This document shows positions 1-64,000 of a stretch of DNA of 64,000 bases, piece after piece. The stretch is from an uncultured Ectothiorhodospiraceae bacterium. GTDB lineage: Bacteria; Pseudomonadota; Gammaproteobacteria; Nevskiales; Oceanococcaceae. How positions within the stretch are numbered: position 1 is the first letter of the stretch; every line of letters starts with the position of its first letter. Position numbers and translations under genes: made by a program. The stretch lies in assembly GCA_937141935.1 (NCBI GenBank), contig CAKZQS010000019.1, forward strand, positions 1 through 64,000. The letters are read 5' to 3'. A model generated the notes under the pieces. It was not told the DNA's origin. It worked only from the letters and a program-made list of their open reading frames with translations, and made no database searches.

Positions 1-35
1 CCCAGGTCGGCCTCGCCCGACTCGACGATTCTCAC
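1..35 (-). CDS. Start of a probable GNAT acetyltransferase (rimI-like), cut by window edge
   Basis: Only about 12 codons are present. On the minus strand a GTG start at 35 follows a strong AGGAGG (42-47) by six bases and reads VRIVESGEADL. This resembles the opening of ribosomal-protein-alanine acetyltransferases, whose first strand is often followed by 'EADL'. It lies just after the psi-like ORF, which fits the holD-rimI order known from E. coli. The rest is outside the window, so the identification is inference. Confidence 0.35.
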   Translation of the reverse strand, partial: MRIVESGEADL

Positions 36-75
36 GTTCAGCCTCCTGCGACCGGACGCGCCGCCGTTGGCGGGA

Positions 76-345
76 TCACGGGAAACGGCACCGTTTGTGG
101 TGGCCGGCGCGGCCCGTGGTCTGGAGCGTGGCCGGCACCGACAGCGCCGGCGGTGCCGGCCTGGGCTCCGCCGCTGCGGCCGGCACCGCGGTGCCTGCGG
201 CGGCGACCGGCTGGGCCGCGGCACGGGCAGGGGCAGGCGCAGCCAATTCCGCCACCGGCGCCACCGACGCGCCGGCCGGGGACGCCGCCGATCGCGTCCA
301 GCGCTGCAGGCCCAGGGCCTGCAGGTGCCGCTGCTCGAAACCCAC
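76..345 (-). CDS. Short DNA polymerase III psi-like (HolD N-terminus) protein
   Basis: This is an 89-residue ORF beginning with GTG two bases after the leuA stop, so translation is probably coupled to leuA. Residues 4-18 (EQRHLQALGLQRWTR) resemble the N-terminal clamp-loader-binding peptide of E. coli psi (RRDWQLQQLGITQWSLRR). The remainder, from about residue 20, is a low-complexity Ala/Pro tail ending RCRFP, with no sign of the folded psi domain that binds chi. A gene with a strong ribosome site and a GNAT-like start follows, as holD is followed by rimI in E. coli. It could be a minimal psi, a clamp-loader-binding tail or a decayed gene. Identification rests on one short motif and context. 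Confidence 0.45.
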   Translation of the reverse strand: MGFEQRHLQALGLQRWTRSAASPAGASVAPVAELAAPAPARAAAQPVAAAGTAVPAAAAEPRPAPPALSVPATLQTTGRAGHHKRCRFP

Positions 346-347
346 CC

Positions 348-1889
348 TCAGACCGTTTCGCCGACCTGCGGGTGCAGCCGCACGCCCATCTGGTCGAGGC
401 GATTCAGCGCATTCACATAGGCCTTGGCGGCCGCCACGACCACATCCGTGTCCGCACCCTGCCCGTTCGCCACCTTGCCATCGCGGGCCAGGCGCACGGT
501 AGTCTCGCCCTGGGCGTCGGTGCCCTGCGTGATGGCATTGACCGAGAACAGCAGCAGCTGCGCGCCGCTGTCGATGATCTGTTCGATGGCCTTGAAGCAG
601 GCATCGACCGAGCCGTCCCCCTCGGCCGAGGCGGAGACCAGTTCCTTGTCGATCTGCAGGCTCAGGTGCGCCACGGGGCGCGTGCCGGTGGCCGCGGTCA
701 CTTCGAGCTGGTGCAGGTTGATGCGCTCATGCGCCTGGGCCACGTCGGAGACCAGCGCGTGCAGGTCCTCATCGAAGATCTCGTGCTTCTGGTCGGCCAG
801 CACCTTGAAGCGGGCGAAGGCGTCGTTGAGCAGCTCGGGGCTCTCAAAGCTGATGCCCAGCTCCTCGCAGCGCGTGCGAAAGGCGTTGCGGCCCGAGTGC
901 TTGCCCAGCACGATGTGCTGCTCGCTCCAGCCCACGTCGGCGGCGTGCATGATCTCGTAGGTCTCGCGGTGCTTGATCACGCCGTCCTGGTGGATGCCGG
1001 ACTCGTGGGCGAAGGCATTGGCGCCCACGATGGCCTTGTTCGGCTGCACCGGGAAGCCGGTCACGGCGCTGACCAGGCGGCTGGCCTGCATGATGTGCTT
1101 GGTGTCCAGACGATGGTCGCAGGCGAACACGTCGCGCCGCGTGCGCACAGCCATGGCCACCTCCTCCAGCGCGGCGTTGCCGGCGCGTTCGCCCAGGCCG
1201 TTGATCGTGCACTCCACCTGGCGGGCCCCGGCCAGCACCGCGGCCAGCGAATTCGCCACCGCCATGCCCAGGTCGTTATGGCAATGCACCGAGAACACGG
1301 CCTTGTCGGCATTCGGCACGCGGTTGCGCAGGTCGGCGATCAATTGGCCGAACATATGCGGCATGGTGTAGCCGACGGTGTCCGGGATGTTGATCGTGCC
1401 GGCGCCGGCATCGATCACCGCCTCGAGAATGCGGCACAAGAAATCCGGCTCGCTGCGCCCGGCGTCCTCGGGCGAGAACTCCACATCATCGGTGTATTGC
1501 CGCGCGTGCTTCACCGCGGCGACCGCGGCCTCGACCACCTGGTCGGGGTGCATGTTCAGCTTCTTCGCCATGTGGATCGGCGAGGTCGCGATGAAGGTGT
1601 GGATGCGCCGCCGCCGGGCCGGCTCCAGCGCCTGGGCCGCGGCGTCGATGTCCTTGAGGTTGGCCCGCGCCAGCGAGCAGACGGTGCTGTCGTCCACCGC
1701 CTCGGCGACGGCCTTGACGCTGGCAAAGTCGCCGGGGCTGGCGATGGCGAAGCCCGCCTCGATGACGTCCACGCGCATGCGCTCCAGTGCCTTGGCGATG
1801 CGGACTTTCTCGTCGCGGGTCATTGACGCGCCGGGGCTCTGCTCGCCATCGCGCAGCGTCGTATCAAAAATAATGAGTTGGTCGGTCAT
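348..1889 (-). CDS. leuA: 2-isopropylmalate synthase
   Basis: Condenses acetyl-CoA with 2-oxoisovalerate, the first committed step of leucine synthesis. From the ATG at 1889 ([20 protein letters not shown]) the protein has 513 residues, normal for the long LeuA type. The HMGL-like barrel carries DTTLRDG (9-15) and the metal-binding HCHNDLG (202-208), then HESGIHQDG; a C-terminal regulatory domain for leucine feedback follows. An in-frame upstream extension is open but runs through the leader region and shows no homology, so I reject it. AGCAGGTG lies just before the chosen start. It is the last large gene of the ilvN-ilvC-pssA-leuA run, and a Leu-rich leader ORF precedes it. Confidence 0.97.
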
Positions 1890-1968
1890 GCGAACACCTG
1901 CTGAGTCTTCGGTGTAGCGATAAGGCGTGTGGTGGCTGGCGGCTGTGAGCCCCGCCCGGCTGCGACTG

Positions 1969-2061
1969 TTATGCCCCGCAGGGCAGCGGCAGTCGCGCAC
2001 GCAGCAGCAGCCGCGCAAGCGGCGTGCTCAGCAGGAGGGCGTGCGGGTTCGATGACAGCAT
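1969..2061 (-). CDS. Leucine-rich leader peptide upstream of leuA (candidate leuL)
   Basis: A 30-codon ORF from ATG 2061 to TAA 1969, about 80 bases ahead of leuA. Ten of its 30 residues are leucine, including two runs of three (residues 9-11 and 18-20). Directly at its end, GCGACTG in the last codons pairs with CAGTCGC after the stop, a 7-bp stem spanning the stop codon. A GC-rich hairpin (GGGCGGGGCT with AGCCGCC) follows, without a U-run. This layout fits leucine-dependent attenuation by ribosome stalling. No convincing Shine-Dalgarno or promoter is visible, so expression is unproven. Random Leu richness in GC-rich DNA is the alternative. Confidence 0.45.
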
Positions 2062-2092
2062 CACTGCAGTATGCCGCAGCCGCCGCGGCTTT

Positions 2093-2854
2093 TCATGCCC
2101 GGCGCCGCTGGCGCAGGCGCCACAAGGCCATCACCGGACCGGAGAGCACGTAGAGGGCAAAGACGGCGGCGAGCACCCGCGGCGGATCGAAGGCGATCAG
2201 CACGAACACCACCAGCATCAGCAGGATGTACAAAAACGGCACCCGCTCGGCCAGGTTCACCTGCTTGAAGCTGGGGTAGCGCACATTGCTGACCATCAGC
2301 ACGGCGACGGCAAAGGTCACCGCCCAGGCCGGCCAGCGCAACAACTCGCCCGGCACGGCGAAGTCATCGGCCACCCAGACGAAACCCGCGACGATAGCCG
2401 CCGCCGAGGGCGAGGGCAGCCCGTAGAAGTCGCCCTTGCCGCCGTCGAGGCTGGCGTTGACGTTGAAGCGGGCCAGGCGCAGCGCCGTGCAGGCCACGTA
2501 GACAAAAGCCGTCAACCAGCCCAGCTTGCCGCCCAGCGACAGATCGCCGGCGAGGTGCTGCAGGCTGAACAGGTACATGACCAGCGCGGCCGCCAACCCG
2601 AAGGCCACCATGTCGGCCAGGCTGTCGTATTCCTTGCCGAAGCTGGACTGGGTATTGGTCAGGCGCGCCACGCGACCATCGAGCGCATCGGCAACCATGG
2701 CCGCGAAGATGCCGACGGCGGCATCCGAGAAGCGCCCGCGCATGGCGGCCACGATCGCGTAGAAACCGCCAAGCAGCGTCGCGGTCGTGAACAGGTTGGG
2801 CAGCAGGTAAAAGCCCTTGCGCGGCGGCGGGCGGTCGTGGGCGTCGTCTGTCAT
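2093..2854 (-). CDS. pssA: CDP-diacylglycerol-serine O-phosphatidyltransferase
   Basis: Makes phosphatidylserine, precursor of phosphatidylethanolamine, from CDP-diacylglycerol and serine at the inner membrane. The 253-residue protein carries a complete CDP-alcohol phosphotransferase signature, D56-xx-DG-xx-AR-x8-G-xxx-D77-xxx-D81, followed by several hydrophobic helices. This is the integral-membrane type II enzyme, not the peripheral E. coli type. It lies between ilvC and leuA on the same strand, an arrangement also seen in pseudomonads where ilvC is followed by pssA. Start ATG is followed by a short charged segment before the first helix. Confidence 0.93.
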   Translation of the reverse strand: MTDDAHDRPPPRKGFYLLPNLFTTATLLGGFYAIVAAMRGRFSDAAVGIFAAMVADALDGRVARLTNTQSSFGKEYDSLADMVAFGLAAALVMYLFSLQHLAGDLSLGGKLGWLTAFVYVACTALRLARFNVNASLDGGKGDFYGLPSPSAAAIVAGFVWVADDFAVPGELLRWPAWAVTFAVAVLMVSNVRYPSFKQVNLAERVPFLYILLMLVVFVLIAFDPPRVLAAVFALYVLSGPVMALWRLRQRRRA

Positions 2855-2976
2855 GGCGGGCGCGCGGCGGGTAGGCCGCCATTCTGCCCGACTGGCGCGC
2901 GGCCTTCAGGCCAGCGCCCGTCGCACCGGCGGCCAGGGCCCGCAGGCCATGACCGCCGATGCGCGGCGCGGCGCGC

Positions 2977-4011
<1,035 letters not shown>

Positions 4012-4041
4012 TTATGCGAACAATGGGGATAGGCCCGGGGC

Positions 4042-4542
4042 CTATTGCGGAATTTTGAGCGCCGTCGTGCCGCAGGCCATCGCCGCGGCGCCGGAGCGCA
4101 CCAGCTCGACCAGGCGGCCATGCTCGGCCAGCCGGCCCACGGCATCGTCCAGCTCGGCACCGGTGCCGGTCAGCTCGACGGTGAAACTGCCCGGCGTGTC
4201 ATCCAGCACCTCGCCACCGAGGCTGCGGACGGTGGCCTGCTGGCTGTCGACATCCTCGGCCGGCAGGTCCAGTTTGAGCAGCAGCACCTCGCGCTCGATG
4301 TGCGCGCCACCGGTCAGGTCGGCCACATCGACCACATCCACCAGCTTGCGCAGCTGCTTGTTGATCTGGTCGATGACGGCATCCGAGCCCGTCGTCACCA
4401 TCGTCAGCCGCGACACGACCGGGTTTTGCGTCGGCGCCACGTTCAGCGACTCGATGTTGTAGCCCCGGGCCGAGAACATGCCGGCCACGCGCGACAGCGC
4501 ACCGGCTTCATTGGCCATCAGGATCGAGATGATGTGGCGCAT
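4042..4542 (-). CDS. ilvN: Acetolactate synthase small (regulatory) subunit
   Basis: Regulatory subunit that activates the catalytic subunit and confers valine feedback. The chosen ATG at 4542 gives 166 residues beginning MRHIISILMANEAGALSRV, a typical ACT domain start with the valine-site loop NEAGALSRVAGMF. The C-terminal half is the second ACT-like domain. A much longer open frame upstream is antisense to ilvB and is rejected. The gene is divergent from its partner ilvB, which is unusual, and runs into ilvC. It could also be named ilvH. Confidence 0.95.
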   Translation of the reverse strand: MRHIISILMANEAGALSRVAGMFSARGYNIESLNVAPTQNPVVSRLTMVTTGSDAVIDQINKQLRKLVDVVDVADLTGGAHIEREVLLLKLDLPAEDVDSQQATVRSLGGEVLDDTPGSFTVELTGTGAELDDAVGRLAEHGRLVELVRSGAAAMACGTTALKIPQ

Positions 4543-4581
4543 CGGCGGTCGGGGCCGTGGGGGCCTTGCTGCAAACCCGCC

Positions 4582-4610
4582 ACGGTAGCTCAGCTTGCTG
4601 CACTGCGCAA
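4582..4610 (-). promoter_or_regulatory. Candidate ilvN-ilvC promoter
   Basis: On the minus strand TTGCGC (4605-4610), a 17-base spacer and TACCGT (4582-4587) would start transcription near 4576, about 34 bases ahead of ilvN. The match is 4/6 and 3/6, so it is tentative. Confidence 0.28.
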
Positions 4611-4701
4611 GAATTCCGCGGCAGCCGCCCTCGCCTGCGCTATCATTCGCGGTTCCGCTTATTGCTCGCGCACTCGCGCGGCCCCCTGCCGGGACCCCGC
4701 C

Positions 4702-6555
4702 ATGACTTCCGATCACGACCAGACCCCCGCCCAGCCCCATCCTCGCGCCGGTGAGCGCCTGAGTGGTGCCGATGTCATCGTCCAGGTGATGGCCGATGAG
4801 GGGGTCGACACGATCTTCGGCTATAGCGGCGGCGCGATCCTGCCTACCTATGACGCGGTGTTCCGCTACAACCAGGCCGCCGAGGAAACCGGCCAGCCGG
4901 CGCCGATGCCGCTGATCGTGCCCGCCAATGAGCAGGGCGCCGCCTTCATGGCCGCGGGTTATGCGCGCGCCAGCGGCCGCGTCGGCGTGGCGATGGTGAC
5001 CTCCGGCCCCGGCGCGACCAACACGGTGACGCCCGTGCGCGACTGCATGGCGGACTCGATCCCGATCGTCGTGATCTGCGGCCAGGTGCCCACCGGCGCC
5101 ATCGGTACCGACGGCTTCCAGGAGGCCCCGGTCACCAACATCATGGGCGCGGCCGCCAAGCATGTGTTCCTGGTGACCGATGCTGAAAAGCTCGAGGCCA
5201 CGATGCGCACCGCCTTCGAGATCGCCCGCACCGGCCGCCCCGGCCCGGTGGTCGTGGACATCCCCAAGGACGTGCAGAACTGGCAGGGCGAGTACGTCGG
5301 CCATGGCACGCTGCCCGTGCCGGGTTATCGCCAGCGCATGGCCCAGCTCTCGGCGAACCGCCTGTCGCAGCTGCAGTGTGTGCGCTTTTATGACTTGCTC
5401 AAGGCCTCACGCCGGCCCTTGATCTACGCCGGCGGCGGCGTGATTCACGCCGAGGCGGCCCAGGCGCTGCGCGCCTTCGCGCAGCATTACGACATCCCGG
5501 TCACGTCGACCCTGATGGGCCTGGGCGCCTATGACACGCGCGATCCGATGTCGCTGCACATGCTCGGCATGCACGGCACGGCGGCCGCCAACTACGCGGT
5601 GGACGATTGCGACTTCCTGATCGCCGTGGGCGCGCGCTTTGATGACCGCGTGGCCGGCGTGCCGAAGCAGTTCGCGCCGGGCGCCAAGGCCATCGCCCAC
5701 TTCGACATCGACGAATCCGAGATCCACAAGGTCAAGCGCGCCGACTGGCACCACGTGGGCCTGCTCAAGCCGGCGCTCGAGACCCTGCTGAAGTACGGCC
5801 GCGAAAACGTGCCCGCCCAGGACCTGAGCGAGTGGGCCACGCACATCGGCGAGCTCAAGTCGACCTACGGCCTGAACTACGACCGCGAATCGAGCACCAT
5901 CCAGCCGATGCAGGTCATCGAGGAGATCAACAAGATCACCCGGGGCGAGGCCATCATCTCCACCGGCGTGGGCCAGCACCAGATGTGGGCGGCGCAGTAC
6001 TTCGATTTTGCCGGCCCGCGGCTGTGGCTGACCTCCGGCTCGATGGGCACGATGGGCTTTGGCCTGCCGGCCGCCATCGGCGCCCAGTTCGCACAGCCCG
6101 AAAAGCTGGTCATCGATATCGATGGCGACGCCTCGATCCGCATGAACCTCGGCGAGATGGAGACCGTGACCACCTACAAGCTGCCGGTGAAGGTCGTGGT
6201 GCTGAACAACTACGGCGACGGCATGGTCAAGCAGTGGCAGCGGCTGTTCTTCAAGGGCCGCATGGCCGCCTCGGACAAGTCGCTGCACTCCAAGGACTTC
6301 ATCAAGGCCGCCGAGGCCGACGGCTTTGCCTTCGCCCGCCGGGTCGAATCGCGCGGCGAGCTGGCGCAGGCGGTGGCCGACTTCATCGCCTTCGAGGGCC
6401 CGGCCTTCCTGGAGGTCATCATCGACGGCGAGGCCGGCGTGTACCCCATGGTGGGCCCGGGCATGAGCTATGCGCAGATGATCACCGGCGACCATATCCC
6501 GACGCGCAACGCCGAAGGCCAGCCGGAGGTGCCCGACTCCTCGGAGATGTTCTAG
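4702..6555 (+). CDS. ilvB: Acetolactate synthase large (catalytic) subunit
   Basis: Thiamine-diphosphate and FAD enzyme that condenses pyruvate with pyruvate or 2-oxobutyrate, the first common step to valine, leucine and isoleucine. From ATG 4702 it has 617 residues. The N-terminal half holds the catalytic glutamate region (VPANEQGAAFMAAGYAR). The C-terminal ThDP motif begins at IDGDAS and ends VVVLNNYGDGM. The N-terminal 20 residues are a variable extension. The open frame continues about 650 bases upstream, but only through ilvN antisense sequence. It is transcribed away from ilvN/ilvC, with 159 bases between the starts. TATCAT at 4641-4646 is a possible -10. It could equally be named ilvI. 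Confidence 0.96.
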   Translation: MTSDHDQTPAQPHPRAGERLSGADVIVQVMADEGVDTIFGYSGGAILPTYDAVFRYNQAAEETGQPAPMPLIVPANEQGAAFMAAGYARASGRVGVAMVTSGPGATNTVTPVRDCMADSIPIVVICGQVPTGAIGTDGFQEAPVTNIMGAAAKHVFLVTDAEKLEATMRTAFEIARTGRPGPVVVDIPKDVQNWQGEYVGHGTLPVPGYRQRMAQLSANRLSQLQCVRFYDLLKASRRPLIYAGGGVIHAEAAQALRAFAQHYDIPVTSTLMGLGAYDTRDPMSLHMLGMHGTAAANYAVDDCDFLIAVGARFDDRVAGVPKQFAPGAKAIAHFDIDESEIHKVKRADWHHVGLLKPALETLLKYGRENVPAQDLSEWATHIGELKSTYGLNYDRESSTIQPMQVIEEINKITRGEAIISTGVGQHQMWAAQYFDFAGPRLWLTSGSMGTMGFGLPAAIGAQFAQPEKLVIDIDGDASIRMNLGEMETVTTYKLPVKVVVLNNYGDGMVKQWQRLFFKGRMAASDKSLHSKDFIKAAEADGFAFARRVESRGELAQAVADFIAFEGPAFLEVIIDGEAGVYPMVGPGMSYAQMITGDHIPTRNAEGQPEVPDSSEMF

Positions 6556-6617
6556 CCCCGCGAGGGTGCGCAGACGGCGGCCCGGCGGGGCCGCCCGCCC
6601 CGGCTAGACGCCCGCGT

Positions 6618-7085
6618 CTACCTGCGCCGGGCGCGAAAGAACTCGCGCAGCAGCGCCCCGCACTCGGCCGCCCGGATGCCGCCACGCACCTGCGGGCGGT
6701 GATTCAGCCGCGGCCGCAGCAGCAGGTCGCTGTGGGAGCCGGCCGCGCCGGCCTTGGGGTCATAGGCCCCGAAGACCACTTCGGCGATGCGCGCGTGAAT
6801 GATGGCGCCCGCACACATGATGCAGGGCTCCAGCGTCACGTATAGGCGCGCACCGGGCAGCCGGTAATTGCCCAGGGCGGCCCCGGCCTGGCGCAGGGCG
6901 CGAATCTCCGCGTGGCCGCTGGGGTCGTGTTCGGCGATGGGCGCGTTGTGCGCGGCCGCCAGCAGATGCCCCCGCCCATCGACGATGACCGCGCCCACGG
7001 GTACCTCGCCACGCGCCGCCGACAGCCGCGCCTGCTCCAGCGCCTGGGCCATCCAGCCAGTGTCGCTAGGAATCCCCGCGCTCAC
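6618..7085 (-). CDS. tadA: tRNA-specific adenosine-34 deaminase
   Basis: Deaminates A34 to inosine in tRNA-Arg(ACG), letting it read several arginine codons. The 155-residue protein has the zinc deaminase signature: H58-A-E60 with the proton-shuttling glutamate, and P87-C88-xx-C91. The GTG start at 7085 shares GTGA with the stop of the upstream FkbM gene, so the two are translationally coupled. It converges on ilvB. The stop codon lies in a 7-bp inverted repeat (6605-6620) without a T-run. Confidence 0.93.
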   Translation of the reverse strand: MSAGIPSDTGWMAQALEQARLSAARGEVPVGAVIVDGRGHLLAAAHNAPIAEHDPSGHAEIRALRQAGAALGNYRLPGARLYVTLEPCIMCAGAIIHARIAEVVFGAYDPKAGAAGSHSDLLLRPRLNHRPQVRGGIRAAECGALLREFFRARRR

Positions 7086-7978
7086 CGCGCAGCGGCGGCC
7101 GTCGCGGTGTCGGCGCTTTTGGCGATGGCCGTATTGCGCAGCAGAGCCCGCAGCGGCCGCGGCGTGATCCCGAGCAGTTCGTAGCCGGCCGCAAACAGCA
7201 GCCGCAACTGCGTGCTCAGGGTCTCTTCACAGGCCTCGCCACGCTCGAAACCGCCGTCGATTGCCAGGTACTCGCAGATCTTCAGCGCCTGCGTGGCCCC
7301 CTGCAGGATCTCCGGCTCAAAGCCTTCGGCCTCGAGCTTGAGCAGCCGCACCCGTTGCAGACCCGCCTCGGCGATGTACTGATCCAGCGTTGTGGTGCGC
7401 ACCGTGCGCGTCGCGGTGTAATGGCGCGGCCGGATAAAGCTCGAGTCCGCGTTCGGGCTGTCCAGGTAGAACACGCTTTCCCCACAGCGGTCACCCAATC
7501 CGAGGGGCGCGTGCTGCCCCTGCGGCGCGTTGTGGCGAATGGCCCGATGCTCATCGGCGCCGGGCTCGAAGGTGATGTAGTTGCGCTCGTCGATGCGCCC
7601 GCGCAGGTACAGATACAGGTCGGCGTAGTTGGCGCCGCAGTCGATCACCGTATCTTGCGCACGAAATTCGATGCGCTCGAGCAGATAAGACGCCGCGATC
7701 TGCCGCGCCCGCGCCGACAAGCCGCGCGCGTACAGCCCAAACCCGCGCTGGCGGTGAGCGAAGTAGTGCACCCGCTCGGCATCGCCGACGCTGTACAGCT
7801 CAAGCTGGGGGTGGTGCGCGTAGCGCTCGGCCAGGCCGCGGGCGCGCATCTTGGCGCTCGCGATGCGGCAGGCCCAAGCCGGCGGCAGGCGCGATTCCAG
7901 CAATCGCAGCAGCGCGCCCAGCGCCGCGCGCATGCGGCCAAGCAGCCTCTTAGGCAGGCTGCCGACGCGCCCGGGCAT
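7082..7978 (-). CDS. FkbM-family S-adenosylmethionine methyltransferase
   Basis: A 298-residue protein. The C-terminal two thirds match FkbM methyltransferases: motif I-like TVIDCGANYADLYL near residue 110, an acidic loop YITFEPG, and the FkbM hallmark LLKLEAEGFEPEILQGA near residue 215. The first 90 residues are a basic, helical extension. FkbM proteins methylate sugars or polyketides, and the substrate here cannot be told. It sits between guaA (6-base gap) and tadA (GTGA overlap), suggesting cotranscription without an obvious functional link. The family call is firm and the role unknown. Confidence 0.8.
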   Translation of the reverse strand: MPGRVGSLPKRLLGRMRAALGALLRLLESRLPPAWACRIASAKMRARGLAERYAHHPQLELYSVGDAERVHYFAHRQRGFGLYARGLSARARQIAASYLLERIEFRAQDTVIDCGANYADLYLYLRGRIDERNYITFEPGADEHRAIRHNAPQGQHAPLGLGDRCGESVFYLDSPNADSSFIRPRHYTATRTVRTTTLDQYIAEAGLQRVRLLKLEAEGFEPEILQGATQALKICEYLAIDGGFERGEACEETLSTQLRLLFAAGYELLGITPRPLRALLRNTAIAKSADTATAAAAR

Positions 7979-7984
7979 GCGCTG

Positions 7985-9558
7985 TCACTCCCACTCGATG
8001 GTCGCCGGCGGCTTGCCGGAGATGTCGTAGACGACGCGGGAGACATTGGGCACTTCGTTGACGATGCGGCGCGCGCAGGTGTCCAGCAGCTCCGCCGGCA
8101 GCCGCGCCCAGTGGGCCGTCATGAAATCGATGGTTTCCACCGCGCGCAGCGCAATGACCGGGGCGTAGCGGCGGCCATCGCCGGTGACGCCGACGGACTG
8201 CACCGGCAGCCAGACGGCGAAGGCCTGCGAGACCTTGTCGTACCAGCCCGCGGCGCGCAGTTCGCCGATGAAGATGTCGTCGGCCAGGCGCAGCGTGTCC
8301 GCCGCCTCGCGGCTGACTTCGCCGAGGATGCGCACGCCCAGCCCGGGGCCCGGGAAGGGATGCCGATGCACCAGCTCGCCCGGCAGGCCCAGGTCCAGGC
8401 CGATCTTGCGCACCTCGTCCTTGAACAGCTCGCGCAACGGCTCCACCAGCTTGAGCTTCATCGTGTCCGGCAGGCCGCCCACGTTGTGGTGCGACTTGAT
8501 GACATGCGCCTTGCCGGTTTTGGCGCCGGCCGATTCGATGACGTCCGGGTAAATCGTGCCCTGGGCCAGAAAATCCACACCCTCGATCTTGCTGGCCTCC
8601 TCGTCGAAGACCTCGATAAAGGTGCGGCCGATAATCTTGCGCTTGGCCTCGGGGTCGGCCTCGCCCTGCAGCGCATCGAGAAAGCGCGCGCTGGCGTCGA
8701 CCTTGATCACGCGCACGCCGAGGTGCTCGGCGAAGGTGCGCATGACCTGGTCGGCCTCGCCCAGGCGCAGCAGGCCGTTGTCGACAAATACGCAGGTCAG
8801 CTGGTCGCCGATGGCCCGATGCAGCAGCGCCGCCACCACCGAGGAATCCACGCCGCCGGACAGGCCCAGCAGCACGTGCTTGTCGGCGACCTGTTCGCGC
8901 ACGCGCAACATGGCGTCGTGGATGATGTTGCCCGGCGTCCAGCTGCCGTCGCAGCCGCAGATCTCGCGCACGAAGCGCGCAATGATGCGCGCACCCTGCT
9001 TGGTATGCGTGACCTCGGGGTGGAACTGCAGCCCATAAAAGTGCCGCTGCGGGTCCGCCATGCCGGCCAGCGGCAGATCCAGGGTGCTGGCGATGCAGGC
9101 GAAACCCTCGGGCAAGGCCGTCACGCGATCCCCGTGGCTCATCCACACGTCCAGCAGGCCCTCGCCCTGCCCGCCCACGCGGTCCTCGATGTCGCGCAGC
9201 AAGGGGCTATGGCCCTGCGCGCGCACCTCGGCATAGCCGAACTCCTGGCTGTGGCCGGACTCGACGCTGCCGCCGAAGGTCTTGGCCATGGCCTGCATGC
9301 CGTAGCAGATGCCCAGCACCGGCACGCCCTGCTCGAAGATCGCCGGCGACACGGCCGGCGCGGCGTCCACGGTGGTGGACTCGGGGCCACCGGACAGGAT
9401 GATGCCGCTGGCGCCAAAGTCGGCCAGCTCGGCGGGCTCCAGGTCCCAGGGCAGGATCTCGCAATACACGCCGGACTCGCGCACGCGGCGCGCAATCAAC
9501 TGGGTGAGCTGCGAGCCGAAATCCAGAATCAGGATCCGGTCGGCGTGGATATCGCGCA

Positions 9559-9559
<1 letters not shown>
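7985..9559 (-). CDS. guaA: GMP synthase (glutamine-hydrolysing)
   Basis: Converts XMP, glutamine and ATP to GMP, the last step of guanine nucleotide synthesis. The 524-residue protein has a class I glutamine amidotransferase domain with nucleophile C85 in GICYGMQ and the HPE pair (FHPEVTHT). An ATP-pyrophosphatase P-loop (LSGGVDSSV) follows, and the dimerisation domain ends TIEWE. It overlaps the end of guaB as TGATG, the usual coupled guaBA operon. Confidence 0.98.
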
Positions 9560-12472
<2,913 letters not shown>

Positions 12473-12476
<4 letters not shown>

Positions 12477-12501
12477 CAGGGCCTGGATCCATGGCTATAC
12501 T
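12473..12501 (+). promoter_or_regulatory. Strong sigma-70-type promoter for the OmpA-like gene
   Basis: CTGACA (12473-12478), exactly 17 bases, then TATACT (12496-12501), each 5/6 to consensus. Transcription would start near 12508 and leave a leader of about 44 bases. AGAGAGGA lies just before the ATG at 12552. The -35 overlaps the xseA stop. Confidence 0.6.
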
Positions 12502-12551
12502 GCCTGGAACGGTTGTAGAACCGGTTAAATCAAACAGAGAGGACTCGCAAA

Positions 12552-13643
12552 ATGCGGCACTTGGTGGGGACGGCCCTCCTGACGGGAGTGGCTGCTATGG
12601 CTCATGCCGGCCATGGCGACCTGGGGTACTACGTCAATCCGGAGGTGGGTTTCGTCTTCGCAGACGACGAGCGCGGCACTGACGACGGCTATTCCTTCGG
12701 CATTGCCGTTGGCCGTCCTTGGACCGAGACCCGCAACCTTGAACTCGACCTGACCTACACCGATCTCGACGGTGCCGAGGTCTACGGTCTGGGTCTGAGC
12801 CTGCTGAGCTATCTCGGCGAAAGCGCGGATCGCTTTTACAGCGTCCTGCGCCTGGGCTACGCCAGCAGCGATGGCCACCCGAACGATGACTACGACGCCG
12901 TCGAACTCGGTGGCGGCCTGGGCTATCGCCTGCCGCTGATGGGCTTTGGCGATCTGCGCATCGAGGGCACCCTCGAGGCCGACCTGCACAGCAACGAAGA
13001 GTCGAGCAACTTCGGCGAGAAGCTGTTCTTCCTCGACCCGACCGTGACGCTGGGCTACCAGATTCCGCTGGGCGGCCAGAAGCGCTCGGTGGATCGCCCC
13101 GATCGCGATGGCGTGTCCGTCGTTGACAGCGCCGGCGACGCCGACGATGACGGCGTGGGCAACGACATCGACCTGTGCCCGGACACCCCGGCTGGCACGC
13201 CGGTCGACGGCACCGGCTGCGCGCCGGCCGTTTCGCCGACCGTGGCCTCCGACTGCCCCGAGCCGCAAGCCGACCAGGCCGTCGACGCCAACGGCTGCGC
13301 GGTCGTGCCGAGCACCCTGCTCGCCACGGTGCAGTTCGAGTTCGACAGCGCCGAGCTGACCGCCGACGCCCAGGCGACGCTGGACGAAGTGGCCACCGGC
13401 ATCGCCGGCGGCAGCGGCCAGATCGAAGTGGCCGGCCACGCCTCGGAAGAAGGCGATGAGTACTACAACCTCGATCTGTCGCAGCGCCGCGCCAGCGCCG
13501 TGCGCCGCTACCTGATCGATGCCGGCGTGTCGCCGGCGCGCGTTGTGGCTCGTGGCTACGGTGACGATGTGCCGGACAGCATGGACGAGTCGCGGGAGGC
13601 GCGCCGCGCCAACCGTCGCGTCGAGGTCCGCGCGATCAAGTAA
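12552..13643 (+). CDS. OmpA-family outer-membrane protein with thrombospondin-3-type linker
   Basis: A 363-residue envelope protein. Residues 1-19 are a signal peptide (cleavage near AHA-GHG). The N-terminal beta-barrel has alternating strands with Tyr/Leu edges and resembles short OmpA/OprF-like barrels. Residues about 180-240 are an acidic calcium-type linker (DADDDGVGNDIDLCPDTPAG) with paired cysteines. The C-terminal OmpA/MotB peptidoglycan-binding domain has FEFDSAELT and GHASEEGDEYYNLDLSQRR, ending RRVEVR. It likely tethers the outer membrane to the cell wall. It is monocistronic, with a strong promoter and a clear terminator, so probably abundant. Confidence 0.9.
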   Translation: MRHLVGTALLTGVAAMAHAGHGDLGYYVNPEVGFVFADDERGTDDGYSFGIAVGRPWTETRNLELDLTYTDLDGAEVYGLGLSLLSYLGESADRFYSVLRLGYASSDGHPNDDYDAVELGGGLGYRLPLMGFGDLRIEGTLEADLHSNEESSNFGEKLFFLDPTVTLGYQIPLGGQKRSVDRPDRDGVSVVDSAGDADDDGVGNDIDLCPDTPAGTPVDGTGCAPAVSPTVASDCPEPQADQAVDANGCAVVPSTLLATVQFEFDSAELTADAQATLDEVATGIAGGSGQIEVAGHASEEGDEYYNLDLSQRRASAVRRYLIDAGVSPARVVARGYGDDVPDSMDESREARRANRRVEVRAIK

Positions 13644-13661
13644 GCCGCAAGGCTGCACGAT

Positions 13662-13699
13662 CCCAAACAAACGCGGCTCCGGCCGCGTTTGTTTTTGGG
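13662..13699 (+). terminator. Rho-independent terminator after the OmpA-like gene
   Basis: Perfect 12-bp stem (AAACAAACGCGG, 13664-13675, with CCGCGTTTGTTT, 13683-13694), a 7-base loop and a T-run. A flanking CCC/GGG pair may extend it. It separates the gene from the suf operon. Confidence 0.9.
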
Positions 13700-13730
13700 T
13701 GATACAGGACCTTTTTGGTACTATATCGCC

Positions 13731-14169
13731 ATGCTCCGCGTCTCCCGACTGACCGACTATGCGCTGGTGCTGCTGACCCGGCTCGCCGGCTGTGGCGATG
13801 CCCCGCAGAGCGCCCAGGCGCTGGCCCAGGCCACGCGCCTGCAGCCGCCGATGGTCAGCAAGGCGCTCAAGCAGCTTTGCCAGTCCGGCTGGATTTCCTC
13901 GATTCGCGGCTCCAAGGGCGGCTATGTGCTGACGCGCGACGCGGCGCAGATCGCCGTGCTGGACGTCGTCGAGGCTTTCGAGGGGCCCATCGTGCTGGCC
14001 CAGTGCGAGAGCCAGGATGGCGCCTGCACGCTGCACGAAAGCTGCCGCCTGCGACCGCATTGGCAACTGATCAACAACCGACTGCGCCGGGAACTGGCCG
14101 CGCTGTCGGTGGCCGAACTGAGCCAGCCCCCACGCATCGCCGACCTACCCGCCCGCGAGGCCCCCGTCC

Positions 14170-14180
<11 letters not shown>
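13731..14180 (+). CDS. Rrf2-family regulator of the suf operon (SufR/IscR-like)
   Basis: A 149-residue winged-helix regulator from ATG 13731 ([15 protein letters not shown]), the typical Rrf2 start. The recognition region is [15 protein letters not shown]. Cysteines 92, 99 and 105 match the three Fe-S ligands of IscR (92, 98, 104) in number and position, and H110 lies near. It probably senses Fe-S status through a bound cluster and controls sufBCDS. It overlaps sufB by 11 bases. A TATATC/TACTAT box sits directly before the start, so the mRNA may have a very short leader. No separate iscR is seen in the window, so it may govern both Fe-S loci. Confidence 0.85.
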
Positions 14181-15617
<1,437 letters not shown>

Positions 15618-15621
<4 letters not shown>

Positions 15622-16376
15622 GTTCCCTGCTCGAAATTTCTGATCTGCACGCCGAAGTCGACGGCACCCCCATCCTGAAGGGGCTGAGCCTGACGCTCGG
15701 CGCCGGCGAGGTGCACGCCGTGATGGGCCCCAACGGCTCGGGCAAAAGCACGCTGGCGCAGGTGCTCTCCGGCCGCGAGGACTATGAAGTCACGGCCGGC
15801 AGCATTCGCTTCGATGGCGTCGACCTGCTGGACATGGAACCGGAGGAGCGCGCCATCGCGGGGCTGTTTCTGGGCTTTCAGTACCCGGTGGAGATCCCCG
15901 GTGTCAGCAACCTGAACCTGCTCAAGGCCGCGCTCAACGCCCGTGCCAAGGCGCGCGGCGAGGAGGAGCCGGCGGCGGCCACGCTGCTGGGCCGCGTGCG
16001 CGAGGCCGCGGCCAGCCTGAACATCAGCAACGAGATGCTCAAGCGCGGCGTGAACGAAGGCTTCTCCGGCGGCGAAAAAAAGCGCAACGAGATCCTGCAG
16101 ATGCTGGTGCTGGAGCCGCGCTTGGCGGTGCTGGACGAGACCGACTCGGGTCTGGACATCGACGCCATCCGCGTCGTATCCCAGGGCATCAACTCGCTGC
16201 GCGACCCGCAGCGCTCGGTGCTGCTGATCACGCACTTCCAGCGCCTGCTGGACCACATCACACCCGACCGGGTGCACATCCTGGTCGATGGCGCGATCCA
16301 GGCCTCCGGCGGCCCCGAGCTGGCCCAGGAGCTGGAAGCCGAGGGCTACGCCCGCTACGCGCCGCAGCCGGCATGA
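15618..16376 (+). CDS. sufC: Suf ABC-type ATPase SufC
   Basis: Soluble ABC ATPase that drives conformational change in the SufBCD scaffold. It has 252 residues with Walker [10 protein letters not shown] near 38, the signature [10 protein letters not shown], Walker B with catalytic glutamate ([15 protein letters not shown]) and the switch histidine (LLITHFQR). The start is TTG at 15618, overlapping the sufB stop as TTGA, with GGAG nine bases upstream. No ATG lies nearby, and [14 protein letters not shown] is the expected N-terminus. Confidence 0.96.
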
Positions 16377-17446
16377 GCGCCGCGCTGGCCGAACACCCGC
16401 GGGCCGCCGCACTCAGCGCCGCAGGCGCCGAACACCGCTGGCCCTACACGCCGGTGCGCGACTGGCTGGCCAGTCCACAGGCCGCGGCGGAAGCCGAGGC
16501 CCTGGCGCTGCCTCTGCCCGCACACTACGCCCCCGCGCCCGACGCGGCGCGCGGCGACTGGCAGGTCGACGCCGCAACGGCGCATGTCGTCCGGGCCGAG
16601 GCACAAGCCGACTGGCAGGAGCGGCAGTGGGGCTGGACGGTGCCGGCCAACACGCAGGCACGCGTGGTTCTCGATACCCGTGTCGCCGCGGGCGCCGTGC
16701 TCGACCTGAGCCTGCGGGCGCAGATCGGCGCCGGCGCGCGGCTGCATATCCTCCGCCTGGTCGACGTCGCGGCCGGCGGCCATGGCTTTGAGACCTGGCA
16801 GTTCGAGCAGGCCGAGGACTCGCGGGTCGACGTGCTCGAATACCAGGTCGGTGCCGGACGGAGTCATTTGGCGCTGAACAGCCGCCTGCAGGGCGCGCAG
16901 GCGGAGTTCCACTGGCAGGGGCTGGCGCTGCTCGGCGGCCAGGCGCGCGCCGTGGCCCAGCTGCGGGTCGAGCACCTGGCGCCGGCCTGCCGCAGCCGGC
17001 TGGAGCTGCGCAACGTGCTTGGCGGGCGCAGCCGGCGCTCGGTGATCGGCAATATGCACGTGGCCCGTGCCGGCCAGCAAACCGACTCGGCCCAGGCCTG
17101 CCACAGCCTGCTGCTGACGCCGGGTGCCCGGGTCGATATGCGCCCCGAGCTGGAGATTTACGCCGACGATGTCCAGTGCGCGCACGGCGCGACGAGCGGG
17201 GATCTCGACGAGACCGCCCTGCACTATCTGCGCAGCCGCGGCCTGGACAGCAACACCGCCCGTCGCTTGCTGCTGGAAAGCTTTGCGCTGCCGATCCTGG
17301 GCACCGCCGACGAGGGCCTGCAGGCACCGTTGCGCGACGATGCCGGCACCCGACTGGCGCAGATGGGGGCGGACCTCAGTGCGGCCAGCGCTGCACGAGT
17401 CAGCGCCCGTGGGCGGGGCCGCGATCAGGCCAGAGGCCGCGCATGA
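16373..17446 (+). CDS. sufD: Fe-S cluster assembly protein SufD
   Basis: Scaffold paralogue that pairs with SufB and is needed for iron entry. It has 357 residues. The N-terminus is divergent, and the beta-helix core ends with the conserved [20 protein letters not shown] and ARRLLLESFALPIL. Sequence conservation outside this C-terminal region is low, as is normal for SufD. It overlaps sufC by four bases (ATGA) and sufS by four bases. The last 25 residues are Arg-rich and look non-conserved. Confidence 0.93.
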   Translation: MSAALAEHPRAAALSAAGAEHRWPYTPVRDWLASPQAAAEAEALALPLPAHYAPAPDAARGDWQVDAATAHVVRAEAQADWQERQWGWTVPANTQARVVLDTRVAAGAVLDLSLRAQIGAGARLHILRLVDVAAGGHGFETWQFEQAEDSRVDVLEYQVGAGRSHLALNSRLQGAQAEFHWQGLALLGGQARAVAQLRVEHLAPACRSRLELRNVLGGRSRRSVIGNMHVARAGQQTDSAQACHSLLLTPGARVDMRPELEIYADDVQCAHGATSGDLDETALHYLRSRGLDSNTARRLLLESFALPILGTADEGLQAPLRDDAGTRLAQMGADLSAASAARVSARGRGRDQARGRA

Positions 17447-18663
17447 GCTTCGACGTGCAGGCGCTGCGCGCGGACTTCCCCGCCCTGGCCCAGGAGGTCA
17501 ACGGCCACCCGCTGCATTACTTCGACAATGCGGCCACGACGCTCAAGCCCCGCTCCGTGATCGCGGCGCTCGATCGCTACAACAGCCTGGACACGGCCAA
17601 TGTGCACCGGGGCCTGCACGAACTCTCCGCCCGCGCCACCACCGCCTACGAGGCCACGCGCGGCAAGCTTGGCGAGTGGCTCGGCGTGCCGGAGTCCGAG
17701 GTGGTGTACACCCGTGGCACCACCGAGTCCATCAACATCGTCGCCCAGTGCTGGGCGCGCGAGAACCTGCGGTCCGACGACGAGATCGCCATCAGCGCGC
17801 TGGAGCACCACGCCAACATCGTGCCCTGGCAAATCGTCGCGCGGCAGACTGGCGCGCGGCTCGTGGTGTTGCCCCTGAATGCGCAGAACCACATCGATCT
17901 GGAGGCGGCCGCCGCGCGTATCGGGCCCCGCACCAGGCTGCTGGCCATCAGCGCCGGCTCCAATGCGATTGGCAGCCTGAACCCCCTGCCGGAGCTGATT
18001 GCGCTGGCCAAGGCGCAGGGTGCGCGCGTGCTGGTTGACGGTGCCCAGGTGGCGATCCGCGGCCCGATCGAGCTGCCGGCCCTCGGTGTGGACTTCTATT
18101 GCGCCTCGGCGCACAAGATGTTCGGCCCCACCGGCAGCGGCCTGCTGTGGGCCCCGCGGGAACTGCTCGAGGCCATGCCGCCGTGGATGGGCGGCGGCGA
18201 CATGATCGAAACCGTGCGTTTCGAGGCGAGCAGCTATGCCGAGCCGCCGTGGAAGTTCGAGGCCGGCACGCCCAACATCGCCGGCATGATCGGCTTTGGC
18301 GCCGCACTGGACTATCTGCAGACGCTGGATCACGCCGCGATCGCCGCGCACGAGGATGCGCTGCTCGCCCGCGCCCGCGCCGGCCTGGAAGAGATCGACG
18401 GCCTGCGCATTCTGGGTCCGCGGGTACACAGCCTGCCGCTGGTGTCCTTTGTGCTCGAGGGGGCGCATGAGCAGGACGTCGCGACGCTGCTGAACGAGAA
18501 CGGCATCGCCGTGCGCACCGGCCATCACTGCGCCATGCCGCTGATGGCGGAGCTGGGCCTGCGGGGCACCATCCGGGCCAGTTTTTCGGCCTACAACACC
18601 CTCGACGAGGTGGATCACCTGTGCCACAGCATGGCTCGCATTGCCCGCCTGCTGCGTGCGTGA
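17443..18663 (+). CDS. sufS: Cysteine desulfurase SufS
   Basis: PLP enzyme that removes sulfur from cysteine for the SufBCD scaffold. From ATG 17443 it has 406 residues. It shows the N-terminal FDNAATTLKP, the PLP lysine in SAHKMFGPTGSG and the active-site cysteine in RTGHHCAMPLMAEL, which marks the group II (SufS/CsdA) type. Such enzymes need a SufE or SufU partner; neither follows here. The open frame extends upstream inside sufD, but the N-terminus argues for this start. Confidence 0.96.
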   Translation: MSFDVQALRADFPALAQEVNGHPLHYFDNAATTLKPRSVIAALDRYNSLDTANVHRGLHELSARATTAYEATRGKLGEWLGVPESEVVYTRGTTESINIVAQCWARENLRSDDEIAISALEHHANIVPWQIVARQTGARLVVLPLNAQNHIDLEAAAARIGPRTRLLAISAGSNAIGSLNPLPELIALAKAQGARVLVDGAQVAIRGPIELPALGVDFYCASAHKMFGPTGSGLLWAPRELLEAMPPWMGGGDMIETVRFEASSYAEPPWKFEAGTPNIAGMIGFGAALDYLQTLDHAAIAAHEDALLARARAGLEEIDGLRILGPRVHSLPLVSFVLEGAHEQDVATLLNENGIAVRTGHHCAMPLMAELGLRGTIRASFSAYNTLDEVDHLCHSMARIARLLRA

Positions 18664-18686
18664 ACCGACGCCGCGACGGTAATTTT

Positions 18687-18715
18687 TTGACAGCCGCGCG
18701 TCGTCATGGCGCAAT
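18687..18715 (+). promoter_or_regulatory. Candidate promoter for the degenerate GGDEF/EAL gene
   Basis: A perfect TTGACA (18687-18692) is followed after 17 bases by CGCAAT (18710-18715), a poor -10. If used, transcription would begin near 18722. That excludes the ATG at 18706 and supports the ATG at 18757. Confidence 0.35.
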
Positions 18716-18756
18716 GCCTGCTTAACACAGGCCATGACGGCAAAGATGCATCGCTC

Positions 18757-21642
18757 ATGACGGGGTCCGAACAGGTGCAGACGCGCGGCGCGAGCCGCGG
18801 CCCGCTGCTGCTGCTCAGCATGCTGGCGCTGGCGCTCGCGCTGGCCGCCGCCGTCGGCCTGTGGTGGTGGCAGTACTCGGGCTTTGCACCGGCCGCGCCG
18901 CGCGCCGACGGCGCACCCAGCGCCGCATTGGAGCAACGCAGCGCCGCCCTGGCCCGTTCGGTGGCCGCGATCGACGCCGTGTCCGCCCTGCTCGCCGTCG
19001 ACCTGCCGCGCAAGGCCGAAACCGAACTCGCCACACGCCTGCAGCTCGCCGGCGACGACTTCGTACAACGCACCGGCCTGCTGGCCGTGTCCTGGTGGCC
19101 GCGCGACGAGAACCGCCCCGCGGCCTACCTGCGGCGCATCGACGGCGACTGGGCCGCCGCCCCCGAGGCCGCCTCGGCGGGCGCCGCCGCGCGCATGCAG
19201 GCCTGGTATCTGATGGCGCCCCGACTCGCCCGCGCCGGCTGCCTGTGGTCCGCGGTCGAAAGTGAAAGCTTCAGCCAGCGCGCCGTCGTCAGCTGCAGCC
19301 GCGCGGCCACGCAAGCCGGTGGCGAATGGAGCGGCGTGCTGCGCATGTCCTTCGCCGTCGATGCGCTGTTCGCGCCCGTGCGCAGCGGGGGCGACGCCCT
19401 GTACCTGCTGGCCGACGCCCAGGGCCGCGTGCTGGCCAGCAGCGATGCCGCGCTGGAGCGGGCGCGCAATCTGGGCGATGTGGGCCAGCAGCGGCCGCAG
19501 CTCGGCCCGCTGAGCACGGCCGTGTACCTGGAGCGCGAAAGCCAGCGCCAGGCGGCCTCCCGCACACCCCCCGAGGGGCTGGCCCAGGCCCTGGTGCAGG
19601 CCGGCGCGGCCGGCAGCCTGGAGCGCGCCTCGGAACTGATCCGCGCCAGCAGCCTGCCGGGCAGCGCGCTGGCCGGCCCGGCGCAGTGCCGTGGCGGGCT
19701 GTGCACCGAACCGATGGCCGTCGCCAACGCGCCCTGGCGCATCGAGCGAATCAGCGAGGCAGGGGAGACCTCCCTGCTGAGCCTGGCCAGCGGCTACCTG
19801 CCGCTGCTGGTGATCGTCGGCGGCCTGCTGCTGCTGGCGCTGCTGAGCTACTTCGTCGCGCGCGCGCTGCTGCTGCGCCCGCTGCTCTCGCTCAGCGAGC
19901 CGCTGTCGCGACAGAACCCGGGCCCGGCCTTCAACGAGCGCCTGCACGGCGAATTCGGTCGTATCGCCAAACACCTCAATGAGCTGATCGAGGGCAACCA
20001 GAAGCTGCGTGCGCAGCAGCTGGACCCGCGCCGCGCCGCCGCCGCGGCGGCCGCCGCCAGCGCGCCACCGCCCAGCGAACCGCGCGCGCTGCCGCTGGAG
20101 GCGCTGCCGCTGCCGGCGCTGATCATCGACGCGCAGGGCGTGGTGATCGACAGCAACCCGCCCGCGCGCAGCCTGCTCAGCCTGAAGCCCGGCGACGCCA
20201 CCGGCGAACTGGACCTGCGCACCGCCCAGGGCAAGCAGTGGACACTCGGAGCCCTGCCCGGTGGCTGGCACGCCGTGCACTGCACGCTGCGTCACCCCGG
20301 CCTGGGCGAGCGCCGCGTGATGATCTCGACCAATGCCGCGGGCGACCCGCGTGGCACGCTGGTGATGCTGCAGCCCGCCGCGGTACCGCCCAGCCAGCGT
20401 GGCGCCGCGCCCGCTAGCGCCGATGCGGATGCGCGGCTGTCGCGCAGCGCCTCGCTGCGCCTGGCCCTGAGCACGCTGACGCAGCCAGTTCACTGGCTGC
20501 TGTTGCAGGCCGGACCGGAAACCCCGCTGCCCCAACTCGCGGACGCCCAGACGCGGGAGAGCTTCAACGAACAGTTGCGGGCGCGGGTCGAAGATCGGCT
20601 GGAGAGCAGCGAGAATCTGCTGCTGCTCGGCGCCGACCGCTTCCTGGTCAGCGCGCCCGGCGGCATCAGCCAGGACCGCGCCGACGCGCTGCGCCAGGGG
20701 CTGCAGACGGCGCTGGTCTTCTACGAGGGCCAGCGCATGCGCCTGAAGGCCAGCACGCACTTGCTGACGGTTCGCCCCGGTATGCGCGTCGAGGACGTGG
20801 ACGCCGCCATCCACCAGCAGTTGCACCGCGACAGCGACAGCGGCCTGCCCGGGGGCACGGCGGCACCGGCGCGCAGCTTCAGCGTCGAGGAATGGAACCG
20901 GCTGATCGCGACCGGTTTCGACGCGCAGCGCTTCCACCTGATCACCGAGCGTGGCCGGCCGCCTGGCAAGCCCGGCAGCGAATCGCTGGTGTTCCGCGTG
21001 CTGCCGCACCTGGAAGACGATGAAGGCTTCTGGCTCGGCCTGGCCGAATTCCTGCCGGCCGTCGAGCGCCTGGGCCGACGCGCCGATCTGGACAGCCTGG
21101 TCGTGGAGGAAGTCCGCCGCGCCTTGGCCTCGCTACGTGGCGAGGTCCCCGAGCAGGTCTTCCTGCCGCTGTCCGCGCAGGGCCTGATGGGCAGCCACGA
21201 CGAGGTGGCCGAGAAACTGGGCACCCTGGCCCATGACCCCGCCATGTCTGGCCTGCGGCTGGTGCTGTGCTTCTCGGCGCAGGAGCTGCGCGAGGGCACG
21301 CTGGATCTGGGCCGGCTGCACAGCCTGACCCGCAGCCTGGGTTGCCGCGTGGGGCTGGAGTCGCTCAGCGTCGATGCCAGCAGCCTGCTGCTGATGGAGA
21401 AGCTGCAGCCGGATGTGGTAATTCCCCGCCCCGAGCTGACCGCCGCCGCTCTGGAGTCGCCCAGCTTTGCCATCGGCCTGGAGTCGCTGATCCGTGCTGC
21501 GGAGCGGCTCAAGGCCACGCCGGTGCTGACGGGCATCAACGACAGCCGGGCGCAGCAGCTGGCCGAAAAACTCGGCGCCGGCATCGCCTTTGGCGGCGCC
21601 ATCGGCAAGCCCAGCCCGCTGCTGTTCCAGGCCGTCGCCTAA
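18757..21642 (+). CDS. Membrane sensor with PAS-like and degenerate GGDEF and EAL domains
   Basis: A large inner-membrane protein of 961 residues from ATG 18757, or 978 from ATG 18706. Visible order: TM helix near residues 16-38 (LLLLSMLALALALAAAVGLW), a periplasmic region of about 300 residues, a second TM (YLPLLVIVGGLLLLALLSYF), a HAMP-like stretch, an Ala/Pro linker, a PAS-like segment (PALIIDAQGVVIDSNPPARSL), a GGDEF-like fold with LLLLGADRFLVSAPGG where GGDEF should be, and an EAL-like barrel. In the EAL part the catalytic motifs are changed: SLVFR for EALLR and GLESLSVD for the DDFGTG region. The YLKID lysine and QGY loop are also lost. It is probably a non-catalytic c-di-GMP receptor or scaffold. 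It lies 93 bases after sufS; linkage is unclear. Confidence 0.7.
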   Translation: MTGSEQVQTRGASRGPLLLLSMLALALALAAAVGLWWWQYSGFAPAAPRADGAPSAALEQRSAALARSVAAIDAVSALLAVDLPRKAETELATRLQLAGDDFVQRTGLLAVSWWPRDENRPAAYLRRIDGDWAAAPEAASAGAAARMQAWYLMAPRLARAGCLWSAVESESFSQRAVVSCSRAATQAGGEWSGVLRMSFAVDALFAPVRSGGDALYLLADAQGRVLASSDAALERARNLGDVGQQRPQLGPLSTAVYLERESQRQAASRTPPEGLAQALVQAGAAGSLERASELIRASSLPGSALAGPAQCRGGLCTEPMAVANAPWRIERISEAGETSLLSLASGYLPLLVIVGGLLLLALLSYFVARALLLRPLLSLSEPLSRQNPGPAFNERLHGEFGRIAKHLNELIEGNQKLRAQQLDPRRAAAAAAAASAPPPSEPRALPLEALPLPALIIDAQGVVIDSNPPARSLLSLKPGDATGELDLRTAQGKQWTLGALPGGWHAVHCTLRHPGLGERRVMISTNAAGDPRGTLVMLQPAAVPPSQRGAAPASADADARLSRSASLRLALSTLTQPVHWLLLQAGPETPLPQLADAQTRESFNEQLRARVEDRLESSENLLLLGADRFLVSAPGGISQDRADALRQGLQTALVFYEGQRMRLKASTHLLTVRPGMRVEDVDAAIHQQLHRDSDSGLPGGTAAPARSFSVEEWNRLIATGFDAQRFHLITERGRPPGKPGSESLVFRVLPHLEDDEGFWLGLAEFLPAVERLGRRADLDSLVVEEVRRALASLRGEVPEQVFLPLSAQGLMGSHDEVAEKLGTLAHDPAMSGLRLVLCFSAQELREGTLDLGRLHSLTRSLGCRVGLESLSVDASSLLLMEKLQPDVVIPRPELTAAALESPSFAIGLESLIRAAERLKATPVLTGINDSRAQQLAEKLGAGIAFGGAIGKPSPLLFQAVA

Positions 21643-22053
21643 GCCCCCAAAACCGTCGGAGCTGGCCCGCGCCTGCGACCTGCGAGCAGCGAAGGCGCGC
21701 GCAGTGCCGATATGGCCCGGGCGCCGCTCCGGCACCGCGACTTCCCAAGATCAGTTCTGGCCCGGTGCCGGGTCAGGCCTGGCTGCGCACCCGGCCCGCG
21801 GCGTCGCCTAAGGGCCGCTTGCGCCGCGTGGCGGAGCGAGTTCCGCGTCTGGCAGCGGCCCGCATTCCCCGGAACCTGCGGCGCGCCGGCCACAGCCGCA
21901 AGGGCAAAAAAAAACGCGCCGCCGGGCTCAACCCGACGGCGCGCAGTAGTCCATCCCTAAGCCGCCCGCCAGAGCGACGGGCTCGGCCCGCGCCGGGGCG
22001 GGTCCTGCCTGCCCCGGGGGCCGGGTTCCTGCCTGCCGGGGGCCGGCGCGGGC
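21643..22053. other. 411-base intergenic stretch without a convincing gene
   Basis: It lies between convergent genes. Short open frames are present on both strands but none has a ribosome site or recognisable sequence. The only supported element is the minus-strand terminator at 21906-21943. A 10-base string GTCGCCTAAG occurs at the end of the upstream gene and again near 21800. I see nothing else. Confidence 0.5.
21906..21943 (-). terminator. Rho-independent terminator for htpX
   Basis: On the minus strand a stem of 7+4 bp around one mismatch (CGCGCCG/CGGCGCG, then CGGG/CCCG) with a 5-base loop is followed by nine Ts. It lies 110 bases after the htpX stop. Confidence 0.9.
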
Positions 22054-22938
22054 TTAGTTGGCGCGCTGCAGCGCCGCGATGCGCTGCTCCAGCGGCGGGT
22101 GCGTGGCGAAGACGGCGCGCAGCGAGGCCCCCATCGACGGCGCGATGCCGAAGGTCTGCAGCTGCTCGGGCAGCTGGCCCGGCACGTTGTCGCGCCGACC
22201 CTGCAATCGCTGCAGCGCCTCGATCATCTTGCGCTTGCCCGCCAGGTGCGCGCTGCCGGCATCGGCGCGGAACTCGCGGCGGCGCGAGAACCAGGCCACG
22301 ATCGCCGAGGCGGCAATGCCCAGCAGGATCTGCAGCACGATCACCGTGACGAAATAGCCGATGCCGACACCGCGCTCGTTGCGGAAGACGGCCCGGTCGA
22401 TGATGGTGCCAATGACCCGCGCCAGGAACATCACGAAGGTATTCAGCACGCCCTGCAGCAGCGTCATCGTGATCATGTCGCCATTGGCGATGTGGGCGAC
22501 CTCGTGGCCCAGCACGGCCTCGACCTCGTCCTGGCTCATCTGCTCGAGCAGGCCGGTGCTGACCGCCACCAGGGCCTTGTCACGCTTGGCGCCCGTCGCA
22601 AAGGCATTCATGTCCGGCGAGTCGTAAATTGCCACGTCCGGCATGCCGATGCCGGCCTGGCGCGCCTGGCGGGCCACGGTCTGCTTGAGCCAGTTCTCGG
22701 CCGCATTACGCGGCTGCTCGATCACACGCGCGCCGGTGGACTTCAGCGCCATCCACTTGCTGATGGCCAGGCTGAAAAAGGCACCGCCAAAGCCGAACAG
22801 CGCACTGAACGCGAGCAGCATGCCCAGGTTCAGGCCGTTCTGATTCAGGTACTGGTCCAGCCCCAGCACCGAGGCGACGACGGCGAGCACAAGCAGCACG
22901 GCGAAGTTGGTGCCGAGAAAGAGCAGAACGCGGGTCAT
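22054..22938 (-). CDS. htpX: Membrane zinc protease HtpX
   Basis: Heat-shock-linked M48 metalloprotease of the inner membrane that degrades misfolded membrane proteins. From ATG 22938 ([16 protein letters not shown]) it has 294 residues, matching the E. coli length. Two N-terminal TM helices precede the cytosolic HExxH (H145-E-x-x-H149 in [12 protein letters not shown]), then two more hydrophobic segments and the third zinc ligand region ([11 protein letters not shown]). An upstream in-frame extension of 21 codons lacks homology and would reach into the end of parC. GGAG lies nine bases before the chosen ATG. Confidence 0.95.
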
Positions 22939-22972
22939 CGCTGACAACTCCGGGTGGGACGCGAGGGACAGT

Positions 22973-25234
22973 TTAGCTGGGGTCGGCCGCGTCGGATTCA
23001 AGCTGTGCGCCGCCCTGGGCGCTCACGGCATCGACCCGCTGCAGGCCCCGCGGCAGCAGCTGGCCACGGCTGGCGCGGCTGCCCAGGAAGCGCTCGACCT
23101 CCTCCGGGCGCACGGCATAGCTGCGCCGCCCCGCCTGGATCTGCAGGCCCTGGCCCGCCTCCAGCAGCAGCCAGTGGGCGATGTGGTCCTCGCCCTTGAG
23201 CCCCATCAGCTTGTTGCCTTTGCCGCGGGGCAGCTCGGGCAGCTCTTCCAGCGCGAAGACCAGCAAGCGGCCCTCGGCGGAAATGCAGGCCAGGCGCAAG
23301 CCCTCGCGGGCTTGAGGCACCCGCAACAGGGGCAGCACGCCGCCGCTGCGTACCGTCAGCAGCGCCTTGCCGGCCTTGTTGCGCGTCTGCAGGTTGGCCA
23401 GCTCGGTCACGAAGCCATAGCCGGCGCGCGAGCCCACGACCAACCGCTCCTCGGCCGGCCCCAGGTGCACATCGACGAAGGCCGCGCCGTCCGCCGGGTT
23501 GAGCTGCGCCGTGAGTGGCTCGCCCTGGCCGCGCGCCGAGGGCAGCCCGCGCGCCGGGATCGCATAGCTGCGCCCGGAGGCATCGATCAGGCAGAGCAGC
23601 TGATTGCTCTTGCCGCGCGTGGCGGCCAGGAATTCGTCGCCGCTGCGGAAGTTCAGGCCGTCGGGCTCGGCCAGATAGCCCTTGGCGGCGCGGATCCAGC
23701 CGGCCTTCGACAGAATCACGGTGATCGGCTCGCTGGGCACCAGCGCCGACTCGTCCAGCGCCTGCGCGGCCTCGCGCTCGACCAGCGGCGAGCGGCGCTC
23801 GTCGCCATATGCCTTGGCGTCGGCGTCCAGCTCGCCGGCAATCAGCGTGCGCAGCGCCTCGACGTTGCCCAGCTGGTGTTCCAGCGTCTTGCGCTCGGCC
23901 TCCAGCTCGTCCTGCTCGCCGCGGATCTTCATCTCCTCCAGGCGCATCAAATGCCGCAGGCGCAGGTTCAGCACGGCCTCGGCCTGCACATCCGACAGCC
24001 CGAAGCGCTCCATCAGCGCGGGCTTGGGCTTGTCCTCGGTGCGGATGATGCGGATGACCTCATCAATGTTGAGGAAGGCGATCAGCAAGGCATCCAGGAT
24101 GTGCAGCCGGTCGCGGACCTCGCCGAGGCGGTGCTCCAGGCGCCGACGCACGGTGCGCTCGCGGAACTCCAGCCACTCGGTCAGGATCGTCAGCAAGGAC
24201 TTGACCGCCGGGCGCCCGTCGCAGCCGATAATGTTCAGATTGACCCGCGCGCCTTTTTCCAGGTCCGTGGTCGCGAAGAGGTGGCTCATCAGCTGGGCGG
24301 TGTCGACCCGCTTGGAGCGGGCGACCAGCACGATGCGCGTGGGGTTCTCGTGGTCGGATTCGTCGCGCACGTCCTCCAGCCAGGGCAGCTTGCGCGCCTG
24401 CATCTGCGCGGCGATCTGCTCCTGCACCTTGGCGCCGGAGACCTGCCAGGGCAGATGGGTGATCACCACATCGCCCTCCTCGACCTCGTAGCGGGCGCGC
24501 ATGCGCACGCTGCCGCTGCCGCTGGCGTAGATCTTGGCCAGCTCGGCGCGCGGCGTGATGATCTCGGCGCCGGTCGGGAAGTCCGGCGCCGGCAGGTGTG
24601 CCAGCACCGTGTCGAGCCGCGCGTTGGGGTGCTTGAGCAGATGCTTCAGCGCCGCCACGACCTCACGCAGGTTATGCGGCGGGATGTCGGTGGCCATGCC
24701 CACGGCGATGCCCTGGGCGCCGTTGAGCAACACATTGGGCAGGCGCGCCGGCAGCACCATGGGCTCGTCCATAGTGCCGTCGAAGTTCGGCGCCCAGTCC
24801 ACGGTGCCCCGCTTGACCTCGTCCAGCAGCACATCGGCATAGGGCGACAGCCGCGCCTCGGTGTAGCGCATGGCGGCGAAGGACTTGGGATCGTCCGGCG
24901 AGCCCCAGTTGCCGTGGCCATCCACCAGCGGATAGCGCCAGGCGAAGGGCTGGGCCATCAGCACCATGGCCTCGTAGCAGGCCGAATCCCCATGCGGGTG
25001 ATATTTGCCGATGACGTCGCCGACGGTGCGCGCCGACTTCTTGGGTTTGGCCTGGGCGCCCAGCGACAGCTCGCTCATGGCGTAGACGATGCGCCGCTGC
25101 ACCGGCTTCAGGCCGTCGCCCAGGTGCGGCAAGGCGCGGTCCAGAATGACGTACATCGAATAATCGAGGTAGGCCTTCTCGGCAAAACGGGCCAGTGCGG
25201 TGGCTTCGGTGGTGTCGCTGCGCTCTTCGCTCAT
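22973..25234 (-). CDS. parC: DNA topoisomerase IV subunit A
   Basis: DNA-cleaving subunit of topoisomerase IV, which decatenates daughter chromosomes. It has 753 residues. The winged-helix cleavage domain includes the quinolone-region sequence [15 protein letters not shown] and the catalytic tyrosine in [11 protein letters not shown], followed by the coiled coil and a C-terminal beta-pinwheel. The quinolone-region positions read H-G-D-S-A-C-Y-E, with serine at the usual resistance site, so no known resistance change is seen. It follows parE after 100 bases on the same strand and precedes htpX. Confidence 0.97.
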
Positions 25235-25334
25235 GCTTCGCTCATTCCTGGCGGGCCGGCCGGCCCGCTGCGCTAGGGGGTGTTCCCTGGGGTCGCGAGG
25301 CCCCTGCGGCCGCCGCGGGCGACCCGGGGAAGAA

Positions 25335-27260
25335 TCAGGGGCTCTCGGCGGCCGCCTCGGCGGCGTTCAGGGCATCGGCCTCGGCGCCATGCCGCTCCAG
25401 CCAGGCCCGGCGGTCGGAGGCGCGCTTGCGGGCCAGCAACATGTCCAGCATCTGGTCCACACTGTCGTCGCCCCCCAACTGCAACTGCACCAGGCGGCGC
25501 GTGTCCGGCGCCATCGTGGTCTCGCGCAGCTGCAGCGGGTTCATCTCGCCCAGGCCCTTGAAGCGGGTCACGCTGACCTTGCCGCGCTGCTTCTCGGCCT
25601 CGATGCGGTCCAGAATGCCGCGGCGCTCGGCCTCGTCCAGCGCGTAATACACGGCCTTGCCCACGTCCACGCGGAACAACGGCGGCATCGCCACATAGAC
25701 ATGGCCGGCGGCCACCAGCGGCCGGAAATGCCGGGTGAACAGCGCACACAGCAACGTCGCGATGTGCAGGCCATCCGAGTCGGCATCCGCCAGGATGCAG
25801 ATCTTGCCGTAGCGCAGGCCCGACAGGCTGTCCGTGCCCGCTTCCATGCCCAGCGCCACGCTGATGTCGTGGATTTCCTGCGAGGCCAGCGCGGTCGGCG
25901 CGTCGACCTCCCAGGTGTTCATGATCTTGCCGCGCAGCGGCAGGATGGCCTGGAATTCGCGGTCGCGGGCCTGCTTGGCGCTGCCGCCGGCCGAATCCCC
26001 CTCGACCAGAAACAGCTCGGTGCGTGCCGGGTCGGAAGAGACGCAATCGGCCAGCTTGCCCGGCAGCGCCGGGCCGGACACGACCCGCTTGCGCGTCACC
26101 GTGCGCGCGGCGCGCATGCGGCTCTGCGCCCGCGAGATCACCAGCTGGGCAATGCTGTCGGCCGTTTCCGGGTGCTTGTGCAGCCACAGGCTGGTGGCGT
26201 CCTTGACCACGCCGGAGACGAAGGGCGCGCACTCGCGCGAGGACAGCCGCTCCTTGGTCTGGCCGGCGAACTGCGGCTCGCGCATCTTGACCGAGAGCAC
26301 AAAGGCCAGCGGGCCCCAGACATCCTCGGGGGCCAGCTTGACGCCCCGCGGCAGCAGGTTGCGGGTGTCGGCGTACTCGCGCAGCGCCTCAGTCAGGCCG
26401 GTGCGCATGCCGTTGACATGGGTGCCGCCCTGCGCCGTGGGCACCAGGTTCACATAGCTTTCCTGCAGCCCCTCGCCGCCTTCCGACAGCCAGGCCAGCG
26501 CCCAGTCGGCGGCCTCGTGCTCGCTGGAGAACGAACCCTCGAGCGGGTCTTCCGGCAGCAGTGGCAAGCCCTCGATCGCGTCCTGCAGGTACTGCCCCAG
26601 ACCGCCGCTGTAGCACCACTGCTCGGTCTCGTCGTGGATGTGATCGACCAGCGTCACCTTCAGGCCGGGCAGCAGCACGGCCTTGGCCTTCAGGGCCTGG
26701 CGCAGGCGCGCCAGCGCGAAGGCCGGCTGGTCGAAATACTTGGCATCCGGCCAGAAGTGTACGCGGGTGCCGGTGCGCTGCTTGCCACAGCTGCCGGCCA
26801 CGCTCAGCGGCTCGGCGCGCTCGCCGCTGGCAAAGCGCATCTCGTGAATCTGCCCGCCCCGCCAGACGCGCACGTCCAGCCGCGTCGAGAGCGCGTTGAC
26901 CACCGACACGCCCACGCCGTGCAGGCCGCCGGAGAACTGGTAGTTCTTGCCGGAGAACTTCCCGCCGGCGTGCAGCTTGGTCAGGATCACCTCGACCCCG
27001 GGGATGCCCTCCTCCGGGTGCAGATCGACCGGCATGCCACGGCCGTCGTCCTCGACCGCGCAGCTGCCATCGCCATAGATCTCGACCAGGATGGTTTTGG
27101 CGTGGCCTTGCAGCGCCTCGTCGACCGAGTTGTCGATGACCTCCTGGGCCAGGTGGTTGGGCCGCGCGGTGTCGGTAAACATGCCGGGGCGGCGGCGCAC
27201 CGGCTCCAAACCGGCGAGCAATTCGATCGCGGCGGCGTCGTAAGTATTCGTACGGCTCAT
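25335..27260 (-). CDS. parE: DNA topoisomerase IV subunit B
   Basis: ATPase subunit of topoisomerase IV. From ATG 27260 ([15 protein letters not shown]) it has 641 residues. The GHKL ATPase has [20 protein letters not shown] and [14 protein letters not shown]. The Toprim domain has [15 protein letters not shown] and DADSDG. The open frame continues upstream through antisense of xseB-ispA and is rejected. It diverges from xseB. TATATT at 27292-27297 on the minus strand is a possible -10. Confidence 0.97.
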
Positions 27261-27353
27261 CGGCCGCGAGTGTTGGGCTCCATGGCGGCGGAATATACCG
27301 GCTCCGTCGCCCGCTTTGGGGGCCGACGCCGCGCAGAGCCGGCCGGGGCGGGC

Positions 27354-27362
27354 TGCTAGAAT
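27354..27362 (+). promoter_or_regulatory. Extended -10 promoter for xseB-ispA-dxs
   Basis: TGC followed by TAGAAT (27357-27362) is an extended -10 (TGn plus 5/6 hexamer), about 30 bases before the xseB ATG. No -35 is needed with this class, and none is evident. Confidence 0.4.
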
Positions 27363-27397
27363 TTGGGCTGACACCGGAACCCGCCCCTGGCCCGCCC

Positions 27398-27652
27398 ATG
27401 CCCGCAAAGTCTGCCGCCGCCGCAAACCAGGCCGACAGCGCCGAGAGCTTCGAGCAGCAGCTTGAGGCGCTGGAGCGCCTGGTCGAAGAACTGGAATCCG
27501 GGGATATCCCGCTGGAACAGGCGCTGGCCGCCTACGAACGGGGGCTGGGCCACGCGCGGGCCTGCGAGCAGTTGCTGGAGCAGGCCCGCAGTCGCATCGA
27601 GGCCCTGGCCGAACCCGCAGGGGCCGCGCCCAACGGGACGCCGGAGTCTTGA
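27398..27652 (+). CDS. xseB: Exodeoxyribonuclease VII small subunit
   Basis: Small helical subunit that wraps the XseA coiled coil. It has 84 residues with the family core FEQQLEALERLVEELESGD and IPLEQALAAYERG. An Ala-rich N-terminus and a short Pro/Gly tail flank the two-helix core. It is first in the xseB-ispA-dxs operon, and its stop overlaps the ispA start (TTGA). Confidence 0.95.
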   Translation: MPAKSAAAANQADSAESFEQQLEALERLVEELESGDIPLEQALAAYERGLGHARACEQLLEQARSRIEALAEPAGAAPNGTPES

Positions 27653-28536
27653 GCGAGGCCGAAGCTTGGCTCGCGTCCGGCAAGGCGCGGGTCGAAGCCG
27701 CGATGCTGGCGCTGTTGCCGGCCGAGGACTCGGAGCCGGCGCGCCTGCACGAGGCCATGCGCTACGCCGCCCTGAACGGCGGCAAGCGCTTCCGCGCGGG
27801 GCTGATCTATGCGGCCGGCGCCGCGCTGAACGCCCCGGCCGACGCTCTGGACCGGTTGGCGGCCGCCGTCGAATTCATCCACGCCTACTCGCTGGTTCAT
27901 GACGACCTGCCGGCGATGGACGACGATGGCCTGCGCCGCGGCCTGCCCACGCTGCACGTCGCCTGGGATGAGGCGACCGCGATCCTCGCCGGTGATGCCC
28001 TGCAGGCCCTGGCCTTCGAGGCCCTCGCCCGGCCACTGCCCGCGGTCTCAGCACTCGCGCAGCTGCAGACGCTCAACGAAGTCGCCTTCGCGATCGGCAG
28101 CATGGGCATGGCCGGCGGCCAGGCCATGGACATCGAGGCCGAGGGCCGCAAGCTGCCGGTGGCGGCGCTGGAGGGCGTTCACCAACGCAAGACCGGCCGG
28201 CTGATTCAGGCTTGCGTGGTCGGCGCGGCGCACCTTTCCGGCAGCCCCGACGCGACGCGCGAGGCGCTGTCGACCTACGCCCTGCACCTGGGCCTGGCCT
28301 ATCAGGTCCACGACGACGTGCTCGACGAAACCTCGGATACCGCGACACTCGGCAAGACCGCCGGCGCCGATGCCCGGCGCGAGAAATCCACCTATCCGTC
28401 CTGCCTGGGCATCGATGGCAGTCAGCAGCTGGCCGAACGGCTGTGTGACCAGGCGATTACCGCACTGCCGCCGCTGCCGGGCGACGCCAGCGCACTGGTG
28501 GCGCTGGCGCGCTGGGCCATCGCCCGCCACCACTAG
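27649..28536 (+). CDS. ispA: Farnesyl diphosphate synthase (short-chain polyprenyl synthase)
   Basis: Condenses dimethylallyl and isopentenyl diphosphates to geranyl and farnesyl diphosphate for quinones and undecaprenyl lipid carrier. It has 295 residues with first aspartate-rich motif DDLPAMDDD, basic GGKRFR, and second motif DDVLDETSD. The start is TTG at 27649, sharing TTGA with the xseB stop. The spacing of the motifs and the small insertion in the first DDxxxxD are those of bacterial farnesyl synthases. Confidence 0.95.
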   Translation: MSEAEAWLASGKARVEAAMLALLPAEDSEPARLHEAMRYAALNGGKRFRAGLIYAAGAALNAPADALDRLAAAVEFIHAYSLVHDDLPAMDDDGLRRGLPTLHVAWDEATAILAGDALQALAFEALARPLPAVSALAQLQTLNEVAFAIGSMGMAGGQAMDIEAEGRKLPVAALEGVHQRKTGRLIQACVVGAAHLSGSPDATREALSTYALHLGLAYQVHDDVLDETSDTATLGKTAGADARREKSTYPSCLGIDGSQQLAERLCDQAITALPPLPGDASALVALARWAIARHH

Positions 28537-28575
28537 GGGCCGCGTCGCGCGCGGCTGGTGAGGCCTTCGCGGCGC

Positions 28576-28584
28576 TGTCATAAT
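28576..28584 (+). promoter_or_regulatory. Candidate internal extended -10 for dxs
   Basis: TGT then CATAAT (28579-28584) is an extended -10 in the 75-base gap between ispA and dxs. It would allow dxs to be transcribed separately. TGGTGA is a weak -35 at 28556-28561. Confidence 0.3.
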
Positions 28585-28611
28585 TGCATCCTTTGCCCAC
28601 CGCGATACCGA

Positions 28612-30522
28612 ATGGCAGCCAATAGCGCGCACTACCAACTGCTCGGCCGCATCCACGGCCCGGACGACCTGCGCGCGATGGATTCCGAGGCCTTGCCGGA
28701 TCTGGCGGCGGACATCCGCCGTTGCTTGGTGGAGACGCTGGGCCGGGTCGGCGGCCATTTCGGCGCCAACCTCGGCGCGGTGGAGCTGTCGATCGCCCTG
28801 CACCGCTGCTTCGACACCCCGCACGACCGCATCGTCTGGGACGTCGGCCACCAGGCCTACCCGCACAAGATCCTGACCGGCCGGCGTGGCGGCCTGGACA
28901 CGGTGCGCCGCCTCGGCGGCCTGGCGCCCTTCCCCAGCCGCGGCGAAAGCGAATACGACACCTTCGGCGTGGGCCATTCCTCGACCTCGATCAGCGCCGC
29001 CACGGGCATGGCCATGGCCAGCGCCGCGATGGGCCTGAAGCGCTCCTGCGTGGCGGTGATCGGCGATGGCGGCATGACCGCAGGACTCGCCTTCGAGGCG
29101 CTGAACCACCTGGGCAGCTGCGGCGCCGACGTCATCGTTGTTTATAACGACAACGACATGTCGATCTCGGAGAACGTCGGCGGACTGCGCGACCTCTCGG
29201 CGGGGCTGGTCGAGCGCCTGGGCGGCCACAGCGCGCTGCGCACGCTGGACGACAGCGGCTTCGACCGCCCGCCCCGGCGCCGCGCCATCGAGGAGGCCGC
29301 CAGCGCCCCGGCCGACTTCTTCCGTGCCCTGGGCCTGACCTATTCCGGCCCGGTCGATGGCCACGACCTCGGCGCGCTGGAGGCGGCCCTGCGCGCCGCC
29401 CGCGAACGCGGCGGCCCGCAGCTGGTGCACGTGCTGACGGTCAAGGGCCGCGGTTTCGAGCCCGCCGAGGCCGACCCGATCCGCTGGCACGCGGTGACGC
29501 GCTTTGACCCGGTCACGGGTGAGGAGCCGCCGGCCAAGCCGGCCAAGGCGCCCAGTTATTCCCAGGTCTTTGGCGACTGGCTGTGCAGCGCCGCGCGGCG
29601 CAACCCGCGGGTCTTCGGCATTACGCCGGCCATGCGCGAGGGCTCCGGCATGGTGCGCTTCTCGCAGGAACACCCGGATCGCTATATCGACGTCGCCATC
29701 GCCGAGCAGCACGCGGTCACGCTGGCGGCCGGCATGGCCTGCGAGGGCGCCCACCCGGTGGTGGCGATCTATTCCACCTTCCTGCAGCGTGGCTACGACC
29801 AGCTCATTCACGACGTCGCGCTGCAAAACCTGCCGGTGCTGTTCGCGCTGGATCGGGGCGGTCTGGTCGGCGGCGACGGCGCCACCCACCACGGCGCTTT
29901 CGATCTGTCCTATCTGCGCGCCATTCCCAACATGGTGGTCATGGCCCCGGCGGACGAGGCCGATTGCGCGCGCATGCTGGAAACCGGCATCGCCCACGGC
30001 GGGCCCAGCGCCGTGCGCTACCCGCGGGGCTGCGGCCCGGGCACGGAGCCCGCCGAAATCCCCCGCCCCCTCAGCATCGGCAAGGCGCGCATCGTGCGCG
30101 AGGCCCGCGGCCGCACCCGCCCGCGCGTGGCCATCCTGTCCTTTGGGTGCATGCTGGGCGTCGCCCGCGAGGCCGGCGAGCTACTCGACGCCGATGTCGT
30201 CGACATGCGCTTCGTCAAGCCGCTGGACGAGGCGATGATCCTGGACATGAGCAATCGCAACGACCTGCTGGTCACGCTGGAGGACAACGTCGTCGCCGGC
30301 GGCGCCGGTTCCGCGGTCAACGAAGTGGTACTGGCCCAGCACGATGCCGTGCGCATCTTGAATTTGGGCTTGCCGGACGCATTTATAGAACACGGCGAGC
30401 GCGAGGAGCTGCTGGCCCAGGCCGGGCTCGACCTGACCGGCGTCATCAACAGCATTCGCAAGCGCCTGCGCGCACGCGACCTGGAGATGCACGGCGACAA
30501 GGACGAGCGCAAGCTGGCCTGA
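28612..30522 (+). CDS. dxs: 1-deoxy-D-xylulose-5-phosphate synthase
   Basis: Thiamine-diphosphate enzyme joining pyruvate and glyceraldehyde-3-phosphate, entry point of the MEP isoprenoid pathway. From ATG 28612 it has 636 residues. The ThDP motif is IGDGGMTAGLAFEALN through VVYNDNDMSIS. DVGHQAYPHKILTGR is the conserved N-terminal loop, and the catalytic glutamate region is AIAEQHAVTLAAGMACEG. Eighteen upstream in-frame codons lie over the putative -10 and are dropped. It is partnered in the pathway by ispG (40109) and ispA in this window. Confidence 0.97.
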   Translation: MAANSAHYQLLGRIHGPDDLRAMDSEALPDLAADIRRCLVETLGRVGGHFGANLGAVELSIALHRCFDTPHDRIVWDVGHQAYPHKILTGRRGGLDTVRRLGGLAPFPSRGESEYDTFGVGHSSTSISAATGMAMASAAMGLKRSCVAVIGDGGMTAGLAFEALNHLGSCGADVIVVYNDNDMSISENVGGLRDLSAGLVERLGGHSALRTLDDSGFDRPPRRRAIEEAASAPADFFRALGLTYSGPVDGHDLGALEAALRAARERGGPQLVHVLTVKGRGFEPAEADPIRWHAVTRFDPVTGEEPPAKPAKAPSYSQVFGDWLCSAARRNPRVFGITPAMREGSGMVRFSQEHPDRYIDVAIAEQHAVTLAAGMACEGAHPVVAIYSTFLQRGYDQLIHDVALQNLPVLFALDRGGLVGGDGATHHGAFDLSYLRAIPNMVVMAPADEADCARMLETGIAHGGPSAVRYPRGCGPGTEPAEIPRPLSIGKARIVREARGRTRPRVAILSFGCMLGVAREAGELLDADVVDMRFVKPLDEAMILDMSNRNDLLVTLEDNVVAGGAGSAVNEVVLAQHDAVRILNLGLPDAFIEHGEREELLAQAGLDLTGVINSIRKRLRARDLEMHGDKDERKLA

Positions 30523-30603
30523 GGCTGCGGAACCCCGCGCGGACCCGGTGGTCCGTTACACTCGGATCACCCGCAACCATCGTCTTCGCAAGAGGCATTC
30601 GAG

Positions 30604-31293
30604 ATGCAACCCGTCCGTAGCACCCACACTCAAGGCACCGCCCCCGCACCCGGCGCGGCCTCCCAGGCGCTGAGCACCAATGCGGTGCTGCGCAACACCT
30701 ATTGGCTGCTGTCCCTGACGCTGCTGTTCTCGGCGCTGTGCGCCTGGGTCGGCATGCAGATGAACTTTGGCGGCGTGGGCATCCTGGGCTTCTTCGTCGG
30801 CGCCTATGGCCTGATGTTCCTGACCCACAAGCTGCGCAACAGCGTCTGGGGCTTGGCCGCCGTGTTCGCCTTCACCGGCTTTTTCGGCTTCATGCTGGCG
30901 CCCATGCTCAACATCTACCTGACGGCCGTACCCAACGGCGGCCAGCTGGTGCTGACGGCGCTGGGCGGCACCGGCCTGATCTTCCTGGGTCTGTCGGCCT
31001 ATGCGCTGGCCTCGGGCCGCCGCTTCAACAACTGGGGGGCCAGCTTGATGGCGCTGGGCATCGTCGCGATGATCGCGATGGCGGCCAACATCTTCATGCA
31101 GATCCCGGCTCTGTCGATGGCGGTCAGCGCGCTGTTCATGCTCTTCTCCAGCGCGGTCATCATTTATCAGACCGGCGAAATCGTGCATGGCGGCGAGACC
31201 AACTACATCAGCGCCACCGTGACCTTGTTCGTCAGCCTGTACAACATCTTCGTCAGCCTGCTCAGCCTGCTGGGCATGGGCGGCGACGAGTAA
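30604..31293 (+). CDS. Bax inhibitor-1/YccA family membrane protein
   Basis: A 229-residue integral membrane protein with seven hydrophobic helices after a polar 25-residue N-terminus (QALSTNAVLRNTYWLLSLTL is the usual first helix entry). The C-terminal helix region with NIFVSLLSLLGM is typical of YccA/BI-1 proteins. The family includes YccA, which modulates FtsH proteolysis, and pH-sensitive ion leak channels. The substrate here is unknown. AAGAGG lies before the ATG. It is monocistronic, closed by a strong terminator. Confidence 0.88.
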   Translation: MQPVRSTHTQGTAPAPGAASQALSTNAVLRNTYWLLSLTLLFSALCAWVGMQMNFGGVGILGFFVGAYGLMFLTHKLRNSVWGLAAVFAFTGFFGFMLAPMLNIYLTAVPNGGQLVLTALGGTGLIFLGLSAYALASGRRFNNWGASLMALGIVAMIAMAANIFMQIPALSMAVSALFMLFSSAVIIYQTGEIVHGGETNYISATVTLFVSLYNIFVSLLSLLGMGGDE

Positions 31294-31312
31294 AGCACGC
31301 AGTACAGCGCGC

Positions 31313-31334
31313 TGCGCCACCGCAAGGTGGCGCA
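31313..31334 (+). other. GNRA-capped hairpin in the 3' untranslated region
   Basis: TGCGCCACC and GGTGGCGCA form a perfect 9-bp stem closed by a GCAA tetraloop, 20 bases after the BI-1 stop and just ahead of the terminator. It may stabilise the transcript end or be part of a small 3'-derived RNA. Confidence 0.5.
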
Positions 31335-31350
31335 TCGGCTAGTATCGATA

Positions 31351-31386
31351 CGGCCTTGCGCAGCGTGCGCAGGGCCGTTTCTTTTT
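31351..31386 (+). terminator. Rho-independent terminator after the BI-1 family gene
   Basis: An 11-bp stem with one G-U pair (CGGCCTTGCGC with GCGCAGGGCCG), a 5-base loop (AGCGT) and a T-rich run. It separates the BI-1 gene from the dehydrogenase. Confidence 0.9.
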
Positions 31387-31429
31387 GGGGACCGCGCCCG
31401 CCCCCGGGCGCCGCAGCAAGCGACTGACC

Positions 31430-32488
31430 ATGTTCGACCACGCCGCCTTTGACGAGCACGAGCACGTCCACCACGCCACCGACAGCGCCACCGGCCTGCG
31501 CTGCATCATCGCGATCCACTCGACCCGCCTGGGCCCGGCGGCGGGCGGCTGTCGCATGTGGTCCTATGCCAACCCCGGCGCCGCGCTGACCGACGTGCTG
31601 CGCCTGGCGCGCGGCATGAGCTACAAGAACGCGATGGCGGGCCTGCCGCTGGGCGGCGGCAAGGCGGTGATCCTGGGCGACCCCGCGCGGCACAAGTCGC
31701 CGGCGCTGTTTGCCGCCTTCGGCCGCGTCGTCGAAACCCTGGGCGGCCGCTACATCACCGCCGAGGATGTCGGGGTGACCGAAGCCGACATGAGCGCGAT
31801 CGCCACCACAACGCGACACGTCGCCGGCCTGCCCCGCGCCAGCGGCGCCGGCCGCGAGCAGACCGCCGGTGGTGACCCCTCGCCAAAGACCGCGCGCGGC
31901 ATCCTGGCCGGCATACAGGCCGCGCTGGCCCATGCGACCGGCAGCGACGCGCTGTCCGGCCGCCATGTCGCCGTGCAGGGCCTGGGCGGCGTGGGCGGCA
32001 ACCTCGCCCGCCTGCTGCATGCGGCGGGCGCCCGGCTGACGCTGGCCGACCTCAACGGCGAGCGGGCGCAGCGCCTGGCGGCCGAACTGGATGCGCAGGT
32101 GGTGGACGGCGAGCAGATCCTGCGCATCGAGGCCGACGTCTTCGCCCCCTGTGCGCTGGGCGGGGTGCTCAACGACGACAGCATCCCCGCGCTGGGCGCC
32201 CCCATCGTCGCGGGCGGCGCCAACAACCAGCTGCTGGAAGACCGCCACGGCGAGGCCCTGGCCGAGCGCGGCGTGCTCTATGCCCCGGATTACGTCATCA
32301 ATGCCGGCGGCATCATCAACGTCTGCGGCGAATACCTGGGCCAGTGGACCGAGGCCGAGGTGGACCGCCGCGTGGCCGCCATTGGCGACACGCTGGGTGA
32401 GATCTTCCGCGAGGCCAAGCGCAGCGGCCGGCCCACCCACCGCGTCGCCGACGCGATGGCCCGGCAACGCATCGGCCTGGAGGTCTAG
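31430..32488 (+). CDS. Leucine-dehydrogenase-like Glu/Leu/Phe/Val dehydrogenase
   Basis: NAD-dependent oxidative deaminase, probably acting on branched-chain amino acids. From ATG 31430 (MFDHAAFDEHEHVHH) it has 352 residues, like leucine dehydrogenases. The substrate domain has the glycine-rich loop and catalytic lysine in GLPLGGGKAVILGDP and the AEDVGVTEADM segment. The Rossmann domain has VQGLGGVGGNLARLL. C-terminal APDYVINAGGIINVC is a family hallmark. Sixteen upstream in-frame codons overlap the terminator and are excluded. It may link to branched-chain amino-acid catabolism; valine or phenylalanine specificity cannot be ruled out. Confidence 0.85.
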   Translation: MFDHAAFDEHEHVHHATDSATGLRCIIAIHSTRLGPAAGGCRMWSYANPGAALTDVLRLARGMSYKNAMAGLPLGGGKAVILGDPARHKSPALFAAFGRVVETLGGRYITAEDVGVTEADMSAIATTTRHVAGLPRASGAGREQTAGGDPSPKTARGILAGIQAALAHATGSDALSGRHVAVQGLGGVGGNLARLLHAAGARLTLADLNGERAQRLAAELDAQVVDGEQILRIEADVFAPCALGGVLNDDSIPALGAPIVAGGANNQLLEDRHGEALAERGVLYAPDYVINAGGIINVCGEYLGQWTEAEVDRRVAAIGDTLGEIFREAKRSGRPTHRVADAMARQRIGLEV

Positions 32489-32491
32489 GCC

Positions 32492-34417
32492 CTAGGCGGC
32501 CGTACGCAGCGACTCCGGCGTCGTCTGGGCCAACGGTTGGCCCACGCGCAGCAGCCGGCCCATGGCCTGCTGGCCCAATGCTGGCGCGAAGTCCTTGCCC
32601 GTCCAGGCCCGCTGGCCGGCGATCCAGACGCCACTGACCACGCCATCGGAGCGGTTGACCATCTGTTCGTGCGCGAAGGCCTCGCGGTAGGCGAGCTGGG
32701 TGTGCGCCTCGCTGTCGTAGCGGCGTAGCGCCTGCGGGTCCAGCAGCAGCAGGTCGGCCGGCGCGCCAACGCTGAGTCGGCCTACGTCCAGGCCAAAGAA
32801 CTCCGCCGGCGCCAGCGTCAGCCGGCGCACATGCCGGGCCACCGCGGCGAAGCCCTGCTCCTGCGCCAGGCGCAGGCCACGCAGGTTGCCATCGTAAAAG
32901 GCCATATTGGTCAGGTGCGCGCCGGAGTCGTTGAAGCCCGGCAGGATCTGCTCTTCGAAGAGCAGCTTGCGCAGCACTTCCGGCCGGTCGTTGGCAGCCA
33001 GCACATACCAGCGCAGATCGGTGTCATACGCCTCCAGCAGCGCCAGGAAGAAGTCGCAATCGTCGGCGATGTCGCGGCCCAGGGGCTCGAAGGCCTGCGC
33101 GTCCTCGGCCGCGACCGTCCCGCCGCCAACCCAGGCCCGGTAGCGGGTGTAGATCTCCGCCAGGCTGTGGTCGCGCCATTGCGGCTGCGGGCGGTCGGTC
33201 ATCACCATGTCGGCCAGGTCGCGGCGCAGGGTGTCGTCCATCAGCCCCAGCGCACGCTTCAGCCGCGCCAGGCTCAGACCGCGCTTGTCGCCATACCAGC
33301 AGGCGCGGAAGCGGGCGCGGAAGCCCTCGTCGCGCAACAGCGCGCGGCGGGCCTCACGGTCTTCCAGGTCCGGCTCGTTCAGCTCGCGCAGGGCCGGGGT
33401 TTCCTCGGCCAGCGGCGTGAGAATGCCGTCGGCATAGACCTTGAACGGCGCCGCCAGCGCCTGCAGGCGGAACATGCCGCGCAACAGTGCCGAATTGAGC
33501 AGCCGCGTGAGCACCACGGCCATGCGGCCAATCGAGCGATTCGACACCACATCCAGTGCGGCCACCGCCGTCACCTTCAGCGGCCGACCGAAGAGCCGGC
33601 CGGAGGTCAGCGCGAAGTTGCGCAGCGTTTGCCAGCGGCTGTCCTTGGGCGGTGTGGCCTGCCACACCCGGCCGTAGCGGCGCACGACCCCGGTCAGGCG
33701 CTTGAGCTCGCCGAAGCTGGCGAACTGGGTCGGAATCTTGGTCCGCCGGTGGGGGTCATTGGCCAGGTAATGAAAGGGCAGCGCATCGGTCGAAAAGCCG
33801 GCATAGCCCTGCTGCATGCCCTGCTCGACCAGCGCCTCCATCCGCGCCAGCTCCTCCTCGGTCGGCTCGCGGCTGACCGACTCTTTCAGGCCCATGACCT
33901 CGGCGCGCAGCATCGAATGCGGAATCATCGGCACGACGTTCGGGCCCAGCGGCAGCTGCTCCAGATGGGCGAGGTAGCCGGCGGAGTCGTCCCAGTCGAC
34001 GCGGTCCACGACTTTTTGCAGCACCGATTTGGGCACGTTCTCGACCCGGGCGAAGCAGTCGACGATGGGGTTTTCGCCATTGCGCAACTGGGCGCCATAG
34101 GCGAGGCCCAGCGAGCAGTTGCTCATCACCACCGTCGTGGTGCCGTGACGCACGACCTCCGGCAGCCGCGGGTCGATTTCGACCTCCAGGTCCAGGTGGG
34201 TGTGGATGTCCAGCAGGCCGGGCATCAGCCACTGGCCCTGGGCATCGACGACCTCGGCCGCCTCTCCCTGGCGGTCCAGGCCGGCGCCGACGGCGGCGAT
34301 GCGGCCGTCCTTGACGGCCAGGTCCTGGGTCAGGGGCAGCTCGCCGCTGCCGTCGAACACGACAGCATCACGAATCAGCAGGTCCCACTGCGGCTGCGCA
34401 GTATTTGAAGAGGCCAT
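32492..34417 (-). CDS. D-aminoacylase-like amidohydrolase
   Basis: Metal-dependent amidohydrolase of the N-acyl-D-amino-acid deacylase group. From ATG 34417 it has 641 residues, longer than the roughly 480-550 of typical members. The N-terminal small beta domain contains LLIRDAVVFDGSG, the HxH metal motif is GLLDIHTHLDLE, and the C-terminal NDSGAHLTNMAF resembles the family SDAGAH motif. FGLDVGRLSVGAPADLLLLD closes the beta sandwich. It ends three bases from the converging dehydrogenase stop. Twenty-one upstream in-frame codons are possible. No Shine-Dalgarno is clear. The true substrate is unknown. Confidence 0.8.
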   Translation of the reverse strand: MASSNTAQPQWDLLIRDAVVFDGSGELPLTQDLAVKDGRIAAVGAGLDRQGEAAEVVDAQGQWLMPGLLDIHTHLDLEVEIDPRLPEVVRHGTTTVVMSNCSLGLAYGAQLRNGENPIVDCFARVENVPKSVLQKVVDRVDWDDSAGYLAHLEQLPLGPNVVPMIPHSMLRAEVMGLKESVSREPTEEELARMEALVEQGMQQGYAGFSTDALPFHYLANDPHRRTKIPTQFASFGELKRLTGVVRRYGRVWQATPPKDSRWQTLRNFALTSGRLFGRPLKVTAVAALDVVSNRSIGRMAVVLTRLLNSALLRGMFRLQALAAPFKVYADGILTPLAEETPALRELNEPDLEDREARRALLRDEGFRARFRACWYGDKRGLSLARLKRALGLMDDTLRRDLADMVMTDRPQPQWRDHSLAEIYTRYRAWVGGGTVAAEDAQAFEPLGRDIADDCDFFLALLEAYDTDLRWYVLAANDRPEVLRKLLFEEQILPGFNDSGAHLTNMAFYDGNLRGLRLAQEQGFAAVARHVRRLTLAPAEFFGLDVGRLSVGAPADLLLLDPQALRRYDSEAHTQLAYREAFAHEQMVNRSDGVVSGVWIAGQRAWTGKDFAPALGQQAMGRLLRVGQPLAQTTPESLRTAA

Positions 34418-34551
34418 GTTGTTGGGGAGACAGTACGTGCCGGCAATGTACGTGCCCGCGGCCCCTGCTGTCTGTCGCAAATGTTGTGGAACGCGGCCTA
34501 CGCCCGTTCACATCCGCCCTCTGGGCCGCCCCGGCCCGGCGCGGGCCGAGG

Positions 34552-35964
34552 CTAGCGCTTGCGCCGGTCGTGGCGAATGATGCGCTGGCGCTTGCGGTAC
34601 TGGCGCTCGCTCAGGGGGTTGGGCTTGTCCTTGTAGGGATTGTCGCTGGCCCGGAACTCGAGTTCGATCGGCGTGCCCCAGAGGTCAAAAGCCTCGCGGA
34701 AACCGTTATTGAGGTAGCGCTGGTAATTGTCCGCCACGCGCGCCGTGCCGCTGCCGTGGATGACGATGCGCGGCGGGTTCTTGCCGCCCTGGTGCGCATA
34801 GCGCAGCTTGGGCCGGCGCCCGCCCTGGCTGGGGGGCGCGTGGCGACGCACCAGCTCTTCCAGGACGCGGGTCAGCGCCGGCGTTGGCAGGTCGACAAAG
34901 GCGACTTCGGCGGCCCGCGCGACCTTGGCCATCAGCTCACCCAGACCCGAGCCGTGCAGGCCGGACATGCGCTGCACCGCGGCGTACTGGCAAAAACTCA
35001 GCTTGCGCTCGACCTCGCTCTCAAAGCGCCCACGGGCCTCGGCCGAGAGCCCATCCCACTTGTTCAGGCCCAGCACCAGCGCCTTACCGGCGGCGGCGAC
35101 CTCCGCCAGGATGCGCGCGTCCTGCGCGGCCACCTCGGCACGCGCATCGAGCAGCGTGATGACCACATGCGCCGACTCGACGGCCTGCAGGGTCTTGATG
35201 GCCGAAAACTTCTCCACCCGCTCGTGGATGCGGCCGCGGCGGCGCAGGCCGGCGGTGTCGATCAGCCGGTAATGCCGACCCTCCCACTCCAGCGGCACCT
35301 CGATCGAATCGCGGGTGGTGCCGGGCACGTCCGAGGCGATGGCCCGCTCCTCGCGCAACAGGCGGTTAAACAGCGTCGACTTGCCGGCGTTGGGCCGGCC
35401 CACGATGGCGACCCGGATGGCGTCCTCGGCGCTGCCCTCGGGGGCGACGTCGGGGGTCTCCTGCAGCGTCGGCGGCAGGTGCTCCAGGATCGCGCCGCGC
35501 AGCTTTTCCAGGCCCTGCCGGTGCGCGGCGGCCACGCATACCGGGCCGGCGAAGCCCAGCGCGTAAAACTCGGCGGCGGCGGTCGCCGCGTCGAGCCCTT
35601 CGGATTTGTTGACGACGATCAGCGTGGGCCGGTTACGTGCGCGCAGCGCGTCGACCACGGGTGCATCCGCCGCGGTCAGCCCGCTGCGGGCATCCACGAC
35701 AAACAGCGCCAGTGCCGCCTCCTCGAGCGCCAGCAGGCTCTGGCGAACGATGGCGTCCTCCATGCCCTCGGCCTCATCGACGATGCCGCCGGTGTCCACC
35801 AGCACGACCTGGCGCTCGCCCACGCGGGCGATGCCATAGCGGCGATCGCGGGTCAGCCCCGGCTCATCGGCCACCAGCGCATCCCGGCTGCGCGTGAGCT
35901 GGTTAAACAGCGTGCTCTTGCCGACATTGGGCCGGCCGAGCAAGGCGACAACGGGGGCCGTCAT
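34552..35964 (-). CDS. der: Ribosome-assembly GTPase Der (EngA)
   Basis: Essential double-GTPase that acts in 50S subunit maturation. From ATG 35964 (MTAPVVALLGRPNVGKST) it has 470 residues. G domain 1 has GRPNVGKST, DTGGI and NKSEGLD, where glutamate replaces the usual aspartate of NKxD. G domain 2 has GRPNAGKST, DTAGLR and NKWD. A KH-like C-terminal domain (HQGGKNPPRIVIHG) and a basic tail follow. It lies seven bases after bamB, as in other gammaproteobacteria. Confidence 0.97.
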   Translation of the reverse strand: MTAPVVALLGRPNVGKSTLFNQLTRSRDALVADEPGLTRDRRYGIARVGERQVVLVDTGGIVDEAEGMEDAIVRQSLLALEEAALALFVVDARSGLTAADAPVVDALRARNRPTLIVVNKSEGLDAATAAAEFYALGFAGPVCVAAAHRQGLEKLRGAILEHLPPTLQETPDVAPEGSAEDAIRVAIVGRPNAGKSTLFNRLLREERAIASDVPGTTRDSIEVPLEWEGRHYRLIDTAGLRRRGRIHERVEKFSAIKTLQAVESAHVVITLLDARAEVAAQDARILAEVAAAGKALVLGLNKWDGLSAEARGRFESEVERKLSFCQYAAVQRMSGLHGSGLGELMAKVARAAEVAFVDLPTPALTRVLEELVRRHAPPSQGGRRPKLRYAHQGGKNPPRIVIHGSGTARVADNYQRYLNNGFREAFDLWGTPIELEFRASDNPYKDKPNPLSERQYRKRQRIIRHDRRKR

Positions 35965-35971
35965 GGCCGCC

Positions 35972-37114
35972 CTATTCGGCCGTGGCCTGTGGCTCGACGA
36001 CGAAGCGCTGCAGGCGCCCGTCGCGCGCCAGCGCCAGGAGGCCCTCGCCATCGGGGGCCGGGCCCACCCATTGCAGCGGCGCACGGCCCAGACGGGCGCG
36101 ACCGATGATGCGGCCATCGGCCGTCGACAGCACGTGGGCATAGCCCTCGCTGTCGCCAAGCACCACATTGCCGCGGTAGGCCGCTGGCGCCGTCAGCCGG
36201 CGATAACCCAGCTGTTCCTGCGCCCATTGCGCGGCGCCACTGGAGGGCTCCAGGCAATGCACCGCGTCCTGCGCGTCCACGACATAGAGGCAGTTCTCGT
36301 CGATGGCCGGCTGCACATAGCCGCCCAGCCCGCGCTCCCACAGCGGCAGGCCCGAATCGCGGCGCAGCACCTTGGTGCTGCCGGCACTGCTGCTCGCCAC
36401 CACGACCGGGCCGGCCAGCAGCAGGTCGGCATCCACGTCCACCAGGCGCTCCACCTCGGAGCGACCGCTGGGCTCGGCGATGCTCTGCTCCCAGGCCAGC
36501 GCGCCATCATTGATGGCCAGGGCCTTGACGCGACCGGTGGCGGTGCCCACCAGCACCACGTCATCCAGCAACGCCAGCGCGGCGTTGCCGCGCCAGGTCA
36601 GCGGCGGCACCGTCAGCGGCACCACCCAGCGGGTACGGCCGTCGGCCGGGTCCAGAGCATGCACGCGGCCGTCTTCGGTCTTGACGACCAGGAGGCGCTC
36701 ATCGCCGGCCGGCAGCGTGCCGATCTCCGAGGACAGCAGCCGCTGCCAGCGCGGCTCGCCATCGGTGGCGGCAAAGGCCGCCAGCGTGCCGTCCCGGCCG
36801 CCGACGATCAGCTGGCCATCGACCAGGGCCGGGCCCGCGCCCAGACGCTGCTCGGTCTCGCGCTCCCACAGCAGCGCGCCGTCCGCATCGCGCGCCTGCA
36901 GGCGGCCCTGCGCATCGGCGGTGAAGACGCGGCCGGCGGCAATCAGCGGGCGCAGCGCGGTGCTGCCGGCCAGGCTGCCGACGTCGGCCTTCCAGCCGGG
37001 CTCAACGCGCACCTGCGCGTCGGCGATCTTCTTCAGCGGGGCCGGCTCGAAACGCGGCTTGCTGGCGCAACCCGCGAGCAGCAACAAACCGAGCGCCAGC
37101 AGCAGCGGCCGCAT
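35972..37114 (-). CDS. bamB: Outer-membrane assembly lipoprotein BamB
   Basis: Lipoprotein of the BAM complex that helps insert beta-barrel proteins. From ATG 37114 it has 380 residues. The lipobox is LLLAGC with the lipidated cysteine at residue 16. An eight-bladed propeller follows, with PQQ-type repeats such as GALLWERE, GEPRWQRLL, GRTRWVVPL and GLPLWERGL. It overlaps the yfgM stop by one base and precedes der, the conserved order. The longer open frame upstream is antisense noise. Confidence 0.95.
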   Translation of the reverse strand: MRPLLLALGLLLLAGCASKPRFEPAPLKKIADAQVRVEPGWKADVGSLAGSTALRPLIAAGRVFTADAQGRLQARDADGALLWERETEQRLGAGPALVDGQLIVGGRDGTLAAFAATDGEPRWQRLLSSEIGTLPAGDERLLVVKTEDGRVHALDPADGRTRWVVPLTVPPLTWRGNAALALLDDVVLVGTATGRVKALAINDGALAWEQSIAEPSGRSEVERLVDVDADLLLAGPVVVASSSAGSTKVLRRDSGLPLWERGLGGYVQPAIDENCLYVVDAQDAVHCLEPSSGAAQWAQEQLGYRRLTAPAAYRGNVVLGDSEGYAHVLSTADGRIIGRARLGRAPLQWVGPAPDGEGLLALARDGRLQRFVVEPQATAE

Positions 37115-37749
37115 CAGGAGGCCTCGGTGCCGAAGCGATCCAGTTTGCGCCGGATCTGCGCCGCGCGCGGGCCATCGGCAGCCGCCTCGGCGGCCGCCTC
37201 CCAGTCGCTGCGGGCCGCTTCGCGGTCGCCCTGCGCCCAGGCGATGTCGCCGGCGAGTTCGCGCGCCTGGGCCTCGAAGGCCGCCGGCAGCGAGGCCTGC
37301 AGCGTGGCCCGGGCCGCATCGGGCTGCTCCGCAGCCCATTGCGCGCGCGCCAAGCGCAGGCGCAGCAAGCCACGCAGCTCGCCATCGGGGCCGCTGTCCA
37401 GGGCCTGCTGCAGCGCTTCGACCGCGGCCGGCCAGTCTTCGGCCTGCGCGGCCTGGGCGGCCAGCGCGCTGTAGCCGTGCACCAGGTACACGCTGCCCGG
37501 GTGGGCCTGCTCCAACTCGCGCATCGCGGCCTGGGCCGCCTCCGCGTCCTCGCCCTGTGCGGCACGCTCGACAGCCGTGTAGCTCTGCGAGGCCGCCATG
37601 GCCGACTCGCCGCGCGAGTCCTGCCATTGCTCCCAGCCCACCAGCGCACCGATGCCCAGCACCAGCCCGCCAACCAAGGCCAGGCGGTTCTCGCGCCACC
37701 ACTTCTGCAGTTCTTCGACCTGCTCCTGATCCGTCTTTTCCAGTTCCAC
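37114..37749 (-). CDS. yfgM: YfgM-family periplasmic chaperone (ancillary SecYEG factor)
   Basis: Inner-membrane protein with a periplasmic TPR domain that associates with SecYEG and periplasmic chaperones in E. coli. It has 211 residues: a charged cytosolic N-terminus (EKTDQEQVEELQKWWREN), one TM helix near residues 24-42 (LALVGGLVLGIGALVGW) and TPR-like helices. The start is GTG at 37749 with AGAGGA ten bases upstream. It sits between hisS and bamB as expected. Confidence 0.9.
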   Translation of the reverse strand: MELEKTDQEQVEELQKWWRENRLALVGGLVLGIGALVGWEQWQDSRGESAMAASQSYTAVERAAQGEDAEAAQAAMRELEQAHPGSVYLVHGYSALAAQAAQAEDWPAAVEALQQALDSGPDGELRGLLRLRLARAQWAAEQPDAARATLQASLPAAFEAQARELAGDIAWAQGDREAARSDWEAAAEAAADGPRAAQIRRKLDRFGTEAS

Positions 37750-37764
37750 CGCGGTGTCTTCCTC

Positions 37765-39015
37765 TTAGGATGGGGTCGCCGCGCCCGCGGGGCACAGCGC
37801 CTGTAGGTGTTCGCTCAATGCCGCGGGCGCCTGGGCGTCCAGCAGCGTGAAATCGGCATGCTCGTCCTTGCTGACGATGCGCGCGCGCGCCGTGGCCGCG
37901 CGCTTGATCTGGCCCTTGAGGCGGCCATCTCCGCCGTCGACAAGGACCTGCCAGCCCGCTTGCCGCAAGGTTTGCGCCAGGCGCAGCGCCTGCAGCCGGC
38001 CCTGCCCGCCCTCGTGGCAGACGTAGACATCGACCGGGGCCGCCTGCGGCACGCAGTCCAGCGCCTGCTGCAGCAGCAGCACGCGCTCGCAGCCCATCGC
38101 AAAGCCGCAGGCCGGCACCGGGCCGCCGCCCAGTTGCTCGACCAGGCCATCATAGCGGCCGCCCGCCAGCACGGTGCCCTGCGCGCCCAGCTGCTGCGTG
38201 GTCCACTCGAAGACGCAGTGGTTGTAATAGTCCAGGCCGCGCACCAGACGCGGGTTCTCGACCCAGGCGATGTCCAGCGCTGCCAGCCCCTCGAGCACCG
38301 CGGCGTAGTGCGCACGCGATTCCTCATCCAGGCTGTCGGCCAGACGGGGCGCGTCGGCCAGGGCCGCCTGGGTCTGCGGGTTTTTCGAGTCGAGCACGCG
38401 CAGCGGATTGCGCTCGATGCGCTGGCGGCTGTCCTCGTCCAGCGCATCCGCATGCGCGCGCAGCCACTGCTGCAACTGGTCCCGGTAGGCGGCGCGCGCC
38501 GTGGCGCTGCCCAGCGTGTTGATCTCCAGCGTCACGGCCCCCAACACGCCGGCGGCCTGCAGCAGGTCGCGGGCGATGGCGATGACCTCGATGTCCGCCA
38601 GCGCGCCGGCGGTGCCGAAATTCTCTACGCCGACCTGGTGGAATTGCCGGTAGCGCCCGGCCTGCGGCCGCTCGTGGCGGAACATCGGGCCGGTGTACCA
38701 GAGCCGGCTTTGCGCGTTGCGCAGCAGGCCGCCGTCGATGCCCAGGCGCACCGCGCTCGCGGTGCCCTCCGGGCGCAGGCTCATCGCGTTCTTGTCGCGG
38801 TCGACGAAGGAGAACATCTCCTTCTCGACGATGTCCGTGGCCTCGCCCACACTGCGGGCGAAGAGCTCGGTCGCCTCCAGCACCGGCATGCGCACCTGGG
38901 CGTAGCCATAGCGCAGCAGCACCTGTTGCACGGCGGCCTCCAGCGCCAGCCAGGCCGGCGTGTCGGCGGGGCCGATATCGGGGAAGCCGCGCAGCGCGCG
39001 TACGCGGCCGCTCAT
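37765..39015 (-). CDS. hisS: Histidyl-tRNA synthetase
   Basis: Charges tRNA-His. A class II synthetase of 416 residues. Motif 1 lies near the N-terminus, motif 2 is [20 protein letters not shown], the histidine-specific loops are [15 protein letters not shown] and [14 protein letters not shown], and motif 3 is [12 protein letters not shown]. The C-terminal anticodon-binding domain follows. Its ATG overlaps the ispG stop by four bases. Fifteen bases separate it from yfgM. Confidence 0.97.
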
Positions 39016-40109
39016 GAGTGATCCCCACAGCCGCGGCGGCGGCCGATCTCGCGGCGCACCAGCTCGTCCAGGCCAATGACCAGGTCGTCGTTCTTCAGCT
39101 TGCCGCTGATCTGGCCATTCTCGAACACCGTGTTCGGGTAACCGCCGGTCACGCCAATGTCGGCCTCGCGCGCCTCGCCCGGGCCGTTGACCACGCAGCC
39201 GATCACGGCCACATCGAGCGGCTCGTCGATGTCCTCGAAGCGCTGTTCCAGGGCGTTGACGGTCTTGATCACGTCGAAGTTCTGCCGCGAGCAGCTCGGA
39301 CAGGCGATCAGGTTGATGCCGCGGCTGCGCAGATGCAGGCTTTTGAGGATGTCCCAGCCGACCTTGATCTCCTCGACCGGGTCCGCCGCCAGGGACACGC
39401 GCAGCGTGTCGCCAATGCCCTCGGCCAGCAGCATGCCCAGGCCGATGGCCGACTTGACGGCCCCGGCGCGCTGGCCGCCGGCCTCGGTAATGCCCAGGTG
39501 CAGCGGCTGCTCGATCTGGCTGGCCAGCAGCCGGTAGGCCGCGACCGTCATGAAGACCTCGGAGGCCTTCAGGCTGATCTTGAAATCCGGGAAGTTGTGG
39601 CGGTCCAGAATGTCGATATGGCGGAAGGCCGACTCCACCAGCGCCTCGGCCGTGGGCTCACCGTACTTTTGCTGCAGGTCGCCTTCCAGCGAGCCGGCGT
39701 TGACGCCAACGCGAATCGGGATGCCGTGGTGGCGCGCGCAGGCGATGACCTCGGCCACCTTCTTCTCCGAGCCGATGTTGCCCGGGTTGATGCGCAGGCA
39801 GTCGGCGCCCGCCTCGGCCGCGGCCAGGCCCACGCGGTAATTGAAATGAATGTCCGCGATCAGCGGCAGCGACACGGCCTTGCGGATGTCGGCAAAGGCG
39901 GTCGCGGCATCCATCGTCGGCACGGACACACGCACCAGGTCGGCGCCGGCCTTCTGCAGTGCCTCGATCTGCGCCACCGTCGCCGCGACGTCGCAGGTCT
40001 CGGTGTTGGTCATGCTCTGCACGCTGATCGGGGCGTCGCCGCCGATGGCGACGGAGCCCACATGGATCTGGCGCGATACGCGGCGGGTGATGCGGTGGGT
40101 GGACTTCAT
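39012..40109 (-). CDS. ispG: 4-hydroxy-3-methylbut-2-enyl diphosphate synthase
   Basis: [4Fe-4S] enzyme of the MEP isoprenoid pathway that reductively opens the cyclodiphosphate. It has 365 residues of the two-domain bacterial type. The cluster cysteines are in IACPSCSRQ and, further on, [12 protein letters not shown]. The TIM-barrel N-terminus starts [18 protein letters not shown]. It overlaps rodZ (stop) and hisS (start) by four bases each. It depends on the Fe-S machinery encoded nearby. Confidence 0.97.
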
Positions 40110-41005
40110 GGGGGCAGCAGCCGGCCGTCTTCGGTCAGCGTTCCACGGGCGCGTGCCTTGCTGTCGATGGCCTCGCCCAGGGCGAGCAAACGCCCGCCCA
40201 GGCGCACTTCCAGCGTATGCGCGCGGCCCAGGTTGATGCGATAGGGCGGCTCGCCGGCCAGGCGCAGCGTCTCGCCCGGCTGGGCGACGCGGTAGGCCAG
40301 CCGCTCGGCGGTGGCGTCATCCACTTCGATCCAGGCCGGCACCTCGCCCACGCGGATCTCAAGCAGGTTGGGCGCAACTGCCCCGCCGGCCGGCTCCGGC
40401 CCCTCGTCGGCCGGCGACGGTGCCGCCCCGCTGGCCTCATCCGCCTGCGGCGCCGACAGGTCGACCGTGGTGGGCTTACGCGCCGCGCTGATGTTCGGCA
40501 AGGCCGTGGGCGCCGGCGTCGCCGTGGGCGGCGGGCTGGGCTCCCAGTCCACCGGGTCGACGGTTAGGCTGGGCAGCGTGCGCGGCAGCGTGGGTTCGCT
40601 GTCGTCGCTGCGGCGGTCCAGCAGCCCCACGGCAATGATCAGCAGCGCGGCGCCACCGACCACCCAGGGCAGGAAGCGCTGCCAGCTGCCACGGGCCGCG
40701 TAGGGGATGCTGGGCCGCTGGTGCACGGTGGGCACCGGCGACGGCAGGTCGTTGATGCGCTCGTAGGCGGCGAGCACCGGCGCCGCATCACAGCCGACAA
40801 CCTTGGCGTAGCGGCGATAATAGCCGCGGGCGTAGACCGGCAGGCCCAGCTCGGCGTAGGCGTCCTGCTCCAGCGCGCGCGCCAGCGTCAGCGTCAGGTT
40901 GGCCTGGCGTGCCGCGTCCTCCAGCCCCAGGCCGGACTCGCGCCGCGCCATGCGCAGCAGCAACCCGGGGGTGGCGGTCTCGGCCGTGTCCTCGGCGGCG
41001 CTCAT
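40106..41005 (-). CDS. rodZ: Cytoskeletal membrane protein RodZ
   Basis: Links the MreB cytoskeleton to the elongasome and cell-shape control. It has 299 residues: a cytoplasmic helix-turn-helix domain (about 13-85, with the RodZ signature [19 protein letters not shown]), a TM helix near 112-130 ([19 protein letters not shown]), a Pro/Thr/Ala-rich periplasmic linker and a C-terminal beta domain ([13 protein letters not shown]). It overlaps the pilF stop and the ispG start. Confidence 0.93.
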
Positions 41006-41772
41006 GAGCGCGGCGCCTCGGGCGCGCGTAATTTTTGGCTGCTGCCAGGCTTGAGCCGCTCCAGCAGGCGCAGATAGGCCGCCTCGGCGGCGTCGTCATC
41101 CAGAGCACGGGCGATGCGCAGGCCCAGCAGCGCGCTGCTGGAGGTGGCCGGGGCCACGCCCTCGTAGCGGCGCAGGAAGGCCTGGGCGCGCAGCCAGTCC
41201 TGTTGCTCGGCCGCCATCGCGGCAATGCCCAGCAGCAGGCGGCCCGATTGCGGCTGCTCGCGCAGGGCTTCCAGCAGCAGTGTTTCGCCGGCCTCACGCT
41301 GGCCGTTGGCCGCCAGGCAGCGGCCCAGCAGCAGCACGGCGTCGGCCTCTTCGCGGCGCAGCGCCGGCGCCAGCACCTCTTGGGCGGCGTCGACCGCGCC
41401 CACCCGGCAATACCAGTCGGCCACGCTGCGCCGCAGCGGCTCGTCGTCGCCGATGTAGCGCGTGGCGCGATCCACGGCCTTGCGGCCCTCGACGGTGCGG
41501 CCCTGGCGGTGGCGGACCAGCCCCTGGCCGAACATCGCGGCGGCGCGGCGCGGATCCAGCTCCAGCGCCCGCGCGAACTTTTCCTCGGCGATCTCCAAAC
41601 GATCCTGCTTCAGGTAGCCAAAGCCCAGCTCGACATAGAGCCGCGCCGCCTCGTCGGGGTCGGGCGTGCCGATGCGCCCGTTGTTGCCACCCGTGCTGAC
41701 ACAGGCCGCGAGCAACAGCAGCAGCGGGAGCAGCAGCAGCGGGCGGCCGGTGGCCATCGCGCCGGCGCTCAT
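41002..41772 (-). CDS. pilF: Type IV pilus biogenesis/stability lipoprotein PilF (PilW)
   Basis: Outer-membrane TPR lipoprotein that helps the PilQ secretin assemble in type IV pilus bacteria. It has 256 residues. The lipobox is LLLLLAAC, with the cysteine at residue 24. TPR repeats follow, with the typical A-x-A-Y-x-x-LG-x-x-YL-x-x-G pattern ([20 protein letters not shown]). It lies between rlmN and rodZ, its usual place. No other pilus genes are in the window. Confidence 0.88.
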
Positions 41773-42863
41773 TGGCGCACCACCGGGATATCCGACAGGC
41801 GGCGCTTCTGCCGGTTCTTGACCTCGCCCACCAACTGGCCGCAGGCCGCGGCGATGTCGTCGCCGCGCGTCTTGCGCACCGTGGTGATGATGCGCTTGTC
41901 CCGCAGGATGCCGGCGAAGCGCTGCGTCACCTCCGGGCGGGAGCGCGTGTAGCGCGTGCCCGGGAAGGGGTTGAAGGGGATCAGGTTGACCTTGGCCGGC
42001 ATCCCGGCCAGCAGCCGCGCCAGGGCGCGGGCCTCGGCCTCGCCGTCATTGACCCCGTCCAGCATCACGTACTCGTAGACGATGTGCATCTGCCGCTCGC
42101 GCTCGGCGGTGTACCGGCGGCAGGCGGCCATCAGCTCGTCCAGCGGGTACTTGCGGTTGATCGGCACGATCACGTCGCGCAGCTCGTCCGTCGGGGCGTG
42201 CAGTGACACGGCCAGCGCGGTGTCCACCTCGCTGCGCAGCCGGTCCATGAAGGGCACCAGGCCCGAGGTGCTGACCGTGACCCGGCGCTTGGACAGCCCA
42301 TAGGCCAAATCATCCAGCAGCAGGCGGATCGCGGTGACGACATTGTCGAAGTTGGCCAGCGGCTCGCCCATGCCCATGAACACGACGTTGCTGATCACAC
42401 GGCCCTCGCGCGGCACGGCGCCCAGCGCCTGCTGAGCGAACCACACCTGGGCGATGATCTCGGCCGAGGTCAGGTTGCGCGAGAAGCCCTGGGTGGCCGT
42501 GGCGCAGAACTGGCAGTCCATCGCGCAGCCGACCTGCGAGCTGATGCACAGCGTGCCGCGGTCGGCCTCGGGGATGAACACCGTTTCCACGGCGTTGCCC
42601 GACTCCAGCCGCAGCACCCACTTGCGCGTGCCGTCGGCGGACAGCTCCTCGGTAATCAGCTCGGGCGTGGCGACCGTGGCCTCGATCTCCAGGCGCGTGC
42701 GCAGCGCCTTCGCCAGATCCGTCATCTGGTCGAAGGCGGCCACATTGCGCTGGTAAATCCAGGGCATGATCTGGCGGGCGCGGAAGGGTTTTTCCCCCCG
42801 CGCCGCAAACCAGTGCTCCAGCCCCCGGCGATCCAGGCCCAGCAGATTGGTCGGAGTCGTCAT
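41769..42863 (-). CDS. rlmN: Dual-specificity 23S rRNA/tRNA adenine-C2 methyltransferase
   Basis: Radical-SAM enzyme methylating A2503 of 23S rRNA and A37 of some tRNAs. From ATG 42863 ([19 protein letters not shown]) it has 364 residues. The cluster motif is [11 protein letters not shown]. The catalytic region includes [16 protein letters not shown] and VSTSGLVP. The C-terminal [13 protein letters not shown] is family specific. The open frame upstream runs antisense into ndk and is dropped. It overlaps the pilF start as ATGA. Confidence 0.97.
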
Positions 42864-42888
42864 TGGCGACGCACGCCCGGCCCGCGCC

Positions 42889-43314
42889 TTAGCGGGGGCA
42901 CAGCTCCGTGGCGGAGAAGAAGTAGGCCACCTCGACGGCCGCCGTCTCCGGCGCGTCGCTGCCGTGCACGGCATTGGCGTCGATCGACTCGGCGAAATCG
43001 GCGCGGATGGTGCCCGGGGCCGCATCCTTGGGGTTGGTAGCGCCCATGATCTCGCGGTTCTTGGCAATGGCGCCCTCGCCCTCGAGCACCTGCACCATGA
43101 CCGGGCCGGAGATCATGAACTCGACGAGATCGTTGAAGAAGGGGCGCTCGCGGTGCACGGCATAGAAGCCTTCGGCCTCGGCACGGCTGAGCTGCTTCAT
43201 CTTCGCGGCCACGACTTTCAGGCCGGCGCTCTCAAAGCGCGTGTAGATCTGGCCAATCACGTTCTTGGCAACGGCGTCGGGCTTGATGATCGAAAGGGTG
43301 CGTTCGGTGGCCAT
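42889..43314 (-). CDS. ndk: Nucleoside diphosphate kinase
   Basis: Transfers gamma-phosphate from ATP to other nucleoside diphosphates. It has 141 residues, standard length. Phospho-accepting H117 lies in [23 protein letters not shown] is the N-terminal signature. It heads the long ndk-to-der run and is separated from the Fe-S genes upstream by a terminator at 43350-43371. Confidence 0.97.
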
Positions 43315-43349
43315 GATTCAGCGTATCCAGTGTTTGGGGGGTAAGCAGC

Positions 43350-43371
43350 AAAAAAGCGGCCCGGTGGCCGC
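43350..43371 (-). terminator. Rho-independent terminator between the Fe-S operon and ndk
   Basis: On the minus strand a 6-bp GC stem (GCGGCC/GGCCGC) with a 4-base loop is followed by six Ts, 18 bases after the A-type carrier stop. It should insulate ndk from the cysE-led operon. Confidence 0.8.
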
Positions 43372-43388
43372 CTGCGTAACCACCCATT

Positions 43389-43730
43389 TTAACGCGAAGC
43401 GGCCGGCTCGCGCAGGGCAAAACTCTCGCCGCAGCCGCAATCTGCCTCGGCGTTGGGGTTGGCAAAGCTCCAGCGCTGGTTAAAGCCGTCGCCGACAAAA
43501 TCCACCGTGGTGCCCTGCAGCGCGGCCAGGCAGGCTTCGGGCACGTAAACGGCCGCGCCTTCGGCCTCGAAACGGTGGTCATCGGCGCGCGCCTCGTCGG
43601 CATATTCGACGTGATAGGCCCAGCCGGAGCAGCCGGCCTTGCGCACCGCCAGGCGGATGCCCAGGCCATGGCCGCGGCGTGCGATCTGCTCGCGAATGCG
43701 GCCGGCGGCGGCGGGGGTCAATGTAATCAT
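43389..43730 (-). CDS. A-type Fe-S carrier (IscA/ErpA-like)
   Basis: Carries assembled clusters to target proteins. It has 113 residues from ATG 43730 (MITLTPAAAGRIREQI). The three ligand cysteines are present: C34 in KAGCSGWAY and C98/C100 in CGCGESF. It is last in the operon of two desulfurases and a degenerate scaffold, where iscA sits in related genomes, and starts two bases after the preceding stop. The suf operon has no sufA, so this may be the A-type carrier serving both. IscA, SufA and ErpA cannot be separated from sequence alone, though position favours IscA. Confidence 0.88.
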   Translation of the reverse strand: MITLTPAAAGRIREQIARRGHGLGIRLAVRKAGCSGWAYHVEYADEARADDHRFEAEGAAVYVPEACLAALQGTTVDFVGDGFNQRWSFANPNAEADCGCGESFALREPAASR

Positions 43731-43732
43731 CG

Positions 43733-44152
43733 CTATCGCTCCTGCGTCGCGGCGCGGTCGGGGGACGCGGGCTGGGGGGCTTGCGTGGCCACGGCGGCCG
43801 CGTGGGCCTGCTGCCACAGCTCGCGGGCCAGCACCGCGCAATATCTCTTCACTGGAGGCAGATGCAGACCCTTCAAGGCCTGCTCCAGTTCCACCTCGCT
43901 CGCCGGGCCCGCTTCGCAAACCGGGCCGGCGGCACACAGCGCCTCCAGCGCCGCCACCAGCCAGGGGCTGGCCAACGCGCGCCACTGCCAGCGGCCGTCG
44001 AGCGCATACAGGCAGGCCCATTCGGCCGAGGCGGGCGTGCGCGCCTGCGCCAGCAGGGTCGCCTCGCCCCGCCGCCCGGCGGGCAGCAGCGCCCTGGGCG
44101 CGCCGAAGGCAGCGGCCACCGACGCCGGATAATCGCCGGCCAGCGCGCTCAT
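43733..44152 (-). CDS. Degenerate IscU/NifU-like scaffold protein
   Basis: A 139-residue protein whose residues 98-112 (LPPVKRYCAVLAREL) match the C-terminal IscU signature LPPVKIHCSILAEDA, with C105 at the third ligand position. Residues 59-72 (ALASPWLVAALEAL) resemble the IscU AIASSSLVTEWV helix. The first two ligand regions, normally around PACGDVMK and YGCGSAIASS, lack cysteine, so this cannot bind a cluster in the usual way. C47, C73 and C79 lie elsewhere. A disordered tail of 20 residues follows. It sits between a desulfurase (ATGA overlap) and the A-type carrier, exactly where iscU belongs. It may be a desulfurase partner or sulfur acceptor rather than a scaffold. Confidence 0.6.
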   Translation of the reverse strand: MSALAGDYPASVAAAFGAPRALLPAGRRGEATLLAQARTPASAEWACLYALDGRWQWRALASPWLVAALEALCAAGPVCEAGPASEVELEQALKGLHLPPVKRYCAVLARELWQQAHAAAVATQAPQPASPDRAATQER

Positions 44153-45303
44153 GCGGCCTCCGGGTGCATCGCCCGCAGGCGTTGCACGGCCGCAAGCAGC
44201 ATCGCGGCGGCCTCGTCGATGTCCCGCGCCGTGGTCGTATGGCCGAACGACAGCCGCAGCGAGGCATCGGCCTGCGCATCATCATGGCCCAGCGCGCGCA
44301 GCACGTAGCTGCTTTCGGCCTGGGCGGCCGAGCAGGCGCTGCCGCTGGAGGCCGCCAGCGCCGGCAGGCTGGCGCGCAGCGCCTCGCCCTGCACGCCGGG
44401 CACGGAGACGCTGAGCACATGCGCGCTGGTGGCCGCGGCGGCGCCGTTGCGGATCAAATCCGGCAGCTGCGCGCTGAGCCGCTGCCACAGGGCCTCACGC
44501 ATCGTACCCAGGCGCTGCTGCTCGGCCTGCCGCGCCGCCTCGGCGGCCTTCGCCGCGGCGACGAAGGCCTCGATCATGGGCACCGCCAGCGTGCCCGAGC
44601 GCAGGCCGCGCTCCTGGCCGCCGCCAAACTGCAGCGGCTCGATACCCACGCGCGGCCGGCTGCGCAGGTACAGCGCACCCACGCCCACCGGGGCGCCGAA
44701 TTTGTGCCCGGAGAAGGCCATGCTGCCGATGCCCTCGCCGACCCGCACCGGCACCTTGCCCAGGGCCTGCGCCGCATCGACATGCAAGGGCACGCCGCGG
44801 CCGGCCAGCGCCGCGCCGATCGCCGCCACGTCCTGGATGTGGCCGGTTTCGTTGTTCACCTGCATGGCGCAGGCGAGCACGGTGTCCGCCCCACAGGCAT
44901 CGGCAAAGGCCTGCGCATCCACCACGCCGGCGGGCCCCGGGTCGAGCCAGTCCACGCGCCAGCCCTGCCCGGCGAGGTGCCGCACCGGGTCGATAACGGC
45001 CTTGTGCTCGGTGCGCGGCAGCAGCAGGCGCCGGCCCTGCTCCTGCGCGAAGCGCGCCCGGCCGAGCACCGCGAGGTTGTCGGCTTCGGTGGCGCCCGAG
45101 GTGAAGACGATCTCGGCCGGGTCGGCGCCGATCAACGCGGCGAAGTCGGCCCGCGCCCGGGCGACACGGCCGGCCTGCTCACGGCCCGCCGCGTGCGCGG
45201 AGGCCGGGTTCGCATGCACCGCATCGGGCTCCAGCGCCGCCGCCAGCACGGCGCGGGCCTCGGGCCGCAGTGGCGTGGTGGCCGCGTGATCCAGGTAAAT
45301 CAT
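44149..45303 (-). CDS. Cysteine desulfurase, IscS/NifS group I (second of tandem pair)
   Basis: PLP enzyme that mobilises sulfur from cysteine. It has 384 residues and begins [14 protein letters not shown]. The PLP lysine is in SGHKFGAPVG. The active-site cysteine sits in the loop SSGSACSAAQAESSYVL, the long flexible loop of group I enzymes, and NNETGHIQD is typical. It overlaps its paralogue and the IscU-like gene by four bases each. It is the likelier IscS counterpart by position. Whether it works with the degenerate scaffold or in tRNA thiolation is unknown. Confidence 0.88.
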   Translation of the reverse strand: MIYLDHAATTPLRPEARAVLAAALEPDAVHANPASAHAAGREQAGRVARARADFAALIGADPAEIVFTSGATEADNLAVLGRARFAQEQGRRLLLPRTEHKAVIDPVRHLAGQGWRVDWLDPGPAGVVDAQAFADACGADTVLACAMQVNNETGHIQDVAAIGAALAGRGVPLHVDAAQALGKVPVRVGEGIGSMAFSGHKFGAPVGVGALYLRSRPRVGIEPLQFGGGQERGLRSGTLAVPMIEAFVAAAKAAEAARQAEQQRLGTMREALWQRLSAQLPDLIRNGAAAATSAHVLSVSVPGVQGEALRASLPALAASSGSACSAAQAESSYVLRALGHDDAQADASLRLSFGHTTTARDIDEAAAMLLAAVQRLRAMHPEAA

Positions 45304-46433
45304 CCGTTCAGCAGCCCGGCAAAGCGGCCGCCGCCCGCCGCCTCGCGGGCCAGCTCCTGCAAGGCCGCAAGCAGGGCCTGCAGGTCGGCCTCGCGGCTGT
45401 CATGGCCCAGGCTCATGCGCACGGCGCCCAGCGCCCGGGGCGTGGGGACGCCCATGGCCGCGAGCACATGCGAGGGCGTGTCGCTGCCGCTGTGGCAGGC
45501 GCTGCCGCTGGCCAGTGCAAAACCGCGCTTGTCCAGCGCGATCAGCAAGGCCTCGGAGTGCCAGCCGGGCAGCGCGAAAAAGCTGGTGTTCGGCAGCCGG
45601 GGCGCCTGGGCGCCGAAGACTTCGCTGCCGGGGATGCTGGCCAGCAGCTGGGCCTCGAACTCCTCGCGCCAGCGGCGCAGCCTGGCGCCCTCATCCGCCA
45701 AGACCTCGCCGGCCGCGGCACAGGCGGCGCCAAAGCCGACGATGCCCGGCACATTCAGCGTGCCGGCGCGCAGGCCGCGCTCGTGGCTGCCGCCGCGCTG
45801 GCCGCGCTCGATGGCATGGCCGCCGCGCAACAGCAGCGCGCCGACCCCCTTGGGACCGCCGAGCTTGTGCGCCGAGCAGCTCAGGGCCACGAGGCCGCTC
45901 GCGGCAAAATCCATGGACAGCCGGCCCACGGCCTGGGTGGCATCGCTGTGCAGCCACCAGCCCGCGGCCGCCGCCGCGGCGGCGATGGCCGGCATGTCCT
46001 GCAGCACCCCGGTTTCGTTATTAGCCCACATCAGGCTCAGCAGGCCGGCCTCGCCCTGCGCCGCCAGGGTCTCCGGCAAGGCGGCCGGGTCGATCAGGCC
46101 CTGCCTGTCCACCGCCAGCCGCCGCGCCTGGGGCAGCGCCTGCAGCACGGCATCGTGCTCGCTGGCGCCGACGCAGCGCGGCGCGCCCGGCCGTAAGCCT
46201 TGCAAGGCCCAGTTGATCGATTCGGTGGCCCCGGAGGTGAACAGCACCTCGCCGGGCTGCGCACCCAGAAGCGCCGCCACCTGTTCGCGCGCCTGCTCGA
46301 CCGCCTGCCGGGCCAGGCGGCCGGCCCGGTGCACGCTGTTGGCGTTGCCGGGGTGCTCCTCGAACCAGGGCCGCATGGCCGCAAACACGCCGGGGCGCAG
46401 CGGCGCCGTGGCGTTGTGGTCGAGGTAGATCAT
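45300..46433 (-). CDS. Cysteine desulfurase, IscS/NifS group I (first of tandem pair)
   Basis: A 377-residue paralogue of the next gene, from ATG 46433 ([16 protein letters not shown]). The PLP lysine is in [10 protein letters not shown], the active cysteine in [17 protein letters not shown] and the group [10 protein letters not shown] is present. The two share about the same layout but differ clearly in sequence, so this is not a recent duplication. It shares ATGA with the cysE stop, coupling cysteine synthesis to sulfur release. It occupies the position held by iscR/iscS in Pseudomonas. The longer upstream open frame is inside cysE. Confidence 0.85.
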
Positions 46434-47275
46434 CGCTTGCCGGCGGCCGGGCCCGGGTCGGGACCCTTGCCCGGGTTCTCGCCGGCCTGCTCCTCGGCGG
46501 GCTCGGCCGTGGATTCCAGTGCGCCGCAGCGCAGCGGCGGCAGCTCCGCGTCCGGCAGCTCCTCGCCCGGCACCGGCTCGCGGCGCGACAGGTGGCGGAT
46601 GGCCTCGCACATTTCGGCGATGCGCTCGTCCTGCGCGTGGATGTGCTCGAGCATGGCGTTGATGGTGTTGGCCACCGGGTCGGGCATGTCGCGGGCCACG
46701 CCATAGGCGTCAAAGCCCATGCGCTTGGCCATCGCCGCGCTTTTCTCCGAGGGCGCGCGGCCGTTGCGCTGGGTGCTGCGCGCGGGCACGCCGACGACGG
46801 TCTCGCCGGGCTGTACCGCCCGGGTCACCACGGCGTTGGAGCCGATGCGCGCATCGCGGCCCACGGTGAAGGGGCCGAGCACCTTGGCCCCGGCGCCTAC
46901 GACGACGCCATCCTCCAGCGTGGGGTGGCGCTTGCCCGGGCTCCAGCTGGTGCCGCCCAGCGTGACCCCCTGATACAGCGTGACGTCATCCCCGATCTGC
47001 GCCGTTTCGCCGATCACCACGCCGAAGCCGTGGTCGATGAAGAAGCGCCGGCCGATGCGTGCGCCGGGGTGGATCTCAATGCCGGTGAGCCAGCGGCCGA
47101 TGTGCGCGACGAAGCGCGCCAGCCAGCGCAGCCGCCAGGTCCACAAGCGGTGTGCCAGCCGGTGCCCCCACAGCGCATGCAGGCCCGGATAACAGGTCAG
47201 GACCTCCCAGGCCGAACGGGCGGCCGGGTCGCGGTCGAAGACGCTGCGGATATCCTCGCGAAGCTGGGCAAACAT
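46430..47275 (-). CDS. cysE: Serine O-acetyltransferase
   Basis: Makes O-acetylserine, the cysteine precursor. It has 281 residues. The N-terminal helical part is the shorter EpsC-like form. The left-handed beta-helix has hexapeptide repeats, the catalytic [15 protein letters not shown] and [17 protein letters not shown]. The final 80 residues are a variable acidic tail with a helical segment ([20 protein letters not shown]) ending in low-complexity Pro/Gly. It leads the Fe-S operon. TAGAAT at 47303-47308 on the minus strand is a possible -10. Confidence 0.94.
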
Positions 47276-47457
47276 GACGGGGCAAACGGGGATGGATGCC
47301 CATTCTATCGGCCCTCAGGCCCCGCTGCGCCGCGCGGCGTCGGCCCTGATGCTGGCCGGCCCTGCCCCGCGCCCCTACCGGCGCCCGCGGCCCGGTTCCA
47401 GGCCGGCGCGCAGGCCGGACTCCGGCCGTGCTCAGCGATGCGGCGGGCGCCGCCGCC

Positions 47458-48282
47458 TTAGTTGGCGGCGTCCTCGCCACCCGGCAGCTTGCGCTGCACA
47501 TCGCGCAAAAAACCGCGCAGGATGTTGATCTCGTTGCGGTCCAGCCCGGCGCGTCCAAACAGCGCGCGCAGGCGCCGGTGCACGGCATCCGGGTTCTTGC
47601 GCACAAAGAACTCGACCGCATCGCCGGTCTCGCGCAGGTGCGCAAAAAAGCCCTCCAGCTCCTGCGCCGTGGCCGGCGGCGATTCGCTCAAGGGCTCGGG
47701 CAGGCCCCCACCGGCGGCCAGATGCCACTCGTAGCACAGGATCTGCACCGCCATGGCCAGGTTCAGCGAGGAGAAGCCGTCCTGCGTGGGAATGCGGATC
47801 AGCGCGTGGCAGAGGTCCACCTCCTCGTTCAGCAGGCCGGTGCGCTCCTGGCCGAATACCAGCGCCAGCTGCTGCCCCGGCCGCGCCACCGCGCCCTCGG
47901 CCCACTGCCGCGGCGTCAGCAGGGGCGGGCCGATATGGCGCAGGCGCGCCGTGGTGCCGACCACGTGGTGGCAATCGGCCACCGCCTCGGCCAGCGTGTC
48001 GACCACCTGTGCCTGCTGCAGCAGGCTCTCGGCCGACACCGCTCGCGCCGTCGCCTCCTCGCTGGGAAAGATGCCGGGCTTGGGCGCCACGATGGTCAGC
48101 GCCTCCAGGCCCATCACCTTCATCGCGCGCGCGGTCGCGCCGATGTTGCCGGCGTGCGTGGGCCGGCTGAGCACGATCCGCAGCCGCGCGGGCGCATCCG
48201 CCGGCTGCTCTGGCGTATCCCGGCGCTCGGCTTGCGTATCATTGCGGGTTTGGTTCAAGGCCGTCGTCGGCACGCTATGCAT
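47458..48282 (-). CDS. trmJ: tRNA (cytidine/uridine-2'-O-)-methyltransferase TrmJ
   Basis: SPOUT-class enzyme that 2'-O-methylates position 32 of several tRNAs. As drawn it has 274 residues. The SPOUT core has RIVLSRPTHAGNIGATARAM, LALVFGQERTGLLNEEV and SSLNLAMAVQILCYE. The C-terminal extension with ELNILRG-like EINILRGFLRDV is TrmJ specific. The start is uncertain. ATG 48282 overlaps the suhB start within ATGCAT, while GTG 48273 has AGAGG nine bases upstream and may be the real one. The first 30 residues are not conserved. Confidence 0.92.
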   Translation of the reverse strand: MHSVPTTALNQTRNDTQAERRDTPEQPADAPARLRIVLSRPTHAGNIGATARAMKVMGLEALTIVAPKPGIFPSEEATARAVSAESLLQQAQVVDTLAEAVADCHHVVGTTARLRHIGPPLLTPRQWAEGAVARPGQQLALVFGQERTGLLNEEVDLCHALIRIPTQDGFSSLNLAMAVQILCYEWHLAAGGGLPEPLSESPPATAQELEGFFAHLRETGDAVEFFVRKNPDAVHRRLRALFGRAGLDRNEINILRGFLRDVQRKLPGGEDAAN

Positions 48283-49083
48283 CCTCTGGTCAATATCGGC
48301 GTCTCCGCCGCCCGCTCCGCGGGCAACCTGATCCTGCGTTCCACGGAGAAGCTCGACCAGTTGCGCATCCAGCGCAAGGGGCCGCGGGACTTCGTTTCCG
48401 AAGTCGACCGGGCGGCGGAGGACGAAATCATACGCATCATCCACAAGGCCTACCCCGATCACGCGATCCTGGGCGAGGAAAGCGGCGCCCAGGGTGACAA
48501 CGAGGTCGAGTGGATCATCGACCCGCTGGATGGCACGACGAACTACCTGCATGGCCTGCCGCACTACTGCGTGAGCATCGGCGTGCGCGAGCGCGGCAAG
48601 CTGACCCATGGCGTGGTCTACGACCCCTACCGCCAGGACCTCTTCACCGCCAGTCGCGGCGAAGGCGCGCTGCTGAACAGCCGCCGCATCCGCGTGGCCC
48701 CGCGGGCGCGCAAGATCTCCGAGGCCTTGATCGGCACCGGCGAGCCCTTCACGCCGGGCCCGCGGCTGGATCGCTACCTGCCGCAGTTGCAGGCGCTGGT
48801 CGGCCATTGCGGCGGCATCCGCCGCGCCGGTGCCGCGGCGCTGGACCTGGCCTATGTGGCCAGCGGCCGCCTGGATGCCTTCTGGGAGCTCAACCTCAAG
48901 CCCTGGGATATCGCCGCGGGCATCGTGCTTTGTCGCGAGGCGGGCGCCGCCGTCTACGGCCTGAAGGATTCGGACGTGATGAAATCCGGCGACATCGTCG
49001 CCGCGCACCCCCGACTGCTCGAAGAGCTGCGCCGCATCCTCGAAAACGAGGCCGGGCGCACCCAGATCGACGCCCAGGGCTAA
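48277..49083 (+). CDS. suhB: Inositol monophosphatase family protein SuhB
   Basis: In E. coli SuhB is an inositol-phosphatase-fold protein that also joins the rRNA antitermination complex with NusA. From ATG 48277 (MHPLVNIGVSAARSAGNL) it has 268 residues, and this N-terminus matches E. coli SuhB (MHPMLNIAVRAARKAGNL). Metal-binding motifs are LGEESG, IDPLDGTTNYLHG and the C-terminal WDIAAGIVLCREAG. TATCAT at 48236-48241 is a likely -10. It diverges from trmJ with the two ATGs interlocked. No Shine-Dalgarno is evident. Confidence 0.95.
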   Translation: MHPLVNIGVSAARSAGNLILRSTEKLDQLRIQRKGPRDFVSEVDRAAEDEIIRIIHKAYPDHAILGEESGAQGDNEVEWIIDPLDGTTNYLHGLPHYCVSIGVRERGKLTHGVVYDPYRQDLFTASRGEGALLNSRRIRVAPRARKISEALIGTGEPFTPGPRLDRYLPQLQALVGHCGGIRRAGAAALDLAYVASGRLDAFWELNLKPWDIAAGIVLCREAGAAVYGLKDSDVMKSGDIVAAHPRLLEELRRILENEAGRTQIDAQG

Positions 49084-49112
49084 AACCGCAGCCGGGCGCC
49101 CCGGCCCCCGCG

Positions 49113-49958
49113 CTAGCCCCCGGCCTGCCGGGCGGCCACCGCCTGCGCCAGCCGCGGCAGCGCGACCGCCGCGCGCTCCCGCCAGTGCCAGTGCACGGCG
49201 CCGGAGATGTCCGAGGCGCCGGGGTTGATATCCACCGCCAGCGCGCCGCGCCCGCGGGCCTCCAGCAGCGGCGCCTGGATATAGGGGAAGACCGCGCTGG
49301 TGCCCACCGCGATGACCACCTCCGGCTCGGCCTCCAGCACCTGCGTGTACTGGGCGATGGCCGCCTCCGGCAGCATCTCGCCGAACAGCACCACCCGCGG
49401 CCGCAGCACGCCGCCGCAGGCACAGCGCGGGGGCAAGGTGGCCAGCGCCTGCACGAATGCACGCGCCTGTGCCGCCGCCATCGGCGCCGCGCAGTCCATG
49501 CAATAGAGGTCGCCGCGGCGGCCGTGCATTTCGATCAGGCGCTGGCTGCCGGCGCGGGCATGCAGCCCGTCGACGTTTTGCGTCAGCGTCCACATCCCCG
49601 GCAGGGCCTGTTCCAGCGCCGCCAGGGCCTCGTGGCCGGCATTGGGCGCCGCCTGGCCGCTCGCCTCGTCGATCTGGCGCAGGTAGCGCCAGCAGACCTC
49701 CGGGCGCGCGTGCAGCATGCCGATCGACAGGGCGTCCTCGATGGCATAGCCCTCTTCCGTGTGCTGCGCCTCGTAGAGGCCGCCGACACCGCGGTAGGTG
49801 GGCATGCCCGAGTCGGCCGACAGGCCGGCACCGGTCAGCACCAGGACCGCGCGCGCCGCACACAGCGCCTCGGCCAGCTCGGCCAGTTCGGCCAGTTCGG
49901 CCGGGCGCGTGGACGCCGCGGCCTCGCCATGCCCGGGGCCGGGCGGCGCGCCGTGCAT
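49113..49958 (-). CDS. Sirtuin, NAD-dependent protein deacylase
   Basis: SIR2-family deacylase that removes acetyl or other acyl groups from lysines, consuming NAD. It has 281 residues. The NAD-binding GAGLSADSGMPTYRG is near 43-57, followed by TQNVDGLH, the catalytic histidine in MHGRRGDLYC and zinc cysteines (CMDC and CACGG). LFGEMLP and GTSAVFPY complete the signature. The N-terminus contains LAELAELAE, encoded by three tandem 9-base units. Its ATG shares TGATG with the upstream membrane-protein stop, so translation is coupled. The acyl preference is unknown. Confidence 0.92.
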   Translation of the reverse strand: MHGAPPGPGHGEAAASTRPAELAELAELAEALCAARAVLVLTGAGLSADSGMPTYRGVGGLYEAQHTEEGYAIEDALSIGMLHARPEVCWRYLRQIDEASGQAAPNAGHEALAALEQALPGMWTLTQNVDGLHARAGSQRLIEMHGRRGDLYCMDCAAPMAAAQARAFVQALATLPPRCACGGVLRPRVVLFGEMLPEAAIAQYTQVLEAEPEVVIAVGTSAVFPYIQAPLLEARGRGALAVDINPGASDISGAVHWHWRERAAVALPRLAQAVAARQAGG

Positions 49959-50305
49959 CAGCGCTTTGCCGGTGGCCGCGGCTTCAGCAGCCCTTCAAAG
50001 CCGGCGCCCAGCAGATCCGCGCCCGAGCGCGCCACCGTGCGCGCCGTCTCGCCCATGTTCGCGCCCGGCCAGCGCTTCATCGCGTCGACAAAGCCCTCGG
50101 TGACCTGGATGCGAAAGGCCGGCAGCAACTCCTGGCCGGCCTGCTGCGCCCCGGCCTGCACCCGGCGTTCGATTTCGGCGCCCAGTTCGGCCTTCAGCGC
50201 CTCGAGCTGGGCGCGACCGCGCAGCCGGTAATGCAAGGCGGCCAGCGCCCAGGTGGCAACGCTGGTCAGCAGCGCGGTCAGCAGGATTTGCAGCAGTGGC
50301 GACAT
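49958..50305 (-). CDS. Small single-pass membrane protein, function unknown
   Basis: A 115-residue protein from ATG 50305. One N-terminal TM helix (PLLQILLTALLTSVATWALA, residues 3-22) is followed by an amphipathic, charged helix (RAQLEALKAELGAEIERRV) likely to form a coiled coil, and a basic Pro-rich end (LKPRPPAKR). No family recognised. The stop overlaps the sirtuin ATG (TGATG). The start faces the divergent hydrolase gene 82 bases away. It could anchor the sirtuin or a partner at the membrane, which is only inference. Confidence 0.7.
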   Translation of the reverse strand: MSPLLQILLTALLTSVATWALAALHYRLRGRAQLEALKAELGAEIERRVQAGAQQAGQELLPAFRIQVTEGFVDAMKRWPGANMGETARTVARSGADLLGAGFEGLLKPRPPAKR

Positions 50306-50332
50306 GGCAGCAGGCGGTGCGAACCCGCTGGG

Positions 50333-50338
50333 TATACT
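50333..50338 (+). promoter_or_regulatory. Candidate -10 for the hydrolase-RND-DUF1329 operon
   Basis: TATACT, 5/6 to consensus, 49 bases before the hydrolase ATG. No recognisable -35 is present at 16-18 bases, so an activator may be needed. AAAGGAG follows eight bases before the ATG. Confidence 0.35.
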
Positions 50339-50386
50339 GCCGCAACGGCCCGCGCGCGGCGAGCGCGGGCGGCAAAGGAGACAACC

Positions 50387-51868
50387 ATGCGCAAGCTTGC
50401 GCTGCTGCTGTGTGGCCTGGCCACGACGGCCACCGCCGTGCCCGAGGGCCCGGAACCCAATACCCCGGACTGGTTTGCCCGCGAGGCCGCCAATTACGCC
50501 AAGACGCAGGAGGCGCTGCTGGAACAGCTGCGCCCCAGCTTCCAGCAGCGGCTGCAGAGCCAGAGCCTGGCCAACGAGCAGGCCTGGCTGGAGCGCGCCA
50601 TCGCCGACCCCAGCTGGCTCGACCCGCGCAGCGGCAATACCAATTTCACGCCGCTGTGCACCAGCTGGATGGAGCAGTGCGCCGGCGACCCCTTCCGCTA
50701 CCCCGGCGTGGACCCCTTCTACGACACCGAAGGCCGGGTGACGCCGGTGCTGTTTTACGACGCCGCCTGCGCCCGCATCTCGGGCCGGGTCTGGGCGCCG
50801 CTGGACAGCACCCCTGGAGCTCGGCTGCCGGCCGTGGTCATCGAGACCGGCTCGGTGCAGGCGCCCGAGCCGCTGTACTGGTGGATGGCCCAGGCGCTGG
50901 TGCGCGCCGGCTACGTGACGATGACCTTCGACGTGCGCGGCCAGGGCCGCTCGGACTTCCAGGCGCCGGACGGCAGCCAGGGCGGCAATGCCAATTCGGT
51001 GGTGTTCTGGGAGGGCCTGGTCGATGCCATCGACTTCTTCCGCTCCACGCCCGGCCAGCCCTACCCACATAACGAGCACTGCGCCGACACCTACCCCACG
51101 GCCACGACGCCCCATAACCCCGAGCACGGGGTCATCGACCCCGGCCGCCTGGGTTTGGCCGGCCACTCGCTGGGGGCGACCGGCGTATCGCGCGTGCAGG
51201 AATATGGCGCCGAGGGCGCCGAGGCCTGGCCGGGGCTGATGGATGCGCAGAACCCGGTCGATGTCATCGTCGCCTGGGATTCGCTGTCCTCGGCGGTCGT
51301 GCCGCGCGTGCCGGCCATGGGCCACACCTCGGAGTACGGCCTGACGCCGGTGCCCAAGCAGAGCCCGCCGGACCCGGAGGGGCACAAGGCCGCCTATGCG
51401 CGCTGGGTGGAGGCCGGGCTGCCGGTGTACCAGATCACCCCGCAGGGCTCGACCCACTACGAGTGGTCGCTGATCCCCACCTTCCCGACCAGCTCCTGGT
51501 GCCCGGGCGATGACGGCGAGCGCTGCAGCCCGGGCTATGGCCAGCCGCTGGCCGAGCACTACACGCTGGCCTGGTTCGACCGCTGGCTGAAGCAGCCCGG
51601 CGAGCCCGGCCACGACGACGCCGACGCCCGCCTGCTGGCCGATGCCGACTGGGTCGAGCGTTACAGCTTTTACTCGCGCTCGGCGCGGCACTACCCCACG
51701 CGCGCGGGCGCGCTGGTGCACTGCGAGGACATTCGCGCCGGCTGCGACGACGGCCGTGCGCTGACCCGTAGCGGGGGCGGCGCCTGGGGCCCCCTCGCGC
51801 TGTTGCTGGGCCTGCTCGCGGCCGGCCTGCGCCGGGGTCCGCGGCACCGCGGACACCCGACCCGGTGA
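50387..51868 (+). CDS. Secreted alpha/beta hydrolase with GlyGly-CTERM-like tail
   Basis: A 493-residue exported hydrolase from ATG 50387. The signal peptide is MRKLALLLCGLATTATA (residues 1-17). The alpha/beta hydrolase core has TMTFDVRGQGRS, the nucleophile elbow GLAGHSLGATG and a likely C-terminal catalytic histidine in QGSTHYEW. Several cysteines could form disulfides. The end reads SGGG followed by a hydrophobic stretch (WGPLALLLGLLAAGL) and RR, the layout of a GlyGly-CTERM sorting signal cut by rhombosortase. The final 12 basic residues are longer than usual. The substrate may be a lipid or hydrophobic ester. It overlaps the RND gene as GTGA. Confidence 0.82.
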   Translation: MRKLALLLCGLATTATAVPEGPEPNTPDWFAREAANYAKTQEALLEQLRPSFQQRLQSQSLANEQAWLERAIADPSWLDPRSGNTNFTPLCTSWMEQCAGDPFRYPGVDPFYDTEGRVTPVLFYDAACARISGRVWAPLDSTPGARLPAVVIETGSVQAPEPLYWWMAQALVRAGYVTMTFDVRGQGRSDFQAPDGSQGGNANSVVFWEGLVDAIDFFRSTPGQPYPHNEHCADTYPTATTPHNPEHGVIDPGRLGLAGHSLGATGVSRVQEYGAEGAEAWPGLMDAQNPVDVIVAWDSLSSAVVPRVPAMGHTSEYGLTPVPKQSPPDPEGHKAAYARWVEAGLPVYQITPQGSTHYEWSLIPTFPTSSWCPGDDGERCSPGYGQPLAEHYTLAWFDRWLKQPGEPGHDDADARLLADADWVERYSFYSRSARHYPTRAGALVHCEDIRAGCDDGRALTRSGGGAWGPLALLLGLLAAGLRRGPRHRGHPTR

Positions 51869-54258
51869 GCTGGCGCTGGCCGACCGCAGCCGATGTGCTG
51901 CGGGTCGTCGAACCGCGCCTGTTCGGCCATCGCCGCGCGGGGCTGGCGATCCTGCTGGCGCTGACGGCCTTCTTCGGCTGGCATGCGCTGCAGGTGGAGC
52001 TGGACGCGGGCTTTGACAAGCAGATCCCGCTCGAACACCCCTACATGCAGACCTTTGTCGAGCATCGCGAGGCCTTTGGCGGCGCCAACCTGATCTCGGT
52101 GGCGCTGATGCAGCGCGAGGGGGATATCTACAACGAGGCCTTCCTGGACAAGCTGGACCGGCTGACCGAGGCCGTGTTCTTCCTTCCCGGCGTCGACCGC
52201 TCGCGGGTCAGCTCGCTGTTCACGCCCGGCGTGCGCTACATCGAGATCACCGAGGACGGCATTGCCAGCGGCGACGTGGTGCCACGCAACTATGCGCCCA
52301 GCCCGGAGATGTTCACGCGTATTCGCGCCAACGTGGGCAAGGCCGGCATCGTTGGCCGGCTGGTGGCCGAGAACCACGGCGGGGCCATGGTGGTGGCCGA
52401 GTTGCTCGAACACGACCCGACCACCGGCGAGAAACTGGACTATCGCGAAGTCGAGGACCGGCTGGAACAGATCCGGGCGCAGTTCGAGGATGCGCAGACC
52501 CGGGTGCACATCATCGGTTTTGCGATGGTGGTGGGCAAAGTCGCCGACGCGGCCACAGAGGTCGTGGCCTTTTTTGCGCTGGCCCTCGCACTCACGGCCC
52601 TGCTGCTGCGGGTCTATTGCGCCTCCTGGCGGCTCAGCCTGCTGCCGCTGCTGTGCGCGCTGGTTGCCGTGGTCTGGGAGTTTGGGCTGTTGCGGCTGGC
52701 CGGCTTTGGCCTCGACCCCTTCGCGATCCTGGTGCCCTTCCTGGTGCTGGCCAATGGCGTCGAACACGGCATCCAGATGGTCAACGCCTGGGCCGACGAG
52801 GTCACCGCCGAAGGCAAGGATGCCTACAACGCGGCCATCGGCTCCTTCCGCCGGGTCGCGATTCCCGGCACGGCGGCGCTGGTCACCGATGTCATCGGCT
52901 TTGCCACCATCGCGCTGATCAACATCCAGATCATTCAGGAAATGGCCATCAACGCCGCCTTCGGCATGGCCGCGATCATCGTCACCAACAAGTGGCTGAT
53001 GCCGATCCTGCTGTCCTGGCTGCACCTGCCCGACCGCCAGCGCTACGCCGCCAAGCTCGCCTGGCGCGAGGAGGTCGGCGACAAGGCCTGGGTGGTGCTG
53101 GCGCGGGCCACGGGGCCGCGCGCGGCACCGCTGCTGCTGCTGGGCGGCGCCGTGCTGTTTGGCCTGGCGCTGTACAAGGGCCAGGATCTGCGCATCGGCG
53201 ACTTTCACGAGGGCGTGCCCGAACTGCGCCCGGACTCGCGCTACAACCGCGACAGCGCCGCCATCGTCGACAACTTTGCCATCGGCGTGGATGTGCTCAA
53301 GGTGTTCATCGAGGCGCCGCCGCAGGCCTGCACGCAAAGCGCGGTGCTGCACACGATGGACCGGCTGGCCTGGCATTTGCGCAACACCCCCGGGGTCGAT
53401 TCGGTGCTGGCCCTGCCCCGCCTGGCCAAGGCCATCCGCGTCGGCTGGAACGAGGGCAGCCCGCTGTGGTACGCGCTGCCGCGCAACCGCTACGCGCTGG
53501 TGCAGACCATCTCGCCGATCCCGAGCTCCGCCGGGCTGCAGAACCCGGATTGCTCGGTGATGCCGATGCTGGTTTTTACCACCGACCACCGCGCCGAAAC
53601 CATCGACGCGATCACCCGCACCGTCGAGGACTTTCGCGCGCTCTACGCCGCCGAGCAGGCGGAGCAAGGCGTGGCCGAGCCGCCGCTGAATATCGCGCTG
53701 GCCGGCGGCAATGTGGGCGTGATGGCGGCCACCAATGCGGTGATCCGCGCCGAAGAAAAGCCGGTGCTGCTGTGGGTTTACGCCGCCGTGGGCCTGATGT
53801 GCTGGCTGTCCTTTCGCAGCATCGGCTCGCTGGCCTGCGTAATGACGCCACTGGCCATCGTCTCATTTGCCGCCTATGCGCTGATGGCTTGGCTCGAAAT
53901 CGGCCTCAAGGTCGCCACCTTGCCGGTGACCGCGCTGGCCGTGGGCATCGGCATCGACTTCGGCATCTATTCCTATTCGGTGCTCGAAGGACACCTGCGT
54001 GCGGGGCTGGCCTTGCCCCAGGCCTGGCTGCGCACGCTGCAACAAACCGGCAAGGCGGTGGTCTTCACCGGACTGGCGCTGTCGGCGGGAGTCGTGACAT
54101 GGATGTTGTCGGATTTGCAGTTTCAGCGCGACATGGGCGTGCTGCTGACCTTTATGTTCCTGGCCAACATGCTGGGGGCCATCCTGCTGCTGCCGGCGCT
54201 GGCCCGCTACGTGCTGCGCCACGAGCCGGCGCGCCGCGCTGCCGAAGCGGCGCCCTGA
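51865..54258 (+). CDS. RND/MMPL-family transporter
   Basis: Inner-membrane exporter or lipid transporter of the hydrophobe/MMPL branch of the RND superfamily. It has 797 residues from GTG 51865, with about 12 TM helices in two repeats. TM1 is followed by a large periplasmic loop (about 40-220), then five helices including PFLVLANGVEHGIQMVNAW, a second periplasmic loop (about 440-620) and six helices including TALAVGIGIDFGIYSYSVLEG, with the charged pair typical of proton coupling. Two Cys occur in loop 2. It is coupled by overlap to the hydrolase (GTGA) and to DUF1329 (TGATG). Members often pair with DUF1302/DUF1329 genes. No DUF1302 gene is here. Confidence 0.88.
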   Translation: MSWRWPTAADVLRVVEPRLFGHRRAGLAILLALTAFFGWHALQVELDAGFDKQIPLEHPYMQTFVEHREAFGGANLISVALMQREGDIYNEAFLDKLDRLTEAVFFLPGVDRSRVSSLFTPGVRYIEITEDGIASGDVVPRNYAPSPEMFTRIRANVGKAGIVGRLVAENHGGAMVVAELLEHDPTTGEKLDYREVEDRLEQIRAQFEDAQTRVHIIGFAMVVGKVADAATEVVAFFALALALTALLLRVYCASWRLSLLPLLCALVAVVWEFGLLRLAGFGLDPFAILVPFLVLANGVEHGIQMVNAWADEVTAEGKDAYNAAIGSFRRVAIPGTAALVTDVIGFATIALINIQIIQEMAINAAFGMAAIIVTNKWLMPILLSWLHLPDRQRYAAKLAWREEVGDKAWVVLARATGPRAAPLLLLGGAVLFGLALYKGQDLRIGDFHEGVPELRPDSRYNRDSAAIVDNFAIGVDVLKVFIEAPPQACTQSAVLHTMDRLAWHLRNTPGVDSVLALPRLAKAIRVGWNEGSPLWYALPRNRYALVQTISPIPSSAGLQNPDCSVMPMLVFTTDHRAETIDAITRTVEDFRALYAAEQAEQGVAEPPLNIALAGGNVGVMAATNAVIRAEEKPVLLWVYAAVGLMCWLSFRSIGSLACVMTPLAIVSFAAYALMAWLEIGLKVATLPVTALAVGIGIDFGIYSYSVLEGHLRAGLALPQAWLRTLQQTGKAVVFTGLALSAGVVTWMLSDLQFQRDMGVLLTFMFLANMLGAILLLPALARYVLRHEPARRAAEAAP

Positions 54259-55628
54259 TGGCGGCAGCCCCGTGCTTTGCGCGGCGCGCGGCCGGGCTGG
54301 CGCGCCGCGGGCTTCTGCCCATCGCCCTGGCCATCGCCGCCGGCCCGGCCGGGGCCGCCGTGGAGGCCGAGCAGGCCGCGCAGCTGGGCGACACGCTGAC
54401 GCCGATTGGCGCCGAGCAGGCCGGCAACGGCGCCGACATCCCGCCCTGGGAGGGCGGGCTGTCCAAGACCCAGATGGAGCGCGGCGACAACCCCTACGCC
54501 GAGGACGAGCCGCTGTACGTGGTGACCGCCAAAAACATGGACCAATACGGCGAGCTGCTCAGCGAGGGGCACAAGGCGCTGCTGCAGACCTTTCCCGAGA
54601 CCTACCGCATGCCGGTGTATCCGACCCGGCGCAGCGCGGGCTTTCCCGAATACATCTACGCCGCCACCAAAAAGAACGCGACCTCCGTGGAATTGCGCAA
54701 CGAGGGCCATGGCTTTTGCTGCACCGCGCAAGGCTTTCCCTTCCCCATTCCGCAAAACGGACTGGAGGTGATGTGGAATCACATCATGCGTTACAACACC
54801 AAGGGTTATCGCGGCTTTTTAAACCATGCTGTCACCACGCCGGATGGCGATTATGTGGTGGAGCGCAGTTATCTGGAGCTGTCCTACCACTACAACCACC
54901 CGGAAACGACGCTGCAAACCCTGGACAACCAGAACCTGTGGCTGATGAGCAAAGTGGTGGCGCCGGCCAACAAGGCCGGGGACAACAACCTGGTGCATGT
55001 GCCCATTGACCGCATGCGCGAGGAAACCAAGGTCTGGGTCTTCAACCCGGGCCTCGGCCGCACCCGCCGCATTGGCGACGTGGGCTATGACAATCCCCTG
55101 TTCGACGGCCTGATGACCCACGACCAGCTGGATATGTTCAACGGCCCGCTGGACCGCTACACGGTCAAGTTGATTGGCAAGCGCGAGATGCTGGTGCCCT
55201 ATAACGCCAACAGGCTCTACAGCCCCGAGCACCGTTACGAGGACATCATCACCCGCGGCCATATCAACCAGGATCTGACCCGTTACGAGAAGCACCGCGT
55301 CTGGGTCATCGACACCGAGGTTCGCGAGGGCTATGCGCATATCTACAAGCGCCGGCGCTTCTACCTCGACGAAGACTCCTGGCTGGTGATGATGCAGGAC
55401 ATCTACGACGAGCACGATGCCTTCTGGCGCACCTCGGAAGCGCACGCCGTGATGTTTCGCAACGTGCCACTGATCGTCAACGGCGTGCAGGTGCATTACG
55501 ACCTGCAGTCGCGGCGTTACGTCATCGTCAACCTCACCAATGAGGAAGACGAAATGATCGACTACGACTGGTACGAGCCCAAGCGCCACTACACACCGCG
55601 CGAGCTGCCCAAGTTCGCTTTCCGCTAA
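54258..55628 (+). CDS. DUF1329 family periplasmic/outer-membrane-associated protein
   Basis: A 456-residue exported protein. The signal peptide covers about residues 1-34 (two arginines, LLPIALAIAAGPAGA, then AVEA). The mature part has DUF1329 features: ALLQTFPETYRMPVYPTRRS, an aromatic-rich beta sheet, VWVFNPGLGRTRRIGDVGYD and YKRRRFYLDEDSWLVMMQDI. The family is predicted to have a LolA/LolB-like lipid-binding fold and is found beside RND pumps and DUF1302 porins in hydrocarbon- and sterol-using bacteria. It probably passes a hydrophobic molecule across the periplasm for the RND protein. The ATG overlaps the RND stop (TGATG). Confidence 0.85.
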   Translation: MAAAPCFARRAAGLARRGLLPIALAIAAGPAGAAVEAEQAAQLGDTLTPIGAEQAGNGADIPPWEGGLSKTQMERGDNPYAEDEPLYVVTAKNMDQYGELLSEGHKALLQTFPETYRMPVYPTRRSAGFPEYIYAATKKNATSVELRNEGHGFCCTAQGFPFPIPQNGLEVMWNHIMRYNTKGYRGFLNHAVTTPDGDYVVERSYLELSYHYNHPETTLQTLDNQNLWLMSKVVAPANKAGDNNLVHVPIDRMREETKVWVFNPGLGRTRRIGDVGYDNPLFDGLMTHDQLDMFNGPLDRYTVKLIGKREMLVPYNANRLYSPEHRYEDIITRGHINQDLTRYEKHRVWVIDTEVREGYAHIYKRRRFYLDEDSWLVMMQDIYDEHDAFWRTSEAHAVMFRNVPLIVNGVQVHYDLQSRRYVIVNLTNEEDEMIDYDWYEPKRHYTPRELPKFAFR

Positions 55629-55713
55629 AGCCGCCGTCGACCGGCGCGGGCCTTGCGGCACAAAACCGGCGCCTTTTTACGGCGGCCGCATTGCCGCGTC
55701 AAAGTTTTGTGAA

Positions 55714-55742
55714 TTGCGAGCGCTTGGCTTTTGCGCTATTTT
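55714..55742 (+). promoter_or_regulatory. Promoter of the H-NS-like gene in an AT-rich patch
   Basis: TTGCGA (55714-55719), 17 bases, TATTTT (55737-55742). The surrounding 55700-55790 is clearly richer in A/T than the rest of the window, with several T-runs, which fits binding by the gene's own product. Confidence 0.5.
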
Positions 55743-55790
55743 TGTGTCGCTTTTTCTCCACACTTATCAAAACTACAGGGTACCCCTATC

Positions 55791-56105
55791 ATGAGTGTCG
55801 ACATTTCCAAACTTTCGGCGACCGAATTGGAAAAGCTGCGTCAGTCCATTGATTCGACGATCGCCTCGCGCCGGCAGCAGGAGCGCCAGCAGGTGGTTGA
55901 CGAGATTCGCGGCATCCTGGCCAAGAACGGGATGAGCTGGGATGACCTGCCGCGCGGCCGCAGTGGCGCCAAGGGCAGCAAGCTGCCGCCGAAATACCAG
56001 GACCCGAAAGACCCGGGCCGCACCTGGACCGGCCGTGGCCGCAAGCCCAAGTGGGTCGAAGCGCACCTGAAGAAAGGCGGCAAGATCGAGGACCTGGAAA
56101 TCTAG
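55791..56105 (+). CDS. H-NS-family nucleoid-associated protein
   Basis: A DNA-bridging xenogeneic silencer of 104 residues from ATG 55791 (MSVDISKLSATELEKLRQSI). The N-terminal 50 residues form the coiled-coil oligomerisation domain. A flexible linker rich in Gly/Lys follows. The C-terminal DNA-binding domain has YQDPKDPGRTWTGRGRKPKW, where the RGR core inserts into the minor groove of AT-rich DNA. It resembles the short Bv3F/XrvA type. In a genome this GC-rich it would target acquired AT-rich DNA and its own AT-rich promoter. It is monocistronic with a strong terminator. Confidence 0.93.
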   Translation: MSVDISKLSATELEKLRQSIDSTIASRRQQERQQVVDEIRGILAKNGMSWDDLPRGRSGAKGSKLPPKYQDPKDPGRTWTGRGRKPKWVEAHLKKGGKIEDLEI

Positions 56106-56131
56106 TCCGCGCGCACGACGCATACAGAACA

Positions 56132-56160
56132 ACGCCGGCACTCGCCGGCGTTTTTTTTTT
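56132..56160 (+). terminator. Rho-independent terminator after the H-NS-like gene
   Basis: A perfect 8-bp stem (ACGCCGGC/GCCGGCGT) with an ACTC loop, followed by ten Ts. Confidence 0.93.
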
Positions 56161-56196
56161 GGCCGGCTGGAAACGGGGCCCGGCGGCCCAAGGCAG

Positions 56197-56355
56197 CCAA
56201 TCACCCCGCCGCCCATCACCGCATCGCCCATCACCCCATCGTCCATCACCCGGTCCGCATGAACCCAGCGGCATCAACCCGCCGGCATTACCGCGCCGGA
56301 ATCAACGCCCCGGCATCAACGCGCCGGAATCAACGCCCCGGCATCAACCCAGCGG
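56197..56355. repeat. Degenerate tandem repeat array (15-base then 14-base units)
   Basis: Four 15-base units starting CCAATCACC/CCCATCACC (56197-56256) pass through one intermediate unit into six 14-base units (56272-56355) with consensus near CATCAACGCGCCGG. Two copies of AATCAACGCCCCGG are identical (56300 and 56328). The array lies between the H-NS terminator and orn, and its last unit covers the orn stop codon. It is a candidate variable-number repeat. No coding or RNA function is evident. Confidence 0.8.
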
Positions 56356-56910
56356 CGATCCGCGCCAGGCTTCGGCGAAGAGGTGGCGCCGGTAGTGACG
56401 CAACTCGGCGATGGATTCGCGAACGTCATCCAGCGCGAGGTGGGTGCCCTCCTTGTCGATGCTCTCCAGCACCGCCGGGGCCCAGCGCCGGGCCAGCTCC
56501 TTGAGGGTGCTGACGTCCACGTTGCGATAATGGAAAAAGGCCGCGAGCTGCGGCATGTACGCCAGCAGAAAGCGCCGATCCAGGCCAATGGAATTGCCGC
56601 ACATCGGGGAGACCCCGGGCTCGACATAGCGCTGCAAAAAGGCCAGCGTCTGCTGCTCGGCCTGGGCGCAATCGATATCGCTGTCGCGCACCCGCTGCGT
56701 CAGCCCCGATTCCCCATGCGTGCGCGTGCACCATTCGTCCATCGCGGCCAGCGCGGCCTCCGGCTGATGCACGGCCAGGTTGGGCCCCTCGGCCAGGATA
56801 TTCAGTTCCGCATCGGTGACGATCGTGGCGATCTCGATAATGCGGTTCTGCGCGGGATCCAGGCCGGTCATCTCCAGATCCAGCCAGATGAGGTTCGTTG
56901 GGTGCTTCAT
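56344..56910 (-). CDS. orn: Oligoribonuclease
   Basis: 3'-5' exonuclease of the DEDDh family that degrades RNA dinucleotides, including pGpG from c-di-GMP turnover. From ATG 56910 ([19 protein letters not shown]) it has 188 residues; ATG 56919 would add three. Catalytic residues lie in LDLEMTG, in [11 protein letters not shown] and in the C-terminal [14 protein letters not shown]. The C-terminal SPLG and the stop are encoded by the last unit of the tandem array, so length may vary between strains. Confidence 0.97.
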
Positions 56911-57030
56911 GCGGGGCATGTTACCGTCGCCGCGGCGCCTACGCGCCCACCGGCCGGGCGTCGCCGAGCCCGGCCCCCGCATGAGCACGACCGCTGCATC
57001 ACGACGGCAGCCACGGAGTCAGGAGCAGAC

Positions 57031-57366
57031 ATGAGCGATTTGCACGAGGCCCATTGCGAGGCCTGCGAGGGTCAGTCCGCCGCGCTGGAGGCCGCCCAGG
57101 TTCGCGAGCTGATGAGCCAGCTGGACGCGCGCTGGAGCTTGCGCGACGACGGCCAGGCCCTGTGCGCCGACTTTGGCTTCAAGAACTACTACCAGACGAT
57201 GGCCTTTCTGAACGCGGTGGCCTTTATCGCCAACCGCGAGAACCATCACCCCGACATCAGCTTTGGCTACAACAAGGTGGCCATGACCTGGCAGACGCAT
57301 AGCGTCGGCGGGGTGACCCACAACGACCTGATCTGCGCCGCCAAGGTCGACCGCCTGCTGCTGTAG
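57031..57366 (+). CDS. phhB: Pterin-4a-carbinolamine dehydratase
   Basis: Recycles the pterin cofactor of phenylalanine hydroxylase. It has 111 residues from ATG 57031, with AGGAG seven bases upstream. The active-site signature is ANRENHHPDISFGYNKVAMTWQTHSVGGVTHND in two parts: the two adjacent histidines, and the later histidine before NDL. The N-terminus has a CxxC (CEAC). No phenylalanine hydroxylase gene is nearby, so the role may be cofactor housekeeping. Confidence 0.92.
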   Translation: MSDLHEAHCEACEGQSAALEAAQVRELMSQLDARWSLRDDGQALCADFGFKNYYQTMAFLNAVAFIANRENHHPDISFGYNKVAMTWQTHSVGGVTHNDLICAAKVDRLLL

Positions 57367-57427
57367 CGCCGCCGGCGGCGCCCCGCGGCAGGTCGCGTGA
57401 GCCGGCGCCCCGCCGGTCGGGGATCGC

Positions 57428-57991
57428 TTAGCGCGCCGGGCGCCAGTTGGCGTGGGCGTCCCAGAAAGCCACGCTGCGCCGGTAGGCCTTGCGGTCCAGC
57501 GGCACGCCGGAGCCGCCCTCCTCCACGCCCAGCGCATTGCGCAGCATCGTGATGGGGGCCAGCGGCGTCTCCTCCGGCTCCATGGTGTACAGGCAACCCA
57601 CGACACCCCAGTCGGCCGCGATCGGGCTGCCCTCATGCGCCAGCTGCTCGCGGCTGTAGAGGATCGGAATCAGGTAGCGCGCGACCGGGGCCGTCAGGCC
57701 CTCGAACCAGCGCACCAGCACCGGCAGTTCGCGGTCGTTGCGCGCTTCGTAGGCACTGCGCAGCTGGCCGCGGTTCTCGGCCGTGATCGCAATGGTCGCG
57801 CAGCGCGTCGAGGTCCAGTTGCGGTGCACATGCAGCTGGCAAAACTCCGCATAGCCCGGAATGACCCGCTCGGGCTCGCGCGCGTTCAGCTCGGCCTCGA
57901 ACTGCGCCGGGCTCAGGTCCTGCACGGCGTTGGCACGCCCGCCGCGGGGGAACAGCCGGGCCCGGGCAAAATCCGTCAGCACGATGCTCAT
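57428..57991 (-). CDS. DUF3228-like protein, function unknown
   Basis: A soluble 187-residue protein without signal peptide. It starts MSIVLTDFARARLFPRGGRAN and contains FCQLHVHRNWTSTRCATIAI, LRSAYEARNDRELPVLVRWF and LYTMEPEETPLAPITMLRNA. From memory these fit the DUF3228 family. It has conserved His/Trp/Cys positions that might bind a metal, but no known activity. It overlaps the yhbY stop as ATGA, so it is coupled to a ribosome-associated protein. PaaX-like, yhbY and this gene may form one operon. Confidence 0.65.
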   Translation of the reverse strand: MSIVLTDFARARLFPRGGRANAVQDLSPAQFEAELNAREPERVIPGYAEFCQLHVHRNWTSTRCATIAITAENRGQLRSAYEARNDRELPVLVRWFEGLTAPVARYLIPILYSREQLAHEGSPIAADWGVVGCLYTMEPEETPLAPITMLRNALGVEEGGSGVPLDRKAYRRSVAFWDAHANWRPAR

Positions 57992-58557
57992 CGGCCCGAG
58001 CCACGCCCCGTCGGCGCCCGGCCGCCCGGCCCGCGGCTGCCGGCGCGGCCCCCGTCACGGCCCCCGCCGGGCCCGCGGGATTCGCCGCCGCCGCGACTGC
58101 CGCCGCGCTCGCGAGGACCCGCGCCCTCGCGGCCACGGTAGCCGCTCGCGCTCCCGCCTCCGCCTTCACGGCCGCCTTCACGGCCGCCTGCCCCCCAGGG
58201 CCGCGCCGGGGCGGGCTTGCGGGCCCGCGCGGCCGGGCGCGCTCCCGCGCTGGACTTGTTGCCGGGCTTGTCGCCGGGCTTGTCATTGCGGGGCTGCGGC
58301 CGATACAGGATCACGACGCTGCCAATCTCGCCGACCAGCTCGGCCTTGCAGTGCGCGGCGCTGCGCCGGGCGGCCTCGCGGCGGTCCTCCCGCGGCATGC
58401 CGGGCAGGCGCAGCTTGATCAGCTCATGCGCCTCCAGCGCGATGTCCACCTCGGCCAGCACGGCCTCGGTCAGGCCCTGCCCGCCCGTCTGCACCACGGG
58501 CTTCAGGGTGTGGGCGCGCGCGCGCAGGCTGCGGCGTTCGGCGGAAGTCAGCGGCAT
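57988..58557 (-). CDS. yhbY: YhbY/CRM-domain RNA-binding protein with long RGG tail
   Basis: YhbY binds pre-50S ribosomal particles in E. coli. From ATG 58557 it has 189 residues. Residues 1-95 are a standard CRM domain (LKPVVQTGGQGLTEAVLAE, the GxxG loop, and VGEIGSVVILYR). The second half is a disordered extension rich in Arg-Gly (RGGSRGGGES, GRDGGRAGSRG, ending GRGSGR), about doubling the usual length. Such tails bind RNA non-specifically and can promote phase separation. It overlaps the DUF3228-like gene as ATGA. Confidence 0.85.
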   Translation of the reverse strand: MPLTSAERRSLRARAHTLKPVVQTGGQGLTEAVLAEVDIALEAHELIKLRLPGMPREDRREAARRSAAHCKAELVGEIGSVVILYRPQPRNDKPGDKPGNKSSAGARPAARARKPAPARPWGAGGREGGREGGGGSASGYRGREGAGPRERGGSRGGGESRGPGGGRDGGRAGSRGPGGRAPTGRGSGR

Positions 58558-58589
58558 GGGGCTATCAGCTCGGGGCGGGGGCGCGCATT

Positions 58590-59453
58590 CTACCGGCCCA
58601 GCAGCGGCGGCCCCAAACGCTCGCCACCGCCCACCGGCATGGCCGCGTCGCGGTCGTAAAGCTGCTGCCAGACCTGCTGCCCGGCCGCATCGAAGGCCAG
58701 CACGGCGTCGAAGTAGCTCTGGCGGGCCGCGGGATCCACCAGCGGCTCGGGCAACCAGGGGTCGAAGACCACGCGCCGGATGGCCTCGGCGCCCAGCAGG
58801 TAGCTCTCGCGCGCGGCCGTCTCCAGCTCCAGCGTCGCGCGGCGCTCCATCCAGGCCTGCAGTCGGGTCGTTTCGCGGCGGTAGGTCGCATCCAGCTCGC
58901 TGCGATCCCACAGCGCGTGCAGCGCCTGCTCGCGCGCCTCGTCCAGATCCTGTGCGCTGCACAGCAGGCCCGGCTCCGCCAGGCCCAGCCCGCGCAGGCG
59001 CTGGCGCAGGGCCTGAGCGCCGCCGGCCAGGTTGTCCGGCCGCACATACAGTCCGGGCTCCAGTTCGCGTAGCCCGGTCAGGCCGTAGGCCCGTGCCCGC
59101 TCGCGCTGCGCGCGGCGGCCGCCGCCGCCATTGCCACCGTTGCCGCCCCCCTTCCCGTTGCGGCCCAGCAGCAGCAGCCAACGCCCCTCCCAGGGCCGCA
59201 GGCGCGCCGGCGCCTCACGCCAGCTGCCGATGTCGTCGGCCATGCCTTCGGCGGCCGGACCCAGCTGGTAGCTACCGCGCTCGGCGCTGCAGATCAGGCC
59301 CTCCGCGGACAGCCGAACCAGCGTGACGCGAACATTGTTTTCGGTCAGATCGAAGAGCGCGCAGGCGCGAATCGCGTCACGCACGCTCAAGGGGGTGCCG
59401 CGCCCGGCCAGCAGCAGCCCCAGGATCAGCTTCTTCGGAGTCGGTCTTTGCAC
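58590..59453 (-). CDS. PaaX-family transcriptional regulator
   Basis: PaaX is the GntR-like repressor of phenylacetate degradation in E. coli. From GTG 59453 (VQRPTPKKLILGLLLAGRG) this has 287 residues; GTG 59492 would add 13. An N-terminal winged helix (about 5-65) is followed by a middle domain, here interrupted by a Gly/Asn stretch (GKGGGNGGNGGGG near 100-112), and the C-terminal PaaX domain with AYGLTGLRELEPGLYVRPDN and VFDPWLPEPLVDP. No paa genes are present. Its target may be the nearby monooxygenase operon or an unlinked acyl-CoA pathway. The ligand is probably an aryl- or acyl-CoA, by family. Confidence 0.75.
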   Translation of the reverse strand: MQRPTPKKLILGLLLAGRGTPLSVRDAIRACALFDLTENNVRVTLVRLSAEGLICSAERGSYQLGPAAEGMADDIGSWREAPARLRPWEGRWLLLLGRNGKGGGNGGNGGGGRRAQRERARAYGLTGLRELEPGLYVRPDNLAGGAQALRQRLRGLGLAEPGLLCSAQDLDEAREQALHALWDRSELDATYRRETTRLQAWMERRATLELETAARESYLLGAEAIRRVVFDPWLPEPLVDPAARQSYFDAVLAFDAAGQQVWQQLYDRDAAMPVGGGERLGPPLLGR

Positions 59454-59684
59454 GCGCAGCCCCGCGGCCGGACAAAGCGCGCATGGTGCCACGGCGGCGC
59501 CGCTCGCGACCCCTTAGGCCGCGTCACGCAACCCGGCGGGAAGCCGGCGCAACCCCCCACGCCACCACGCGACCCGGCGGGACCGGCCCTGCGGCCCGCG
59601 CAGCGCCGAACCCGGCCCGCGCCGGGGCCGGGGCCGGGGCCGGCATCGCCGCCCTGGCAGCCAAAGGCGGCAAGCCCTGCGAAC

Positions 59685-61214
59685 TCAGGCGGCGCGCAGC
59701 CGCCGCCAGAAGGTCCCAAGCCCACTCGGCTGCCCGGCCCGCTGCCGGCGTGCGCCGGTGCGACACTCCAGCTCGGGGTCGCGCAACGGGCCGTAGCGCA
59801 GCAGCGGCGCGTCGTGCAGGTAGTCATTCAGCACCCGCCAGGGGCCCTGCGTGCCCTGCCGTGGCAGCACACCGGCGGCGCGCTGCACATAACCGGCGCT
59901 CAGGCCGCCCATGACGGTGTCCGGGCTGCGGCCGCCGGCCTGCAGGCGCGGCCGCACACTGCCGATGCCGCGGCGGCGCATGTGGCGTAGCAGGCGGCAG
60001 ACATGCTCCATCACCAGGTCCGCCTTCAGCGTCCAGGAGGCATTGGTGTAGCCAAAGATCACCGCGGCGTTGGGCACGCCCTCCAGCATCACTCCCTTGT
60101 AGACCATGCGCTGGCTGACATCGACCGGCGCGCCATCCACCCGCAGCGTTGCCCCGCCGAGCATTTGCAGGCGCAGACCGGTGGCGCTGACGACGATGTC
60201 GGCCTGCAGCTTCTGCCCGCAGGCCAGCACAATGCCATCGGCCTCGAAGCGGGCGATTTCGTCGGTGACGATCCCGGCGCGGCCGCTGCGCAGCGCGCGG
60301 AACAGATCGCCGTCGGGCACCACGCACAGGCGCTGATCCCAGGGCGCATAGCGCGGCTGGAAATGACGCAAATCGAAGTCCGGGCCCAGCCAGTGGCGCT
60401 GGCCCATGCGCAGCAGCCGGCGCACCGCGTGGGGTCGGCTGCGCGCGCTGCGGTACAGCAGGCGCTGCAGCGCGATGTTGCGCGCCCGGGTCAGCTTGTA
60501 CACGGCCGCCTCGGGCAGCAGCCGGCGCAGGCGCGAGGCCAGCGGGTCGATGCTGGGCACCGACAGGACATCCGTGGGGCTGCGCTGCAGCATGGTGACC
60601 TGCGCCGCGGTGGCGGCCATCGCCGGCACCAAGGTGATTGCGGTGGCGCCGCTGCCAATGACCACGACGCGCTTGCCGGCATAGTCCAGGTCCTCCGGCC
60701 AGTGCTGCGGGTGCACGATGCGACCGGCGAAGTCCTTGGCGCCGGGAAAGTCCGGCTGATGCCCGCGGTCGTAGTCGTAATAACCGGTGGCATTGATGAC
60801 GAAATCCGCGCTCAGCGTGCGGCGCTGCCCGGCCACCTCCACGCTCAGCTCCCACAGCTCGCGGGTCTCGCTCCAGTCATAGGCGCAGACCTTGTGCCCG
60901 TAGCGGATATGCCGCGGCAGGTCGTATTCGCGCGCGGTTTGCGCCAGGTAATCGCGAATCGCCGGGCCATCGGCCAGCACCTTGGGCTCGGTCCAGGGCT
61001 TGAAGCTGTAGCCGAAGGTGCTCATGTCCGAATCCGAGCGAATGCCGGGATAGCGGAACAGATCCCAGGTGCCGCCCAGGGCCTCGCGGCGCTCGAGGAT
61101 GGCGAAGCGCAGCCCCGGCAGCTGGCGCCGCAGGTGGCAGGCGGCGCCGATGCCGGAAAGCCCGGCGCCGACGATCAGCACATCGAAATGGCTGCTGCTG
61201 TGCGTAGCGGACAT
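59685..61214 (-). CDS. Baeyer-Villiger-type flavin monooxygenase
   Basis: A class B FAD/NADPH monooxygenase that inserts oxygen next to ketones or oxidises sulfur/nitrogen. It has 509 residues. The FAD motif is GAGLSGIGAACHL, residues 17-29. The Baeyer-Villiger fingerprint F-x-G-x3-H-x3-WP appears as FAGRIVHPQHWP, and the NADPH motif is VIGSGATA. FRYPGIRSDSDMSTFGYSF is typical of EthA-like members. It begins nine bases after the ferritin-like gene stop and is under the same promoter and operator. The substrate is unknown; fatty or cyclic ketones are plausible. Confidence 0.87.
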   Translation of the reverse strand: MSATHSSSHFDVLIVGAGLSGIGAACHLRRQLPGLRFAILERREALGGTWDLFRYPGIRSDSDMSTFGYSFKPWTEPKVLADGPAIRDYLAQTAREYDLPRHIRYGHKVCAYDWSETRELWELSVEVAGQRRTLSADFVINATGYYDYDRGHQPDFPGAKDFAGRIVHPQHWPEDLDYAGKRVVVIGSGATAITLVPAMAATAAQVTMLQRSPTDVLSVPSIDPLASRLRRLLPEAAVYKLTRARNIALQRLLYRSARSRPHAVRRLLRMGQRHWLGPDFDLRHFQPRYAPWDQRLCVVPDGDLFRALRSGRAGIVTDEIARFEADGIVLACGQKLQADIVVSATGLRLQMLGGATLRVDGAPVDVSQRMVYKGVMLEGVPNAAVIFGYTNASWTLKADLVMEHVCRLLRHMRRRGIGSVRPRLQAGGRSPDTVMGGLSAGYVQRAAGVLPRQGTQGPWRVLNDYLHDAPLLRYGPLRDPELECRTGARRQRAGQPSGLGTFWRRLRAA

Positions 61215-61223
61215 GCCGGCCCC

Positions 61224-62135
61224 CTAGTGCGTGGCCGGCGCGTCGCCGCCCTCGAAACCCAGCCGGGCGCGCCAGCTGGCCAGCAGTGACCGGGTGTCGC
61301 TGTCGTTGGGGTGAAAGCCGGGCTTGAACCAGGCGAAGTAGTCGCGCAGCAGGCCGGTGTAATACCCACGCCGCGGGTGCAAGAGCACGCGCGCGGCTTC
61401 GCCCCAGGCGCGCAGGTTGAAGAGCTGACCGTCGCGGCGGGTCAGCTCCACCGTCGCCGGGATGATCAGGTAGCCCAGCAGCACGGCCGTCACCGGCAGC
61501 ATGTGGGCCATGCGCGCGGTCTCCGAGCCGCCGACGTGGCGCCAGACATCGAAAGCCGTGGCCTTGTGTTCGGTCTCCTCGATGGCATGCCACAGCCACA
61601 TGCGCTGCGCCTCGGGGTCGCGGTGCAGGCCGTGGATGTCCTCACGGCGCAGCAGGTGCTCGCCCATCGTGGCCGTGAAGTGCTCGGCGCAGATCGTCAC
61701 GGCCAGGCAGGCCTTGGGCGGCAGGTGCTTGCGGGCGAAGCGCGTCAGCCGTTCGCAGCGCTGCCGGGACCATTCCACGGCCTCCCCCGCCCCCGCGTTG
61801 TAATGCGTGTGCTGCTCGGAGTGCCGCGCCTCCTGGCCGATGAAGGCGCGTACCTCCTGCCGCAGCGCCGGCGTATCGGCCAGCGCCTGCTGGAAGTCGC
61901 GCACCGCATCCACGAAGAAGCGCTCGCCATCCGGGAACAGCGAGGACAGCGCGTCCATGTGCCGGGTCAGAACCGGGTTATCGCCAAACCAGTAGCGCGG
62001 CGTGTCGGCGAAATCGAGCTCCGGCTTGCGCACCGGGAAGGGCGCGAGCTTGGGCCAATGGTGGCTGGCGGCCAGAGGGGCGATGTTGGCCGGCGTGGCC
62101 TCGGCGGGCTGCCCCGCGGTGTTCTTGACGTCCAT
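61224..62135 (-). CDS. PF10118-type 'metal-dependent hydrolase' with ferritin-like motifs
   Basis: A 303-residue protein from ATG 62135, with AGAGG nine bases upstream. Helices carry paired metal-binding patterns: FIGQEARHSEQHTHYN, TICAEHFTATMGEH and AIEETEHKATAFD, which resemble Glu-x-x-His ligands of a ferritin-like di-iron bundle more than a hydrolase. One long hydrophobic helix (MLPVTAVLLGYLIIPATVEL) suggests membrane association. Family members are often found beside oxidoreductases for lipids. It leads the operon with the monooxygenase, controlled by the palindrome at 62154-62175. The actual reaction is unknown. Confidence 0.75.
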   Translation of the reverse strand: MDVKNTAGQPAEATPANIAPLAASHHWPKLAPFPVRKPELDFADTPRYWFGDNPVLTRHMDALSSLFPDGERFFVDAVRDFQQALADTPALRQEVRAFIGQEARHSEQHTHYNAGAGEAVEWSRQRCERLTRFARKHLPPKACLAVTICAEHFTATMGEHLLRREDIHGLHRDPEAQRMWLWHAIEETEHKATAFDVWRHVGGSETARMAHMLPVTAVLLGYLIIPATVELTRRDGQLFNLRAWGEAARVLLHPRRGYYTGLLRDYFAWFKPGFHPNDSDTRSLLASWRARLGFEGGDAPATH

Positions 62136-62153
62136 CGTTGTGCACCTCTTTGG

Positions 62154-62175
62154 TGTTACATCGTTTGATGTCACA
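62154..62175 (-). promoter_or_regulatory. Palindromic operator in front of the monooxygenase operon
   Basis: TGTTACATC (62154-62162) and GATGTCACA (62167-62175) form a 9-bp inverted repeat with one mismatch and a 4-base spacer. It overlaps the -10 region of the promoter, ideal for a TetR- or GntR-type repressor. Confidence 0.6.
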
Positions 62176-62202
62176 TTAGGTGCGCAAGGATTTGCCTGTC
62201 AA
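62173..62202 (-). promoter_or_regulatory. Promoter of the PF10118/monooxygenase operon
   Basis: On the minus strand a perfect TTGACA (62197-62202), 18 bases and TAATGT (62173-62178). The start would be near 62166, inside the palindrome, giving a leader of about 30 bases. Confidence 0.5.
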
Positions 62203-62269
62203 GTGTTGCGTTGCAAAAAAGATGAGGCGCCGCCGCGGCCGCCCTCGCCGGCCGCCAGCCTCGCAGCTT

Positions 62270-62935
62270 TCAGTCGCGCAGCCGCGCACCCAGCCAGGCG
62301 GCGATATCGGCGATCTGCGCCGGGCAGACCTGATGCTGCATCCGGTAGCTGCGCCAGTCCACGGCGTAGCCCAGTTCCTGCAGCAGATCGCGGCTCCAGG
62401 CCCCCAGTTGCAGGGGCAGCACCGGATCGTAGTCGCCGTGGCACATCAGGATGTCGATGTCGGCATTGGCGGCCACGCGCTCGGCCTCAAGCGTCTCGTG
62501 CATGGGCAGGAAGGTCGACAGCGCGAGCAGCCCGCCCAGGCGCTCCGGGTGGCGCAGCGCGGTGTGCAGCGCAATCGCCCCACCCTGCGAAAAGCCGGCC
62601 AGCACGATGCGCTCGGCCGGGATGCCGGCGGCCTGCTGCTCGGCGATCAGCCCGCGCACCCGCTCGGCGCTGTCGGCGATGCCCTGTGCGTCCTGCTGAT
62701 CCAGCCGGCCCAGGCTGTAGATGTCGAACCAGGCGCGCATCGTCATCCCGGCATTGATCGTGACCGGCCGCATCGGTGCATGCGGGAAGATGAAGCGCAC
62801 CCCCGCGTCCTCCAGGCCCAGCTCCGGCACGATGGGCACGAAGTCATGGCCGTCGGCGCCCAGGCCGTGCAGCCAGATCACGCAGGCGCGGGCGGGGCCG
62901 GCTTGGGGCTCGAGAACGATACGGTCTTGGCTCAC
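62270..62935 (-). CDS. Phospholipase/carboxylesterase (alpha/beta hydrolase)
   Basis: A 221-residue cytosolic esterase of the acyl-protein-thioesterase-like carboxylesterase family. The oxyanion region is VIWLHGLGADGHDF. The nucleophile elbow GFSQGGAIALHTAL lies near residue 114. The acid is in HGDYDPVLP and the histidine in RMQHQVCPAQI, where the usual 'MGHSV' is 'MQHQV'. Substrates are small acyl esters. It is monocistronic between the ferritin-like gene and phoU. Confidence 0.9.
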   Translation of the reverse strand: MSQDRIVLEPQAGPARACVIWLHGLGADGHDFVPIVPELGLEDAGVRFIFPHAPMRPVTINAGMTMRAWFDIYSLGRLDQQDAQGIADSAERVRGLIAEQQAAGIPAERIVLAGFSQGGAIALHTALRHPERLGGLLALSTFLPMHETLEAERVAANADIDILMCHGDYDPVLPLQLGAWSRDLLQELGYAVDWRSYRMQHQVCPAQIADIAAWLGARLRD

Positions 62936-63035
62936 GCGCGGGGCTCAGTCAGTTCAGGGGGCGCCATTGTCCCGCAAGCCCTGCGCGGCGCGCAGCGGGC
63001 GCGAGCCCACCGGCCCCGGTCGGGCTCAGGCCGCT

Positions 63036-63764
63036 TCAATCCTCGCCGCGGATTTCCTCGGCGATGTCGTCCACGGTGAAGTGGCGCACGTCCTTGCCAT
63101 GCACGAAGAACACGATGTACTCGGCGATGTTCTTGGCGTGGTCGCCCACGCGCTCCAGCGAACGGATCGACCAGACGATGTCCAGCACCCGGCTGATCGA
63201 GCGCGGATCCTCGATCATGAAGGTGATGCACTGGCGCAGGATCGCCTCGTACTCGCGGTCCACGGCGCGGTCGCTGCGGCTCACGTCCACGGCCGCTTCC
63301 GAGTCCATGCGGGCGAAGGCATCCAGCACCCGGTGCAGCATTTCCCCCACCTTGGCGCCCAATGTCTCGACCTCGGTGTGCGGGCCGCGCTGCAGCTCCA
63401 GTTCGGCCAGGTCGGCCGCCATGCGCGCCACGCGCTCGGCCTCATCGCCGATGCGCTCGAGGTCGGTAATCGTCTTGATGCAGGCCATGACCAGACGCAG
63501 GTCGCTGGCAGCCGGCTGGCGCCGCGCCAGGATACGCCCACATTCCTCATCGATCTGCACTTCCATGCCGTTCACCCGGCGGTCGCGCTCGATCACTTCC
63601 GCGGCCAGGCCCTTGTCCAGCGACAGCAGCGCGCGCACGGCGTCGGCCACCTGTTGCTCGACCAGGCCACCCATCGCCAGCACACGCTGGCGGATGTCCT
63701 CAAGCTCGGCGTTGTATTGCTCGGAAATATGCCGTTTGTACAGCTCGGGCTTGGCGCTGGCCAT
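63036..63764 (-). CDS. phoU: Phosphate signalling protein PhoU
   Basis: Links the PstSCAB phosphate transporter to the PhoR kinase and represses the Pho regulon when phosphate is ample. It has 242 residues, all helical, with the two metal-binding repeats ERIGDEAERVARM and ERVGDHAKNIAEY. It lies 65 bases after the end of pstB on the same strand, as the last gene of the pst-phoU operon. Confidence 0.96.
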   Translation of the reverse strand: MASAKPELYKRHISEQYNAELEDIRQRVLAMGGLVEQQVADAVRALLSLDKGLAAEVIERDRRVNGMEVQIDEECGRILARRQPAASDLRLVMACIKTITDLERIGDEAERVARMAADLAELELQRGPHTEVETLGAKVGEMLHRVLDAFARMDSEAAVDVSRSDRAVDREYEAILRQCITFMIEDPRSISRVLDIVWSIRSLERVGDHAKNIAEYIVFFVHGKDVRHFTVDDIAEEIRGED

Positions 63765-63829
63765 GTCCGCGGTCTCCTGCGTGCCTGTGGGCGGGGCGTG
63801 CGCGGCTGCGCACCGTCCTAGTATGCGGC

Positions 63830-64000
63830 CTAGCCGTAGCGGCCGGTGATGTAGTCCTCGGTCTGCTTCTTCTCGGGGTTGGTGAACAACGTGTCCGTGC
63901 GCCCGAATTCGATCAGCTCGCCCAGGTACATGAAGGCCGTGTAGTCGGAAACCCGTGCCGCCTGCTGCATGTTGTGGGTGACGATGACGATGGTGTAATC
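63830..64000 (-). CDS. pstB: Phosphate ABC transporter ATPase PstB, C-terminal end
   Basis: Only the last 56 residues are in the window. They contain the switch histidine ([20 protein letters not shown]), then [18 protein letters not shown] and the ending [11 protein letters not shown], which is the near-invariant PstB C-terminus. The upstream part, including Walker A, is beyond 64000. It is followed by phoU. Confidence 0.95.

Follow-up and report, generated by a model that had tools for sequence, protein, structure and literature searches.

The window, a stretch of DNA of 64,000 nucleotides, carries on its forward strand a gene for a large transmembrane protein, preceded by a suf cluster. 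The features of the locus are the following:

17176-18663, + strand: sufS, which closes the suf cluster lying upstream, a cysteine desulfurase by cluster similarity and by reading
18757-21642, + strand: the whole gene, an uninterrupted open reading frame of 961 amino acids for a transmembrane dCache-HAMP-PAS-GGDEF(dead)-EAL(dead) receptor
18799-18876, + strand: first transmembrane helix (residues 15-40), a helix in the AlphaFold model and hydrophobic by reading
18877-19764, + strand: periplasmic dCache-like sensor (about residues 41-336), with a dCache_1 match below the cut-off
19792-19866, + strand: second transmembrane helix (about residues 346-370), within the model helix 337-384 and hydrophobic by reading
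19867-20019, + strand: HAMP-like or coiled linker (about residues 371-421), helices in the model
20095-20376, + strand: PAS-like domain (about residues 447-540), with weak Pfam matches and a fold match to PA0861
20422-20835, + strand: degenerate GGDEF domain (residues 556-693), from the model and a fold match
20629-20643, + strand: GADRF at the GGDEF position (residues 625-629), from the alignment
20890-21627, + strand: degenerate EAL domain (residues 712-957), from Pfam and a fold match
20995-21009, + strand: RVLPH replacing EALLR (residues 747-751), with His in place of the ExLxR Arg
21010-21033, + strand: family signature LEDDEGFW (residues 752-759), with the derived positions E753, E756, F758 and W759

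The start listed for sufS is the longest possible one and lies probably too far upstream. A promoter scan of 18400-22100 gave no promoter-like sites, and tRNA and Rfam scans of the 64-kb window gave nothing. On the minus strand, a terminator-like hairpin with an eight-T run (21914-21944) is placed to end the htpX transcript.

The open reading frame and the order of its parts proposed in the initial annotation (transmembrane helix, periplasmic domain, transmembrane helix, HAMP-like, PAS-like, GGDEF and EAL regions) were borne out by the AlphaFold model, by fold matches and by Pfam searches with 29 aligned members of the family. In the window protein, the EAL model (PF00563) scored 64.5 bits, against a cut-off of 31.3, over residues 746-952; dCache_1 (PF02743) was weak (17.3 bits, E 0.0036, cut-off 45), as were PAS_4 and PAS (E 0.021 and 0.059), and neither GGDEF (PF00990) nor HAMP gave a Pfam match. 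The expectation that standard models might miss the two turnover domains thus held for GGDEF but not for EAL. Among the 29 members, EAL was matched in 29, PAS_4 in 27, GGDEF in 26, dCache_1 in 24 (counted at E ≤0.01; best member 8e-11) and HAMP in 7. The ortholog of the congeneric species (L035) is 942 amino acids long, is 34-35% identical to the window protein and has a matching N-terminus. Two cysteines of the sensor, C162 (19240-19242) and C180 (19294-19296), are kept in most members and lost jointly in some relatives, and this pattern suggests that they may form a disulfide. A second pair, C311/C316 (19687-19704), is common to L035 and was not seen there in other rows of the full-length alignment A1.

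The AlphaFold model, built from a 29-row alignment, has a mean pLDDT of 76.1 and a pTM of 0.51 for the whole protein, so that the domains can be relied on one by one, but not their arrangement relative to each other. The best Foldseek match was PA0861 PAS-GGDEF-EAL (E 1.9e-24); in VIA-align, the match to PA0861 starts at residue 441-452. Among the 50 matches listed by VIA-align, Z ranged from 21.9 to 26.9, and almost all were EAL structures; most single EAL chains gave Z of about 25-27 and an rmsd of about 2.6-3, as illustrated by 4kie (Z 26.8, rmsd 2.6 over 253 residues), LapD 3pjt (Z 24.9) and FimX 4fok (Z 26.9). When the GGDEF region was modelled by itself (pLDDT 84.5), it was matched by 33 chains at E ≤0.001 and reached Z 12.7 against GGDEF domains, the value for PleD 9g86 (rmsd 3.2 over 145). 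A fold other than GGDEF/EAL, which the initial annotation had named as evidence against its proposal, was thus looked for and did not appear.

A profile of the sensor alone (A2) was run against 85 Nevskiales genomes. Of these, 50 gave a match at ≤1e-5 and 42 at ≤1e-70, together with one contig-end fragment. The window genome was placed in this order by its named relatives, Oceanococcus, Stagnimonas and Nevskiaceae. All four genomes of family f1 contain a strong sensor match, and no strong full sensor match was found by this search in genomes of f3, f5 and f6; in two f6 genomes, a similar sensor is carried by proteins that read as chemotaxis receptors. The EAL part was examined in the 30 aligned members. 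It should be noted that L059 and L060, whose motifs are those of ordinary EAL proteins, were dropped before A1; that L057, whose N-terminus is lost at a contig end, was left out of A2, and L056 out of A4 as it has no GGDEF region; that, with L157 included later than A1, the EAL table has 30 rows and the GGDEF table 29; and that L031 (the G003 copy) and L033/L034 (G004/G056) were counted once each. L056 (8600-11743), as assembled, retains the sensor and the EAL domain and lacks the GGDEF region entirely. The paralogues L057 and L058 are second copies in two genomes of one family; their signature reads GSE or GVE in place of GFW, and they have no suf, recJ or htpX neighbours.

The full-length profile A1 picks ordinary GGDEF-EAL proteins and is unsuited to a search of the class, for which the sensor was used. 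Among 369 genomes sampled from the class, 14 sensor matches outside the genus were strong (E ≤3.6e-44). By eye, six are histidine kinases (L144, L147, L148, L149, L150 and L153), two are chemotaxis receptors (L151 and L152) and four are GGDEF-EAL proteins whose motifs are intact (L141, L142, L143 and L145); L146 is interrupted by a contig end and L154 is a split frame. A degenerate GGDEF-EAL pair occurs in 0 of these 14. Across L141-L156, outside the family, this dCache type is reused on proteins that read as histidine kinases, chemotaxis receptors and intact-motif GGDEF-EAL proteins.

We scored nine EAL positions, which we take to be the catalytic, metal- and substrate-binding ones, in the 30 members and in 28 control GGDEF-EAL proteins of the class; ACT_L145, misaligned at the EAL motif, was excluded from all counts. 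The window protein keeps none of the nine. The EAL Glu is replaced by R747, the ExLxR Arg by H751, the Asn by P804, the ITE Glu by A841, the two Asp by E868/S869, the KID Lys by I889, the FVE-type Glu by T925 and the Gln by F945, the placement of the Asn, ITE Glu and Gln being alignment-dependent in this protein (the MAFFT view sets F945 and G946 adjacent there). Earlier assignments of GADRF to the GGDEF position, of GLESLSVD to DDFGTG and of IPRPEL (I889-R891) to KID agree with the alignment, whereas SLVFR, previously taken as the counterpart of EALLR, is four residues out of register, the true equivalent being R747-V-L-P-H751. Within the family, the Glu is kept in 21 members, the Asn in 13, the ITE Glu in 17, the first Asp in 22, the Lys in 18 and the Gln in 25, and the ExLxR Arg, the second DDFG Asp and the FVE-type Glu are each lost in 30 of 30. 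By contrast, the controls keep the Glu, Arg, Asn, ITE Glu and first Asp in 28, 27, 28, 28 and 27 cases and the other four sites in 27 each (one control row is incomplete, which affects the second Asp and the FVE-type Glu). That a clade of 30 shares losses which the 28 controls almost entirely lack is more than chance. Because the members form one clade (SH-aLRT 100), the alignments fit a loss of the Arg, second Asp and FVE-type Glu as one event in the ancestor, and they indicate that the remaining sites were eroded later, quickest in the window's genus.

The GGDEF domain tells a similar story: the Glu of the motif is lost in 28 of 29 members and kept in 1, and the RxxD I-site was found by alignment in 0 of 29, although many orthologues retain GTP-contacting residues. 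As the metal- and substrate-binding residues of an active EAL phosphodiesterase are missing and GADRF stands in place of the GG(D/E)EF of an active diguanylate cyclase, the window protein is predicted to have neither activity. Folds and lost residues together support the original proposal of catalytically dead GGDEF and EAL domains on a transmembrane sensor.

A dead EAL domain might still bind c-di-GMP and signal to a partner or through the membrane, as in LapD or FimX. According to a review (PMC10333796), ExLxR determines whether an inactive EAL domain binds c-di-GMP: FimX, LapD and Erwinia CsrD are binders and the EXMXR CsrD is a non-binder; in LapD, R450 lies at the centre of the c-di-GMP site (PMC3032553). 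Since the ExLxR Arg is absent from 30 of 30 members, c-di-GMP binding is unlikely here. The shared logic of a dead GGDEF and a dead EAL domain, the fold matches to 3pjt and 4fok and a phmmer match to the LapD EAL domain (6.8e-5) speak for such a mode, as does the NCBIfam LapD equivalog (E 1.3e-8); yet the latter reached 33.7 bits where the cut-off is 1020, and LapG (PF06035) was not found in the window genome (G000, 98.29% completeness). With these results, the lost Arg, the 0/9 EAL sites and the 0/29 RxxD motifs, we consider the LapD-like reception advanced in the initial annotation rather unlikely, and on the equivalog score, the missing LapG and the lost sites LapD-like action was rejected as the main reading. 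A LapG-type peptidase (PF06035, 3.2e-13) is present in the congener (G001:C3:359999-360337), the only one of 21 genomes searched. Less eroded orthologues may bind nucleotides weakly or in an altered manner, as several keep most other EAL residues and many the GTP-contacting GGDEF residues.

The family has also gained residues. Compared with the 28 controls, the 30 members are near-invariant at G720 (30 vs 5), H727 (27 vs 0) and T730 (26 vs 0), and similar differences were found for E753 (30 vs 2), E756 (30 vs 6), E909 (28 vs 10), F758 and W759 (both 28 vs 0) and F957 (30 vs 0). The invariant family motifs are FHL.T, LED[DE]EGFW and the C-terminal Phe. D754 and G757 are ancestral, being carried by 24/28 and 26/28 of the controls; an earlier view of LEDEEG as wholly new was withdrawn, as controls often read xDEEG. 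In the model, the segment from H727 to W759 covers the first two EAL strands (726-734 and 745-753) and the following loop, beside the former active site. By strand parity, the gained residues would point into the pocket. The presence of H727, T730, E753, F758 and W759 at this place would suit an EAL or GGDEF pocket that binds another ligand, the barrel mouth being rebuilt and the protein sensing two ligands. We regard this as unlikely: the pocket-facing direction is taken from strand parity, a surface patch would fit the same residues equally well, and F758/W759 are replaced in the paralogues L057 and L058.

Selection was estimated by the Nei-Gojobori method. Of the nine pairs tested, seven close ones had a dN/dS of 0.095-0.197 over the whole gene and of 0.018-0.146 over EAL; the L049/L044 pair gave 0.41, and the window/L035 pair gave 0.48 with almost saturated synonymous sites, a value that says little on constraint. 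Given the new invariant residues and the purifying selection in most close pairs, these comparisons indicate that the family overall is under purifying selection and hence is not decaying. Within the window's own lineage, the gene could instead be a functionless relic drifting to loss. Its genus has a very long stem (2.22 changes per column, and 1.93 in a second tree, which carries a warning that long branches meet at this genus), the nine EAL sites are all lost, and Pfam recognises PAS and GGDEF barely or not at all. However, both species of the genus have full-length frames (961 and 942 amino acids), LED(D/E)EGFW and the same place behind sufS, and the EAL and GGDEF folds are predicted with fair confidence, which makes a relic very improbable. 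Retention in this lineage is indicated by the uninterrupted frame, the preserved signature and the unchanged position of the gene in both species.

The surroundings of the gene were compared among 28 orthologues, paralogues L057 and L058 being excluded; neighbours were named by similarity to cluster representatives, themselves named by reading. Upstream, sufS lies on the same strand in 18 (the sufBCDS setting) and a FecCD/BtuC-type permease in 9, with an ATPase alongside in those read; for the remaining one, L056, a trigger-factor gene alone is in view. Downstream, 24 have a convergent recJ, and the other four (the window, the congener and two relatives) have htpX-parC. In the window genome, sufB and sufD were matched by PF01458, and its two SUFBD proteins are both in this cluster. 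In the three importer pairs tested of the nine, the ATPase exceeded the NCBIfam haem-transporter cut-off each time; the permease passed no NCBIfam cut-off and was nearest to BtuC. Mapped on the EAL tree, the genes upstream changed twice and those downstream once at the least. Such few changes mean that the gene was inherited together with its surroundings, and the shared position supports orthology at about 20% identity. Recent acquisition is unsupported, as the position is common across the order. The suf and haem-importer neighbours are a weak hint of a link to iron, a theme that rests on two arrangements only, as the upstream setting changed twice. A bolder proposal, that an order-wide receptor was rewired from c-di-GMP to iron-cofactor homeostasis, its dCache-like domain sensing a periplasmic signal and its rebuilt, c-di-GMP-blind EAL barrel controlling Fe-S assembly by sufBCDS in most species and the haem importer in others, appears to us decidedly unlikely. 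The neighbourhood comparison gave no dedicated gene for a periplasmic partner, for which the initial annotation had proposed a search.

Taken together, these results lead us to favour, as the probable reading, a sensor of the dCache type whose output works by contact and does without c-di-GMP. An ordinary GGDEF-EAL protein would have evolved into a transmembrane receptor whose dCache-like periplasmic domain presumably senses a small molecule or a partner. By way of the second transmembrane helix, the HAMP-like linker and the PAS-like domain, the signal would reach a GGDEF-EAL pair that would neither make nor break c-di-GMP and most likely would not bind it either. As output, the EAL barrel may then alter its contacts with other proteins (or with RNA), probably through the conserved LED[DE]EGFW loop and adjoining residues. 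Contacts of this type are known: a two-hybrid study in E. coli describes them for inactive GGDEF/EAL domains, including CsrD with DgcT (PMC5635695), and the cyclase GcbC is described as contacting LapD (PMC5231407). In the window genome, 11 matches to GGDEF and 9 to EAL were found, the window protein being among the latter, so that contact with one such protein is possible.

No description of the family was found in the open-licence literature searched, and that on Nevskiales and GGDEF gave nothing related. Several of the best-studied dead GGDEF-EAL proteins (LapD and FimX) still bind c-di-GMP. A family in which the Arg was lost before diversification, the fold was selected and residues were gained would offer a clean case for a nucleotide-free role of these folds; the family-specific residues are direct targets for mutagenesis, and the suf and haem-importer neighbours make the physiology testable.

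Among known systems, E. coli CsrD resembles the window protein as a membrane HAMP-dGGDEF-dEAL protein for which the review PMC10333796 states that c-di-GMP is not bound in that species; it differs, from the same source, by its GAPES4 sensor and the Arg of its ExMxR motif, whereas the sensor here is dCache-like and no Pfam match to GAPES4 was found in the window protein at E up to 10. A CsrD-like mode, in which an inactive module makes protein or RNA contacts, is a better analogy than LapD and may apply here; CsrD itself promotes the decay of CsrB/CsrC by RNase E. In LapD, likewise a receptor of the membrane whose GGDEF and EAL domains are dead, KVLSR stands where the window protein reads RVLPH; LapD keeps R450 and binds c-di-GMP (PMC3032553), whereas the window protein has H751 and its genome gave no LapG. 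Similarly, the EAL domain of FimX is described, in PMC10333796, as binding c-di-GMP with its ExLxR, a motif that the window protein lacks. RbdA/PA0861, a PAS-GGDEF-EAL protein of Pseudomonas aeruginosa, is the best PDB sequence match (E 2.1e-7) as well as a fold match, but has E-LLLR at the EAL motif, so that Glu and Arg are present, and structure titles report it with c-di-GMP and with GTP bound. Outside the order, L141 and L142 share the sensor profile, the transmembrane layout and the GGDEF-EAL pair but have intact IGGDEF, RxxD, EALIR, DDFGTG and KID motifs and no PAS domain seen by reading. Inactive GGDEF-EAL receptors are thus known, and what is new here is a dCache-PAS-dGGDEF-dEAL protein without ExLxR that is conserved in one order.

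Follow-up and report, generated by a model that had tools for sequence, protein, structure and literature searches.

A predicted surface esterase gene overlapping an RND-DUF1329 pair: a probable single-lineage neighbourhood of two kinds of module

Do three genes that overlap end to start, encoding an exported alpha/beta hydrolase, an RND transporter and a DUF1329 protein, form a conserved joint pathway? The three lie consecutively on the plus strand of the window, by which we mean the whole 64,000-nucleotide stretch of DNA analyzed here, from an uncultured Ectothiorhodospiraceae bacterium, and an earlier note had read them as one functional unit in which the hydrolase takes the place of DUF1302. 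The coordinates and the GTGA and TGATG overlaps reported there proved exact when the open reading frames were checked (Table 1). The hydrolase is 73% identical over 470 residues to that of a congeneric genome (G001), and the RND and DUF1329 proteins share 57-60% and 60-67% identity, respectively, with their nearest relatives. This identity, together with the lack of internal stops in any of the three, indicates that these are real genes. The GTG start of the RND gene fits the alignment, as homologues start within a few residues of it and use of the next in-frame start would lose aligned residues.

Table 1. Features of the three-gene site and its flanks, with positions in the window
Feature	Coordinates	Strand	Remarks
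Small conserved protein, 115 aa	49958..50305	-	No Pfam match; left flank of the variable site; common to loci L148, L165 and L186
Exported alpha/beta hydrolase, 493 aa	50387..51868	+	Cutinase/PETase-like predicted fold; Ser261/Asp298/His357; N-terminal export signal; GlyGly-CTERM-like tail
Gly-rich motif, hydrophobic stretch and basic cluster at hydrolase C terminus	51770..51865	+	GlyGly-CTERM-like sorting tail
GTGA overlap, hydrolase stop/RND start	51865..51868	+	Hydrolase TGA at 51866-51868, RND GTG at 51865; junction in no other genome searched
RND transporter (MMPL/HAE3-related), 797 aa	51865..54258	+	Asp698 invariant; residue 300 Ser to Glu in conserved first-half motif
TGATG overlap, RND stop/DUF1329 start	54256..54260	+	RND TGA at 54256-54258, DUF1329 ATG at 54258; gene order RND then DUF1329 kept in at least 27 other genomes
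DUF1329 periplasmic LolA-like protein, 456 aa	54258..55628	+	N-terminal signal; profile match
H-NS family protein	55791..56105	+	Right flank of the variable site; common to the congener (G001) and a genome of the sister genus (G002)
Exonuclease family protein, oligoribonuclease-like (orn)	56344..56919	-	Synteny anchor common to RND-DUF1329 loci of other families

A scan for promoters and terminators revealed no promoter-like site 5' of the hydrolase gene, and terminator-like matches only within genes or on the opposite strand; a hairpin 3' of the DUF1329 gene scored no better than shuffled sequences (z -1.17). The earlier claim that the genes are made together was narrowed to the source species, in which the overlaps make coupled expression plausible and the trio is probably co-transcribed. 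Elsewhere in the window, two different cysteine-desulfurase-like genes stand in tandem with a 4-base overlap (44149-46433), and both are also found in the congener at 65% and 69% identity.

No named family claimed the hydrolase above its cut-off. Only sub-threshold alpha/beta-hydrolase matches were obtained, PETase first, and the score against PF12740 (18.2) lay below the gathering score of 28. An AlphaFold2 model was built from 22 sequences (pLDDT 74.6), and its top Foldseek matches in the PDB were cutinases and PETases (8ait, E 6.8e-12, target TM 0.72, 15% identity). Ser261, located in a GHSLG motif, Asp298 at a strand end, and His357 are invariant in 22 homologues, and by motif and position would constitute the catalytic triad. 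The protein is most likely a secreted serine esterase of the cutinase/PETase-like kind, with hydrolysis of an ester or polyester predicted from the modeled fold, in agreement with the earlier assignment to the ester hydrolases. It resembles the known polyester hydrolases (PF12740-like; PDB 8ait, 8ais, and 7vmd) in predicted fold, in the GxSxG serine, and in the fitting placement of Asp and His, but shares only about 15% identity with them and adds an N-terminal helical region, conserved cysteines, and a sorting tail.

That tail, SGGGAWGPLALLLGLLAAGLRRGPRHR, has the Gly-rich motif, hydrophobic segment, and basic cluster of GlyGly-CTERM/rhombosortase surface proteins (PMC3237569, PMC6219818), and a rhombosortase is encoded in the source genome (C18; 136.6 bits versus a cut-off of 84). 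The window tail scores under the TIGR03501 cut-off (12.3 versus 15.5), whereas the tails of the hydrolases of the congener (21.7) and of G067 (21.9) score above it. Homologues without the tail often have an N-terminal lipobox, as found in Paraperlucidibaca, Perlucidibaca, Solimonas aquatica, and the source genome's own paralogue on C46. Because relatives carry either the tail or a lipobox, anchoring at the surface or outer membrane is supported, and the window hydrolase is probably anchored at the surface via its tail. The export and probable surface sorting proposed earlier are supported by the export signal, the GlyGly-CTERM layout, and the orthologue tails that pass the model. Across the family (L022-L045 and L086-L113) a GlyGly-CTERM-like tail or an N-terminal lipobox was seen, rarely both and in some members neither, an apparent swap of anchors. 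The mutual exclusivity of lipobox and tail gave p 0.016, using simple patterns that miss some lipoboxes visible by eye and ignoring relatedness. With the same kind of pattern classification, rhombosortase presence and tail presence were not significantly associated across genomes (p 0.54).

The DUF1329 protein was identified by Pfam with 397.8 bits (cut-off 23.1) and matched LolA_like with 35.8 (cut-off 30). The RND protein matched MMPL in Pfam (52.9 versus a cut-off of 20.5), and its best NCBIfam model was the HAE3 model TIGR00921, at 148 bits against a cut-off of 351.9. A search of solved structures returned weak matches for the RND protein and none for DUF1329, whose structure predicted from the single sequence had a pLDDT of 34. 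Residue 300 of the RND protein (52762-52764) is Glu, within LANGVEHGIQM and adjoining an invariant His. The residue is Ser in every other RND aligned, a comparison that covers 22 full-length proteins and a second, partly overlapping set of 29 loci, reaches down to about 45% identity and takes in the genome's own paralogues. Asp698 in the second-half motif is invariant among the 23 aligned. We take the first-half motif with residue 300 and the second-half motif with Asp698 to be part of the proton relay, and from the alignment a functional shift of the window RND through Glu300 is possible. The window RND sits on a long branch of the RND tree, with weak support for its position (78/94). The long branch and the unique residue change suggest that this RND may have specialised; given its length and weak placement, the branch is no proof for or against descent of the pair at this locus.

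The survey covered 85 genomes of the order that includes Nevskia and Solimonas. The hydrolase was found in 37 of these, and an RND gene directly followed by a DUF1329 gene in at least 28, with one (G057) having a gap of about 0.7 kb; the latter count came from comparing RND and DUF1329 match coordinates by hand among the RND matches listed. Both modules were present in 18 of the 85 genomes, again among the matches listed, and adjacent only in the source genome; in G062 about 110 kb of a single contig separates them. Many of the hydrolase loci were from Solimonas, Nevskia, Stagnimonas, Fontimonas, and Sinimarinibacterium, and at 25 hydrolase loci of other genomes, mostly with 10 kb flanks and a few with shorter ones, no RND or DUF1329 relative was detected at E 1e-5. 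In a Nevskia group (L026, L030, L038-L040, L044) the genes flanking the hydrolase are those of a LuxR-type regulator and an ABC-2 transporter pair. Small genes at the comparison loci are approximate, since these were called with a purpose-written codon-usage caller. A conserved three-gene operon was rejected, there being no second genome with the arrangement among those searched and the congener keeping the hydrolase alone; the three genes as a functional unit, as first proposed, were not supported by this survey of genome neighbourhoods.

The hydrolase extends beyond the order, being found in two further genomes of a class-wide sample. On plasmid pHP-187 of Marinobacter adhaerens (L192), a homologue with 48% identity lies beside CocE/NonD hydrolase and oxidoreductase genes, and no RND transporter or DUF1329 protein is named among the genes annotated within 12 kb of it.

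The site itself has a history that can be read from its flanks. The congener is collinear with the window on both sides, with the cysteine desulfurases, CysE, TrmJ, SuhB, SIR2, the left-flank gene, hydrolase, H-NS, orn, pterin dehydratase and beyond; there the hydrolase is directly followed by H-NS, and neither RND, DUF1329, nor remnants of either were found at the site. A genome of the sister genus (G002) has the left-flank gene, H-NS, and orn together, with neither hydrolase nor pair between them. In a member of another family (G063), locus L148 groups the left-flank gene with RND, DUF1329, orn, and pterin dehydratase, and no hydrolase is among them. The small protein of the left flank occupies the same site in several families. 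The window DUF1329 protein is closest to those of the pair group, at 60-67% identity, as compared to about 52% for its best match in G001-G003. On this synteny, the simplest account would make the pair an old resident of the site and the hydrolase a newcomer in the genus, with G001 and G002 each having lost the pair, but the pair may instead have been gained late. Hydrolase and pair are separable under either history.

The comparisons lead us to consider it probable that a surface esterase and a hydrophobe-transport pair lie side by side as two independent modules, probably on one mRNA and with no conserved joint pathway. The hydrolase would use its N-terminal signal for export, would then probably be cleaved and anchored at the surface via the GlyGly-CTERM tail by the genome's rhombosortase, and in that position would cleave an extracellular or surface ester. 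Its adjacency to the pair would have arisen in the source lineage, the overlap reflecting coupled expression rather than a conserved joint pathway. Several observations run against the two-module reading. The overlap would couple expression in the source species and may be selected, and the window RND, with its long branch and unique residue, may have specialised. The modules co-occur in 18 genomes versus 12.2 expected (p 0.010, among the matches listed and with phylogeny ignored), though without family f6, in which the pair was not found among the matches listed, 14.8 are expected and the excess is not significant (p 0.14). In addition, Solimonas loci (L024, L025, L031) have a wax ester synthase/DGAT gene near the hydrolase, and in G014 such a gene (L145:4682-6088) immediately precedes the RND-DUF1329 pair, a weak hint of an ester-lipid theme common to both modules.

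The place of DUF1302 bears on how the pair might work. Relatives of the pair handle hydrophobic substrates elsewhere, in support of this part of the earlier note's reading. AmeABCD of Castellaniella defragrans is a DUF1302-DUF1329-YCF48-RND system with a pump of the HAE3 lineage, whose deletion lowers monoterpene tolerance (PMC6394551), and PP_0765, PP_0766, PP_2018, and PP_2019 of Pseudomonas putida are required for growth on Tween 20 and are proposed to form a transport system (PMC10866462). The window resembles AmeABCD in encoding an RND, possibly of the HAE3-like lineage, with DUF1329, but is without DUF1302 (AmeA) and the YCF48-like AmeC, has the order RND then DUF1329, and has an esterase gene upstream. 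With the P. putida set it would share DUF1329, RND, and an ester substrate, whereas in that set DUF1329 (PP_0766) pairs with DUF1302 (PP_0765), the RND gene (with PP_2018/PP_2019) lies elsewhere, and no hydrolase is described.

A profile search of the source genome revealed nine DUF1329 matches and five DUF1302 genes, the latter all on other contigs and none in the operon or window. One linked DUF1302-DUF1329-YCF48-RND cassette is present elsewhere in the genome (L176), and YCF48-like cluster members, their identity read from sequence, occur in its other cassettes (L176, L177) and not in the window. The hydrolase as a substitute for DUF1302 was rejected, as at least 27 other genomes have RND followed by DUF1329 without an adjacent hydrolase, and neither DUF1302 nor YCF48 was found when the surroundings of 13 RND-DUF1329 loci were inspected, as far as about 9 kb to either side. 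The DUF1302-less pair is thus an established variant, common in the order, and the hydrolase does not replace DUF1302. The related idea that a DUF1302 partner elsewhere forms the real system found partial support: the linked cassette is there, and two of the DUF1302 genes (L009, L010) have no RND or DUF1329 gene within 1.5 kb.

It is conceivable, if doubtful, that the pair depends on such a DUF1302 barrel encoded elsewhere in its genome and acts as an ordinary AmeABCD-like exporter, with the hydrolase as a passenger. Barrel genes such as L009 and L010 would be available for this role, and the DUF1302-DUF1329 and YCF48-RND pairs of P. putida are likewise unlinked yet have their phenotype in common (PMC10866462); the 13 pair loci without DUF1302 or YCF48 nearby argue against it.

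A similarly tentative reading is that RND and DUF1329 together maintain the envelope by moving a membrane lipid, rather than serving in nutrient transport or efflux. Many relatives have the pair flanked on one side by a psp operon (PspF, PspA, PspC) with a TetR regulator gene and on the other by a response-regulator/histidine-kinase pair next to orn. Across L146-L156 the locus is conserved as pspF/pspA-B-C, TetR, RND, DUF1329, response regulator, histidine kinase, and orn. These psp and two-component neighbours suggest an envelope role for the pair, although the window has no such neighbours and a neighbourhood alone does not show function.

It is unlikely that the surface hydrolase cleaves a hydrophobic ester whose product the pair then moves, in a lineage-specific pathway assembled in the source species. 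The overlapping genes, the predicted esterase fold, the need for RND and DUF1329 relatives in Tween 20 ester use by P. putida (PMC10866462), and the wax-ester-synthase genes near both modules in other genomes are all consistent with it. However, no second genome among those searched has the arrangement, the congener has the hydrolase at the same place without the pair, and in at least 27 genomes the pair stands without a hydrolase next to it. Furthermore, the substrates of HAE3-type pumps are described as passing out of the inner membrane to the periplasm (PMC6394551); the product of the hydrolase, by contrast, would start outside. A pathway common to hydrolase and pair is possible, and conservation gives it no support. 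Slightly less likely still is a new ester-hydrolysis-plus-transport unit, with a surface esterase wired into a DUF1302-less RND-DUF1329 system whose pump is adapting, as Glu300 and the long branch might suggest.

As judged from the genomes compared, the trio brings together two known kinds of module in a single lineage and is not a conserved system, and the tempting three-part machine is removed as unsupported. Two leads take its place. One is an RND-DUF1329 pair that is conserved in the absence of DUF1302 and often neighbours the psp envelope-stress operon; the other is a cutinase-like esterase family whose apparent anchor is either a GlyGly-CTERM tail or a lipoprotein signal.
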